Under the pieces are notes generated by a model that saw nothing but the letters and a program-made list of their open reading frames with translations, was not told the origin of the DNA and made no database searches. The position numbers were made by a program, and so were the translations under genes. A stretch of DNA of 64,000 nt, from contig OX485807.1 in NCBI GenBank assembly GCA_950295325.1, positions 34,688,440 through 34,752,439 on the forward strand, given 5' to 3'. Source of the DNA: Polytrichum commune. Its lineage: Eukaryota; Streptophyta; Polytrichopsida; Polytrichales; Polytrichaceae. How positions within the stretch are numbered: position 1 is the stretch's first letter; the number at the start of each line of letters is the position of its first letter. Of the stretch, positions 1-64,000 are shown in pieces.

Positions 1-826
1 TCCATGTTGACTATGGAAGTAATCCGCGAATCGAACTTTGAACCTTCATAACTTTGGCATACGAAACCTAAACAAGACACACTTCGGTGCGTTGGAATCC
101 CCTGTCGATCGCGAACAAGAAATATGTTTAAAATTCCATAACTTCTCGTAATAGTAACTATTCTGTGGGCTTAAAGGATAAAGAAGGTAGTAACTTAGCA
201 CCGTCTACCTCCTCCGTATGGAGACTTGACAAACCGGCCTTGAATACTGGAACAGCTTGCAAAGAAGGAAAGGGTGGCCAAAAGATGCGTAGTTGGGCCG
301 CAATAATCGTACCACTGGCACTGGACTTTGCAGTGCAAGGCCTGTCCTTTCCAATACAATTGCCTGCTCGAGGAAGCTTAGCTTCAATTTAATTTGGCCC
401 TCAATGAGAGAACATGTCAAAGTGGGCCAGAGTGTAACTTCGAACTCTCGTGAAAGTTCCCCACACTTTAACTGACTCGCATCTTTGAAGCAGACTTTCC
501 GGATGTGGCTGCGCTTTGTATTAAAACACCACGCCTTCCCTTTCATCAGGGAGTGGCTATGGAGTACGACAACTTTCGGAAGAATAAAACTTAACCTAAT
601 TAACCAGCACATGATTCGTACTTGACCCTTGCGCAAGTCTGACTCACTCCTCATGCCCTTGTCACACCAAACCTTCCCGTCCAGTTGTGGCCGTGAAATT
701 GCTGGGGATTATGTTGAGAAATCAATGTTGGCCCACCACTTCTCACACTGATACAACCGGAGGTGATGACAAGTGGTGCCAGGAGTGGCTGGTGTGATCA
801 GCCCCCTCACACAGTCGCAGTTTCGT
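1..826. other. Unassigned repeat-like flank
   Basis: No gene is supported. Short overlapping frames occur on both strands without recognisable domains. Phrases around 30-110 and 690-810 resemble retroelement LTR or untranslated DNA in texture, but no TG...CA boundary, primer-binding site or polypurine tract could be fixed, so I only note the possibility that this is the edge of a degraded LTR element. Confidence 0.25.
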
Positions 827-1481
827 TGAAGTTGCGAATGTGTGAGAAAGAAGGTGTATGGCGATAGTGATGATGTGTGAGTTTGATAACGTTATTTAGT
901 TTGAGTGACTAGGTGAGGTGGGGTTGGGAATATGCCGTGTAAGGTGCTAGAGTTGTATCTTATGCATGCTTCTTTGAGTAGAGTCAGCTCGATAAACCCA
1001 AGGGGAAACATTGTCACTGAATGTTACTTGCACATTCGTAGCTTCATTGAAGTTGCGAATGAGTAAGTAGTCGTAATAACGATATTAAGAATGTGTGAAT
1101 CTCATAACATTGTTCAGTCGAGTGAATAGGTTGGGTGGGATTGGGAATATGGCATGTAAGGTGTTGGAATTATATCTCATGGACGCTTGTTTGAGTAGAT
1201 TCAGCTTAATAAACCTAGGGGGAAGCACTGTCACTAAATATTACTCACATATTGGCAGTTTCCTTGGAGCTCCGAATGAGTAAGTAGTTGTGATAACAAT
1301 ATTAATAATGTGTGAATCTCATAACATTGTTCAGTCGGGTCACTGGGTAGGGTGGGGTTGGGAATATGTCATGCAAGGTGCTAGAATTATGTCTTATGGA
1401 TCCTTGTTTGATTGGATTCAACTTGATAAACCTAGGTGAAGTACTATCACTGAATATTGTTAACATGGAACAATTGATAGC
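827..1481 (+). repeat. 217-bp tandem repeat, three copies
   Basis: Three consecutive diverged copies. The anchor TTGGGAATAT occurs at 924, 1141 and 1358, exactly 217 bases apart each time. Each copy carries, in order, a 'TTGAAGTTGCGAATG'-like start, 'GTGTGA(A/G)T(C/T)T.ATAAC', the anchor and 'ATAAACC.A.GGGGAA'. The array abuts the unassigned flank on the left and ends near 1481. No coding potential is evident. Confidence 0.85.
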
Positions 1482-2108
1482 ACTTGAATAATGTTATGTT
1501 GAGTATCAAATATGCGTGCCAAAGTGAACGTAAACATTTTTATGTGGTGCATCTAAGGTATGTGGGCCTTATGTGGTCACAAATCTTCAAGTAATCAAAC
1601 ACATATTCCAATCTAACGGTCAAAATTGCACGGGGAGTTGGAAATGTCCACTAGAATGGACCCTCAAAAAATTTCACAAAGATCAAACACGACACCAAAC
1701 CAATTTGTATGTTGAGCTTGTAAGCATTATTGGCATATGAGCCCTTGGCAATCATCTCGCGTCACTATAAGAAATATGCAAATTGATCATTATGGTAGAT
1801 TCGCAAAAAAATTTAATGTTGCATTTCAATTACCCGTGATTCATATACTTGTAGCGAAGCTTGAAAGCACATGTAAGCTACGTGATTGAATAAGCGCTTG
1901 TGATGATGACGCCCATTGTTGAACCAATTAAGTTTATGCATCACAAACAAACATTATAATTTGTACGTTCCAAACAATATAGACTTAGACCAACTTGAGA
2001 ATGAAGCAACACCGTGATTCATACCCATGACAACTTCAAAGTCGTATTTCTTTTTCTTTCTAGGTTCCAAATAATAGGGGGCACAAAGCAACACAAGGCA
2101 ATAACACT
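1482..2108. other. Intergenic, no gene seen
   Basis: AT-rich DNA without a supported gene or a repeat boundary that I could define. Confidence 0.5.
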
Positions 2109-2116
2109 ACATTCGC

Positions 2117-2526
2117 CACGGGGAGGTCACTTCATTGTCAAGTTGACACCACGTGCGGACAAAGTTTGCTACCCCTATATTACATGCCATATATAATTTT
2201 AAATTTTATGATATTTTTTCTACATATACATAACCATTGATAGTATCTTTTGTATACATTTAAAAAAAAATTAGTCATCTTTGTTTTTTTAAGTAATTGT
2301 TTTAGTTCAATTATGTGTCATTCTAGTTAGAAATGGTATGTTTTATGAAAAAAACAAATCATCAAATTTAGTTACTATTTTAAACTATTTCATAGGTATT
2401 GTGTATATCTACTCATGAAAAAAAATTGATAAAATTTTGACCCATTTTGGTGGTGCAACTTACCAAAAGAAGATTTTTTTTGGTCGCACGTGATGTTCAA
2501 CTTGACAATGGAGTGATCTACCCGTG
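2117..2526. mobile_element. hAT-type MITE, 410 bp (family I)
   Basis: Non-autonomous inverted-repeat element. The left end reads CACGGGGAGGTCACTTC and the right end, reverse-complemented, reads CACGGGTAGATCACTCC; similarity continues inward for about 45 bases. It is bounded by a perfect 8-bp target duplication, ACATTCGC, at 2109-2116 and 2527-2534. An 8-bp duplication is characteristic of hAT transposons. The centre is AT-rich and non-coding. Only one copy was seen in the window. Confidence 0.8.
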
Positions 2527-2534
2527 ACATTCGC

Positions 2535-3145
2535 AAATAAATAATTTATTAAATTTGTCAAGCCTCATGGGTTTGTATAATGTGTTGGCACTTTCAAAAG
2601 TAACAATGAGAAACAAAGCAACTGTGGGTGCAAGAAATATGAACTTGACAAGTTGAGTGTTATCCAAAACCAAACCAAACCAAAAACACACACACACACA
2701 CACACACAGAGGGTGCCAACTCACATTTCTCCACAAAAAGGCTCAGCAATAATATTATAGCATTCAATTTTTATTTTTAGAGAGAGAGAGAAAGAGAGAA
2801 AGAGAGAAATCACTTTGACCATAGTTGCAAGCTCATGCACTCAAAATGACATTATTCAACCACATAAAGAGTTGTCCTCTTTTCATTCATGTTGGACCTA
2901 TGAACCATGGCGAGCAACGAAGAATAGTTACACTCCATAGTACATGATTGAGGACCAAAAGTTACATATCTCATGGACCCATATAAGTAATACTCTAATC
3001 ACAATGTTGAATAATATCGTGGAAGCCCATGGAACTTTGTCACAATTAGTACGGGTTTACTGTGCTCATGTCGCATCAAAATTGGTGTTTGAATCGTATT
3101 GTACTTTGCCCATTAGTTTAGAAAGCGGCGCGTCGTTGATGTAAG
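2535..3145. other. Intergenic with (CA)n and (GA)n microsatellites
   Basis: Contains a pure CA run at about 2686-2708 and a GA-rich run at about 2780-2808. No gene supported. Confidence 0.7.
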
Positions 3146-3153
3146 TTGGAACC

Positions 3154-3424
3154 CAATATTGGGTGGGTATTAGAATGGGCACCAAATCCTTGCAAGTTAT
3201 CAAGGTGGTTCTTACACTTCATAACCATAGCTCCCAAGCTTTCAAACAAATTGGACTTATTCACAAATGAGGTTCTCAAAAAAATCAAAAAAATCAAACA
3301 AATTGTCAGTTCTTTAAATTTTATTATATTTAAGAAAACCCGAGACCAAAGGTTTGTCTTTTAAAAAAATTCCAAATTCCAAAACTAGGAGTTATAAATC
3401 AAATCAAATACATGCCCAACACTG
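3154..3424. mobile_element. hAT-type MITE, 271 bp (family H, copy 1)
   Basis: Ends are CAATATTGGGTGGGTATT and, reverse-complemented from the right, CAGTGTTGGGCATGTATT. The second copy at 48242-48587 has the same ends and a better target duplication. Flanks here match poorly (TTGGAACC / GTGGATGC, 5 of 8), so this is an older insertion. Non-coding. Confidence 0.65.
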
Positions 3425-3565
3425 GTGGATGCATTGCATGACACATATACCTAAACAATATCTTGTACAATGTAAATACATCTATACCATTTTCAAACAC
3501 GGTCTAGGACAATCGTACATTGATAACCATTTGAAGAAGCGTGTATGTAATAGGACTCTCCTCTC

Positions 3566-3779
3566 CAGTGTCTGGAGAGAGTTTTGGACATAATCGGTCA
3601 AAATCCTAGTGTTTCCAAGTCCAACTGGTTGCATGTTGTGATCTTTTGGTTTTTCTTTATTAAATAGAGGCACATTCCATAGATTCCTCTAAAATGATTT
3701 ATAATATATTGTGAAGTCTTGTTATTTCTCAACCTCAACCGGTTCATCCGTAACTAGCGATCGGTTCTCCCGTTCATTG
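3566..3779 (+). mobile_element. hAT-type MITE family D, copy 1
   Basis: First of seven copies of a ~210-bp element. Terminal inverted repeats resemble CAGTGATCGGGGAGA. The interior carries recurrent phrases such as ATAATCGG, CCTAGTGTTT, TTCTTTATTAAAT, CTCTAAAATGAT and AACCGGTTCATC. The target duplication is blurred here (CTCCTCTC / CTCTAGTC). Non-coding. Confidence 0.75.
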
Positions 3780-3949
3780 CTCTAGTCTAACTTTGGTCAA
3801 CACCAATCATTGCAATTCCAAAGATACCTGAAAGAAGTGCCTGCATTGTGCACACTCTATTGCACGTAGACTTATAGACTACACTCCACCCTCAATATGT
3901 AAATTTTCACTAGGACGTGTCAATTGTTAAGAAGATTCATAAAAATTAT

Positions 3950-4358
3950 GCTCCCCTCTTCAATGAATTCGTCTCAATAGGTGCTAGTTTGGATGAGAAT
4001 GAGGCTATGAAATTTTATGACTCGGATGAAATGGACAAAAATCCTAACCCTAAAGCTTACTACCTTACTGGAACAATATGTAGAGAGTGAAATTGGACCC
4101 ACTATGAATGCACATGAGTTCATCAATTATGAGTTGAAATTTTATCTCAACAATCCCTACCTAACTAATGAGGATAGAATTGTAGGTATGTTTGATGAAA
4201 GAGATGATGCAATTGATAATAAAGTCATTGAAGAAGTTGATAATGTGCAAATCGGTGAAGTGGTAGATAGAGTACGATTCAAGGATGTTGAAAGTGCAAT
4301 AGAGACCTTGAAACAAATTTTGAAACAAAGACCTACTGATGTTACACCTATCATCTAG
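3950..4358 (+). pseudogene. Degenerate coding relic, possibly DDE transposase end
   Basis: Two frames look coding-like. The first covers about 3951-4091 and encodes ...FNEFVSIGASLDENEAM...; it runs into a stop. The second, at 4017-4358, encodes an acidic segment with NAHEFINYELKFYLNNP and a terminal ESAIETLKQILKQRP stretch. The layout (acidic linker then a short amphipathic end) resembles the C-terminus of pogo/Tigger-type DDE transposases, but no catalytic residues are present and the assignment is a guess. Nearby TA-flanked MITEs would be compatible with such a source. An unrelated host relic is equally possible. Confidence 0.25.
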
Positions 4359-5425
4359 AGCATTTGAATAGGAATCTTGGCGTGCACAAGAATCTCATGA
4401 AACTACTTTAGATTTATTCATCCATTACGATGAGATGTATGATGACATTCATATCTTATGCATTTTTCAACCTTTATTTATAAAAGTGTTTTCATTTCTA
4501 ATTCCAAAGTCACATAAGTGTTACAAGTGGCCTATCCTACCCCCGACAAGTGTTAAAGTGTCAACACCACATAGGTGTTACAAGTTTCCTTGCTTTGAAG
4601 TGTGAACATATATCGAGGGTGGACTATTCACAAACCAATTCTTTTATCATTGAAAGCTCTGAATGGTTGAGCTTATGTAAGTGAATGTGAAAGGAATGCC
4701 ACCTCCTTTATGATAGATCATAGATTGCATAACATTCTCTCATTCCTTGCTAAAGTAGCATGTGTCGGTTTTGGAGTTTGATATCAAAAGATAATCTAGT
4801 TAGGGCCATGGAAATGCGAAGGCCCTTGAAACTCGTCCCAAGGCCGTACCATGCAAAGTCGAGGTTGAAACTTGTTTGGTCATAGACTTTCAAGTGTAGC
4901 TTGGCCCTTTATTGCCAGAGGGTGTTTTAATGAACTTAGAACTTTCATACCGCCTTTGATGTGGAAGGCAATTCAACCCACTTTCATCAACATATTTCAT
5001 GATCAACTGCTTTTGTAGAAACTAACTCCATTGTGAAGATATGCAAGGAAAAAATCCTCCCTTTCACCAATATTTGAGAAAATCCCACTATTGCAAAGTT
5101 GAAGTTTTCAAATAAGGGCAACTAGTGGATTTTTTCTAAATTTGGACAATGAGATGGATGAGGGAGTTTTATGAAGATAAATGGAGTTTAATATATTTGG
5201 AATACACATCCATGGGAATTATTAATTACAAACTTGGAGTTCATATGTGTATTCTAAAGGTGGTCAAAGTTCATCAATTAGATTATGAATGTCTCTCACA
5301 ATGAGCTTGAATGTCAATTTTGAGACATTTTTGGTTCTAGGTGTTGAACACACTATTAATTTAGATGGATGGTCCTTGCAACAGGCAACGCCATGGCATA
5401 AAAAATTGCTTCCTCCTTCAAGGTC
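4359..5425. other. Intergenic, no gene seen
   Basis: AT-rich sequence. No open frame with recognisable content and no repeat boundary defined. Confidence 0.5.
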
Positions 5426-5428
5426 TTA

Positions 5429-5775
5429 GAGCATCCTCAGCCCACACAAGGTACTCGCTCCCGGCATCAAAGTTTGCAGGGAGCCCGGCGAATGGGAGGG
5501 AGGAAGAGGCGGGAGGGGGGTCCAACCTTGCGCCCAGCAAGCGCCCCCGGCACGCAAGCTTCGCTCCTCCTCATGCCATGGTGGCCTCTGCCAGTACAGT
5601 AGCTGGAGGACAAATTCTCACTGCAAACTCGAAAAAAGTGCCGAGAGCGGGAGTACTTTTGACGGGACCTGCTCCATAACGGGACGGGTAGCGAGGCTGT
5701 TGGCCCGAACCCCGGGCACCCTAATCCCGGCAGTTACCGTTGCCGGGAGAACACCATGTCCGACTAAGGATGCTC
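5429..5775. mobile_element. PIF/Harbinger-type MITE, 347 bp
   Basis: Inverted ends GAGCATCCTCAGCC and (right end, reverse-complemented) GAGCATCCTTAGTC are flanked by TTA at 5426-5428 and 5776-5778. A TTA/TAA target duplication is the PIF/Harbinger signature. The interior is markedly GC-richer than the flanks, which creates a spurious open frame from 5365 to 5679. Non-coding. Confidence 0.75.
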
Positions 5776-5778
5776 TTA

Positions 5779-8084
5779 GTGACCTTCTAAGAACTTTAAA
5801 AGAACTTCAGAGCATCATTCTCCTTCAAATTAAAACGAAATCAAATAAGACTTGCACCTATCTATTCTTGAAACATTAAAGAATCTCCATGCGGAGTGCC
5901 CCCCCCCGGATGAAGACATGAAGTGGCTCCATAACAACTTCTCTTTTTGAGAGAGGCCTCGTGGGGTTCCCTCCGGAAAGAAAGGGTTTAAGATATATGT
6001 GATCGTCGTATTCATGTGGGCCTTTCTGCACTATAACTTAACATATATGGAGGGTTGTGAAAGTTTGACATGTCATGATCTCCTAGCTTTGTGTTAGACT
6101 GATCTCTATGAGGTGGGCTCGATACAAAATCATGTAGACCGTGAAAGAATATCGGCATGCCAACTAGGATTTCATGTAGTTTATTTATCCATTCAAACTT
6201 CCTTGGTCATTAGGCTCTCAAGCTCTAACATTAAGTGAATTGGGACAATATAAGCATATTCCGGTGAGATGTTTCAAATTTATATGGTCATGTGTTATAC
6301 TCTAGTGTGAAGTGCCCTTATTCAACAATAGGAATAAATCGAGATATTCCCATGAAGGCAATGGGTTGTATTATGGGCATGTCCAACTCCACATATAACT
6401 TTGGCCGTTGGATCAATTTGGGAATTGTTGCCACTCGTGAATCACAAAAGCTTGTCATTTTTAATTTTGGATTCAAAGCCGAGATCCAAAAGTTATAAGA
6501 AGTCAAATTGAGTTTTCCATGAGATTTACTTTGGCTTTCACAAAAGCCCCCCCCCCCCCTACTATGTTAACAATTGAAAATAGAATCTAATCAACACATT
6601 TTTAAGAACATAAGCCAATCGTGAGCTAATCTTATTGTAACACGTGTCTCTTTGTTGTCACTTCACAACTACGTGCCTTGCCATACACCACTCAAATCTA
6701 GGTGTGTGATTGAGAAGAGTGACCTTATAAGACACACATCTTTTATGAGAATGCGGTCGCATTAGAAAGATACTTTGAATTGCATATGAGCATACACAAC
6801 CTATGGGCGTCCCACTAAACTAATACTCCGCGAGGCTCCTTTTACAATAATGGGCTCAAGTACACTAGATGAAGGGACAACTCCGATGTTGCTACCAAAC
6901 CGTGGTGTGCCTCATCTTAAACTTAGTGTAATTTCATGCGTGATTTTGAACCGGACATCGTCACAAGAATTGAAGGGACGTTGAAGAATATTGCCTCCTT
7001 TGAAAGATGAATGCCTTGAACATGCATAGACACAATGGCATGCACTTGTGGATTTTGTTTCACAAAACTTATCAAGGGGGGGGGGCACTAAAAACTTGTC
7101 CTTTATAGATTTGTTGTTGAATCATCCCAATTTAATCTCATCAGACTTTTCTAGACTATCAAATTCGGTTAAAAACAATAAAACAATAATTTACATACTT
7201 GACCAAGGATCACGAGAAAAAAAAGTTCTTTAAGGATTTTTCGTGGTCATGGTTTGAAGTCCATGGCAAGAGAAATCCATGTCACTTTTTAAAAGCCTTG
7301 GTCATGGGGCACAATGTAAAACAGATTTAGACTGGGACGTGGTGCTTTTAATGAATATTACAAATCATAAATATGAAATTTCGGACCATTGATAATACAA
7401 TTGGTCAAAATAGTGCACCCTAGAACAAAAATGTCATTCCAATTTTGTTATGGACATGATCACCTTCATTAGGAGTTTGGCTTTCACTTGCGTATAATGT
7501 TTGATGGTGAGAGATCCCAAATAGGTTTGGCTTCCACATGCGTTTGGCTTTCACAACTAATTTGGATTCTCTCACCTTTAAATCCAGGTGGCCACCAAAC
7601 ATTATCCATCTATGGACATGTAGGATTCCATGTCACTCCCATATCACTTTCTCATCCATTCTTTGACACTGTCAATTCTATTTTTGATGAGCTTGTGTAA
7701 AAAGGAAGTGGGACCTTGGAATGCGGTGGCCATGATCATTGGTCGCTAGTGTAAACATTCCCATAGTAATAAGTGTTTTCATCCCCCCCTGGTAGGTGCT
7801 ACAAAAGATCACTTTATGCTTGTCCCCCAAAGGCAAGCGCATGAATTCGCCCATGGTTGGTTGAAAAATCCAGTCCACATGGAAACTTCTACTATGAATG
7901 GGTGGACTATAATGACAATGTGCACCAAAAAATTGTGTGCTATGAAGGTCACCCGTCCTAGCATTGAACAACGCAGGTCTTGGAGTCCTTTAGAAAAAGA
8001 ATGCAACTTACAATGAACCCTACAAATCTAAGAGATGTTCAAGACTTCCAACTACAAAATGGCTTGTCTTCTCATGTAAGCATT
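5779..8084. other. Intergenic, no gene seen
   Basis: No supported gene. Short frames at 7488-8016 overlap on both strands without a recognisable domain. Poly-C (about 5901-5907, 6547-6559) and poly-G (about 7076-7084) runs occur. A segment near 6600-6720 resembles one near 30140-30240 inside the receptor-kinase intron, suggesting an uncharacterised dispersed repeat. Confidence 0.5.
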
Positions 8085-8092
8085 GTCACATC

Positions 8093-8318
8093 ATGTGACC
8101 GGGGAGATTTTTGGGCATAATCGGTTGAGATCCTAGTGTTTGCAAGTCCAAATGGTTACATGTTGGCATCCTTCGGTTTTCCTTTATTAAATTGGGGTAT
8201 ATTCTATAAATTCCTCTAAAATGATCGGTAATTTTCATGCAGTCTCGAACTTTAACCGGTTATTTCTCAAACTCAACCAGTTCATCTGTAACTAACCGCC
8301 AGTTCTCCCCGATCATAG
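8093..8318 (+). mobile_element. hAT-type MITE family D, copy 2
   Basis: Same interior phrases as the other family D copies. The right end, reverse-complemented, reads CTATGATCGGGGAGAAC. It is flanked by GTCACATC (8085-8092) and GTCACATG (8319-8326), 7 of 8 matching, as expected for a hAT 8-bp duplication. Non-coding. Confidence 0.8.
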
Positions 8319-8326
8319 GTCACATG

Positions 8327-9769
8327 TGTTCTTTCGTAAAAAAATTCCATATGCAATATCCAAGATGAATGGACTTGTGTGCATGTGTGTTGTGTATTCT
8401 TGGAATCATGTGACAATTCATTGACCTTCATAGAACAACTTGGAAAGAAAAGAAAAAAAACCCAATAAATGAACGACTTGATGCACAAAGTGTTAGAGTA
8501 AATTCAAAGAATCAAAGACCACAAGCCTCAAAGACAAGAATCAACTTACTCCTCTCAACAATAGTGGTGGAGGCACGATCATGAAGGCTTGCCTTTTTTT
8601 TGAAGTTAGAAGGAAACCTTGTCTTCTTCTTCTTTAGCTTGGTGGAATAGAATAAGATTTGGCTCGGGATGACCTAAATTCCAAAATTTTAGGTTGTACT
8701 TGTAATTCGGAGCTTGGCTTTCACATGTGCGAGTTTCCTTGATTCCAAATCGAATCCTTGTTTTTGGGAAATGCTCTCGTGGAAGCACACAACTACACCA
8801 TGTTGCACAATCCATCAGTGTAAGTAACATATCTAATCTCTTGGCCACATTAATTAAGGTGTAATATTCCTAGTTAACCATGAAGACGGGGATGTAAAGC
8901 CTTTCCTAGGATGTGTTATAAAAAGAATGTTTATAAGGGTTTTGTTATCTTTGTAACCTTAATAAAAGAGAAGTATGTGGGGGCATCGTTGAAGGTTTGT
9001 TTACTAAACAAAAATAACGTTGTTTATCCTTTCACATGGTGTTCACGAGTAGTTGTAAAAATATATATCAAACAAAAATATCAATATATACTTTTGTGGA
9101 GAGAGAGAGAGATGCTTCACTCTTGATCATAGCCACAAACTCATATGCAAACCCATAATTGGTTTATTGAACATTGTTGTTTTGATTTTATTTTGATTTG
9201 ATTATATATATATATATTTCAATGTTATGATTAGTTACAACTACTTGTATCATAGAGTAGTGATAAAGTACTGGCATAATATGATATGGAAGTGATCACA
9301 CTCCCAAAATGTTTGTTGATGGATAGAGAGACTAGTTACACATGAGTTGTTATGATTGAAATTGAGGGGGTGATAGACAAATTTAATAGTGCCCAAACCA
9401 TTTTATTTTTTTGGGTAATCAATCATATTATTCTAATAGAATTCACAATAATTTTGGGAACCTCACAAGTAAGCCTTGAAGGTGTAACGCTAGTAGTCTC
9501 TTTGGAGGTGAGACCCCTAAAATTTTGAAGTTCCAAACACGGACAATGTTGTCTTGCATTACTTCAAATTGGAGTTGCCCCATGTCATCAAGCACATGCA
9601 CATCATCTTTTGTTACCAACATAAGCTTGGAGTTGGATTGATGGGCTCCAAATTAGCCCATGAGCATGTCCCATTCGTAGAAGAACCATTTACCTCAAAT
9701 TTACAACATTCAAAGGTTTTGGAGGAAAAAAAGTAACCAATAACCTAGTCAGTTAAGGTTAATTTAGCA
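8327..9769. other. Intergenic, no gene seen
   Basis: AT-rich, with a (GA) run near 9101-9112 and a (TA) run near 9204-9217. No supported gene. Confidence 0.5.
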
Positions 9770-9779
9770 TGAGTTTATA

Positions 9780-10040
9780 TTAAATAAATAAATAACCAAC
9801 GTTGGGCAATTTGATGTGAATTTGAGCCGATTGGCCCTACCCTCCTCAAGAATCCTCTTGATGCAGGGCATGGTTTACTACCTACCTTGCGGTGGGTGGG
9901 CTCTTGGCTTCCTACCTAGCTAGTTAGTTCTCTTCGTCAAGTAGAGAGAAGACTTCACAGTAGGAATCGAACTGCCAACCATTCCATTCATAAATTAGTA
10001 CCACTCCACTATCACCTGGTAGTATAGGGTCACCTCGGAC
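9780..10040 (-). mobile_element. tRNA-derived SINE (family S1), full length
   Basis: Reading on the minus strand, the head contains an A-box-like GGTGATAGTGGAGTGG followed by a B-box-like GGCAGTTCGATTCC, the RNA polymerase III internal promoter of tRNA-derived SINEs. The 3' end is a (TTTA)n-type tail, seen as TAAATAAATAAATAA at 9781 on the plus strand. The element is bounded by a perfect 10-bp direct repeat TGAGTTTATA at 9770-9779 and 10041-10050. Two 5'-truncated relatives lie at 11510-12754 and 62475-62701. Confidence 0.85.
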
Positions 10041-10050
10041 TGAGTTTATA

Positions 10051-11500
10051 CTATGTCTTAGTATGTTACTGGTAAAAACTCTCTCTCTCTCTCTCTCTCT
10101 ACTTTTTTTACTGTGCCATAAATAAACATTTTTGGTAAAAATAACATAACCCTAATGAACCTAATGTTCTAGGGCTAAGTGTAGTTTACCTAACTGTTTT
10201 CAACCATAGATCTCGCACTAAGGATCTACGGATGAGAGCTTTTACCTAATCATATATGAAGGGTGGGGTAAACATTGAACCCTCCTCTCAAAGGTTAAAA
10301 CCGCTTACGCAGTTTTACCCTAAGTAACTACTTGGATTAGTGTAAGTTTGTGAAGACTTGTGGAAGGTGTACACTACTGGCCTCAGTATTGTTACACACT
10401 AAGCTCAGATGGCCAAGAAACATGTAGAGTACTTGATATTGTTAAGTATTCTTAGATACAAACCATATGATTTTACCGTATTCATTTGTGTGACATAGAT
10501 AACAATTGGGTTCTGCTGTTATTCACCTCGTGTACGTTACTGACCCTCTATTTGGATTTGGTTGGTGGCATGGGCACAAGTGAGGCAGACCCTTCACATT
10601 TTGGACGGCCATCTTAGGTTTTGTATTTCATCTTCATGCAAATATGTTATGTGTGCAAGGCTTATTACAATGCCTCTCTTACTTATGAATGAGACTTGAA
10701 GTATTTTTTGATAAGAGGCACTTAATTATTTGTTAGTGACTCAATATGCATCGGATTTGTTATGTATTATTCCACTTAAGGGTGGGATAACTTACAACCT
10801 TAGTGAGGGGAATACTCAAAGGTTTTAGTTATGCTTTAGACACATACCAAGTAGAGACATTTTGTAAATACTTAGAAGTAATCTTGCAATGTGATGATCA
10901 AGAGGGATGGTCCCACCCACCCTCCCGGGTTTTGGAAGGTTTATGGATATGTAATAGAATGATATGGCCTCTAAACAAGAGGATGTACTAAGAAGGAACT
11001 ATGCTGGAAAGTAAGCATAAAATATGTTCAAGCAAATGCCCAACTCTCTCAAATGGGTCAATCATTTGTTAAAACCCTAAAAGTTGCCTAACTTGGGTTA
11101 CATGCACATCTCACGCCCCGGGTGGATTAAATTTCCCTACAAATTAAGGGGTATGGGTATCTTCAAGGAAACTATGAAGTAATGCGCATATTCATGGGAT
11201 ATTCCACATACTTGGTGAATGTTATTAGAATATAATATAGATACCATATTCTTGTAATGAATGTCCAATCTCCCAATTTTTTTCAATGATATTCTAGTTC
11301 TAATTTGAAACATTGATTGAGGCCCTATTTTTTATTCGCTTCACAATTTCTAGTGGAACAACATTTACCCTCCCTCCTTTTCGGTGCATGCCGATGTTTT
11401 TTCCTCCACCTTGGAACAAATAGACGTAAAAATCTTGAAATTTACTAGACCTAATATGAACAAAATATACCGTGTGTACACTTAGAGATGAAATGGTCTA
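10051..11500. other. Intergenic, (CT)n microsatellite
   Basis: A CT run spans about 10079-10100. The frame at 10803-10991 encodes a fragment with no recognisable domain. No gene supported. Confidence 0.5.
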
Positions 11501-11509
11501 TACAATATG

Positions 11510-12754
11510 GTAAATAAATAAACTCCCAACGTTGGGCAATCCGATGTGAATTTGAGCCTGTTGGTCCTACCCTACTCAAGAATCCTTTTGGTGCAGGGTG
11601 GGGTAAACTGCGGCAGACATTAAGTCCCCCCATACGAACTATGGGGGGTGTCAGATCCGGGCGGGGGCAACCTCCTCGGAAATTTCTGAACCCGACCGAA
11701 AACTGCTGCCCGCCCCGCCCAACTTCGAAAAAAATATTGCTCTTGCATTCGTGAAGGCCGCTTGACTACAAATCCCATATTAAGTGCACTTCACCTTCAA
11801 GGTCTAAAATCCAATATATATGTGCACTTCCAATTAGTAAATAAGCAATTCATTGGGATTTCATTCCGGAAGTGAAACCATCAATGAAGCATGTAATTAA
11901 CTTGGAGGTCAAATAAAATTACAAAATCCTCATTAACATTGAGGTTATAATTTTTATGACTTACCATTTGAAATTGTCTTTGTCATTCTAAAGTGAAACC
12001 TAAATTTAGTGTGCTGATTTAGTATGTATATTTTACAATATTTTAGTAATGCCATCTACTTTCACAAGTATTCATACACATTCAAACCAATTAAGTCTAA
12101 TTTATTATGATTAATTCTAATTAAGCCCAAATAAATCAGAAAGTATGCTTACCAAATGAAGTAAGACACTTTCAAATAATTACATTAAATCACACGTAAT
12201 TATGAATTAATTAATTAATTCCAGTAATTACATTAATTGATTTGAGTGTGTATGAATACTTGTGAAAGTAGATGGCATTACTAAATTAATTGTAAAATAT
12301 ACATACTAAATCAACACACTAAATTTAGGTTTCACTTTAGAATGACAAAGACAATTTCAAATGGTAAGTCATAAAATTTTTAACCTCAATGTTAATGAGG
12401 ATTTTGTAATTTTATTTGACCTCCAAGTTAATTACATGCTTCATTGATGGTTTCACTTCTGGAATGATATCCCAATTAATTGTTATTTACTAGTGGGAAG
12501 TGCACATATATATTGGATTTTAGACCTTGAAGGTGAAGTGCACTTAATATGGGATTTGTAGTCAAGCGGCCTTCAAGAATGCAAGAGCAATATTTTTTTT
12601 GAAGTTGGGCGGGGCGGGCAGCAATTTTCGGTCGGGTTCAGAAATTTCCGAGGAGGATGCCCCCGCCCGGATCTGACACCCCCATAGTTCGTATGGGGGG
12701 ACTTAATGTCTGCCGTAAACTGCTTACCTTGCAGTGGGTGGCCTCTTGGCTTCC
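11510..12754 (-). mobile_element. 5'-truncated SINE S1 split by a MULE
   Basis: The two halves, 11510-11611 and 12715-12754, rejoin into one S1 body that aligns with 9780-9925. The tRNA-like head is missing. The whole is flanked by a direct repeat TACAATATG at 11501-11509 and 12755-12763, so the head was lost at insertion, as expected for incomplete target-primed reverse transcription. The interruption is the Mutator-type element at 11612-12714. Confidence 0.8.
11612..12714. mobile_element. Mutator-type foldback element, 1103 bp
   Basis: Two inverted arms of about 450 bp (roughly 11612-12070 and 12240-12714) surround a short AT-rich centre. Both ends begin GGCAGACATTAAGTCC. The element is flanked by a perfect 9-bp duplication GTAAACTGC at 11603-11611 and 12715-12723, the hallmark of Mutator-like elements. 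It sits inside a SINE S1 copy, and the intact SINE at 9780-10040 shows the unoccupied form of the site. No transposase is encoded. Transcribed, it would form a very long hairpin. Confidence 0.9.
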
Positions 12755-12892
12755 TACAATATGATATATAAAAGTAAAGGGACCCAAGAAATGCATGAAA
12801 TAGGATAGACGAAAGAGATCAATTTGGAACCACAAATTAACACAATAAGTCACAACAAATAAAAGATCAAACTAATGATCCTATTTGATGTA

Positions 12893-13126
12893 AGGCGGTA
12901 TGTGCAATTACATTGCCCCACGCTAATTTATCAATATCTCACACTGTTTTGAATAACAATTACCATGATAAAACCTTAATAATACTCTTTTATTGTGGTC
13001 TCTATATGAATGAATTAACAAACTTATACGTGTTTAATTTGTTATGATTTTTTAATCCAAAAATATTTGCATGGGTAAAGAGGCGTCAACCTATTTGCAG
13101 AGGCAACCTAATTGCACATATCAATG
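12893..13126. mobile_element. TA-flanked MITE family E, copy 1
   Basis: The right end, reverse-complemented, reads CATTGATATGTGCAATTAGG and the left end reads AGGCGGTATGTGCAATTA. Both are flanked by TA (12891-12892 and 13127-13128). Copies 2 and 3 lie at 52927-53127 and 63247-63497. TA target duplication points to the Tc1/mariner group. Non-coding. Confidence 0.75.
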
Positions 13127-13525
13127 TAAATGTAAAGCATAGGTGGATAAGCAATAGAGTTATATGTAAAGTTGCTCAAAGTGGGATGAAACCATGGGTT
13201 TGATCTTTCTTTGAGAAAACTCTATATTAAAAGTTTGTTAGCTTGTTGTGTTATTGGAGCCTGTTTTGAAGGTTGGGTGGAACTTTTGGGACCTCCTCTT
13301 TCCACCTCTCAAACTTTGAGAGAATTTTAGGGTCTAAATAGAGTATGCGCATGGGACTTGCTGTCCTAAATCTTGGATCGACCTACTCAAGGCTAGCTTG
13401 GCCCACCCATCCTAGTACAATCTAGAAAGCTTGTTTTTTGATTGCCCGACACCACTCTTTATGTATGTTGAATTTAAGCATGAAGAAAACTTGGATGACT
13501 TTGTGTTACATAATTCCCATAAACT

Positions 13526-13837
13526 ACACTAAATAGGATATTATGTGTTTGATTATATTTAATGTTGTTACCACCCTACCTAGCTCAACACTAATTTTCA
13601 AAATTTTGACAGTTAGTGTTAGAAGATATGCTAAAAGATACGCTGGAAGTCTCCTTCTATCATTTTTTTTTCATATCCTTACTACACACTAAATTCAAAC
13701 ATATAATTCCACATATTACCATAGTTGATGCTTAGTGTTTGAGTTTAAATTTAATATTACTTACTTTCATAGGGTTATTGATATTTAGTGTATGCGTTTG
13801 TATTTAGTGTATCAAACACTAAATATCCTATTTAGTG
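13526..13837. mobile_element. TA-flanked MITE (CACTAAATAGG ends), nested
   Basis: Ends are CACTAAATAGGATAT and, reverse-complemented, CACTAAATAGGATAT. It is flanked by TA at 13524-13525 and 13838-13839, and inserted in the left terminal repeat of family D. About 312 bp, non-coding. The terminal CACTA recalls CACTA transposons, but the 2-bp TA duplication fits Tc1/mariner better. Confidence 0.85.
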
Positions 13838-14028
13838 TAGTGTCTAGGGACGACTTTTGGCATAACTGGTTGTTTCCAAGTTCAACCGGTTACATTGTTG
13901 ATAGGTATCGGATTTCTTTATCAAATTGGGGTATACTCCATAGATTCCTCTAGAACGATTGCTAATTTTTGCAAAGTTTTGAACTTCAACTGGTTATTCC
14001 TCACACTCAATCGGTTCATTTGGAGCTA

Positions 14029-14338
14029 CACTAAATAGTCCTATTATTGTGGGCCACGATGATTTTCTAGAGCCCACACTAATTTCGAACCCATGCTAAA
14101 TTCATAGTAGAGAATTAGCATGGTCCACAATAATTTATTTCCTACGAAATTAAGGTGGGCGATTATTTTGTTTTGTGCTACTTTTGTCCTGCAGGTAATA
14201 TTCAACGTGTTGGTTGGAAAGTCTTCACGAAGACTCTGGGGAAGATCCAAAAATCTTAGACCCACACTAATTCCACCTTGACTAGAAAACTAGTGTGGCA
14301 CATGCTTTTTATCCCCACACTAATAAGACTATGTAGTG
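14029..14338. mobile_element. TA-flanked MITE family A, copy 1, nested
   Basis: The left end is CACTAAATAGTCCTATTA; the right end reverse-complemented is CACTACATAGTCTTATTA. It is flanked by TA at 14027-14028 and 14339-14340, and lies inside family D copy 3. The interior has repeated 'GTGGGCCAC' and 'CCCACACTAA' blocks. About 310 bp, non-coding. Confidence 0.85.
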
Positions 14339-14372
14339 TATCATCCGGTTCTCCTGGCTCATTGTCATAAAC

Positions 14373-15104
14373 CCATGGTTTCATCTGCTTTACTTCACAA
14401 ATGACTTTAATAGAGGTGAATAATACATACATAATTCAAACGCCGATTCAGACGCACATCACTTGTGAGGTGAGTACATTATCTTGAAATGTGGATAAAT
14501 AAGCGAACATATTGGGTGTTGGACATGCATATACTCTACTATAATCTCCCACTTAAGTACGCACTTTGAATTGGAGCCGTTGGTGCGCACTTATTCATAT
14601 CGGCAGTGTTCCAGCTTGGGCTAGTCGGAAAAACTAATTGTTTAATACCCGTCCACCTTACCCCTGGAGAATACATGTTAGGGTGCTCATGAAGTTGTTG
14701 CTTTTGTTTGATCCTCTTCCTATCGAGGCTTGATGTTGATGGACAAGCTTCGACACCCTCAAAAGAAGAACCACCTGTTGATGACAAAATCCAACCTATA
14801 GAGACATTTGCTGAATCTGAAAGTGCTACTGATTTCAAAGGTGAAAGGCTTTGAAGCTCTACACAACACTGTCCTCAACATCAACGACCAATTGCTTTGC
14901 TCTTTGCTCGGATGTTCAAACAGAAGCTAGTCAAATGTATGATAAATTGCGACGATTGTTTGAGACATTTTAGCAAAACGTTAACAAATTGACATTGAAT
15001 GTCAAGTGTAAGAAATTCATGCATTCGCGACAAATGCTTATGCGTGACATGTTCAAACAATAAAATATGAACCCTGATTTTTGTCAAAAAAATTGCACAC
15101 TTAA
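14373..15104. other. Intergenic, no gene seen
   Basis: A minus-strand frame at 14539-14838 has no recognisable domain. No gene supported. Confidence 0.4.
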
Positions 15105-15112
15105 CTGGGATG

Positions 15113-15317
15113 CTATGATCGGGGAGAACCGGCAGTTAGTTACAGATGAACCGGTTGAAGTTCAAGACTGCAGGAAAATTACCGATCATTTTAGAGGAAT
15201 TTGTAGAATATACCCCAATTTAATAAAGGAAACCCGAAGGATGTCAACATGTAACCGGTAGGACTTGCAAACACTAGGATCTCCACCGATTATGCCCAAA
15301 AATCTCCCCGATCGCTG
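15113..15317 (-). mobile_element. hAT-type MITE family D, copy 4
   Basis: 205 bp in reverse orientation to copies 1-3. Ends are CTATGATCGGGGAGAAC and (right, reverse-complemented) CAGCGATCGGGGAGATT. Flanks CTGGGATG (15105-15112) and CCGGGATG (15318-15325) match at 7 of 8 positions. This copy best defines the family boundaries. Confidence 0.85.
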
Positions 15318-15544
15318 CCGGGATGCGTACTTAAGCGGGAGATTACTGTATATACGATGACGTGGCAGTGTATATTTGATTGAATAGCAATCGCAGGATA
15401 TGGGGGTGGAAGCGATTAAAGAAGTAAGGGGACATGTCATCACGGGCGAATCGTGATGCTCGGAGTGACGTGCAATGCGAGCTCGTGCTTTTCTAAATCG
15501 GGCTCACTTGCACCTCCATGTGAACATTGCACTCTATCTCACCC

Positions 15545-15770
15545 GGGGCTCCGGGCGCACCGGCGGTTGGTTGCAGGTGAACCGGTGGAGTTTGAGAAAC
15601 AACCGGTTGAAGTTGGAGACTTCCGGAGAATTACCGATCGTTTTAGAGGAATCTATAGAAGAATATACCTCAAGTTCATATAACAAAACCGGAAGATGTC
15701 AACATGTGACCGGTTGGATTTGGAATCACATGGATGTTGACCGACTATATATGTCCAAAAACTTCATGGG
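15545..15770 (-). mobile_element. hAT-type MITE family D, copy 5 (diverged)
   Basis: Interior phrases shared with other D copies: AACCGGTTGAAGTT, AGAGGAAT, ATATACCTCAA, GATGTCAACATGTGACCGG. The ends are degraded, so the boundaries are approximate. Confidence 0.6.
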
Positions 15771-15843
15771 CACCGATATCGACGTTGCATGGAATTAAAA
15801 CACCTTTACATAATGCATTTTTTAACGAAGGAAATAATAATAA

Positions 15844-15874
<31 letters not shown>
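15844..15874. repeat. (AAG)n microsatellite
   Basis: About ten AAG units, producing artificial poly-Lys and poly-Arg frames around it. Confidence 0.9.
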
Positions 15875-16116
15875 GGTCATCTCATCACTTCACGTGCAAG
15901 GAAAAAGAGAAGGGAGAGGGGAGGGGGGGGGATTTGAGGAAGGTTTTTTGAGGTCCCATTATAGGGTTGGTCTGTTGCATCAAGGTTGTTTTTAAAGCTT
16001 TTTTAAACTTTAATTTACTTAAATTTTTTAACACATGTTGCATGCAATGTCATGTTCCACAAAGGTGACATGGTTTTGTTGGTTTTTTTTTTTTGGGGGG
16101 GGGGGGGGTAGAAGTA

Positions 16117-16180
16117 CACCAAATATGATATTTAGTGTCACCAATTTTAATTGTCTTGCTCAATACTAATTGTGAACTGC
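16117..16180 (+). mobile_element. MITE family B, left-end fragment
   Basis: After TA (16115-16116), the sequence matches the left end of family B (CACCAAATATGATATTTAG, then TGTCACCAATTTTAATTG and CTTGCTCAATACTAATTG). It loses similarity near 16180. A T12/G14 homopolymer junction lies just before it at about 16083-16108. Confidence 0.65.
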
Positions 16181-17497
16181 CGTTGTCAGCCCTAAACCCA
16201 CACCCTTGAGCGTCGTAATCCGGGCAAGGGTCTAGGGTTCACATGCACTCGATTAATGTAGCTAAAGCTTGGGCATTGAGCTCCAGTCACCCCAGTAGCA
16301 TAAACACAAAACACTCAACTTTTATTCAAATGGCACGGGTTCACAAGTATTTAGAAATACTTTCTTCCCTCAAATTCATCACCACCTACCATCATCCAAC
16401 AACATCAACACTACCCTTAAGCTCTTCCTACAACTATGCCCCCTCCCCTAACGCTAAACTATTGTTCTTATAGCATTAGGGCCCAGCCAATTATACTCTT
16501 GGCATGCATATGCTTAATACATTGAATCAATTCAAACTCAAATCACACAGCTAAGGCTCTGCCTAAGACTCTAACAACTACTATTCATCATAGCTATATT
16601 AATTGCAGTTCACCGACCCTTTGACCTTGATTGTTTTTACGTCCTAGCGATGCCAGAGGAGTTTTCCCCTGTTCCGGCAGTGGAACAATTTCTCACTTTC
16701 AATGGCTGCACTAATGTGGCCAACTTAATGCTCCCATGTTACAAAGATCCTCTACTCCCCGCACCCACACTGGCCACCCCTGTCCCGATCGATCCCAACA
16801 ACCCAACACGCTACCTGGTAGTATCACCGAATGATGAGCATTGAGGCAGCTCCTTTCCTTCCCACAGGTTCACCCTCATTCCAGCTCAGTGGCCATCTCA
16901 CCTCATCCCTGTGACCGCCTCTCGGCTGGTGCCATTAACTGTCTGATCGAACTTCCTGTAGTTGCAGCCCTTCCTGGGCCCCTCAGAGTGATTCATTTCC
17001 CGATGGAGAAGACTCAATTCCCACACAGGTGACCACCTTCACTACCAATTAAGTTTGAGTGTGGCATTTTGAGCCATCTGTCCACCACTTGGATCAACAT
17101 CGCCTCAGACCACTCGAATCCCAGCAATCCAGCAGCAGTTTCCCAACGAATTCTAACCTGTTACAATCCTTAAACCCAGAACCCCAACCGTGTGGTTCTG
17201 TCAATGCCGCCGGAACAGTGTGGTGTGAATTCCACCGAAGCCCACTCTTCAGAAAGCTTCCGATCTGCAAGCAGGGCGGCCAATTCCTCTACCCTTTGCA
17301 AGCCTGTGCTCACATTTACACTCGTTGTCCAACTGTAATGACTCGGCAACCCGAATCCCTCGACTGAGGAGAACATTTAGCTCAAAGCCTGCGACAGATT
17401 GGGAGTTGTGTGTGTTGTTGCTGAACATCCGGCAGTTCTTCCCAGACTCGACCCAACATAGTCCCAACCTTCCTCGGCATGTCTCCAGGTGGAATGT
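16181..17497. other. Unassigned GC-richer block
   Basis: Several overlapping frames on both strands (for example 17059-17367 plus, 17249-17563 minus) are moderately GC-rich and Cys-containing. I recognise no domain. The block continues at 18104-18420 on the far side of the hAT element at 17506, so the hAT element split it. It may be a decayed retroelement or a gene relic. Confidence 0.35.
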
Positions 17498-17505
17498 CCA
17501 GACAA

Positions 17506-18095
17506 CAGGGTTGTCTATTGTGTCGTGATGGAGGCTAATCTCAGCATAATGTCGTGCCGTCACGACACGTATCCGTCATGACATTATGCCGGATGTTGTC
17601 TTTATCCTAACGGACTTGAATTTTACCGAATTCTGTGTGTAATTACATTACCCCATTTTGGACACGTAGGATGTAAGATGTCCACGTGTGATGACATGTC
17701 AGCAAAGTAGAGGTAAAGTGGGGAAAAAATTACTAGCGCCCGTCCGCCCCCCCGTCCACCCCGTTCCCACCCCCGTCCACCCCCTTCCCACCCCCGTCCA
17801 CCCCCTTCCCCCCCCCCCCCTCCCCGTCCGCCCCACACCCTCCTTAGTCATATTTTACTACTTTGATTTTAACAGAATGATAAACATAATGGCAAAATGG
17901 TTTACCTGACGCTAGGCATATCCACGTCCACGTCGGCCTTTTCTGCCACATAAGACGCCACCTTGGCAAGAAGGTAAGTATTTTACCCACCCTACTAGTT
18001 TCCCCCTAGGTTGACCCTACGTGGACCCTATTGTGTCGTGACGGAGGGGTCCGTCACGACACGACACCGTCATGACGTCGGGATAGACAACCCTG
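17506..18095. mobile_element. hAT-like element, 590 bp, with C-rich minisatellite
   Basis: Both ends read CAGGGTTGTCTAT (right end reverse-complemented). Flanks CCAGACAA (17498-17505) and CCAGACAT (18096-18103) agree at 7 of 8 bases, consistent with a hAT 8-bp duplication. Subterminal repeats TGTCGTGACGG and its complement occur near both ends. The interior holds a C-rich minisatellite (about 17738-17836) with units like CCCCGTCCACCCCCTTCCCA. No transposase is encoded. Confidence 0.85.
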
Positions 18096-18103
18096 CCAGA
18101 CAT

Positions 18104-18660
18104 CAAACTGCGGCAAAACAACCATCCTCGTATTTCATCCCCTCGCCCCCCATCAGCCTACGAGTTGTAACCTGTCATCGAACTACGACCAACCCGCCAA
18201 CCAGCTCTCCAAGGCCTGTCTACAAGCATCCAAGAACTCAAGATTTTTCGATAGGGCTCCGCCCCTGTCGCGCTCTATCTCCTCCGCCTCCGTATGTATG
18301 TCCGAGTAATGAGAGAGCCTCCTGACTTCCAACCGCCTCCTTGTCCACTGCCCCGGATTTTCCTAGGGTGCAGTGGCCACCTACCTTATTCGGACAGTAT
18401 GTGCCCCCTTCTCGGCCATTTAACTTGATTTGCTTGACCTAAGTTCTTAATCCCCTTAAACTAACTAATTAACTTAAATCATCAATCAAATCCCCCTACA
18501 ACACTAACAACCCTCGACTAGCCTCTACGCTAAATTCCCATCCATACTTAAAACATCACTCTCTTTATCATTTTGAGTTTTTAAACACAACACAAAAGTC
18601 TAAGTTTAATGCTTGATGATATAAAGAACACATGGGAGCACGAGGTTGGGCTCACAGCCG
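18104..18660. other. Intergenic, GC-richer then AT-rich
   Basis: The first ~300 bases look like the continuation of the block interrupted at 17506. No gene recognised. Confidence 0.4.
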
Positions 18661-18935
18661 TATAGTGTCACCAACACTAAATGTTAACCCAACATTATTT
18701 GTCATTCCTTTTGATTTTTGTGGGGGATTATAGGTTTACAATGTTGCGATTGTTGTCACTTTCCGAGTGATTTTTTTCATCCAAGTTTCAATCATCCATG
18801 ACAATCTTTCATCACAACGAACGAACTCGTCCATCGTCCATGACAATAATTGTCCACTTATTCATAAGAAATGTCATCCGGAAAGTCACCATAGTGGCAT
18901 TAAATACCATATGACACGGAATATCAAATTTAGTG
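18661..18935 (+). mobile_element. MITE family B, 5'-truncated copy
   Basis: Shares TAGTGTCACCAACACTAAAT, TTAACCCAACATTATTTGTC and the right terminus ATTTAGTG followed by TA with the full copies in the receptor-kinase introns. The left end is missing. Confidence 0.75.
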
Positions 18936-19740
18936 TACCAGATTCAACGTTGAATCAAGCCTCCCCCATTATATGCTTCACTATGTTCCAGTCCAATTCT
19001 TTACATGTCCTTGGTCCCACATAGGGTAGATGTAGGAACATGCTCGGTAATGTTACGATCCGAGTGAGTTGATTTTGAGACTTTGCTTTTTAGTTTCGTG
19101 TGGTCCATGTGTGGCCATGTGCATAAGAAACAACGGAGGATTCATGGAGTTCAAATTTGTTGACTTACAAAATTTCAAAACAAGTATCACCTTGAATTCA
19201 AGTCAATCCTTTCTTTTGGGTGGACACCTATTTGAAAATGGATCACAACATGTGTTGATGATACATTGTGGTTTTCTACGATGCTCTTGACACCAACTAT
19301 GATGTAAATGTTCGACTCATGAAAGTTAATGAATTGTCGACAAATTTCATCTTATAATCACATATAGAAAGTCGATAATCACCCATCATTCAAATTCACA
19401 TGATATAGCAACAAACCCAACAAACCCTACTCTCCTCTCATTCATTTCACGCCAAAAATGAATCGTTGTTCTTGATGCATTATGCATCACACAATTTTTT
19501 CATTTTCGAATCACAATGCAACCAACTAAGAGTATACTTACTGAAAGCGCCTAGCAACTCACATGCTCCCAAGCATCTCCAATAAATTCAAAGTATTTAA
19601 CCTTAAATGGCCGTAAGAACCTCGTTGTCTTGCAAGTGTGGAGTGACTATCCTCATGCTCTCGTCAAATCATCCCCAATTGAGGGATAAATGAAACGTAC
19701 TTCTCAAGATGCCTTTTAGTATACAAAGCCTAGCCGCCTA
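18936..19740. other. Intergenic, no gene seen
   Basis: Small frames only; no recognisable domain. Confidence 0.4.
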
Positions 19741-20118
19741 GCTAAATATGACATTTAGTGTCATACGGTTTTAATGTCACTACGGTAAGTTTTCCAATGA
19801 CACTTCTTATGAACAAGTGAACAAATATTGTCATGGATGATGGATGAGTTCATCCATTGGCCAAAACCCCACCTTCCCTTGTCAGCAACTTGCGATGATA
19901 TAGTGTCATGGATGATTGACTTTGGATGAAAAAATTGCTCGGTAAGTGACGGCAATCACAAAACGGTAAACGTATAATCCCCCCAAAAAAATTTTAACAA
20001 GAAATGACGAATAATGTTGGGTTAACATTTAGTGTTGGTGACAATATACCACAATTTTCAATTAGTGTTGAGCGACAAGACTATTGGAATTGGTGAACAC
20101 TAAATACCGTAATTAGTG
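19741..20118 (-). mobile_element. MITE family B, full copy, reverse orientation
   Basis: 378 bp running opposite to the copies at 35461 and 36117. Left end GCTAAATATGACATTTAGTG; right end ACTAAATACCGTAATTAGTG. Interior shares GTTGGGTTAACATTTAGTG and the ATGGATGA/TCATCCATTGGCC block. Non-coding. Confidence 0.8.
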
Positions 20119-20214
20119 TGGATCTTTGTGGAGATGTGAAGAGGTGGATGAATGGCATGGATGTGGCCCACCGGACTTAGCTTATTTGGATGTTCAGACA
20201 ACATTCAGCCAGCC

Positions 20215-20782
20215 AGCAGTAGAACTTTGGAGAGTCCTTTGGTCAACGTCCTAGTGTTCTGAAGTCCAACCGGTTACATGTTGTGATTTTCCGGGTTTTT
20301 CTTTATTAATTTATGGAATAATCCATAGATGCCTTGGAAACGATGGGTAACTTTCCTTAAGTCTTGAACTTCAACCGGTTATTTCTCAAACTCCACTGGT
20401 TCATTTGCAACTAATTAAGATGTTTTTGTCTAATTAGTGTGGCCACACTAATTCCCAACTGCCCACATTGTTTTTATATGTAATTGAAGTGACCCATTGT
20501 AATTTTCATCGTGGAAAAAATTTGTGTGGGTTTTATCGTCTGCATGTTTGGATGGGAATTCAGATTTTGGTTCAACTGTATTTTGCATTTGTCCATTCAT
20601 TTGAATTGATGTCGGTGGATGAAGTGTTTGTGGGGTGATAATACGATTTTCTTCCACGATGATGTAAAGAAGGGCAAGTACTATAAAAGTAATGTGGGCC
20701 ACACTAATTTCCAACCCCTATGAGTTCCCAAACCACACTAACTAGACAAAATAGTGTAGCGGCCGGTTCTCCCCATTCATTG
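20215..20782 (+). mobile_element. hAT-type MITE family D, copy 6, with nested MITE
   Basis: The family D body at about 20215-20413 and 20757-20782 is interrupted by a TA-flanked MITE (20414-20756). The interruption is at the same internal TA as in copy 3. The left end is diverged (CAGTAGAACTTTGGAGAG), so the start is approximate. Confidence 0.75.
20414..20756. mobile_element. TA-flanked MITE family A, variant copy, nested
   Basis: The right end reverse-complemented is CACTATTTTGTCTAGTTAG; the left end is the diverged ATTAAGATGTTTTTGTCTAA. It is flanked by TA at 20412-20413 and 20757-20758. Inner GTGTGGCCACACTAATT blocks are as in family A. Non-coding. Confidence 0.75.
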
Positions 20783-20801
20783 GAACCGACTACTACATTG
20801 T

Positions 20802-21895
20802 TTGAGCCATCTAGTAAAAGGCTTTAGTGCTTCCCTACTCTCACAGATGGCACCGAGATTTGGGGAGGCAACTTTGAAAAACTTTCATTGGAAAGTCTTT
20901 GAGAAGGGCATGAAGATGCATACGACGTCTCATGTCAAAAGTGCGTTCTTCAACTACCTATCATATCTTACTGGCCGAATTCGGAGAACTTCTCATGGAA
21001 TTATGCGCTCTCAAGCTTACTATGGGCTTTCAACAACGGCTTGTCCACCTATTTCCCTCTTGGCTAGTCAATAAAGCTACCTCACTACCCCAACACTTGG
21101 CCGAACAAGGATTTAACACTTGGTACAAATTGACAACCATGTGGAAGACATCGTGAGGGTTTATCTCACTAGGAAACCCATGACCACCCAGTCACATAAA
21201 AAAACAACAAATGTTGATATCAAGAAGGCTTTTCTTGCTAAAGAGTGGAACTCTATCCATCTCTATGGGGAAAAAACTAGATTATCTCCACCTCAAGGAT
21301 TTTATTTAAATATGAATGCGAATTGTACTTGAAGCAACCGTTGACTCCACCACAACGCGAAATCATTGTTGCCTACCGCACCTTGAACCATAGACTTGCC
21401 ATCAAAACTGGACGATGGATGAGTATCCTTGTCTCTAGGGGTACTAGACTAGGCCACTCTTGCTCCTATAATGCAGTTGAAAACGAGGCACATTCCGTGT
21501 TCCCCAATAGAGATAAGTTTCCGTCACTATTTGAGAAAGTAGTTATAGGGAGCCTCAAGTCTTTCTTTCAATTAGACCAACAAGTTAACATTAGCCTCCA
21601 TCTCACTGAGGCTACCAATGATCGAGGAGAACCGACACTTAATTACAGACGAACCCGTTGAGTTTGAGAAAAAACTGGTTGAAGTTCAAGACTTCAGGAG
21701 AATTATCGATCACTTTAGAAGAATTTATGGAATATACCTCAAATTAATATAAAAAAACCGAAGGATGTGAACATGTAACTGGCTGGACTTGCAAACACCG
21801 GGATCTCAACCGATTATGCCCTAAAATCTCCCCAATCACTGGAGACTATCACACTCTGCCACTCTAAAAAATGAATTGAATTGAAACCATCATGA
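20802..21895 (+). pseudogene. LINE ORF2 C-terminal fragment, frameshifted
   Basis: Successive frames form the C-terminal region of a non-LTR retrotransposon polyprotein. About 20932-21156 gives LKLTMGFQQRLVHL...LAEQGFNTWYK; about 21120-21300 gives NVDIKKAFLAKEWNS; 21323-21615 gives LAIKTGRWMS, a zinc-knuckle-like CSYNAVENEAH and FPSLFEKVVIGSLKSFFQLD. Plant LINEs have such a Cys/His segment after the RNase H region; the recognition is from memory of family layout. At least two frameshifts and no reverse transcriptase remain. A family D MITE at 21616-21841 interrupts the last residues, after which ...TLCHSKK and a stop follow. Confidence 0.7.
21616..21841 (-). mobile_element. hAT-type MITE family D, copy 7, inside LINE relic
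   Basis: 226 bp. Ends are CAATGATCGAGGAGAACC and (right, reverse-complemented) CAGTGATTGGGGAGATTT. Flanks GAGGCTAC (21608-21615) and GAGACTAT (21842-21849) match at 6 of 8. It interrupts the reading frame of the LINE relic. Confidence 0.85.
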
Positions 21896-22639
21896 TGTAC
21901 TTTTAGTCCCATGAGCCTTTTAGGCTTCCCGGACTATAAGATCATTTTGACTTCATTGGAGAAGAAGCAGGTTGTTGCAGTATGTACTAAGCTTATGTAG
22001 TCTATAATTGGAGCTGACTCGGAGCAGTGGGCAGGTAGGTTGCTCTTGGAAGTTCTTCAATTTCCACATCTTACTCCTCAACCCAACCCTAACCCAAGCT
22101 AAGCTCACCATCGTTTTCCTTTGGGCAAGGTTGCACAACCACACCAAAGTTGCCACACTAATTATCCCATTTCGTGCGTGTGATACTACATCCCGATCCA
22201 CACACTATATAGCCAAATCCCCGAAACACACACTATTTAGTCAAATCTTAAGTCTAGTGAGGGCTAAAGTTTTTGTCGAGTGACACTAAATCTATGAAAA
22301 CATGCTCATTTTCCATATTTTTGAAGAAAACTATTGCGTGTTTTAAGGTTTTTGTAAAGTGCATAATTTGTTCTGGTGAGTTCGAATTTTTTCTTCTTCT
22401 TATTTTATAATTAAAAAAAATTGGTCGGTGCCACTCACTCCTGACTCATCTCCTAACATTAAGAAACTAAAGATAGCTCATATTGAGAGTTTATGGCACT
22501 TTGACACTTTGGCCTCCCGAAACCCTAGATTTTTTGGTGGCACTATTTTCACAGCGTAAAGAATTTTAGTATCACCTTGACTAAGTTCCCATATGCATTA
22601 TTAGCCCACCCTCACTAAATGGGATATGTAGTATACTTG
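21896..22639. other. Intergenic, no gene seen
   Basis: Frames at 21953-22283 overlap on both strands with no recognisable domain. Confidence 0.4.
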
Positions 22640-22816
22640 CACTAAATAGTCCTATTATTGTGAGCCACAATAAATTTCTAGAGCCCATGCTAAACTTTCT
22701 AGTAGAAGATAAGCGTGGGCCACATTATTTCCACCTTGACTAGAAAAATTAGTGTAGCCCATGCTAAGTATTTCCACGCTTTATTTTCCAACCCACACTA
22801 ATAGGACTATTTAGTG
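22640..22816. mobile_element. TA-flanked MITE family A, short copy
   Basis: 177 bp with excellent ends: CACTAAATAGTCCTATTA left and CACTAAATAGTCCTATTAG from the right. TA follows on the right (22817-22818); the left flank is TG, a likely point change. Internally deleted relative to 14029-14338. Confidence 0.85.
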
Positions 22817-22976
22817 TAGTAAGATAGTCCAAGGGGTTTCCTTGAGGTTTTTTGCAACTCAAAGTTAGAGGCACTTTAGATGGGTGTCCAAGGAAGGGGG
22901 GGGGGGGGTGTCCAACATCAAGAAAGAAGCAAAGTGAGGTGTCCCCTACATGACATCATTATGGAGGGAGACACTA

Positions 22977-23194
22977 CACTGATTATCCCAATTATTGTGT
23001 GTTATTTATTCAGAGTTACGCAATGGTAGAACTATTCAATGAGAATATAATATTTTACCAAGCAAAGTCATTTACATTTTATAATGTCTGAACGACCTAT
23101 TGAACTTTCATTAGTGAAAATTGAACTCTTGAGTAAGACGCTATTGCCATGCATAACTCCAAATAATAACAACATTTAATTGGGATAATTAGTG
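22977..23194. mobile_element. TA-flanked MITE (CACTGATTATCCC ends)
   Basis: 218 bp. The ends CACTGATTATCCCAATTA and (right, reverse-complemented) CACTAATTATCCCAATTAA are flanked by TA at 22975-22976 and 23195-23196. Non-coding. Same TA-duplication group as families A, B and E but with a distinct terminal sequence. Confidence 0.8.
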
Positions 23195-23196
23195 TA

Positions 23197-23702
23197 ATGG
23201 TCCCAAGAAATGAAGCTCAAAGGAGAGCTCATGTTTTGGTGACCAATCTAGAAGGTAGCATCGTCCAAAGGGAGGGTCTAGTTCAAGGGTTCAATTTGCC
23301 TTAAATTGTTTTAAATCAGTCCCTATGTAATTGGAATGTTGACCTCCATCTAAAGCATGCCTTAGGTGGGCAGAGGGCCAAGCCACATGGTGCTCATGGA
23401 TCATTGACAAGTAACTTATTAAGAGCATGTTCAATACATGCCCCCGCAATAGGACATCGCCAAGTTTAGCCCATGAGCTGGACCCACACGTCATCCATGG
23501 AATAACTCTCTTGGGCCAAAATAACTCGGGTCTATTGCGGTCTAGCTTTGAACTCCTCTACAAGAGACTCAACTATGTATCAATACCTCACAATCTTTGA
23601 CCAAATAGAAGCTTAACTTCAACTATTTCTATGTAAAGCCTTGTGTATTGTAAGATATTGGTTTTGATCACGGAACCCATAGTTTACGAAACTCATATAG
23701 AG
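23197..23702. other. Intergenic, no gene seen
   Basis: No gene or repeat boundary recognised. Confidence 0.4.
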
Positions 23703-23713
23703 TGAACGAAACG

Positions 23714-24091
23714 TGAAGGCACCACGGGCCTTGGCTTGGTGGTTAGGGCTCATGGCCCCCAATGAGGAGGTTGTGGGTTCTATTCCCCATGCCGGCGTGG
23801 TGCTCACCACCTTAGTCCACCCAACTATGGTGGGGGGTCCTTGGACCTTGTTGTATGGGTACCTCAAAGCCCTTTGGGGGGATACCATGTCCGGTATCTT
23901 CAAGGCACTAGTGGCTAGCTAGGAACTAGTATAGTGTGTCACTATAGTGTCCATCCTCGAAAGGGGAGAGTAGTATTGCCCCAATGTCCCCTTGTCCAGT
24001 GGGCATCGGGTCATTGACATTACGAACGGACACTTTATTCACGCCGGCCCCTTGCTAAAAAGGGACCGGAGTTTCTATCTATCTATCTATC
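23714..24091 (+). mobile_element. tRNA-derived SINE (family S3), 378 bp
   Basis: The head has an A-box-like TTGGCTTGGTGGTTAGGGC (about 23731-23749) and a B-box-like TGGGTTCTATTCCC (about 23774-23787), as in tRNA-derived SINEs. The 3' end is a (TATC)n tail at 24075-24091. It is flanked by TGAACGAAACG (23703-23713) and TGAACTAAACG (24092-24102), 10 of 11 matching. The frame at 23713-23922 is therefore not a protein gene. No other copy was seen here. Confidence 0.85.
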
Positions 24092-24102
24092 TGAACTAAA
24101 CG

Positions 24103-24438
24103 GGTGAGGGACTGATCACACCGGCCACTTCTAACACCATCCGTTAGCATCTCCGACTGTGATAATGTGAAAAGTGGTGGGCCAACATCTATTTCTAAAC
24201 ACAATCCCAACAATTTCACAGTTGAAACCGGATGGAAAATTTGGTGCGATCGGGGCATGAAACGTATAATGAGACTACTCCCCTCTAAATCATTGTCATG
24301 CGATTTAGCAGCCCTTGATGTTTGCGTTTGGTGTAGCTTTACAATGTGTGAACATGCCATACATTAGCGGATGCGATTGATGGTCAATGAATGCGAGAAA
24401 CTGAAGGGGGGTTGTCGTTGCACGTTACGTCGTTCTGT
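24103..24438. other. Intergenic, no gene seen
   Basis: Lies between the SINE and the tandem array upstream of the receptor-kinase gene. Nothing recognised. Confidence 0.4.
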
Positions 24439-25780
24439 GGCTTGCACAGTGAAATCTGTTGACCTGATGTTTGCAGTAACTTCTTAAGGTAGACAAGTTA
24501 GTCATCACTCCTTCTTTACTGTGGCCGAGGAATCTCCAAGGAAAAGGGCATCTTCTGCTGCTCTGAGGTTCCCTGTTGATGAATTTGCCAGCAAATCGCA
24601 GCAGCGTCAACTTAGTTTCTTCGACGGTGGTAGTACAACTGCTGGGCTGGAAAGGAGGTGGTGTGGATTCATCAGTGTGTTAGCCAAGAAATCGGGTGGG
24701 GAATCGACCAGACTCCTCCTCGTCCCAGTACGAGGTTTGGAAGTTTTAGCTAAGTTCGGGGATAGGAAGGGAAAGTTAAGTAATAACTCGTTTGGGAGGT
24801 ACTAGATGCGAGTCATTGGGTCGTCGTATATTGTGTCGCTGTGGCTTGCCAGGTGTGCACAGGAAAAATGCCAAATCTCATGTTGACCTTACGTTTGCAG
24901 TAATCAGCCGATACTCTGGTCGAGGAATCGAAGGGTAAAGAGTATGTAACTGGCCGCTCTGTTGATCTCTGTTGATGAATTCGCTAGCTTAATTAGTTGC
25001 AGCAGCGCTAACTTAGTTTCTTCGACGGTGGTAGTACTACTGCTGGGCTCAAAGGAGGTGGTTGTGGACTCAGTGTGTAGCAGAAAGTTTGGGTTGGGAA
25101 TCGATAGACTCCTTCCTTGTCCCAGTAGGTTGTTTGGAAGTTTTAGCTAAAAGGAAAGGAAAGGAAAGGGAAAAGAGGGTAAGTTATAACTCGTTTTGGA
25201 GGTACTAGATGCGAGTCCTTGGGTCGTCGTAGCTTGTGCCGTTGTGGCTTGCCAGGTGTGCACACGAAGAATGCCAAATCTTATGTTGACCTTGAGTTTG
25301 CAACTAAACAAGTCGATACTCAGCTAGTCGAGGAATTAAAGGATGTCAAGAGTATGTACTGCCCGCTCAGTGATGTTGGCTGTTGATGAATCTGCTACAT
25401 AGCTGCAGTCGCCAGCGCTAAGTTATTATTTTCGATAGTGGTACTGCTGCTGGGCTCGAAATGGTTTTGTGGAGTGTGTAGCAGAAGATTTGAGTTGGGC
25501 ATCGACAGATTCCTCCGTGTCCCAGTAGTATGGAAGTTTTAGCTACGGGGAAAGGTAAGGAAAGTGAGGGTACGTCGAACTTGTTTTGGAGGTACTAGCT
25601 GCGAGTATTTGGGTCGTTGTGGCTTGCCAGGTGCGCACACGAAGAATGCCAAATCTTATGTTGATCTTACGTTTGCAGTAAACAGTCGACAGTAGTACTC
25701 TGGTCATGGAATCGAAGAATAAGAGTATGTACTGCCCGCTCTGATGTTTTTCGTTGACGAATTTGCGAGTTGCAGCGGAG
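24439..25780 (+). repeat. ~400-bp tandem repeats upstream of the receptor-kinase gene
   Basis: Units begin at about 24439, 24843, 25246 and 25621 (anchor GGCTTGCCAGG or GGCTTGCACAG), giving spacings of 404, 403 and 375; the fourth is partial. Shared blocks in each: TTTGCAGTAA, GTTGATGAAT, TTAGTTTCTTCGACGGTGG, GTAGCAGAA, GTTTGGAAGTTTTAGCTA and GGAGGTACTAGATGCGAG. Divergence between units is moderate. The array ends about 240 bp before the ATG at 26019, so it probably overlaps the promoter or 5' leader. Confidence 0.85.
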
Positions 25781-26018
25781 CATTCTTGGACCGTGCCGAA
25801 AGGGGTTGAAGGAGGCGGACGAGGAGGTGATGGACGTGAGAGGAGAGGATCAGGGGTGAGTTGTTACAGAAGCAGAAAGAAGAACATCTGGGAGGCGGTT
25901 ATACTGAGATGTGGACGACTGGGGTGGTGCAGGAATTGGAATTAGCGTCTCACCATGCGCACTTCAATTCCTCCGTAACAAGACTTCTTCGATGTGTGTT
26001 AATGTTGCAGCAGGTGAC

Positions 26019-26800
26019 ATGGGTGTGTGGAAGTGGGTCACGAATCTTGCACTCGCCCTCCAACTGATCATCTTCATCGCCAGCCCTGCTCTTGTATGCG
26101 TGGTGGAAGCCAACAATGCATATACTTTTGACCAGAATGACCGTAAGTGTTGTCCCTCTCCGAGCACACCTGATGGAATTTAACTTACAACAGTTTTTGT
26201 CGATGTATTCATAGCATTCTTGAAGGATGCGTAAGGACGTCCTCTTTCTATTCTTGCTTTCAGAATAAATCCTAGAATCAAGGTCCTTGGTAATATGCAT
26301 AAACGCCAAGTATAGTCAAGTGGCAATCTCTCATTAGTCGAGTCGAGTGGAGACCTCTTTTTACCGATCTTCAGTCAAAATCTTCTCCAACCTACCAAGA
26401 GTCAACTTAAGACCTTTGCCAAAAACAAATCTCACCGAGTGCATACTCTCCAAGCTGCTTGTATAAAGCGAACAGCCACTACACCACTTAATAATGCTAC
26501 AGTGAGTGCATCCTTTTGTCGAAAAGTGTATGTATTCCCCACAGTTGCATCTTAAAGTCAACACCTCCCTTTCCTAGTTTTCTCCATGTTCCGGCTCACC
26601 TCTTCAGGTTGAGTCAGCGTGCAAAGAATCGGCTATGGGCGTACTTCTTATTACACTTTGATGAGTTGCCTACCCAAGGTGGCCATATATGCATAGGGGA
26701 TTGTTAAATCGACCACACATTGGTTAGAATGACCATAGAGATGTGGCGTGTGGTCACATGGCATGTCAAAATTTGAATAATTCTAGTTGTAAGTGGAAAT

Positions 26801-26838
<38 letters not shown>

Positions 26839-29800
26839 AATACCTTGCTCCTCTTCATGTGTGAATGAAAAATCAAATTTTGATAGATCATGTGATTGTG
26901 TGTTGTGTCTTTGTGGTCGTATGAACAAACTTGGTCAATTTAATCTCTCTCTCTCTCTAGAAGATGATGAGTTTCGTTGTTTTGAGCACCGTTGATTTTG
27001 GTGCAAGATTAGTTCATCCGACTTCTTTAGAACCCAGTTTTGAAGTTGTTGTTGGTCGTTTACACTCAGGGTGGTTGTGGTCATGTTAAAACCACAATCA
27101 CCTATTACCCCATCAACTCTATTATTGTATTATGTGTGGTTACCACCCTTAGGGTGGTTGTTGGTCATCCTCAAGTGTCACCAATACTTAGGGATCTTTA
27201 AGGCCAAAGGTCCGGGGAGAAGTTGAGCAAGAACACATTGTAAAACTAAAATCCAAGGCCCAAGGCCAACAAGTATAATAATCACTTCAATATTTTCTTG
27301 AGCCAAGATCAAAGCCAATGAATGATTGTGGTTTAAAAGATCGACCCCACCAACAACCACAATCACAAGGATTCACACAAGACAAGTGTCTATGAAAAAA
27401 AACTATAGTTGTGATTGATTATTGTGGTTAACCACCCACCTTTGTAGTTGTCGCCAAATTATTCTTCAAACATTCTTAGAAGTGAAAATGAACACTTACA
27501 TTATGTGGATGGATGGAAACTTGCAAGGGCTATACTTTAGAAGTCGAGACGTTTCGTTTCTTTGAGCAACGTTATTACTGTTGCAAAATTAGTTCATCCT
27601 AGATGGCAACTCTCTGTAGTAGCACCAGTAGCATCCGTAGGGGTTAGCATCTTCAGAATCTGGTTTGGAGATTTCCAACATTCTTGGACGTGAAACTAAA
27701 AAATACTTACACTGTCTAGATGGATGGTGACCCATGTTCTAGAAACAAAACCCTTTTCTTATTCAGACACAAAATGGTACCAAATGATTCGTCTCCCTAC
27801 CCTCTTCCCAAGCATGCTACTCCTCTAAGTTGTGAAATAAGAAATCTTCAATTACATTCATAAATCAAACTCGACTCTTGTCATTTGGATCATGTGCTAA
27901 GGACCGGTCCGTTTTAGGTCCATGCTTTGCAGTACCGTTCTATAAGAGAGAGTGTTCTAAAGGGGAGAGTTGTCACTATTTAAGCATGTTGCTCTCTTTG
28001 TGGAATATAAAAATCATCACTTACATCCATAAATCGGACTCGGCTCTTGTGGATTGGGTCATGTGGTAAGGACCACCCGTGTCAAGTGGGAAGTGCGTGA
28101 ACTATGCCCATGCTCTCTGGGAATGATTATAATCAAGTAAACTTTAAACAACTTTTCTAAAGGGGAAGAGTTTTGTCAACAACAGTTCTGTTGGTGGACC
28201 TTTGACGTAGTGTTTATATGTCTGTGATCTGTTCTATAAGGGAGAGTTAACTTTCCAAGCATGCTGCTCCTCTGTGTGGAATAACAAATTATCTTCTCTC
28301 ACATGATTTATGGACTGGAATGGACTCTTGTCATTTGGGTCATCTGCCAAGGATTGCCCATGTCAAAAGGGAAGTGGTTGTCATAGGCTCATACTTTCTA
28401 CTAGCAGTGCTGATTAGAAGTGATTTAGAAACAGTCGCTCGAAGTAAAGGGGAGGGAGTTCATCTAAGTGCTTTTTATGTATGTTTTGTGATGGTTTTGA
28501 ATTAGTGAATGCGCTGGACGAGCTGTGGAGGAACTGGAACAAAAGCACTCCGGATCTGAGCACTAATCTGCCTGGCTGGTCCTCGACTGGCCCTGACAAC
28601 ACGGCCCCAGACCCTTGCTACTACACCACTGCAGCTTGGAGAGGTGTCGAATGCTTGCAAAAGCAACGCAACGGTAGCTCCGGCATATACGATGCCTTCG
28701 TCGTTGGCTTGTAAGACCCTCCCTCAAGGCATCACCACTAGAACCTAATAATATACTAGTTTCTTCTTCAATTACCTATCTGCCATGGATGCCATGGCCA
28801 GCAGATTAACCTAGCTGCTGCACATTACTGTGTCAATTGATGAGTACATAACTGGGACCTGCTATGGAATCATAAATTCAAAGTTTTTGGGCATCATATG
28901 GGTTAAAGTGCACATCCCAGATTGGTTTCATCCCTCAAGGCATGATTTGGGCGAACCAACCCATACACTCGTTCCTTGTTGGCTGCCTAAACCCTTGCCT
29001 CCAAGGAACCAGTGCACGGGTTGGTTCGCCCCAGCCCTCAAGGCATCACCACAAAAACATACATACTAATTTCTTCTTCAATTACCTATCTGCCATGCAT
29101 GCCATGGCCAGCAGATTAACCTACTGCAAAATACTTATGAAATGATCAGTGCATGGCTGGTGCCTGCTATGGAATTATTCAAATTTCTAGGGTATCCTAT
29201 GGCTTAGAATGCACATTTCAGATTGGTTTCATGAATTAATGACAATATTAAACCTTTAGGTGGCAAATGACCCCAGAGAGTCAATATCCCCTTCAACACT
29301 TCTGTCTGTAGCGCCCGCAGGGGTCAGCATCTTCGGAACCTTGTTTGGAACTGCTAAACCACTTCTAAGAAGCATTACTTGGAGCTGCTTATGTATTGAA
29401 GACTAACTTTTCTTCGATGGTGATCCCCTGGTTTAGAAAAAATGGGTCCGATTGATTTAAAAGTTGACGACATTTGAAAGTGTCAGATTTTGCTAATTCA
29501 GAGACAATTGGTCTTAGTAGGTTCCTATTAATCCCCTCTTGGCAAGCATGTTGCTCCTTTTTGTGATATTACAATTCATTAATCCATTTATAGAAGCGTG
29601 AGAAATTCATTTGGTTTGGAAATAGCTGTCCTAAAAGGGAGGATGGGTAATTGAAGCGTAATATGGGTGGGAAATGTTGGGTGGACAGGTCAGTAACCGA
29701 CACAGCTGTCGTAGGCACTTTGCCATCAGCAATCGGAAACCTCAGCAGTCTCGTTTCCTTGTGAGTTGATAACTGCAACATAATTGTTTGTTGATAGCTT

Positions 29801-32800
29801 TAAAGTGCTTATTGTGAGCCTTGTGCAAGTAATGTTTGTCATAGCCTGTGGAATCCCTGGACTGTAAATCGACCAGTCTTCAGGTTCTGAAGTAAGGTAG
29901 ACATGTTGTTATTTGGATACTTTCCCTCTTTTCTCCCACTTCTCGTAGAATATGAAACATGCAATTAGTGCGAGATGATATAGCAAATCCAAATCGTGCC
30001 CATAGCCATTTGTCTCATAATGTTTAGAGCTCAAATTTTATTCATCAACAAAGTGAGATTTCCATGCTCATTAAGTGGTCATACAGGTCTCCCCCAATCA
30101 TGTTGATTATTGAACTTAAAATGGTTAACATATTTTGAGCAAGTAGTCCAATCTCTTATAAACACATGTCTTTTTGATGTCCTTTCTTAGATCCAAACCT
30201 AACCACATACCACTCACATATAGGTGTCCAAATTATTGCTACGTTCGAATTAGGCATGCTTACCTTATACCCATGATCATATCATACTTGAATATGTATG
30301 GAAAGAATTAGTCCTCTGTTGATTGTTTCGTGACTCAGTAAGGCCTAGCTCAAGCAAATAACTAAAATATTAATCTTAAGTGAGCGTCATACCTTTAGGA
30401 TTGATCTAAATTGTTCTCCAAGATTCAACCTTTGTGGAGAATCTCATGTTATACTTGGTTGTTCAGAACACTAACAGGGAATCCGAGTCTCACTGGTGGA
30501 ATTCCTCCTGAGGTTGCTAAACTACGCAACTTGAATGTCTTGTGAGATCCCTCTCCTTCATTTTCTTTCTCTCTCTTGCCGTGGTGAAAATTTACTTTTG
30601 AATTTACTAAAGAGTCTTGGTAACTAAGAAGAAAAACCTCCAGTGAAAACTCTTGGAAGAAATTGATTCCTTTCTTGCATAGTCCTGAAGGAAAGTCTAT
30701 GAAAAACCTAGACTCTTTTTAAGACATCATACTGCATTTAATCTTGCAGAACCTAACTACTGGAACGTGGAACCCATATATTTTCTGTTCAGGTAGTTGT
30801 TGATGTGCAACGACCTTGTATTTTGCTTGAAATAAATAGTAGGTGATAAGCAGGTTCAACAAAAATAAATTAAAAGTTTGTGCAAGGTGCCACGTGTACA
30901 TTTTCTATTAGTCAGAACCTGTATAAAAATCCGTGTGTCACATCTTAATATTAGCACTGTCACTGAAGTGTTGGACATGCTTGTCACCTGCGGTACTATC
31001 TCATAAATTCCAACCAGTAAATAGGCTGGGCCATCAACCAGGAAGAATAAACACCACTCACAGGAAGATTTTATTTCTACCACTATTACATGCTGATAGT
31101 GTATGTTTGCACCCAATGAGTGACTTTGTAAACTGTTTCCCCAGGGATCTCCAGAACAATAACTTTTCTGGACCACTGCCATCGCTGCTGAATCTATTAT
31201 TTAGTCCACTACAAGAGCTGTGAGTCTCCTAACATTTCTTTATATATTTTCCTTTTCATTCTATTTTGAGACAAAGTGAAAGAGTCTTCTAACATCTTCT
31301 GATGAGTAGCTTCTAGTTGAAGGATCTTATTCGTTCATGAAGTGAAGTGCTTTTGTTCAATAACTGTTGTTTTGGACCAACTTGAATAACAGACTTATAA
31401 GTTCGGGTATCACCTCTTCACTTTTGCGTTTGTTTCAGAGACTTCAGTAACAACCATTTGACTGGGACAATTCCTTCATCATGGACTGTGCTGCTGTCGA
31501 TTCAAAAACTGAAACTGTCCAGCAACCACCTCACTGGAGATATCTCTCAAGACTTTTTCTACTTCATGAGCAGACTCCAAACACTGTTAAGGACACCTGT
31601 TCTGCTCTGTCACTGAAGTACCATTTGTTCTTTGATAACCGAGTCATAGCTTTCTTTGTCTGATCCTTTCCTTTGTCTCAATTCATACATTTCTGCAACT
31701 AGTTTGTAGCAGTTGCTTGTAGTGCAAGTAGTGATCAGTCTACTTTCTTGAGTAGGTAATATGAAACTACACTAAATAGTCCTATTAGTGCGGGCTACGG
31801 TAATTGTCTAGACCCCACATTAATTTTCAGCCCACGCCAATTCTCTAGTTGAAAATTAGTGTGGGCCACATTAATTGTTTTTTAATGGTCCGATGCATCA
31901 CCATGAACTTGGGTATTTTTTCTGACATGCATACTGATTGTGATACAGGGACTTGTCCAATAACAGTCTTAGTGGGCCTCTTCCAAATGTGTCCCAGTCT
32001 GCAACCCTCTCCTCTTTGTAAGTTTGCAGCTGACCAACTTATTCATTACAACCATATCATTTCTAATATACATCAGATTCCAATGAAGTAGCAATGCCAC
32101 CTCTGAGCACGTACAATCGTATCATGTTATTTTACTGCATATGAGCTAACCGAAATATGTAGAGTAGATTGAGACCAAACTCTGAAATCAAATGGTCCAG
32201 AACTATGACAAAATTTTCAAATTTCCTTAACAAAAGGTGAGCCACAGGATCATATAAATTACCTGTGTGTTGACTTGCTTGTCAGCAAATTGGCTTGTCA
32301 TGTATCTGTGCAGGGACATAAGCTACAACAATTTTGATCCAAGCACATTTTCTGATTGGATCACAAGCCTCAGCAGTTCTTTAACCGTACTGTACGTATT
32401 GTATAATCAGCAAAAAGGAGCTTTGGTTCTTTTCATAGTTTTATATTTTGTGTGCATCGGTGCTTCCTGATATGCTCTGAGGATTACATTCGAAGATTCA
32501 TGTTTCATTTTGTTTTTGGTTGTTTTAACCTGCGTTGTATCCCTCACTTTTGTTTTTTGTTTTTTTCTCGAAAGCCACGTATATTTAACTCAACAAGAAG
32601 TGGTATACTTCACTTATACTTTATTGAACACAAAATGTTATCTTGGGTTGATTCAAGTGTTATGGTTGCGTTCAAAAATAGGTAGCCTTTGTGAACTTTC
32701 AATCTCAATGGCTGGTTCATCTCCTTGCAGAGGGTTGAGAGGCTTGTCCCTATCTGGAGATATTCCTTCGACTTTATTGACTCGCTTTCCAAAGTTAAAT

Positions 32801-35800
32801 ATTTTGTGAGCTTCAATCTTACCCTCGACCTTCCATCTGCAACACGTCCACATGTTCATTTGTATTGAAATGTTGTTATGTGTTACTTGTCCCTTGTTGA
32901 CAATAATTTAATGAATTTGCACCTAGCTCAAAAGATGGTAGAGAGGGTGCGAGTCTAGGTATTATGTGCATATTTGTTAACCTTTTGTTGTGAATTTCGA
33001 GAGTTTGAGGGCTTTAGAACTTTAGGGTAGCAATTCATTTATCCTTTTGTATTTCTGATTGTGTTGCAGAGCTCTAGACAACAACAATTTCACTGGAACT
33101 CTTGACCTTAATAATATCTCCAAAACCTTAATATCCTTGCAAACATCTAGCACGAATGGTACCCTAACTAACAACGGCGGTTCTGTTCATTCATTTAGCA
33201 TCACAAACAACAACATTGACACGGTTCTGTACAATGGGACTATCGCAGACCTTGGTTCTGGATTCAAGTAATACTCGTCACATTGGTGGACTTTGACTTG
33301 TAAATTATGGTTCAATGTAACTGTCAAAAGTCATGCTTTGTATGAAATTGGGAGAAGTAGGTCATTTAGGTTCATTGTAGTGCAACCATGGCCGTATTCA
33401 ACTCAATGAGCAACTGAAAGATTGTCTTTTACATTGAGGTGTTACAAATTTTTGTTGGGAAATAGGTTGATTTGGTTGTAAATGATCTATGTATGAAAGA
33501 CTAGTAGTGTAAAAGTGTGACATGTCCAGTGTTTTTTTAAATTGTCACTTGTCACCATGCTTTTTAGGCTTCGAGCTCCACATGGCCAAGGAAAATGACT
33601 TAACTCAAAAAGGTATTATTAAGGTATAGATTTATTGTGCTGATCATATACATTTCATTATTTGCAGTTTACAAGGCAACCCATTTTGCAACACTCAAGG
33701 ATCAACCGATTTGAAGAGATGTGTTTGCGAGCAAGTGTGTTATGATACAAGTAAATTTCAACTACCCCTGCTACCTAGATTGACTTGGACGGCCTTCACA
33801 TCTTGAGTTTCATGTACCGATATAATTGTCACATGTTCTGATTATTGTTGAGGTTGAAAAATGCCCTAAAATAAGAGAAGAAAAAAGAACTTTGATGTTG
33901 AAACAACTTGTTGCTTTTACCATTGGTGATTGAAATTGCACTAGATTTTTATGGGTGGAGAAATGCACATATACATATTCAAAGTTCTATTTGGTAGATG
34001 AAGTAGAGCGACATGTTATGAGTAGTATTAATTACATTGTTTTGTACCCTAACATTGACAATTGTTGTTTTGTTGCAGATTCTTTGGTTGCTGCACAATC
34101 AACACGGAATACGATAATCATTATTATAGTAGTAACTATAAGTGGTTTTATAATTATAGTAGGTGCTATCATCTCGGCTCTGTTATTTTGGCGCAGTCAA
34201 AGATACAAAAAACTCCTTCTTTTAGAGGTTCACAAAAGTAAGATACTTCACCTCTCTACCAGCTTTGAGAAGCTGTGATATTGATTTGCTCACACACCAA
34301 TAGATTGTGTAATTAAAACTCTCTGTGTAAAGTTGCTATCAGGTATTTAGTGACATTCAATCTAGTAAAATTTCGAAACCATGTTGACCACATCAAGTAT
34401 GACCTCACAATGCTCACAATTGTACATGTCCAAAATTTCCACAAAAATACGTGGAGGAAAGTGGGTTACAATACGTTGTAACTCTTTTATTGATTTCGTC
34501 ATTTTTGTGGACAATGTACAGAGTTCGCTGAGTATGATCTCAAACCGACATTATTTACTTACAGTGAGCTCCAAAAAGCTACTCGAGATTTCAATGTTGA
34601 CATGAAATTGGGCGAGGGTGGTTATGGCGCTGTCTATAAGGTTCCCTAATTTTACCTCATGTGGTGTGACAGAGCTATCTTAATATATTGCAGATTATCC
34701 TACCACTTATTCTATCAGAAAAATGATTCCAAAACTGTTTGCTTTGAATGGTATTTTACAAGTTCGGTTATAATTGACATGCTTGTCCGTTCACTGTATT
34801 TTGATGGCAGGGATGCCTCACAAATGGAAGCGAAGTGGCTGTAAAACAACTTTTCATTAAGCCTCGTCAAAATATCGACGAATTCTTGAATGAAGTGATC
34901 CTGCTTACAGGGGTAAAGCATAGGAATCTTGTGAAACTACAAGGCTGTTGCCTTCATGGAGATCGGAGGCTTTTGGTTTACGAGTTTATTGAGAACAATG
35001 ATCTTGCCCATGCTCTATTTGGTAAGTTGCTCAACATCTATGTTTTACCTCAGTTGCTCTAACTTAGGTCATACCTCAACAACTTCTATACATATTATGT
35101 ACACTGCTTTAGAAGTTGAAAAAGGTTAAACATATGTACTCACACCGAAAAAATCTCAATATTAAATATGAATGTTTGTTGTTTGCTATGTAGATCACAG
35201 AGGTGGGAGAATGTTGACTTGGCCCATGCGACTAAATATTTGTCAAGGGGTGGCTCAAGGCCTTCACTACCTACATGCGCTTGTCAAACCAAGAATCATC
35301 CATCGCGATATCAAAGCAAGCAACATCTTGTTAGACAAAAATCTTCAAGCATTGATTGCAGATTTTGGTTTAGCTTTGTTGTTCCCGGACGAGGAGACCC
35401 ATATGATGACGATGCACATTGCTGGCACCAAGTAAGTGATTTTGTGAGCTTAAGAAGTGAGACTGAATGTGATATTTAGTGTCACCAGTTCTAATGGTCT
35501 TGCTCGATACTAATTGTAAACCGCAGTGCAGTGTCACCAGTTCTAATGGTCTTGCTCAATACTAATTGTAAACCGCAGTGCAGTGTCACCAACACTAAAT
35601 GTTAACCCAACATTATTTGTCATTCCTTGTAATTTTTTATTGGGGATTATAGATTTACAGTGTTGCATTACTGTCACTTACCAAGTGAATTTTCATCCAA
35701 ATTTCAATCACCCATGACAATATTTCCTCACAAGTTGCTGATAAGAGAAGGTAGGGTTTTGGCCAATGGATGAACTCATCCACCATCCATGACAATATTT

Positions 35801-37102
35801 GTTGACATAAAACACCATATGACACTAAATAACATATTTAGTGTAGCCTTCATGTATTGGTTTAAATGAATGATTTTGATGTTTTTAGAGGAGGTTTTCC
35901 ACATACTTATATGTAGTCTTGAAAGAATGTAAAACTCCGATTTTGCAGAGGTTATTTAGCACCAGAGTATGCTACGACGGGCCAACTGAGTGAGAAGATT
36001 GATGTTTACAGCTTTGGGGTTCTTGTTCTTGAGATTGTAAGTGGAAGGAGAAATCTTGACTCGAAACTTTCAATGGACAAAGTGTACCTTCCGTCTTGGG
36101 TAAGCCTTCTTTACTACACTAAACATTGCATTTCGTGTCACCAATTCTATTTGTCTTGCTCAATACTAATTGTAAACCGCCCGTGTAGTGTCACCAACAC
36201 TAAATGTAAACCTAACATTATTTGTCATTCCTTGTAAATTTTTTTTTGGGGCATTATAGATTTACAACGTTGCAATAATTGTCACTCACTAAGTGACTTT
36301 TCATCCAAATTTCAATCATTCAGGACAATATTTCATCACATAAATGTTAGGATGCAACATATACCGAAAGTGGATGAACTAAAAGTAAGTTGGGATGATA
36401 GTATTTGTAAACTTATCCATAAGAAGTTTTATTAGAAAATTTACCACATGACACTAAATACAATATTTAGTGTCGTATTTGAATTTCCTTTGTGTTGAAC
36501 TCTCTTGGCAGGTAAAACCCCCATAAAAAAACAATCCGGCGCTAGTAAAATACACGCTGAATCTGAAAGACGATGATTCAATCATTCAAAAACTGTTTAA
36601 TCGTTGATAATCATGTGTGTCTGAAGCCAAAAAGAATCTGTGAAAATTTTCATAACTAGCATTCGACCTTGAGAGGTGAAGAAAGATTTTTGACAACAAA
36701 TTTTCTGCGCAGGCATGGAACCTACATGATGAAGGCAGACTCATGGATCTCGTCGATCCAGCACTCCAATTACACACTGATGAGGAAAACGCAGAGGTTT
36801 TACGAGTGATCAAAATCGCGCTTCAGTGTTTGCAAATGATCGGCGACAGGCGGCCGACCATGGCGCAAGTGATAACCATGCTACAAGGCGAGGTGGAAAT
36901 TGTGGTGGGGAAGAACAACGACTGGCACTCACTGCAACCGATTTTGAGTGCCGGGAGTTCAATGACATCAGGTCTTGGTGTGATTAAGGAGGATTTCAGC
37001 AGCGACCATACCCTCCGTGTTAACCCAATCTCCAGTTCTGTAAGTCATAGCGGAGTTAGTACTAGTACCATAGAGCTTTCTGAAATCCTTGAAACCAGAT
37101 GA
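26019..37102 (+). CDS. LRR receptor-like protein kinase, 17 exons, 822 aa
   Basis: A plasma-membrane receptor kinase that would bind an extracellular signal and phosphorylate Ser/Thr targets. Exons: 26019-26142, 28506-28710, 29689-29760, 30467-30541, 31145-31219, 31439-31585, 31949-32017, 32314-32391, 32731-32805, 33070-33267, 33668-33750, 34079-34237, 34522-34640, 34811-35021, 35194-35431, 35949-36099, 36713-37102. All introns are GT-AG and phases join without a stop (2469 nt). Residues 1 to about 33 are a signal peptide. A leucine-rich region with WRGVEC and [11 protein letters not shown]-type repeats follows, then a Cys-rich end (NPFC...RCVCEQVC), a membrane helix at about 412-438 and a kinase with GEGGYG 484-489, Lys505, Glu521, HRD 600-602, DFG 620-622 and APE 647-649. 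The ectodomain ([12 protein letters not shown]) resembles subfamily LRR-VIII-1; the kinase (AWNLHDEGR) resembles LRR-VIII-2. The signal-peptide exon lies 2.4 kb upstream and is supported by phase and hydrophobicity. Ligand unknown. Confidence 0.9.
26803..26836. repeat. (GA)n microsatellite in intron 1
   Basis: A 34-base alternating AG run inside the first intron of the receptor-kinase gene. Confidence 0.9.
27795..28380 (+). repeat. Tandemly repeated intron 1 segment
   Basis: Three diverged units share AAGCATG(C/T)T(A/G)CTC, a 'CATAAATC..ACTCG.CTCTTGT' block, and a 'GGGTCATGTG.(T/C)AAGGA' block. Anchors lie at about 27811, 27983 and 28258. A fourth AAGCATGTTGCTCC anchor occurs in intron 2 near 29545. 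No exon-like coding sequence is present. Confidence 0.65.
28722..29232 (+). repeat. Tandem duplication in intron 2
   Basis: 28723-28930 and about 29035-29232 are diverged copies. Shared blocks: TCAAGGCATCACCAC, TTTCTTCTTCAATTACC, TATCTGCCATG.ATGCCATGG, GCCAGCAGATTAACCTA, CCTGCTATGGAAT and CAGATTGGTTTCAT. The 94-bp MITE at 28944-29037 sits at the junction. Confidence 0.8.
28944..29037 (+). mobile_element. 94-bp Mutator-type MITE (family C), copy 1
   Basis: Nearly palindromic, with GGGCGAACCAACCC near the left end and its complement near the right. It is flanked by a 9-bp repeat TCAAGGCAT at 28935-28943 and 29038-29046. The second copy, at 61930-62023, is also exactly 94 bp with its own 9-bp duplication. 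Located in intron 2 of the receptor-kinase gene. Confidence 0.8.
31770..31890. mobile_element. TA-flanked MITE family A, partial copy in intron 6
   Basis: After TA (31768-31769), the left end CACTAAATAGTCCTATTAG is intact and GTGGGCCACATTAATTG follows. The right terminus is missing, so the end is approximate. Inside the intron between exons 6 and 7 of the receptor-kinase gene. Confidence 0.75.
35461..35843 (+). mobile_element. MITE family B, full copy in intron 15
   Basis: 383 bp. The right end ATATTTAGTG is followed by TA (35844-35845); the left end is mutated (GACTGAATGTGATATTTAG). A segment of about 54 bases near the left end is directly repeated (TGTCACCAGTTCTAATGG twice, at 35480 and 35530). 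Lies wholly in the intron between the DFG and APE exons. Confidence 0.85.
36117..36472 (+). mobile_element. MITE family B, full copy in intron 16
   Basis: 356 bp. The left end CACTAAACATTGCATTT and the right end, reverse-complemented, CACTAAATATTGTATTT match with few differences. TA precedes it (36115-36116); the right flank has decayed to TC. It starts about 17 bases after the exon 16 donor. Confidence 0.85.
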
Positions 37103-37385
37103 CAAACAACTCTTTTCAATGTTTTTGACCCGACCCAATGTACATATTTGCCCAAACAATTGATCTCAACTCCTACAATTGCGCTCGCATCCAAGATTAG
37201 GGAAGTGCCTGGTTCTAGCCCATCAATCTTGTGCAGATGTTGTGTATTTAGATCTTCACCCATTTTTTTGTAAGTAAAAGACACTTTGTTTCTCTGAGCT
37301 TCGCATGCGTTTCTATCAGAACATCTATTATCTCCCATTCTAGTGAATGGTGAACGACGTTGATTGTTGCCACATTGCATATAAT

Positions 37386-37665
37386 GAAAGAGGATATTAG
37401 CAGTGAGTCAGTGATCAAGCTTTTCTACACCTAATTTCTACTTTTGTAAGTCATAGCGACGTTAGTTACTAGCACTTTAGAGCTTCTGAAATCCTTGAAA
37501 CCAGTTGAGAAGTCTTCATTGCTACTCAATACACATATTTGCCCTCACTTTGATCTCAACTCCTCCCAATTGAGCCCACATCAATGACAGAAAGAGCCTG
37601 TTTCTGGCCCATTAAGCTTGTGCAGATGTTGTAAAATTCAGATCCTCACCAGTTTTTGGGGAAGT
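37386..37665 (+). pseudogene. Duplicated fragment of the receptor-kinase 3' end
   Basis: Aligns with 36984-37270, i.e. about the last 40 codons and the 3' flank. Shared: GTAAGTCATAGCG, CTGAAATCCTTGAAACCAG, TTGATCTCAACTCC, CTTGTGCAGATGTTGT. The coding part contains stops and indels, so it is dead. It suggests a past tandem duplication of the gene. Confidence 0.75.
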
Positions 37666-37767
37666 GTAATCCAGTTCGATCATCCATAGCAATATTCAGT
37701 TGAGTCTATGTGCTCGGTGGGGCCGGGAATAAGCCAAATGTTATAATATGTTTATTCTCACAGCAGA

Positions 37768-37985
37768 CGCGCATGGGACCCGTTGTCTTAAATCCGAAAT
37801 CGGCCTATGCAAGGCTAGCTTGGCCCACCTATCCTAGTAGAACAAGTTAGAAAGACAAATTTTAATAGCATGACACAACCCTTCGTGCATGGTAATTTAA
37901 GCATTAAGAACACTTGAGTGACTTTTGCGTTGCTTCTCATAAACTTAGGGTTTGGGACTCAACCCGTGGTTCCATCTGTTTTTCT
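37768..37985 (+). repeat. Dispersed repeat G, uninterrupted copy
   Basis: Matches 13346-13523 plus 14365-14392 and carries an intact CTCATAAAC where the other copy has the family D insertion. Function unknown. Confidence 0.7.
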
Positions 37986-38805
37986 TTAACCCCTAAATGC
38001 TCAAGCCTCACATTCCAATATTTGGGCATTTTCAGCACATGTGCTGAAAATTTCTATTATGTAGCTCAATAGAGTCTGTTTTTTTGAAATCCAACTGTAA
38101 TGATGTGAACTAGATTACAATATATTCTTGCTGTGAAAATTGAAGTCAATCAAACCACATTTGTTATGTCAAATCGACATACAAACATGGCCTTCGTTTG
38201 GGGGGCAACTAGAGAAAACTCTAATTTTTTTGTTGCATGACCATTTTAGTCGTGCCACATATTTGAGAAAGTTGACAACTTTGCAATAATATGTTATGTG
38301 GATGACAAATGAGCTACTCCCAAAAAGTTGGCTTCTTTTGAGCAAATTTAGATGAAGTCCGTTACCCTCAAAGTTGGAGGGCCATATGAGGTCATTTTTG
38401 GGAGATTTCCCTTTTTTCATGGAGCAAGCAACATGTGCAATAATTTTCCCCCAAATCCATCCGGTCAAGTTGTGCAGAACCGTCACCTTGTCCTAAGGGG
38501 AAAAAAACCAACCCCACCCAAATTGGGCATCATAAGTGAAAGATATTGGCTTTTAAATTCGACTCCTACATTTGGGCAACTCATGGGACCACCTCCCAAG
38601 ACAAGCAATGCCAACTTAACAAGAATCTCGTATGCTTGGAGCATGAGGTTTTTATATGTTATTTTGACCCACATGGTAGTTGGCACTACCCTACACCAAC
38701 AAATACCTTCCATCCACTTAGATTGCCACCTAACGGATCACATACCCCATCAGAATATTAGGTGGCGACCTATTTCAGATTGCATGAGCGGGTTAAGGAT
38801 AATTC

Positions 38806-39060
38806 TAGTGTACATATTTACTCTCAAATTGATCACAGCTCCCACCAAATATGCTCACATCGAAGACAAAAAAAAAACGAGAGCCTGTTTGTGGCCCATT
38901 AATCTTGTGCAAATGTTGCTTATTTAGACTTCATCACTTATTTGTAGGTGGAGCGTACTTTGTTTTGTACTCTTTACATGTGCATTATCAGAACATGCAT
39001 TGTCTCTCAATCTAGTGAATGGTGAAGAAAGAAATTTAATATCAACTTATTGCAAATAAT
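38806..39060 (+). pseudogene. Second duplicated fragment of the receptor-kinase 3' flank
   Basis: Aligns with 37140-37390: TGTACATATTT, GATC.CA.CTCC, GGCCCATTAATCTTGTGCA, ATTATCAGAACAT and TCTAGTGAATGGTGAA are shared. It is entirely 3'-flank sequence, so no coding part survives. The frame 38352-38927 overlapping it has no recognisable domain. Confidence 0.7.
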
Positions 39061-39062
39061 TA

Positions 39063-39337
39063 CATTAAATAGTCTTATTAGTGTGGGTCAAATATTAGCG
39101 TGAAAATAATTAGCGTGGGCCATACTATTCTTCTACTCAAGGTGGAATCAATGTGGGTTGAAGACTCTGAGTCTTAACTTAAGTCTTAATGAAGCCTATC
39201 GACCAACACTTTAGTCTTATAACTAATATTTAAAAGTAGCACAAAATAAAATAATCACCCACATTAATTCTTATTATGAGAATGAGCGCATGCTTTAGGA
39301 AATTACCATGGCCCACAATATTAGGGTTTATTTAGCA
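39063..39337. mobile_element. TA-flanked MITE family A, degraded copy
   Basis: Left end CATTAAATAGTCTTATTAG after TA (39061-39062); right end TTTATTTAGCA before TA (39338-39339). Inner GTGGGCCATACTA and GGCCCACAATATTAGG blocks. About 275 bp. Confidence 0.75.
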
Positions 39338-39339
39338 TA

Positions 39340-40347
39340 GTTTCCAAATGTCATCCAATCCATAGTTGCTCCTTGATGCATTGCCCAAACCGATTGCCCG
39401 TCCTATAAACTTCAATCATCAAAAACATTTAGCCAAGGGTAACCAAATGGAAAACACCCACTTTTCCTTCACATAAACGAACCATGAACCTAATTCTAGT
39501 GTGACTTACTGCATTCACTTGGGCTTCCAACTTTGGAATTACCGACATGAAGTCAATTTCATTTATTGACATGTGGACCTCAGTAAATGTGTCCCCGGGG
39601 GTGGACTCTTCATCGGAAACCTAAATGACATGCGTGAGTCACGATAAAATTACACCCCCTTATATGCAAGACGTTTATAGAGAAAAACAAATGTTTACAT
39701 ACTAATGACAAGCTGGAAAATGGGCTCATGTAATTATACCGAGCTTTTCAATTTAATGTGATAAATGCCTCCACTACATATACAAAATATACATCATGAA
39801 CTGACTTCTCCTTTATTACATGTAAAATGCTTGTTCACTTCTAATGAGAAAGTCATTCAACGTTTTTTTCATTCATAGCATGTAACTCAATGATTGCGTC
39901 AAATGAACAAAGACAAGAGCACAATAACTTAGCCACAATTTGGGGAGCAAAACTCAAGGAAGTCCATGAGCACTCCAAGAGCCTCTAGCTTGTCCTAGAA
40001 TGTTATCAAAGCATCAATTTAGAAGTTTTTTTCCCCAAAAGATATTAATTGTGTGTATCATCAAAACTAGATGAAATGTGTTTTGATTGGTTAAAACCAT
40101 GGGTTCTATGATATGATGGACAATGTTTAGAAATATCAAGTCAATAACCTTATTACTTTCCTTACATAGTAGATTTTAGAACAAAGAAAAATATATGATG
40201 TTTGAGCACTTCAAAATCCATAAAAAATGATGGTAGTAAATTCATATAAACCAATTGACAAGGCGGTTTGGAACTTTAGTAGTTACAAGAAGAAGAAGAA
40301 GTCCCACAAGACCTCTAGAGATACTTCAAAAAACACACCAACTTACT
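39340..40347. other. Intergenic, no gene seen
   Basis: AT-rich DNA with no supported gene. Confidence 0.45.
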
Positions 40348-40350
40348 TTA

Positions 40351-40850
40351 GGGCCACTTTACACACGAGACTTAGAGCCCGTGACCATCACACTTCAAGC
40401 ACTCTCATTGGTGGAAAAGGCGGAGCCGGTCCAAGTTCGCTTCACACTACGCATGAGGGACCAAGGGAGTATGTGAATGCAAGATGGAAGGAAAGTCTAC
40501 ATAGATTCCTACATGGCATCAAATGGATCATTTCATGGTCACTTGGACTATATTCACAAACCACCTCTTGGAGGTAGGTCTAACACAAAACTAGGAGACC
40601 ATGGCACTCCAAACGCTCACAAATGTTGATTTATTCTATTTTATCATGTGTGAGGGCCTGCATGAATAAAAATTCTTTGAGATAGCATTTGACTGAGGAC
40701 CCGGTCACACATGGCTGCACACTAAACTTGAGATGGGTCCGTGACCACACTACATTATGTTGGAGGTGTGTTGGGACGGCCTTGGGACACTTTCTTTCGG
40801 GCTCTCACAATTTCATGGTCACGGCTCTTGGCTCGTGTGTGAAGTGGCCC
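40351..40850. mobile_element. PIF/Harbinger-type MITE, 500 bp
   Basis: Ends GGGCCACTTTACACACGAG and (right, reverse-complemented) GGGCCACTTCACACACGAG are flanked by TTA at 40348-40350 and 40851-40853. Similarity continues inward (GAGCC.GTGACCAT). The TTA duplication and GGGC start are typical of Tourist-like elements. The open frame 40227-40577 is largely inside it and is not a gene. Confidence 0.85.
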
Positions 40851-42995
40851 TTAGGTTGATCAGTCCTTTAAGGGTTAAAGTGGATATTTACAAAAAGTTG
40901 GGGAATTGATGTCAATGGCAGCGCACACACGCAAGACGGGAAAAAACCGCGCATGAGATCTCAGTCGATGATGATGGAGGCGGGAAAGGGACGGTGGAAG
41001 TCTCCTCCAGCAGGCGGTAATGGCGTTCATGGGCCCCTCACAGGCACCCCCCGAACCTCGCGGGAGGAGGGCATGCAACACAATGGGGAACACACGTGGC
41101 AGAGAACATTGCAGGTGCACGGTCAGAAGCACAAACATGTCCAAATGTGCAGGAACTCCATTGTTGTGTGGTAAGGAGGGTCTGAAATGTTGATGGTGGT
41201 TGTGAGGAACATAGGACTGAACGTGCACTGAACCCCAGTAAACACGCACTGGTATTGTTGTGGTCCCTTGCACTGTGTGCGAATGTTATGCACGTGCTTG
41301 CATGTCCCGTAGAAGTGCGCACAACAGGGATATTGGGTATGCATTGCCCTCCAAAGCATGAAGAACAACCATATTGGATATGGTAAATGATCTGCACCTG
41401 CACGAAGAAGAGGGCACATGGGACTTCGTGCAAGGAGGTAGCAGGGAGGTCGAATGTTAAAGCAGTGCGATCTGGTGCAACCCTAGAAGCACAGTATGTG
41501 CACTACTGGGATGTGCGTGTGCGTGTTGGGACATAAATGCATGGGACTGATATTCATAGGGTTGTGCGCTATCTCACAAAATAGTGTTGCAATTGCAGAG
41601 TTTGCAGGGCCGCACTGTGTTGGTGCGCATGGTCGACAACAGAACCAACAACCGACACCGCACGCAATTTGCCGCGATGTTGAAAGACAACACAGAGGGC
41701 GAACCGAATCTGTAGGCCCCAGTGTGTGGCCGGACGAAAGGGAATTGCATGTGCACATGGCGGAAGGGTGGTGTGCGCACCATGGAACATGTCCCTATAG
41801 CCAAGGAGTAGTCGACACGCATAAATGACTGTGTGACCGAGGAACATCCTGGACTGTAGCCAACGTGTTCGGCGCGGAGACCTGCATATTTGTGGCACCT
41901 TGCTAACTTTGGTTGCGTGATCGTGGAATGCATTGTGCATGTAGGGTGCAAATCAAAGTGAACATTGGCGGCGGTCTACAAAAGGGGTTTCGCATGCCAA
42001 AAGAGTCGCAGTGCGAAAGGTATGAAACGCATGCACTGTGCCCTGCGGAAGTGCAAGCATGCACGAGGGTTGTGTGACATTGATGTCGTGTATATGCTGT
42101 GCATTGTGTGGAGTCTGTATGCCTCCGCCCAGACCCATGCAGCCATGTGAAGATGTATCTGGGAACGTGTGGTTCTGGGGGACGGCAGGTGTAGCGCATT
42201 CACATGGTTGTCAGAGTCTGCCTTGAATAGAGAAAATGGAAAGTGAAGAGGTTGTGTGGGAGATGGCCAAGATGGGTGTCGTAGGCGCATGCATGCACCG
42301 CCGCAAGGGGCAGGGGGTGTGAATGGGTCATAGTTGGCACAATGAGATTGGACACCGCATTGGCCGATTTCTAACAATGATAGTGTTTCCGTTGCATGGG
42401 GCAGGACAACAACCATTGTGGAAAGGCAAGAGGTTCGACGATTGGGGGAGCAGAAGGAAACCCAGGACAAGAAGCCACCGACCATCACCTCCGAACATTG
42501 CAACAACAAACACAGCGGGTAGAGGGCAAAGGGGGACAGGAACAGTGCACTGTGCAGGAACGATGGATAGGAACGCATACAGGGGGTGCTCCAGTGCAGC
42601 ATCCCCATACACAAAGGCAAGTGCACGCAGAATACAACGAATAGGAAACAATGTTTGCGCAATATTATGTGTTGCAGTGCATGATGTATGCAATACCCAT
42701 GTGCAGGGCAAGACATCACAGCGGACTATAGCAACAGCGAACACGGACGCCACCCACAATGCAAGACAATCACAAGCAAGATTTTTCTCCCCCATGCATG
42801 ATTTTATTTGGGTTGGTTTTGCAATTTGCCGGAGATTGCGCAATGTAGAAATGGGTTGTATGTGTTCAGTGATGGGTGCGGCAGAGATTGGCAGAGTTGG
42901 ATGGGAGGACATTGGTGCACAAAGAACCGGAAACACACACAGAGGACTTCCAGAGGTAAACCACAGTACTATGTCACTGTCGATGGGCACACACG

Positions 42996-45360
42996 ATGCC
43001 AGAACATGGAATGCAAGCGAGCAGTAGCATCGCACCACCACAGACGGATGAAGTCGTAAATGTGGAAATGGAGGCAGTCATGCGGAACACACGCGGATCT
43101 CACAGTGTGTTGCTGCATGGAATGCAGGTGCCAAGCACGAACAGGGCATGCAACGAAGCAGGGACGAGCAGGGACAGAGCAGGAGATGAGAATTGCAGGG
43201 CGGCGGTTGCGCATGTGGTTCTGAAGGAAGCAACAACGCACAATAGAGAACCCAAAGATCAGGGCAAGAGGACGGAGGTGGCACCAAAGGTAATAGCGTT
43301 GCGAGAGGGGGATGCCTTGCCTGAAGGGTACACTTATGCGGTACGTGCGGGAGCACAAATGGTGCCGGCAGGCACAACAGGAATGAACAAACGTGCAGAT
43401 GTGGTGGATCTTTGCACCCCTCCAAATCCACACAGGCAGGGGAACAACGGGGCTGCAGAGGCAGCGAGGACCGTAGCAGAGGCTGCGAAGACCGCGGCAG
43501 CTCAAAAAAGGTGCAGAACAAGGAAGACCAACAAGCAGGCAAATGCATCGTTTGCGCTGGAGATGAAGGAGTCCCTAACAAGCGGAAGGCCGCCCACAAT
43601 CACCGTGACCGAAACCGAGACACATTTGAAGTCACGATGGCACGCGGCAGCAAAGACAATTGCATACAAGCTAATGGAATTCAAGAAGGAGGGGTGGAAG
43701 GGGTACTCCATACATGAGAACGGATTGATACACCAAGAACTAAACGAACAATACAAGTTCGATCCGCCAGTGGATCCGAAACTTGTGGAGAAGTACCTGG
43801 CGGGGCATCTGCGCAGTTCGAGGGCAGTTTGGAAAGCACATTGGCAGAGGTATGGAGATTCGAAATGGCATCACAACTGTCCAGAGGACGCGTGGCAGAA
43901 ACTGATTGTGTGGTGGCCCACCGAAGCGTGCAAGGAGGCAGCAGCGGAAATGTTGGGGAGGCGGTTGCTCGTGCACAACAATAGCAATACGGGGCGGAAC
44001 ACGCTGGCAGACAAGATGGACGACGTGGTAAGTGTCAGCTATGGGATCATTGTCTGCATGCTATACGTGTTGCATATTTTGACAATAGGAAGTGAGTCAG
44101 CATGAACATTTGTGTTGTGCATGCGTTGTGTTGAGAAATGGAGATGCACGAATAATGGCATGCAACACATGCAATGTTCCTGCGTGCGTACGTGCTCACG
44201 AAGACAGCTTCTGCCAAAACACTGCACAACAACCATGGGAGGTGGAAGAGGCCCGCATCAAAGAGGCACTGGAAGAAAGCGAGGAATGCTCATCGTACGG
44301 GAGCGCCGACACAAGTGGAGAGTAGGCGATGCAAGCTCGCATGGCATACGCACAGGACGCAGTGTTCGACGCGACGAATGACACAAGCGGCAGAATGGAG
44401 GCTATGGGAGGCGCAAACGATGCGATAATGGCGAAGCTCGTGTCACTCGAGCAGCTTATGGCAACATTGCAGAACAACATGTCATGGGTGAGGGAGGACC
44501 TAGGGCTGGTGCACGGGGAAATGGAAAAGATAGCAGAGCATGTCAGTTCGTCAACGAACAACGCACCCAATGCTGATGATGCGCGGGAACGAGGGCCATT
44601 GGAGGCGACGACATGGTGCACGTGGACAGGGGAGGGCAACGCAACAGAACATGCAGATGTGGCAACAGTGAACAAAGACAAAGAAAAAAAAATGCACGCA
44701 CGGCAGGAAGAGGCAAACCCCGTGCATGTAGGGTACGCCGCAGCCACATCCATCATGCAGACGCAACATCCAGACATGGAGGAGGGGACGCACATAAACA
44801 TTGCAAACTTGGCGGACGATGGCGGCACATGCGATTGGTACAACGAACAGGACACATCGCCCGGAATGTGGTCGCCACCAGGGAAGCAAAGAAGAACAAA
44901 CGACGCAGAGGAGGCGGCAGAGGAGGAGACGCAACACATGGACATGGCAGCTGACTGCACGCAGGCAGGAGCACCGGAGGCAACTCTGTCATTATGGGCA
45001 GGGTTTGCAAGTGCAGTGAGGCAACTGCCTCGAAGCGTCGGCGACGGAGACGATGGGTGGGTGCAGGCCAGGAGAGGAAAAAATATTTGCACCGACATTG
45101 AAGCAATCACAGGACCGCAGACGAGGACCGCTGGAGCAACGGAACATGGAACTCTAAATTTAAATTTACCACCGGGGAGGCCCACAGGGGCAGATGCAAT
45201 GCGGGGGACGGGAGGTGGTGTAGGGAACAATGAGAGTGTTGCGAACATCGTTGGCACCAGCAGGGGATCGGAAAGAGGGACGGGACGAGGCATTGGACGC
45301 GTAAGGAGGCCACCAACAGTGGATCCACGGTACCACTCACAGGCAAACATTCGGACATAA
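42996..45360 (+). pseudogene. Transposase_24-like transposon gene with one in-frame stop
   Basis: Two exons, 42996-44027 and 44089-45360, join in phase 0 across a 61-bp GT-AG intron. They form a 767-codon frame broken only by TAG at 44323-44325. Exon 1 ends in a domain with VWKAHWQRYGDSKWHHNCP, then AWQKLIVWW, and a GRR...NNSNTGRNTLADK end. This pattern recalls the plant Transposase_24 (Ptta/En/Spm) family. Exon 2 opens with a Cys/His cluster (CCAC, then MACNTCNVPACVRAHEDSFC), then an acidic helix, the stop, a coiled-coil-like stretch (KLVSLEQLMATLQNNMSWV) and an RG-rich tail (GSERGTGRGIGRVRR). No DDE catalytic core is visible, so it may be the accessory, DNA-binding protein of a CACTA-type element. 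The stop may be mutational. Family call moderate. Confidence 0.6.
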
Positions 45361-45408
45361 ATCCCCCGCCGCACGTGTGCATTGGTATGTAACTGTGTTC
45401 ACGTGGAC
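45148..45408 (+). repeat. 261-bp direct repeat, copy 1
   Basis: Identical by eye to 46403-46663. Contains the last ~70 codons and stop of the Transposase_24-like gene plus about 48 bases of 3' DNA. Copy 1 is continuous with the gene on its left; the insert follows on the right. Confidence 0.9.
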
Positions 45409-46380
45409 TGTCGCAACCCTTGCTAGCCCTCCTTGACCATCTTGCCAATTTTTGTTTCTAGCAAAGGTTACGAGCGCTAACCATTCGCATTCCGCCATGC
45501 TAATGGATAGCTCCTCTTACCCCGGACCAATAGTTCATAGGAGGGAACCAACCCTCCTACTTTGCTTTCGGGACTCACCCCTTAATCGGTAACCCATTTC
45601 CCCAATGTGGACTTCCATCCATGGAAGTCCAATCCTATGTTGATCATCGCGTTGCCGGAGCAACACTACAACAACCCGAAGCATACTAGGCAACTATGGC
45701 CTCACAATAGGCCAAAGCCCATGGAGGCCTTGCCGTTCGGCCTCGGGTGGGTGAGGCCACACCACCTCACCCATATAAGCCTCCAGGACTTTACGCGGGG
45801 CCCCTACCCCACCGTCAACCAACCTCTTGTCTCTCTACCAAGAGTTGGGGCCAAGTGGACATTTTCCCTTAGCCGCTGGGCCTAGAAGCCCCCAGCAGCT
45901 TCAGACCATCATAACTTCCTTGTATGATGTCTAATTCCAGCAACCAACCACTCCATCTTCATCTACGCTTCACGTAGATGCCGATGGACTCCTCACTTGC
46001 CCCATTCAGGCAAGTGGTGAGGAAGTTATGCCTGTTTGAACCTTGGCAGTCCCGGGAATACTCCCAGGCACTGCTGTAGCAGGGCGCTGTCCCGGGACAG
46101 CGCCCCACTCAAATGGCCATAACTCCTAGCTCACACCTCGGATTGAGGTGTTCTTGAGCATTCTAGAATCACCACGCCATGAGCTACACATAGCTCATGG
46201 CCTTACCCTTGTGCCTCCTAGTCTTCGTGGATGGGAGGCGTTCCCAACGCCCGGGGACCTCACCCACACTAGGATCACTTGGGCCCTCTCACCAACGGCG
46301 CCACAAGTCCCGGGTGTCACTCCGGGGTCCCCCTTGTGCCCATGGTGTTTCGGGCACTCCTCATGGAGAGGTGCGCGACA
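45409..46380. mobile_element. Solo-LTR-like insert, ~972 bp
   Basis: Starts TGTCGCAACC and ends GCGACA, so it has the TG...CA borders with a short inverted repeat (TGTCGC/GCGACA) typical of retrotransposon LTRs. A TATA-like CATATAAG lies near 45774. There is no internal retroelement coding region. The flanks do not show a 5-bp duplication; instead they are the 261-bp direct repeats. It is followed by a 10-bp ladder (three GGGAACTCAT-like units, 46382-46410). Confidence 0.6.
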
Positions 46381-46402
46381 TGGGAACTCATGGGAACTCA
46401 TG

Positions 46403-46663
46403 GGAACTCTAAATTTAAATTTACCACCGGGGAGGCCCACAGGGGCAGATGCAATGCGGGGGACGGGAGGTGGTGTAGGGAACAATGAGAGTGTTGCGAA
46501 CATCGTTGGCACCAGCAGGGGATCGGAAAGAGGGACGGGACGAGGCATTGGACGCGTAAGGAGGCCACCAACAGTGGATCCACGGTACCACTCACAGGCA
46601 AACATTCGGACATAAATCCCCCGCCGCACGTGTGCATTGGTATGTAACTGTGTTCACGTGGAC
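46403..46663 (+). repeat. 261-bp direct repeat, copy 2
   Basis: Second identical copy, continuous on its right with the rest of the transposon (GGCCAACGAAATATTTG). The frame running from the insert into this copy is an accident of the junction. Confidence 0.9.
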
Positions 46664-46721
46664 GGCCAACGAAATATTTGACTGTTTGGGTTGTTGCTAA
46701 ATAAATGTATGGACGTAATGG

Positions 46722-47052
46722 ATGCAGAAGTTGGTGCGATGCGGGGCGCAGTGCTGGGTGTTGTATCCGGGCTGCGGAAGAAGACCTGTGGCGGAAGGCG
46801 TAGCAAGAAGTGCACCAACAGTAGCAGACAATGGGGGAAGCATAACGCAAACCCTGTTGATGGAATTGTGCGAGGATGGCAAACAATTGGTGAGGGTCAC
46901 GAAGGTGCACAAGAAGAACGTTCAACTCATGTACCCATAATTGGAGGAAGGCTTGCAGCACCTGGACGAGTACACAACTCCGCCTGCACCAAATAACACA
47001 TGGGTGACGTGGTCGACACGGTATCTCGTGGAGAAGGCAACCGACACATGAT
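46722..47052 (+). pseudogene. Second coding-like frame of the transposon block
   Basis: From ATG 46722 the frame encodes a Cys-containing start (VRCGAQCWVLYPGCG), then ITQTLLMELCEDGKQLVRV and KKNVQLMYP, followed by TAA at 46938-46940. It then continues in the same frame through EEGLQHLDEY and NNTWVTWSTRYLVEK to a TGA. The composition after the TAA stays coding-like, so the TAA is probably a nonsense change. No family recognised. It may be a separate gene or a downstream exon of the same transposon. Confidence 0.4.
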
Positions 47053-47838
47053 AGGCAGAAACATGGCCACATTGAAGCATAAGGCAGGGGGGGAAGGGCA
47101 GAGGGGAATGAACAATGTAAGAACACAATAGTGAAGGCATGCTTGATGTATTGCAAATAGACGCATGCAAGCGTGCTAGAAGTCTGCGGGCGCAGACGTT
47201 TTGCGGTGGCATGTGTGTTTGTTGTAGCACACGAACCATCGTTGCCACGAGTGCCAGCGAATTTACAAGTTTCTTGAACTCCGATGCTTATTGTAAATAT
47301 TCGATATATAAATATATTGTGTATACTGTACCTAAACATGCAATACACACATGGATTTGCAATGGTAATGCTATTTACAGTCTGTATACGGTGAATGCTG
47401 GAATATAACATTTATAAGAAACATTTGTATTCCGCACATACGAATACGGTCTGGGAAAACTACTGTACAATGACGCAGGTGAATACACATATAAAGCTTG
47501 ACATCAAGATATACTCCGTACATACGACAACCAACATCACAACGCATGCTGGCTGACATACGAATACTAAATGCATATAAAGTATGCATGCACATGCAAT
47601 AAATGCGGGGGGTCAACTGTGGTTCTTAAATACACGACACACTTGCAACACTCTGTGGACCAGAAAATTTGAACACATTTGGGCACCATGTTTGCTAATA
47701 ATAGCACAGTTCCAGAATGACACCGAGGCCACAGACGCTAGCGACACCTACGCACGATCCGACATGTGTGCTGCATTGTGCACAATGTCAGTGTACTGTG
47801 CATTTTTGTGTGCATTGGGACCATGTTTCCTTGTAGTG

Positions 47839-48233
47839 ATATATAAGCCATGGGTTGCACTAACTTACATTATTGAAGGAGACTTGTGAGAAGTTAATTA
47901 AGAGACTAGAGTAGTTTTCCTTCGCCAACAACTCCCATAACAAACCAAGCATTTTACCTTGATGGCACAATTAATCACTCCCAAGAACACTTTCATTCTA
48001 GAAACTGATTTCATGTCAGACTCTCTTCATGGCAATCGTTCGACTAGTAGATCGAGGGTGGCATATTGCATGTGCCACTTTAAGTTATGGTGGATATGAG
48101 AATCGAAGTTCCAGAATCTTTCGTGTCCAGAGCAAGCAGTGATTAATTAGTGGACTGTAATCAAATGTTTGGGACATGTGATTAATTAGTTGACTAATTG
48201 ATTAATGGAAATCGCTTAATTAATCTCAGTCCT
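47839..48233. other. Intergenic, no gene seen
   Basis: AT-rich sequence right of the transposon block. Nothing recognised. Confidence 0.4.
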
Positions 48234-48241
48234 GCAACAAC

Positions 48242-48587
48242 CAATGCTGGGCGTGTATTGAAATTGGCACCTAACCCCCCCCCCGCCGGTGACCGGGGTG
48301 GTTCTTTCGATTTATAACCGTGGTTCTCAAAATTTTCAATAACTAGATTTCATTTATAATTGTAGTTTTCAAAGACAATCAGAACCTAGTCAAATAATTT
48401 TTAAAAAAACCGTTGGTTCTCCATTGAAAATCATTGGATCTTTGATTTTTATTGAATAACCGGGACCAGAGGTTCTTTTATTGCAGAAACTCTCAAGACC
48501 CTAGAACCGAAGGTTCTTTGTTTCGAATTTATCTTCAAAAACAGGAACCGGAGGTTAGTAACAAACTCAAATACCCGCCCAACACTG
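48242..48587. mobile_element. hAT-type MITE, 346 bp (family H, copy 2)
   Basis: Ends CAATGCTGGGCGTGTATT and (right, reverse-complemented) CAGTGTTGGGCGGGTATT. Flanks GCAACAAC (48234-48241) and GTAACAAC (48588-48595) match at 7 of 8. Same family as 3154-3424. Non-coding. Confidence 0.8.
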
Positions 48588-49104
48588 GTAACAACCATTG
48601 CTTCCTATGCCTACCTATCTACCATGGGGATGACCCAAATTTATTTGTTGTATAGTGTAGACGGCCATTTCTTCATTGGTGATATTGCTCACAATCATCA
48701 ATCTTGGTGGTAATTTGTCCATCATTTTATGTTAGTTTATACTGGCACGTAGAGTGGAATATATGCTTGAGGATCTTCAACGTCCTTCACAATGAGTCGT
48801 TCCATCGATACTCCACCAAGCGATCTTGGACCCAACAGGGAAAAGAAAAAGAAAAAGAATGTTGGTGTTTATAATACACTGAAATGCGATGTTCATTCAC
48901 CATCCCCTACCCATGGTTGTATGGCCATGGGGAGGGCGGGGGTGGTTTAGTACCTATTTTCATGAGTGGACCGAGGGTTAACATTAATCTATATTGTTAG
49001 TGCCTTAGCGTGGTGTAGGAATAGGGAATTTATTTTAGTTCAGTGGGATTGGTATTTGTTTCTTCTCTAGTTTTTATTTATTGAGGATGATGTGTGTTAG
49101 GTAT

Positions 49105-52100
49105 TTAATTGCGATTTGTGAGAAATTTTCCATTAGTTTGTGAAATTTGGATATGAGGAGTTTTGGGAGAAGTTTGACGGTCGGTGTGTGTATGGCACCT
49201 CTGGTTTCGTGCCGTAATGATCATGGGTGGGATACTTGTCCATCCTTGTTGAAATTGGATTGGTTGTAGAATTGCGTTATTGTTGAGCTTGTGTGAAGTG
49301 GTTTCCATCGCGAATCTAACGTTGCAATAGGTGAATTCAAGTTTTTGTGTTTTGAGATTTGGGGTAAAGAGTGAAGGGGGTTTGGGCAGTTGGTGGGGCT
49401 CCTAGGACACATAGTATGTCCGGTCTAAGACATATGGATAGATAACACATGCCTAGGGTAACCATGATGGGATTGTATTCTATGGTGATTTGTTGTGAGT
49501 TTTTCCGGAATTCATTATTTTGAAGCATTTTGTGGTGGGGTGAGTTAATAGTGTGTTTGCGAAGGCATGCACTACTATATTGTGGTGTTTAGTTCTAAGA
49601 TTATTGATGTCTTTGTTTTTATAGCATGCGAGTAGGTGGAGGCATGTGTCATTTTGTTGGGATGTGCAAGGTTGCATGTTGGGGATATGTCTTGTTTAAG
49701 GACATGTTTCTTACGGTAGTTACCTAGATACCAACCAAACCTAACTTTGAGAGTTTGCATGATTTGTGCGTCCGTGGATCTAGGGAACACCCAGAATAGG
49801 TTGGACCATTGTGGGTGGATGCCTCTATTAGAGGAGTCACTTATCAATGGTTGGCATTGTGTTCTTAGCATGTGCGACAAGTTCATTTTTGTATTATTTT
49901 TCAATGTAAATCTTTAGGTTGTGGACTGAGCTATTATGTTGTATGGAGGTTGGGGGTATTGAAGGCGAGTATGGGGTTTGATGTCCAATAAGGTGGAAGA
50001 GGGTATTTGGAGCACATGGGGCCTCAACTCTTTGTTTGGCTAGTTTGTTCGCTTCATCATTACCAAGGATGTTGGTATGGGCTATGACTTTATGGATGTT
50101 GATGTTGTGGGGTGAATTGTTGATTGTATGTTTGAGGAGTTTGTCGGGGTGGTTATACTGAGATTAGGGACTTCCGATGTGGTTGAGGAGGAGGTATATA
50201 CTATTGAGGCTATTAATGAATATGTACATGTCGGTGGAGGGTCGGTGTTGAGTGTTTGAGTACGTTCCATGAAAAGTAGTAGTCGTATAATTTGGCACGG
50301 ACGATGTTTGAATAGCCTAGTAGTCAGGAAGAGATGTTGACTTGGAGTGCGCCGTTGAAGACCCTCAATCCTACAATATTCCCATTATTTTTGTTGAAGT
50401 TAGAATATTAGATTGTGTTGAGTTTAGAGCATTATGTTGCTCATAGTTATAGGATTGTGATTGTTAAAGGTATAAACATGAATTAGGTTTGAATAAATCC
50501 ATACGGTTTGTGGGAAGTGAGAGTTGAGATCCATATGCATTGTATGAACCAAGGAAGAAAAATGCAATAAAGAGCAAGTCGAGGGGTGGAGGTGACCATC
50601 TCAATCCAAGCACTATTCATATGCCTTTCTCTATGTATATTTGTTTGTGCAATCTGATCTCTAGTTTCATTGTGCTTTAATAACCTTCTCCATTGGGTGG
50701 TGTGAATGAGCCATCCGTGTAATAGGATTGAGTAGGTGGATGTCTTAGGTGAAGAATGTTGGTTATGGTTTGCGGAAGGAGGGGAGGAGTGTTATTGGAT
50801 GGGTGTAGGGGTTGTGGTGGTTGGGTTGTGTGCCATGTCTTGGGGATTTTGGTTGGTTGTGTGTGGATTGGTTAAAAGGGGGGGGGGGGGGCTAAGAGCT
50901 TGGTAGGTAGTGCAGGAGCTAAGAAGCGTGGAGGGGAGTTGTTGTAAGAATGTAGATACTTGTGGGGTGAGGAGGTTTTGGGAATTTATGAAATATAGAG
51001 GTTAGAAGAGGTTCTTTGTTGCTATAGCATGAGGGGAGGGTTGATGATTCATGATATTGCATTGTGAGTCGCAGGATGGTGGGGTATTGTAGAGGGTAGG
51101 TATGGTTAGTTGTCTAGTCGTTGTGGGTGATGGTGGTTATTGTGGTGGAGTTGTGGGTGGTGTGGGTTGCTAATTTTTCTCACTTTATGGTTTTCGGGAG
51201 GAGGGCTATGTCCATTAGATATATGTATCCATGACTTGCCCATTGAGTAGAGAAGGCGGGGCCCGATGATCCAAATACTATGTCTCAATCATGTGGAGAA
51301 TGGTATTGTGCGAGGGTCATGGAGCAAGAATGTGAGTAGAGAAATATGAATATGTTAGTTGGAAGGTTTGTATAAGGTTATCTAATATAGGTGATAGGAG
51401 AGTGTGATGGTTTTGTATAAGAGGGATGCTAGATGGTTCTTTTCTTGGTAGTACCAATAGATTTTATGTATTGGTTAATTTGGAGGAAAAATTATGTGGA
51501 GAACTTTTGGTAATAGGTGGAGAGAGATGATGATTAGCTGTGGGGGGAATATGATGAGTATCTCTTCTATAGCCACGCCAATCTTTGCATTGTGACGGAG
51601 GGTTGGAAGTTACCTTAGTTATCATGTATTTGGGTTTTTTTTTGGGGGGGGGGGGGGTTGTGTATTTGCATACAAGGTGATGTGGCTATGATGTCTTTGT
51701 TCATGTTACATTCTTGGACGTGGAGAATGAGGTGTGGAATGGATAGACTAGGGCAAACCGATTGTTGGTCATGTGATTGTTAGGTTATGGTTCTCAAGCA
51801 TTTTACTTTTTTATGGTTTTTTGTTTTATGTGTTGTGACATCTTCGTGACAAGAAGCAGGTTATGTTCGTAGAGGATGTTGCCAAGGTTTAGGAGGTATG
51901 TTTGGGAGATCCATTTTGAGTGGTTTTGTTGTAGAGATCATCAATGGCAATGGAATTTGTATGAGTGTTTTTGGGCTCCCCATTTGTCTTTTCTATAAGA
52001 GAGGGTGAATGTGGAGATGGATGAGAATAGGGAGTTGAGTAGTTGTGTAGGTGTAGGTTGTCTTGGGAGTGGAGTGGGTGTGTGTTGAAGGAAGGTGAGT

Positions 52101-52124
52101 GGTGGAAAGACGGCCGAGGCTTGT

Positions 52125-52155
<31 letters not shown>

Positions 52156-52468
52156 TTAATTCTTTTATTGTTATGGATTTTGTGTGGTATTTAATTTGGA
52201 ATTCTTTAAGGGTGAGAATGCAAGTATTGGTGTGATATTGGATTTGAGGAAGAACCATGATGTCAAATGATGCCAATCTATTAAGGAAGTTTTCCATGTT
52301 GGATCTTTGGTGGGGGGTGAGGGATGGGTAGATCATGCTTTTGTACCATTCTCCGTGGAGTAGTGATTTGTTGAGGGTGAAGGTGGTATCTATCAAGTCT
52401 ATGTGCATATGGAAATGCTTTTTTGAAGATTTGGACCCAACAAGAGGTATTATGAATGTTATAATCAA
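49105..52468 (-). pseudogene. Decayed LINE retrotransposon, RNase H and C-terminal parts
   Basis: Minus-strand frames spell a broken non-LTR retrotransposon ORF2. An RNase H-like segment includes IFINSLNSIYLLLNHIGSP (about 50240-50180), then HKVIAHTNILGNDEANKLAK (about 50100-50040). Downstream come KVRFGWYLGNYRKK, CNLAHPNKM, LHLLACYKNKDINNLRTKHH, LTHPTTKCFKIMNSGK and CLRPDILCVLGAP. A more 5' frame at 52124-52468 (FLNRLASFDIMVLPQ) likely belongs to it. Many frameshifts and stops; no reverse transcriptase motif could be read. The G/T-rich plus strand across 49-52.4 kb reflects its C/A-rich coding strand. A (GT) microsatellite (52128-52154) lies in the 5' part. Confidence 0.7.
52128..52154. repeat. 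(GT)n microsatellite
   Basis: Pure GT alternation of 27 bases. Confidence 0.9.
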
Positions 52469-52926
52469 CTAGGGCATTGTCGTGTTGGTTATTAGTGTGG
52501 GTAGAAAGCTTTTGGGTCTTCCTATATTTTAACTAGGATTTAAGTATATTTGGATTTATGCATGATTTTGGTACAATTCCAACTACCAAAATGACGTATA
52601 CTAGATCACAAAACTACACAACTATGGTGGTTGGCGAACATGGAATACATACATTTAGAATTGTGGTTGTTATGTTGTTGCTTTTGTTGTTGTCATTTGA
52701 TATTTTTTTCCCCACAAGTGCACATTCCTTATTATTTTTGGACAAGTGGTTTGTCCAAATATATTTAAATGCCAGTGTTTTGCACACTAGTTGAAATGTT
52801 GAGACCTTTGTGCACTCAAGTGAGTACTATGGACTTGATAATGTTCAAAGGAGTTAACTTACCATTGGTAAGGGACACAAAACTGTTACATCCATATGTT
52901 GCTTAGGCTTGTAAGTATGATTTCTA
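52469..52926. other. Intergenic, no gene seen
   Basis: A plus frame at 52558-52794 includes a hydrophobic stretch (VVVMLLLLLLSFDIFF) created by GTTGTT runs. No recognisable protein. Confidence 0.4.
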
Positions 52927-53127
52927 CACCGATATGTGCAATTAGGTTGCCTCCTTACCCATGCAGATTACCTTGAGTCAAAATCAGATCACAAAAACTC
53001 ATAACTTTGCTTCTTCATCCTCATAGCAACCAGATTAAAAATAATTATTACATTTTGTTGCTGTGGTGATAAATATTGTGGAATGTCGATAAGTGAGTGT
53101 GGGGCAACCTAATTGCACATATCAGTG
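52927..53127. mobile_element. TA-flanked MITE family E, copy 2
   Basis: 201 bp. Left end CACCGATATGTGCAATTAGG; right end reverse-complemented CACTGATATGTGCAATTAGG. TA flanks at 52925-52926 and 53128-53129. The best-preserved copy of this family. Confidence 0.85.
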
Positions 53128-53129
53128 TA

Positions 53130-54926
53130 CATTAATTTCGCCTGAGCTGACTGCTTACTTAAATGAGGATACATAGATGCTATCTGCAGCATAGGTAATT
53201 ATTGGTACCATTCCCCAAAATTCAAGCCCGAGTCTCAATACGGCTGATGTATTGCGGCGTGTGCAAACAATGCACTTGGGGCCAGCCTGGCAAACGCAAT
53301 AAAATCATGACAAATTGGTCACAGCAAAACCTGTTCTCTTAAGAGTTGGCATTCACATGCATGTATAGTTAATTAATGGAACACTTCGGTCCCAAGAAAA
53401 ATGGTTTGGTTATATTGCCATGTAGAAACAACCACGCTCTTTAATAGAGCTTCCACAAGGAAATGGAAACAATTCAGGTCAGATGAAGGTCCTCGCAGCA
53501 CTCACGCCTGCATTAAATTTTCACACACTAATCATTCGAGCCCTTGAATCTATGCGTTCTTCAATATCCTGCCCCCCCTTTGCCAAGAATAAAGTCCGTC
53601 TTCGTCCACTCTTTTGTTAATTACTTGGTACAGGATGCCACAGGTATATATGGAGGATAACCTACATAGTATACCAATCTGTGCGACGAGTGAACCATGA
53701 GTACAAGAATAAAGTCCATGTAGTAATGAATGTGGTAGTGAACACACATCTTCCCGGAATGAATAAGATATTCTGGGAAAAAGTATGAAGGATTGAAGGA
53801 ACAAACAGAAACCGGACGTAAAATAATCTACATACAGGAATGTGGCACTTTGGAATGTTCAAAATATGATGGTCTTATAGCCCACTCACACTTATTGATA
53901 TGGGCCACCAACCAATAGCTCTTACTAGCGCTTTTAACTCCAACTTGATCAGTGAGAGGCACTAGATGTAACTAGTGATAGTAGAAACCATTCATTGGTA
54001 GCCTGCACTAGTAAACATGTGTGGGTTGTTAATCTTAGTTCCTAAGCAACGTCGCCATGGAACATGGCATCTCTTTTATTTAGAATGGATGAAGGAGGAT
54101 GGGGCTTAGTGACGCTACGGTATTGGATGTGCCACCTGCGTGCCACGAAGAAGGCAGCCCAGTAAAACCTCAATTTGAATGGACTCATTTTCCTCGTTTC
54201 TCATCACTTTTCTTGTCCACAATCTAAATTATGATCTGATTGGGTGCTGACTAACCTGCTTTTGGAGCCCAACCCTCCACACCAAGAGAGCCCATGAAGG
54301 GATAAGATAAAAACGAAGAGATTCACTAGGAGACGTTAGAAAAGTCAAACAAGTTAGGGCAGTGTTGGTTGACCTGCCCGCATTTCCCTAAAAAAGTTCC
54401 ATGATGTTTGCAAAGCAGATTACCAGTCCCAGAAAAAGTGAAAGCGGTGAAGGCATTGATAGCTGGAGGTGGGAGGTAGAGCCTACCTAGGGAAGGGGGG
54501 AGGCGCTGCGATCCAACGCTCCTAATTCCTAGTTCCAAGCTGCTCCATGTTTGTAGATGCATGGATTCATTTATGGAGGTTATCTCATGTGAAGGTGATG
54601 ATAACAAAACCTACAGCTCTGCACAGCCAACCACATCTGAAGGTTGAGATATGGACACCAAGTTCAGATTCCGAGATGCACGACCACCATACAAGTCCCC
54701 CAAGTCCCACATGACACGCCATGTTTCACCAAATACGGTATTTGCAAATCTGTTGGCACGAGAGACTTATGTTGTGGTGACACAAAACATGCTGACTGGA
54801 CTAGGGATGCACTGAGTTGTCTGTGACAAAATAATGCAAACTGGTCTCGCATCACAACTTGTGAAAGGGTCACCCGGAAAAGTTTGAAGTCCCATTTTAG
54901 TCCAATAGAGTGCAAGCTGGAACTTT
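53130..54926. other. Intergenic, no gene seen
   Basis: Short frames on both strands at 53550-53862 and 54326-54915 show no recognisable domain. Possible host gene relics cannot be excluded. Confidence 0.4.
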
Positions 54927-54942
54927 GAAGTGGTCACCTGTT

Positions 54943-55112
54943 CGGTCTAAGATGACCCAAAACTACCGGGTAGTAGGGGAGAGTTGGTTGGTGGTTCGAT
55001 TCCTGGCCGTGAAATCTTCTCCATAGTTGACGGGAAAAAGTAGCCATGTGGTTGTATGCCTCCTGTGTTCCCAAAAAAAAGAAAAAGAAAGAGAAAAAGA
55101 AAAGAAAAAGAT
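54943..55112 (+). mobile_element. SINE (family S2), 170 bp, A-rich tail
   Basis: A B-box-like GGTGGTTCGATTCCTGG (54992-55008) follows an A-box-like GGGTAGTAGGGGAGAGTTGG. The body is short and ends in an A/G-rich tail (about 55073-55111). It is bounded by a perfect 16-bp target duplication GAAGTGGTCACCTGTT at 54927-54942 and 55113-55128. Post-B-box sequence (TGAAATCTTCTC.ATAGTTGACGG) resembles family S1, so the two heads are related but the 3' halves differ. Confidence 0.9.
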
Positions 55113-55128
55113 GAAGTGGTCACCTGTT

Positions 55129-56404
55129 GTGTAACTATTGATTTACTTGGATTCTTGGAAAGGTGAGTAATGGAACATGCAAAACATCAATATCGAGATT
55201 CACGTAAACAAATCTGTCCATTCCTATTTACATCAATACTATGATAAGACGTAGAGCTTAAAACATAAACTCGAGACCACTCCACCCTTCCTGAATTGTG
55301 GATAGTGTCCATGGAGTTTGACAAAGCAGGCACCCTAGAGACAAATACAACTTCAGGTGATCGGCGTGAATAAAAAAGTATATTATCGGTATGCATAGAG
55401 AGACTCGGGTGCTTCAAACGTGCAGTCTTCAGACAAGAGGAACAAAATTGTGGGCAAATCACTGCACATGGTGGAATCGGAATCAGAATGGTTCTCTATT
55501 CACAAGTTGTAGAAAATTGTTGAATCATGCCAGTGGATCACAAAAATTGGGATTTTCCTCCTGGAGATGATGGCAGGGACATAAACAAGACATTTGCAAA
55601 TGCAGCGAAGTACGTAGCCCAGTCAAAGTGACTGTCTCCAGCCACACAACCATTTCAGGTTTTCCTCCTACCATCATAATTACTGGGATCAAATCATACT
55701 AACTTCGAAACATTTTCAGGAGTTGCTGGGGAGTGCAAGCTCTGGTTGTTGATGTTGTAAAGCTTATCACTGCTGCAACTCTGGGCATTGAATGGTAGTG
55801 TAAATGCATTGAGCTGTAAGAATCATATTGCAATCATTTCACTCGCTGATCTGTTGATAGCGAAACTGTAATATGAGCCTGACAGCCAATTATGTCGGTT
55901 GCTGACCAACCCAAAGCACACAGCTGCTGATCATTGGTGCCTGGCTCCAATATGGTAGCTGATCTTTACATGGTGGTCTAAAACCCAATACGCGTAGCAG
56001 CAAAGATGTCAACACAGGCAGTTGCGAAACAATGTTGATGAGGCCTTGATGACAAAAAGGTATTGCCAACTTAAACTAATCCAGAAATTTTCAGAATAGA
56101 ATCAGCTCCCAACTCCAAAAGCAATCCTCCTATGCACTGATTTGGGGAGGAATATTGGTCCTTGTAATTTTCTTCAATGCTGAGTTGGTTTCTTCAATAT
56201 TGGTACTGGTGGAGCTGATATCATCAACATGCAGCGTCATGGCTTTTGCACAGCTCGGCCATAGCCGGCCCCCAACAAGCCTTGAGTGTCAATAATGGTT
56301 AGTTTATAATCGTTGGTCATCATCAAGAGTGGGAACAACTGAACACCATTTCATCTGTTCTCCAGCGTTTTGTTGCGTTCCGTTTCAATCCGTTTCATTC
56401 CTGC
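55129..56404 (-). other. Likely 3' flank of the WRKY gene
   Basis: Lies downstream of the WRKY stop on the minus strand. Part is probably its 3' untranslated region; I could not identify a clear polyadenylation signal. The minus frame 55187-55462 has no recognisable domain. Confidence 0.4.
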
Positions 56405-59400
56405 TCACATGTTGCGGCGGGTAGCCCCCGGCCGTACAATATCCTCCAGCAAGCCTTCATTGGAGGCCGCACTAGCTGGGGACGGTTGCGACCTCAATGC
56501 AGGATCTGGTGGACCCATTAACGAGTCAATCTCCATCTCCTGGGCAGCACGTCCTCCGAGAAGTGAGTTTGGAATACTACCCCAGCACATTGCGTCTTGC
56601 AAGTCTTTCAATAAAAGCTCATTATGGCTATTCCCACCACCGCCTCCCCCACCTTGCGTCTGTGGTGGCTGCTGTTCCTGCTCCTGTCCACCACCCCCGA
56701 GCATTTTCTGTGCCTTGAACAAATCCTCCGAACTTGCCTTCATGTTTCCCGAACCAATCTTGGTGATGTTGTTATTGTTTTCGTCTCGGCTCGCCGCCAT
56801 GGCAGTCGCCAACCCTCGTAAGAAAATCGGGTCCGGGCTGCTGCTGCAGCTCTGTGGCACCAGTGACAACTTATTACAAAACTCCTGTGTGCTGCTGGTT
56901 GTAGCTGCTTCCTTGTTGCTTCCCCCTCTTTGGAGCTGAACACTGAGGTCATAGGTGCTCCGTGGCGGCAACATGGGTGTGTGGGGCTGGAAGCTGGGGA
57001 AGCTGCTGGAGGTCGCAGCGGATGATGTTGGTGTTGGTGTTGGTGTTGGTGATGATGTAGATGGTACTATTGTGGTTGTGGATGTGGTTGTGGTTGTGGT
57101 TGCTGTTGCTGTTGCTGTTGCTATTGTTGTGGTGGTGGTGGTGGTGGAGGAGGAAGAAGAAGGGGGAACATAGGCGGCCCCACCTGGTTTGTGTTCACCA
57201 CAAGCTGGCAATGGCGGAGCATCAGGGTTGCTTCCTCTGGAGCCCGCCGCAGGGCTCACATGTGTGTGAGTGCCCTCGTACGTGGTGATCACCATCCCTG
57301 GATCCTCTGGAGACCGTTCCACCCTCTTCCGCACTGGACACTTGGGATTTGTGCACCTGTAGTAGCTCCTGCACATCATCACAAAGTGCAGCAAAGTTCA
57401 AACAGCAGGGATTGATGAGACTCATGGCTCCTCCCAAATTTAGAAGAACCGTCATCAAAGCCGTCATGTGTTAAATATGAGTTGATTCAGGGACTGATCG
57501 GTGATTCTTAGCTTCCGTCAGCTGATCGCAGATTGTCTCTCAGCTCGGACTGTAACCTACAGGACTTCCTGGACCGTCTGGAAAATAAATCAATCATACT
57601 TAACAATGTGAAAGCGTAACCTATAACTGAAGTCAATGAAGGTTACTAAACTTCTAACCCAAAACTTACAATGAGCCCAGATACTCATGTGAAAGTGGCT
57701 ATGCCATGAAGGACACAAGCTATGGCCAACAAGATGATGGTCTGGGGATGGCCAGGCTGCCAGCTAACAAGATACAGCAGACAAGAATGTGGGGCTCATG
57801 ATTTAGGTCAAGAGTATTTGCAAATTATGAGCTGCAGGAGCAGCTGTGAACTTCTATAGAAGGTGATCAGAGAGCCAGAGGAGAAGGAGGAGGTTAAGTA
57901 GTAGTACCGAGGATGAGGGCTATTCTTCACAGCTTTTTGGCCATACTTGCGCCACTTGTATCCATCTTCCATGATCTCCACGTCGCTCCGGGTCTGAAGT
58001 GCATACCGCGGCTCCCTCACTCTCTTCGGCCCCTTCCTCCGAGTCTTGTTCGACCTGTGCAGGCAATCCCAAAACCCATGGTCATGCCACTGATCCTAAC
58101 CCTCACTGCCAAAATTTGAGGAGTGTCCGCAGTACCCACATACAGTCGAGGAGTATCTCTTCCACGGTGTAATTCTGAATACTGGGTGACCTCTAAAGCT
58201 CTAGATGATGACGATATTACGGTTCGAAACTCTGCAAAGTGCGGAAAGAGTCCCGAAACAGTGAAGAACAAGGTTAGCTTCCGGTGTCCATTAAACCCCA
58301 TAGTCATGCAGTTGACCCAAACCCTCCCTTTCAACCTCACTACCCGATATTTGAGAAGTGTCCACTGTAGAAGGACTATATATCTCACAGCATAATTCTG
58401 AGAACCGGGTGTCTCTTAAAACTCTGGAAGATGACGATATTGCGGTTCGCAACTGCGCAAGGATGTGAAAACAGTCCCAAAACAGTGAAGAAGAAGCTTA
58501 GCTTCCGGGCTCCCAAATCCCATGGTCATGTGATTGATCCAAACCCCTCCCTCTCCCTTTGCACTACCAACATTTGAGTAGCGTCCGCAGCACCTCCCAC
58601 ATACAGAAGCTGTAGGAGGTGTATGTCACAGTATAATTCTGAATATTGGGTAACCAAATGGCAGACAAAAGAAAACTCAAAGAAGATGATGTTGCGGTTC
58701 CCCTGAACGGACAGAAAAAGTGTGAAATACTGGTGAAGAAGGAGAAGCAGCTAGCTTAACGGTTTCCCAAAATCCATGGTCATGCGATTGATCCCAACCC
58801 TCCTATCCACTTCTCACTGTCTAACTTCTCTCTTGGCCTCCGCTGCTGGAGGACTGTGTCAAAACATAATTCTGAATGCTGCCTATTCCAATGGCAGCAG
58901 TCCTACCAAAACTCTACAAGACAGTCACGTTGCGGTTACAGAAAACCGCAAAATAGTCAAATAGCGGAGCAGGTGAAGAAGGTTGAAAAGAAGGCTAAGA
59001 AAGAGAAGGAAGAGGAGGTGGGTGCTTACGGTTTCTTAAGGTCGGGAGATTGGATCTCGTCATTATCATCCAAACCTCGATCAGGTGTTTTGCGCTTACT
59101 GCTGCTGCTAACACTGGGCCCAGTGCTGGGACCGACGTTGGCCGCAGTACTGCTGCGAGCCCGGTCGCTGCTGCTCATGTGATGATGGATGTCACGGTGA
59201 ATGAGGTCGTCCTGATCACTGAAGCTCCCGGAGCTCATGGACGAGTTGGGTGTGCTGGGCAACGTGGAGGCCGTAGAATTCATGCGCGCAGGAGAAGATG
59301 ACGACCCCCCACCCGCAACCGGTGAGCCAAGTGTGGTGCTTGCAGGCGAAGGCGAGTGCATCATGGTGTTGTCGAATCCATTGGAGGAATTATGAGGTGA

Positions 59401-60231
59401 CGTCGTCGTCGTCGTGGTCGTCGTCTTATTCCACTCCGAAGTCGACACGATCATCAACTCCTGCTGCTGGGCATTCGCATTCGCATTCGCATTTGCTCCC
59501 CATGTGGGCACCGGAATGCTCAGAAGGTCCTGCAAGCTGTCGATGTACATCCCCAGCGGCCTACCTGCACTCTCCTGCGGCAGCCACGGAAACTCTGGCA
59601 ACGAGTCCCAAAACATCTCCTGCTGTTGCTGCTGCTGCTGCTGTTGCCGCAAAATTTGATGCTGGAAGCAAGTAGTCCCCCCTGCTGCACTACTTGTGGG
59701 CAGGCCAAATCCCAATCCCATGTTGCTGCCGGGATTCAATCCCACGGCGCCGATGTTATTCAGATTACTGTTGTTATTGTAATCACGAGGGCTGGGGTTG
59801 ATGGTGTCGGGAAGGGTGTTGATCCACGAGGTTGGGGAGGGCATGGACAGCAGGTCGTTCAGGAAGCTTAAGGGGGAGCTAAAGGGTTGGGATGATGAGT
59901 TGGGCGAGAAAGAGGAGGAGGATGTCGTCGAGGTAGCGGAAGCAAAGTCCCTGGGAGGTGGCGAAACCATCAACGGAGTCGTCGACGAAAGCTGTTGTTG
60001 TTGTTGTTGCTGCTGCTGCTGATGGTTATGGTGATGGTGAAGATTTTGATGTTGATGTTGATGCAGCGAGTCGTGGTGGTCATGTTGCAGAATGGCAGGG
60101 TTAATCACATCTTCACCCAAGGATCGCATCAGTCGCTCCAGCTCCATGTTGTCCTCGTGCCGCATACCCCCGGCTTCTGCTGCGCCGTCGTCGTCCCCTC
60201 GCATCGACATGGGCCGCAGCCCACTCGACAT
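56405..60231 (-). CDS. WRKY transcription factor, group IIc-like, 770 aa
   Basis: A nuclear sequence-specific activator or repressor that binds W-box (TTGAC) promoter elements. Exons (minus strand): 60231-59030, 58054-57908, 57368-56405; introns are GT-AG and phases join to 770 codons. One WRKY domain: WRKYGQK at residues 435-441, zinc ligands Cys455, Cys460, His484, His486 (C-X4-C-X23-H-X-H). The second intron splits the Arg codon of HPR, the conserved R-type position. A basic stretch [14 protein letters not shown] precedes the domain and may serve nuclear import. The finger spacing and single domain fit group IIc or a group I protein that lost its N-terminal domain. The 400-residue N-terminal exon is low-complexity (His/Gln, poly-Gln, Asn-Ala, poly-Thr, Ser runs) with LNDLLSMPS and LQDLLSIP motifs. 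Much longer than usual IIc proteins. The start is the first in-frame ATG; an in-frame GTG lies 21 nt upstream. Confidence 0.92.
58065..59010 (-). repeat. Four tandem repeats filling WRKY intron 1
   Basis: Diverged units of 222, 222 and 254 bp plus a fourth. The anchor CAT(G/A)GTCATG occurs at 58077, 58299, 58521 and 58775. Each unit has a 'GATCC.AACCCTC' block, 'ATAATTCTGA', 'GATGACGATATT.CGGTTC' and 'CAGTGAAGAA'. They occupy nearly all of the 975-bp intron and are confined to it. Confidence 0.85.
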
Positions 60232-61920
60232 GGCGGCCGCCGTCCTGGCCACAACCTGCGCTAGCTCCAGCGTTCCCTAACTAAGTAAGTCCACCCAGGT
60301 CTCCGGGAACAACCAACCAATCGATCAACCGATCAATTAATCCCCCAGAAACCCCACCAAGATGGCTTTCTTCGATGCGCTTCGTTCGTTCAGGCTATGT
60401 GGTTCCTGGAAAAGAGAGAGGCGGAGCAATGTAGCGCTGGTACTGACTGGTAAGCTAAGAAATTGGTTGGAGTGGCAAGCTCGCACTCAAGAGGGCCGGC
60501 AGCGGAATTTAGTGGTGCGCCCAAGAATCTGGCTGGAATGGGGGCTTGTGGTGATGGAAATGGCGGGACCTGCTGCTGTTGTATTATCAATTGCTGTATG
60601 CCCCCCACAGGATTGTTTATATGGTTGCAACCTTACACCTCCGCTATAAGGCACGTCAAATTGTTGGGCCTGTGACACCAGCAGCAGCGACGAAGAGGAC
60701 AACCGAGACATCTATGGTGGGGGATGGGTTTCCGGTGCCCACAACTGGAGGGCAACCCGACCGACCAACCAACCAACCTGGCCAAAATGGTCGTCTATCT
60801 ATCTAAAAACTCAAGATTGCTGATGCAGGAAGAAGAAGAATATCCAAACTCCCCGACTTTGCTGCTGCTGCTGCTTCGGCGCTCCGTCCTTCTCTGTCTA
60901 CACTTCCTCCCTCATTTCCATAATGTCATCAATGTGTGTGCATGCTAACTTTCTTCACCTCCTCGAGCCTGTCACACCTTCCTTTTCCTACGTTTACACC
61001 ACCCAGCTCATCCACTCCCAAGCTTCGCTCATACGCCACAAGGAACCCACACGAACCGACGCTTCAGGATCCCAATCCCCTCCTCCTAACTTAACCCTCC
61101 ACGACACTCCCAAAACTCCCTCACACTCAACCCACACCCCACCACCACAACGAAAACCAGACCAACACAGGAAAGATTCTCCCTCTCTGCTCCCTCGCTC
61201 AAACAAATTTCCCTTCCCCCCACACCCACCCACACAAACAAACAAACCACCTTCTGTTTCCGGGTTTGGATGCACAGTAACAACTCGTGCTCCCCGAAGC
61301 AACAGAAACCGCAGCAACAGCATCCAAGTGCGTTGGATGGTGATTTGTCTCCCCTAGCTGCGCATGCAGGCTCCCCGCAGATGAAAGAACAGTTTTTTTG
61401 GTTTTGGTTGAGGCGGTGGGAGGTCAGCGACGATCTCGCCCCGGCGCTCTGAAAGGAAGCTGGGCGTTGTATGTAGGTGGACTCGGAGAGCTGAGGGTGG
61501 GAGACGAGGAAGGGCGGTGGAAGTTACCGCGCTGACTTCGGTTATTTACTGCCCTAGGGCAGGGGTAAAATAGGGGACGGGTAGAAAGAGCCCGCAGGGG
61601 GGCCGCGACTCCGGCCCCGAGTGGCCCATTGTCGGTAACGCGGGGTCAGCCCATGGTCAACGGTCACCGCGTGGAGCCTTTCCTCCTCGCCTGTTGGACG
61701 TTCCCCACCCACCCAGCCTCATGGAAACCCTTCCAGAAGCACTGTAAACGCTGGGAACGCCCTTGGGAACCTCCTTGGGAACGCGCCTCTGCCAGCCTCA
61801 TCAAAAGGTCCCCCCACTCTATCCAGCCCGAAACGAAACAAAACGCAGCCGGAAAAGCGGGTTGCGTCCTCAACCCTCTTTTGCTTTAGCACACACTTGT
61901 GAGTTGGTGATGACTGGTGG
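60232..61920 (-). promoter_or_regulatory. Upstream region of the WRKY gene
   Basis: Contains the presumed 5' leader and promoter. A weak TATA-like CATATAAACA on the minus strand lies near 60620, about 390 bases before the ATG. GC content is higher here (about 61400-61870). Plus-strand frames (for example 60923-61357) look like pyrimidine-rich leader DNA rather than protein. A TSS cannot be placed from sequence alone. Confidence 0.3.
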
Positions 61921-61929
61921 CAAGTTGCA

Positions 61930-62023
61930 CGGCTTGGGCGAACCAACCCGTACATTGGTTCCCTGTAGGCGAGGGTTTAGGCATCTAACAAGGAACGAGT
62001 GTATGAATTGGTTCGCCTGAATC
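61930..62023 (-). mobile_element. 94-bp Mutator-type MITE (family C), copy 2
   Basis: Same length and terminal GGGCGAACCAACCC as copy 1, in the opposite orientation judged by the asymmetric centre. Perfect 9-bp duplication CAAGTTGCA at 61921-61929 and 62024-62032. Confidence 0.85.
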
Positions 62024-62032
62024 CAAGTTGCA

Positions 62033-62466
62033 TTGGGGCTTTTGTGGTGGTGGCCACACTGCTCTCAGAGAGAGAGAAAGAGAGAGTTGGATCGGGAATA
62101 TACTTTTACCACATGTGGAGGAGGGAGAGAAAGGGGGAATTATCACATACGAGCATAGCCCTCATTTATTCATTCATTTGACATAAAGCCCTAAAATAAT
62201 ATGTGTAGTCCGAATGTTGCTTTGCATTGTAATTGGTTTCAAAGACCCCAAATTAACCTAGTCCATGTCATTTGGGATGAATCCGGTCACAAAGAGTCTA
62301 GTTTTTTGATGTTCGATGGGTGAGAGGGTACACTCGTATGTGATAAGTCCCTCTCTCCCGGGAGGAGGGTAAAGGCAAGATGATGTCTTGCTTTTTGAGA
62401 GATTTGGTTTCCCAACACCTATCATCAGGTGCGGGGTAGAAAATTGCCCCTGTAGGATTATTGTTG
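62033..62466. other. Intergenic, no gene seen
   Basis: A short GA run near 62068-62086. Nothing recognised. Confidence 0.4.
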
Positions 62467-62474
62467 AATTAATC

Positions 62475-62701
62475 GTACCCATTTCCGAACGGAGTGGTTG
62501 GCGATTTGATTCCCACTATGAAACCTTCTCTCTACTTGACGGAAAAAAGAACTAGCCAGGTAAGTAGGAAGCCAAGAGCCCACCCACCGCAAGGAGGCAG
62601 TAAACCCCACCATGTACCAAGAGGATTCTTGAACATGATAGGGCCAATGGGCTTAAATTCATGTCAGATTGCCCGACGTTGGTTATTTATTTACCTATTT
62701 A
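62475..62701 (+). mobile_element. 5'-truncated SINE S1, plus orientation
   Basis: Aligns with 9780-10040 reversed. Begins within the head (AGTGGTTGGCGATTTGATTCC), then the body GAAGCCAAGAGCCCACCCAC, and ends with a GGTTATTTATTTACC tail. Flanked by AATTAATC at 62467-62474 and 62702-62709. The B-box-like region is retained but the A-box is lost. Confidence 0.75.
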
Positions 62702-62709
62702 AATTAATC

Positions 62710-63246
62710 TCAAAAGATTGATTTGCCAAGGTCTTTGACTACGTTGCAGGTGTTAGTTTGTCTTAGAATAACAACCCATGGGCTCCGTATAGTAATCAAT
62801 GTTTTGACCTTCCTTGATGGCAGGGTGTTGTGACATGTACCCCTTAGCTAGGCCCCCACTAGTCTTAGAAAGATAGGGAGGGTCAAGGGAGAGAAAATAT
62901 TCCTTCCTTAGGTTTGTGGTGATTCTTATCTCAATTGGGTAGCACTAGATTATACTTGTTTGGGATCACTCATGTTGAGTTTGCAATCAAGTAGCTTGAA
63001 GGCAAAGGACGGATGTCTTGTTCGTTGAGCTCAACCTCACCAATCTTGCCACGGCGAAAGAGGGCTTAGTAAAACATGACTCTCATAGCTATGTGTTCAA
63101 TTCATCTCAATTGGATTGCACTAAACCATTTTTAATCCCTAATTTTTTAAAATTGGATTCATTTTCACCCTAGGTTAATTTTTGGGAGGGAGGGATATGG
63201 GGGAGGGGGGGAGGGGGGAGTCCCAGCTCAAAAGGGAAGACATCTA
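62710..63246. other. Intergenic, no gene seen
   Basis: Includes a G-rich run near 63184-63220. No gene supported. Confidence 0.4.
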
Positions 63247-63497
63247 CACTTATATGTGCAATTAGGTTGCCTTTGTGAATAAGTAGCCTCTTACCCATGT
63301 AAATTACATTGGGTCGAAACCATATCACAAAGAATTATAATTTTGTATATTCATTCTTACATAAAACACAATCAAAATCAAAATCAAACATAAACATATC
63401 ACATTTTGCTACAAGTGTTAGTAAATATCCAAAGTAGTATGAAACGTTGATATATTGGCGTGGGGCAACCTAATCGCACATAGTGGTGGTGGTGGTG
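63247..63497. mobile_element. TA-flanked MITE family E, copy 3
   Basis: 251 bp. Left end CACTTATATGTGCAATTAGG after TA (63245-63246). At the right end the terminal repeat has been widened by a (GTG)n run (63483-63497) before TA (63498-63499). Confidence 0.75.
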
Positions 63498-63499
63498 TA

Positions 63500-64000
63500 G
63501 TATAGAGTAGGGATGGGCGGCCGGATCATGAGGAGGAAGGTTATTTTTAAATGCCATGAACTGGTCCGTCTCGCTCCCATAAACGGGATAGATAGGAGGC
63601 TAGGCTTAACTTAACTGTCTCCTATCCAGTCCGGGCGTGTGGGATCATCAACTACATGCATGATATGTTACGGCCAGTGGGCCACCCAAAAAAAAGTTAA
63701 AAGAAAGTTAAAAGAAAGTTTTTAAAAAGTTAGTGCGGCCACTTGGGTGATTGCTACAGAGGGCTGTTGTTTTTTGGTTATTCCACATGATTGTCGGGCA
63801 CTCTTTTTGAGCCCGCTACCTCGGGAAATGCCCAGTTTGTTGCTTGCTCATGTAACAAGTCATGATGTGGGCAGTCACAAAAAGGGAGGGATAAGCTGCC
63901 CGAACTTCACATTCCCATCGCGGTAGCTAGGTTGGCTTTGGCAATGCAAGTGGGAGCATGGGCCGAGGGGTGTTCGCCACGAGGCTTCGTGAATGCATCT
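63500..64000. other. Intergenic, no gene seen
   Basis: No gene or repeat boundary recognised up to the window end. Confidence 0.4.

Follow-up and report, generated by a model that had tools for sequence, protein, structure and literature searches.

The window analysed in this study, 64,000 nucleotides of contig OX485807.1 of Polytrichum commune, carries on its plus strand, from approximately 41584 to 47838, the right-hand remnant of a CACTA element, which was delimited by DNA homology to relatives in the same genome. The homology begins at about 41584 against the C3 copy (L016) and at about 41949 against the C4 copy (L018), continues rightwards, and for both C3 and C1 breaks off at 47838/47839, at TAGTG (47834–47838). 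The right terminal inverted repeat (47779–47838, minus strand) reads inward CACTACAAGGAAACATGGTCCC, and the same kind of end is found in L016, L017, and L019. An inner CTGACA lies at position 48 of this end, and the ATA following the terminus is a candidate target duplication. As for the left end, no ATA-preceded CACTA was found on the plus strand of the window, and the best candidates scored poorly. Additionally, no Transposase_21 gene was detected in the window (best tblastn E-value, 0.77).

Comparison with relatives in the same genome points to a four-exon gene on the plus strand (42563–42616, 43128–44027, 44242–45342, and 46728–47051), in which every predicted splice site is based on conservation among these relatives. 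The open frame from 42996 described in the earlier note is present and runs to 45360, and so is its single in-frame TAG (44323–44325). The gene model built on this frame was not upheld overall, since its Cys/His cluster and its start codon appear to lie in introns. The likely first coding exon (42563–42616, 18 codons) shows 76–87% identity in four relatives versus 50–73% across the following 378 bp. Its ATG is present in four of five sequences (absent from L016), and its donor is GT in L016, L018, and L027 and GC in the window copy and L019. The start codon at 42996 was dropped in favor of this upstream exon, and no excess of third-position differences was observed across 42996–43127 in four relatives. 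The region 42617–42994 retains 67–73% identity in the nearest copies but shows no codon bias, which counts against the model. A candidate extra coding exon at 42707–42955 has AG/GT borders in the alignment; against it stand this absence of codon bias and a 2-base indel in L016.

Exon 2 (43128–44027), predicted to encode a Transposase_24-like Trp-rich domain, corresponds to the first exon of the earlier note from residue 45 onward and shows third-position excess in four relatives. The acceptor TGCAG occurs in four of five sequences and is deleted in L018. Indels relative to L018, L019, and L027 include non-multiples of three, which counts against the model. Exon 3 (44242–45342), which contains the TAG, is predicted to encode an RG-rich linker and to include the candidate coiled coil described previously. 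It has third-position excess in three relatives, indels of 12 and 6 bases relative to L016, both multiples of three, and one 1-base indel relative to L027; the residues past the TAG retain 51% protein identity in L016. The last exon (46728–47051, 107 codons), which contains a TAA (46938–46940) and ends in a TGA (47049–47051), is predicted to encode a conserved C-terminal domain. The protein identity of this exon is 54–70% in L016, L017, L019, L027, and L028 and 32% in L026, and in L018 the exon is split into pieces. It contains no indels and has third-position excess in three relatives.

The sum of differences per codon position over three relatives was 372/404/566 for 44242–45342 and 92/62/160 for the last exon. 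The third-position excess was found in each of three relatives for the first exon of the earlier note, for 44242–45342, and for the last exon (chi-square p, 0.0016 to 1e-7). Immediately after the end of exon 3 at 45342, the donor is GC in five of six sequences and GT in L019; AG precedes the last exon in five of six, and its junction with exon 3 is in phase. Therefore, the RG stretch is probably internal, ending before the donor at 45342 and followed by exon 4, and does not form the tail that had been proposed. For the same reason the downstream frame with one TAA, which does exist, is best read as the last exon and not as a separate frame. An independent downstream gene was considered and ruled out on the basis of the in-phase join and the shared AG.

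Exons 2 and 3 are separated by a putative intron that holds the supposed Cys/His cluster (44089–44241). All six aligned sequences have GT at the 44028 donor, and AG at 44240–44241 is common to four of five relatives, L019 having none in that column. Therefore, the intron most likely spans 214 bp (44028–44241, plus strand) with the Cys/His stretch inside. The 61-bp intron proposed earlier (44028–44088) is formally valid as GT..AG and keeps the frame open in the window, but its acceptor at 44088 is not shared by the aligned sequences. An undescribed accessory protein with a genuine zinc-binding Cys/His cluster, placed after the Transposase_24-like domain and before the coiled coil, would fit this shorter intron, and at the DNA level the stretch is about as similar to L016 (identity, 0.67) as exon 3 is (0.66). 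We consider such a protein highly improbable, given that the equivalents of 44089–44241 contain stops in L016, L017, and L018, Cys residues are lost in relatives, identity falls to 46% in L019 and 41% in L027, and the differences by codon position, summed over three relatives, are unbiased (77/67/78). Conserved Cys/His ligands, as expected of a zinc-binding domain, were not found in the coding sequence. The cluster is most likely an intron misread as protein. The supposedly undescribed domain order rested on this misreading, on the internal RG linker taken as a tail, and on the split-off last exon, and is withdrawn with them. What had looked like a new Cys/His transposon protein is thereby discarded as a false lead, and a relative-checked gene model and complete sister elements stand in its place.

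The last intron contains a solo LTR of 972 bp (45409–46380, plus strand, TG..CA) belonging to a high-copy retrotransposon: among 40 candidates scored, there were 39 other near-full-length matches at 97–99%, and the matches included five pairs approximately 6 kb apart. The LTR is flanked by an exact 261-bp duplication on the plus strand. Its first copy (45148–45408) covers the end of exon 3 and the start of the last intron, and the second (46403–46663) is 100% identical to it. The earlier description of a gene broken by nonsense codons in otherwise intact frames agrees with the two stops found. The window copy is dead, carrying these two nonsense codons and the duplication-flanked LTR, with neither a left end nor a transposase gene found in the window. 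Recent silencing, as had been suggested, is plausible in view of the two nonsense codons and of exon indels that are all multiples of three relative to L016, but L016 has only ca. 69% DNA identity, too little to date the loss. Exact duplicates are prone to assembly error and the repeat here is 100% identical, so the duplication or the nonsense codons might be artifacts in a copy less damaged than it appears. This is very unlikely, since the left end and the transposase gene would still be missing from the window.

In profile searches, PF03004 (Transposase_24) matched 12 of the 22 family domains at E-values up to 1 (best, 1.9e-6), while the window's own Trp-rich domain had no Pfam match, PF03004 included; the Transposase_24 kinship noted earlier is accepted as likely at the family level. 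The PF03004 scores of two family members were 17.1 and 12.3 bits against a Pfam cut-off of 28.7 bits, and hhalign to PF03004-positive proteins gave an E-value of 3.5e-5 with a probability of only 71.6%. hmmscan of the C-terminal domain (last exon, three copies) returned no Pfam family. A resemblance of this domain to the C-terminal TNP1 domain (PF03017, Transposase_23) was not borne out; a PF03017 search of the genome gave no match, although the control likewise gave no signal. No credible solved-structure relatives were found for the Trp-rich or C-terminal domain (best E-values, 0.37 and 0.92).

The accessory gene is multicopy in its source genome, as tblastn with the accessory protein gave 104 matches. 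Three relatives are complete copies with CACTA ends: C3 (23,574 bp, target site duplication AGT), C1 (24,494 bp, AAC), and C5 (21,313 bp, ATC). All three have the inner CTGACA at position 37 of the left end and position 47 of the right end. Subterminal repeats are typical of CACTA elements; in a simple 9-mer count over the ends of the C3 copy and the window end, no 9-mer occurred four or more times. The C3 copy carries Transposase_21 (E-value, 3.1e-65) with DUF4218 (5.3e-34), and homologues of its transposase are present in C1 (97% identity) and C5 (70%). The linked transposase gene sought in longer copies is therefore found inside C3, C1, and C5. Because the complete relatives have CACTA ends, matching 3-bp duplications, and a Transposase_21 gene, the encoded protein is assigned to the TnpA/ORF2 type. 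Together with the TAGTG end in the window, these features bear out the proposed tie to CACTA (En/Spm) elements. The region is thus very probably the right end of a plant CACTA transposon, now truncated and inactive, with the gene for a TnpA/ORF2-type accessory protein, and the element in the window is a degenerate new copy of an already known CACTA kind.

The coding constraint on the exons would also suit a host gene domesticated from a transposon protein and no longer part of a mobile element. However, the same constraint is seen in transposon copies, and the gene has two nonsense codons and an adjoining CACTA terminus. Moreover, among the 23 matches that rank next, 22 reach an identity of at least 45%, and ten of the 23 adjoin a Transposase_21 gene, all ten in divergent orientation. 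Domestication is therefore extremely unlikely, and we retain the transposon reading. One subfamily occupies 16 places that are identical over 1,001 bp. Between two of its copies, the left 6,501 bp are identical, as are 1,205 bp on the right side up to a 200-N run in one copy, and these lengths of identity stop short of the element boundaries. This subfamily is a candidate recently mobile CACTA system.

A listed transposase gene lay within 30 kb of 59 of the 104 accessory matches when all transposase places from two listings were combined, and 58 of these 59 pairs were divergent. The single listings gave 57 pairs (56 divergent) and 23 pairs (22 divergent) of 104. In 200 random placements, the mean was 2.9 pairs (maximum, 10), with a mean of 0.67 divergent pairs. 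The other 45 matches had no listed transposase gene nearby. The two genes of the three complete copies are divergent, with tnpA–tnpD gaps of 13.1–15.4 kb. It is conceivable, at somewhat less than even chances, that CACTA transposons as a group here make TnpD and TnpA from separate divergent genes 2.3 to 25 kb apart, breaking the En/Spm rule of a single alternatively spliced unit, and that at least one such family moved very recently. No report of divergent tnpA/tnpD was found in the literature covered, with Wicker 2003 on Triticeae CACTA elements outside that coverage. With the two genes so consistently placed head to head, one could ask whether the use of separate promoters uncouples the dosage of TnpA from that of TnpD.

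In the accessory protein, the Trp-rich, Transposase_24-like domain would be followed by a middle region rich in RG and then by the C-terminal domain, which is compact and conserved. Its most likely role, judging from maize TnpA, was to bind the element ends and to act together with a separate DDE transposase (TnpD, Transposase_21); the coiled coil, if it forms, may mediate pairing. In relatives, TnpD is located upstream on the opposite strand, so that each protein would have its own transcript and the two transcripts would diverge. The window copy appears to have lost its left part and TnpD, acquired the two nonsense codons, and gained the LTR and the 261-bp duplication in its last intron.

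The family resembles CACTA (En/Spm) elements in its CACTA..TAGTG ends, 3-bp target site duplications, Transposase_21 with DUF4218, and a second, Transposase_24-related gene, with tnpD as ORF1 and tnpA as ORF2; passages of PMC4158355 describe such a two-ORF layout. In contrast to En/Spm, the two genes here lie on opposite strands and point apart, the window copy is truncated, and the 9-mer count revealed no subterminal repeats. In Spm, both products are described as arising from overlapping, alternatively spliced transcripts (passages of PMC2613891 and PMC8195511), with tnpA transcripts 100 times more abundant (PMC2613891, same passages). The likeness to PF03004 lies in the Trp-rich block, for which 12 of the 22 family members gave a match at E-values up to 1 and hhalign gave another, whereas the window domain alone scores nothing; in lettuce, PF03004 serves as a tnpA marker, according to a section of PMC8195511. 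The soybean element Tgmt, a 20.5-kb CACTA element, is similarly large and has CACTA ends, a 3-bp target site duplication, and tnp2 and TNP1-type functions, but a single 24-exon gene yields both functions there (portions of PMC2613891), while two divergent genes are present here. In Jozin of Chenopodium, part of the angiosperm survey excerpted from PMC8978399, some elements also contain Peptidase_C48, and an ORF2 with Transposase_24 lies beside Transposase_21 and DUF4218, as in the family described here.

The feature under study is a truncated CACTA element, and its TnpA-type accessory gene was wrongly spliced in the earlier model. The gene has multicopy relatives in the source genome, as the transposon reading of the earlier note supposed. 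The window occupies 34688440-34752439 of contig C5 in an assembly of 407.8 Mb and 64 contigs, of which seven are large. tblastn of this assembly with the first exon of that model, which begins at 42996, gave 104 matches including the window; this is not a copy number because several are fragments of a single copy. The closest matches after the window itself lie on contigs C3 and C1 (62% and 61% identity). DNA homology of the window to these two copies stops at 47838, in TAGTG, and both copies also terminate in TAGTG. Complete elements on C3, C1, and C5 measure 23,574, 24,494, and 21,313 bp and are flanked by matching 3-bp repeats (AGT, AAC, and ATC, respectively). Their left ends read CACTAGTAGGAAAGGGGTCC (C3 and C1) or CACTAATAGCAAACAGGGTC (C5), and their right ends are the inverse of CACTACTAGGAAGCAGGGTCC or CACTAGTAGCAAACATGGTCC. 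All three elements have an inner CTGACA at position 37 on the left and 47 on the right; in the right end of the window copy it is at 48. The linked DDE gene to be sought in longer copies is present: the C3 copy encodes Transposase_21 (E 3.1e-65) and DUF4218 (E 5.3e-34), and its 460-aa transposase frame has counterparts in C1 (97% identity) and C5 (70%). In the 64-kb window, neither Transposase_21 (best E 0.77) nor a left terminus was found; homology to relatives fades leftward of ~41584 (C3 copy) or ~41949 (C4 copy, L018).

Two further observations concern the large elements. A conserved open frame lies between both genes on the transposase strand (L020:6233-7177, +; L022/L025, −), and is 36–39% identical when C3 and C5 are compared; it may represent a third gene or else belong to the transposase as an upstream exon. 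Both the C3 and the C1 element also contain an internal right-end-type CACTA terminus (joined-stretch positions 18741 and 18745, respectively), perhaps marking a nested or fused element.

We compared the 104 accessory matches with two lists of transposase places, 150 from a PF02992 search and 92 from a homologue search. At least 59 of the 104 had a transposase within 30 kb, at distances of 2.3 to 25.2 kb; this is a lower bound because both lists hold only best-scoring places, and it corresponds to ~55 distinct transposase genes because some accessory matches share one. The pair was divergent in 58 of the 59 cases, with the transposase on the opposite strand and upstream of the accessory gene. 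The partner in the sole same-strand pair (C7:7192559) also has a divergent accessory match. Random placement of 103 matches on the seven large contigs (200 runs) gave a mean of 2.9 pairs and a maximum of 10, with a divergent mean of 0.67. Taken separately, the 92-place list paired 57 accessory matches (56 divergent) and the 150-place list 23 (22 divergent). The window copy is one of the 45 matches without a listed partner within 30 kb. A CACTA-type accessory gene at C2:5128300-5129300 and 15 other places of the assembly are 100% identical over 1,001 bp. A divergent transposase gene lies within 30 kb in 15 of these 16 places (12 distinct genes overall), and the subfamily is likely a recent burst.

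To revise the gene model, splice sites were aligned between the window and five relatives (L016, the C3 copy; L017; L018; L019; L027), and differences by codon position were summed over L016, L019, and L027. The frame of the earlier note stands as described, being open from 42996 with a TAG at 44323-44325 and a stop at 45360, and the GT..AG stretch 44028-44088 can be removed as a 61-bp intron; the splicing, start, and Cys cluster built on it did not hold. The donor at 44028 is GT in all six sequences. The acceptor at 44088 is not common to the relatives, and the AG at 44240-44241 is shared by the window and four relatives (absent in L019). Differences at codon positions 1/2/3 were 289/275/479 in the former first exon, 372/404/566 in 44242-45342, and 92/62/160 in the last exon (46728-47051), versus 29/25/33 in the first 61 bp of the intron and 77/67/78 in the Cys stretch (44089-44241). 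That this stretch is coding, as proposed for its Cys/His cluster, is very improbable: it carries stops in L016, L017, and L018 and indels of non-triplet length. Its identity to L016 (0.67, versus 0.66 for 44242-45342) counts against an intron, but it is much less similar to L019 and L027 (0.46 and 0.41) than 44242-45342 is (0.57 and 0.54).

The start of the gene also changes. Third-position excess is absent from 42996-43127 in the four relatives compared and present in 43128-44027 in the same four, the latter also having non-triplet indels versus L018, L019, and L027. A 54-bp stretch at 42563-42616 (76–87% identity) has an initial ATG in all but one of the five sequences and a GT or GC donor at its end, and is the likely first coding exon. 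The RG stretch, formerly taken as the tail, ends at 45342 at a donor (GC in five of six sequences, GT in L019), with the last exon further on. The second frame reported downstream exists and carries one TAA, yet it is this last exon rather than a separate frame; its start at 46728 follows an AG in every one of the six sequences except L028. All four exon lengths are divisible by three, and from these the predicted protein would have 792 codons, interrupted by stops at 44323 and 46938. Between the 54-bp stretch and the former start, 42617-42994 is conserved in relatives without codon bias and has AG/GT borders at ~42706 and ~42956; it may be a regulatory region lying between the two divergent genes, or an exon that is not translated.

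The proposed relation to Transposase_24 is likely at the level of the family. A Pfam search of window pieces gave nothing above noise, one match (E 0.086) lying in a frame other than the conserved one. We then aligned 22 family domains, the window and 21 loci. The loci came from 33 tried, after removal of eight without a domain match (L001–L006, L036, and L044), L018 with stops, and L011, L027, and L028, which repeat L019, L013, and L012, respectively; L035, L037, and L042 were trimmed to their open part. With E values up to 1 accepted, 12 of the 22 matched Transposase_24 (PF03004), the strongest at 1.9e-6; the window's own domain did not. A profile comparison against five proteins from this genome that are positive for Transposase_24 gave E 3.5e-5 and a probability of 71.6%; a sixth, L003, was excluded for a stop. 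The last-exon domain had no match in Pfam and no credible match among solved structures.

The window copy has also gained a solo LTR and a duplication. The LTR (972 bp, 45409-46380, TG..CA) sits in the last intron. Among 40 candidates scored, 39 others match it over nearly its full length at 97–99%, and five pairs of these lie ~6 kb apart on the same strand, the expected spacing of complete retrotransposons. The adjoining bases (TGGAC before, TGGGA after) show no target duplication; in its place the LTR is flanked by a 100% identical 261-bp direct repeat (45148-45408 and 46403-46663), and after the LTR a 10-mer is repeated in tandem about three times. Unequal exchange between two copies of the region with LTRs inserted at two places is a plausible origin. 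Left of the fading homology, a ~500-bp repeat with inverted ends beginning GGGCCACTT (~40350-40851) has 39 other copies at 89–91% among 40 candidates scored and looks like a MITE.

Elsewhere in the window, 11644-12683 is a long near-perfect hairpin: two inverted-repeat pairs of 201 and 194 nt (97% complementary), adjoining and nested, surround a 249-nt loop. An open frame at 56405-57397 (−) includes a WRKY-like end with the letters TYEGTHTH and is probably a host transcription factor gene. Outside the window, the plastid PsaB on contig C8 scores highest, at 1671.8 bits each, against the PDB sequences 7ksq and 8htu, both from mosses, and 6l35, with 1634.3 and 1601.3 bits next; 6L35 is named in a paper on the moss Physcomitrella patens (PMC7884438), and the source is probably a moss.

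Three features keep their interest: the divergent pairing of the two genes, the large elements, and the subfamily whose 16 places are identical. The passages cited here give CACTA elements two ORFs, one being the transposase and the other ORF2 (PMC4158355), and show that ORF2s with Transposase_24 are known throughout the angiosperms (PMC8978399). The cited part of a lettuce study uses PF03004 and PF02992 as tnpA and tnpD markers and states that contiguous tnpD–tnpA transcripts are required (PMC8195511). For soybean, the corresponding excerpts report both functions from a single gene in Tgmt (PMC2613891) and a pair of ORFs in TgmR, of which the second has three exons (PMC4219821). The consistent divergent tnpA/tnpD layout seems unlike that of En/Spm, and we do not claim it as undescribed in the literature; the element itself belongs to the known CACTA kind and is new as a member only.
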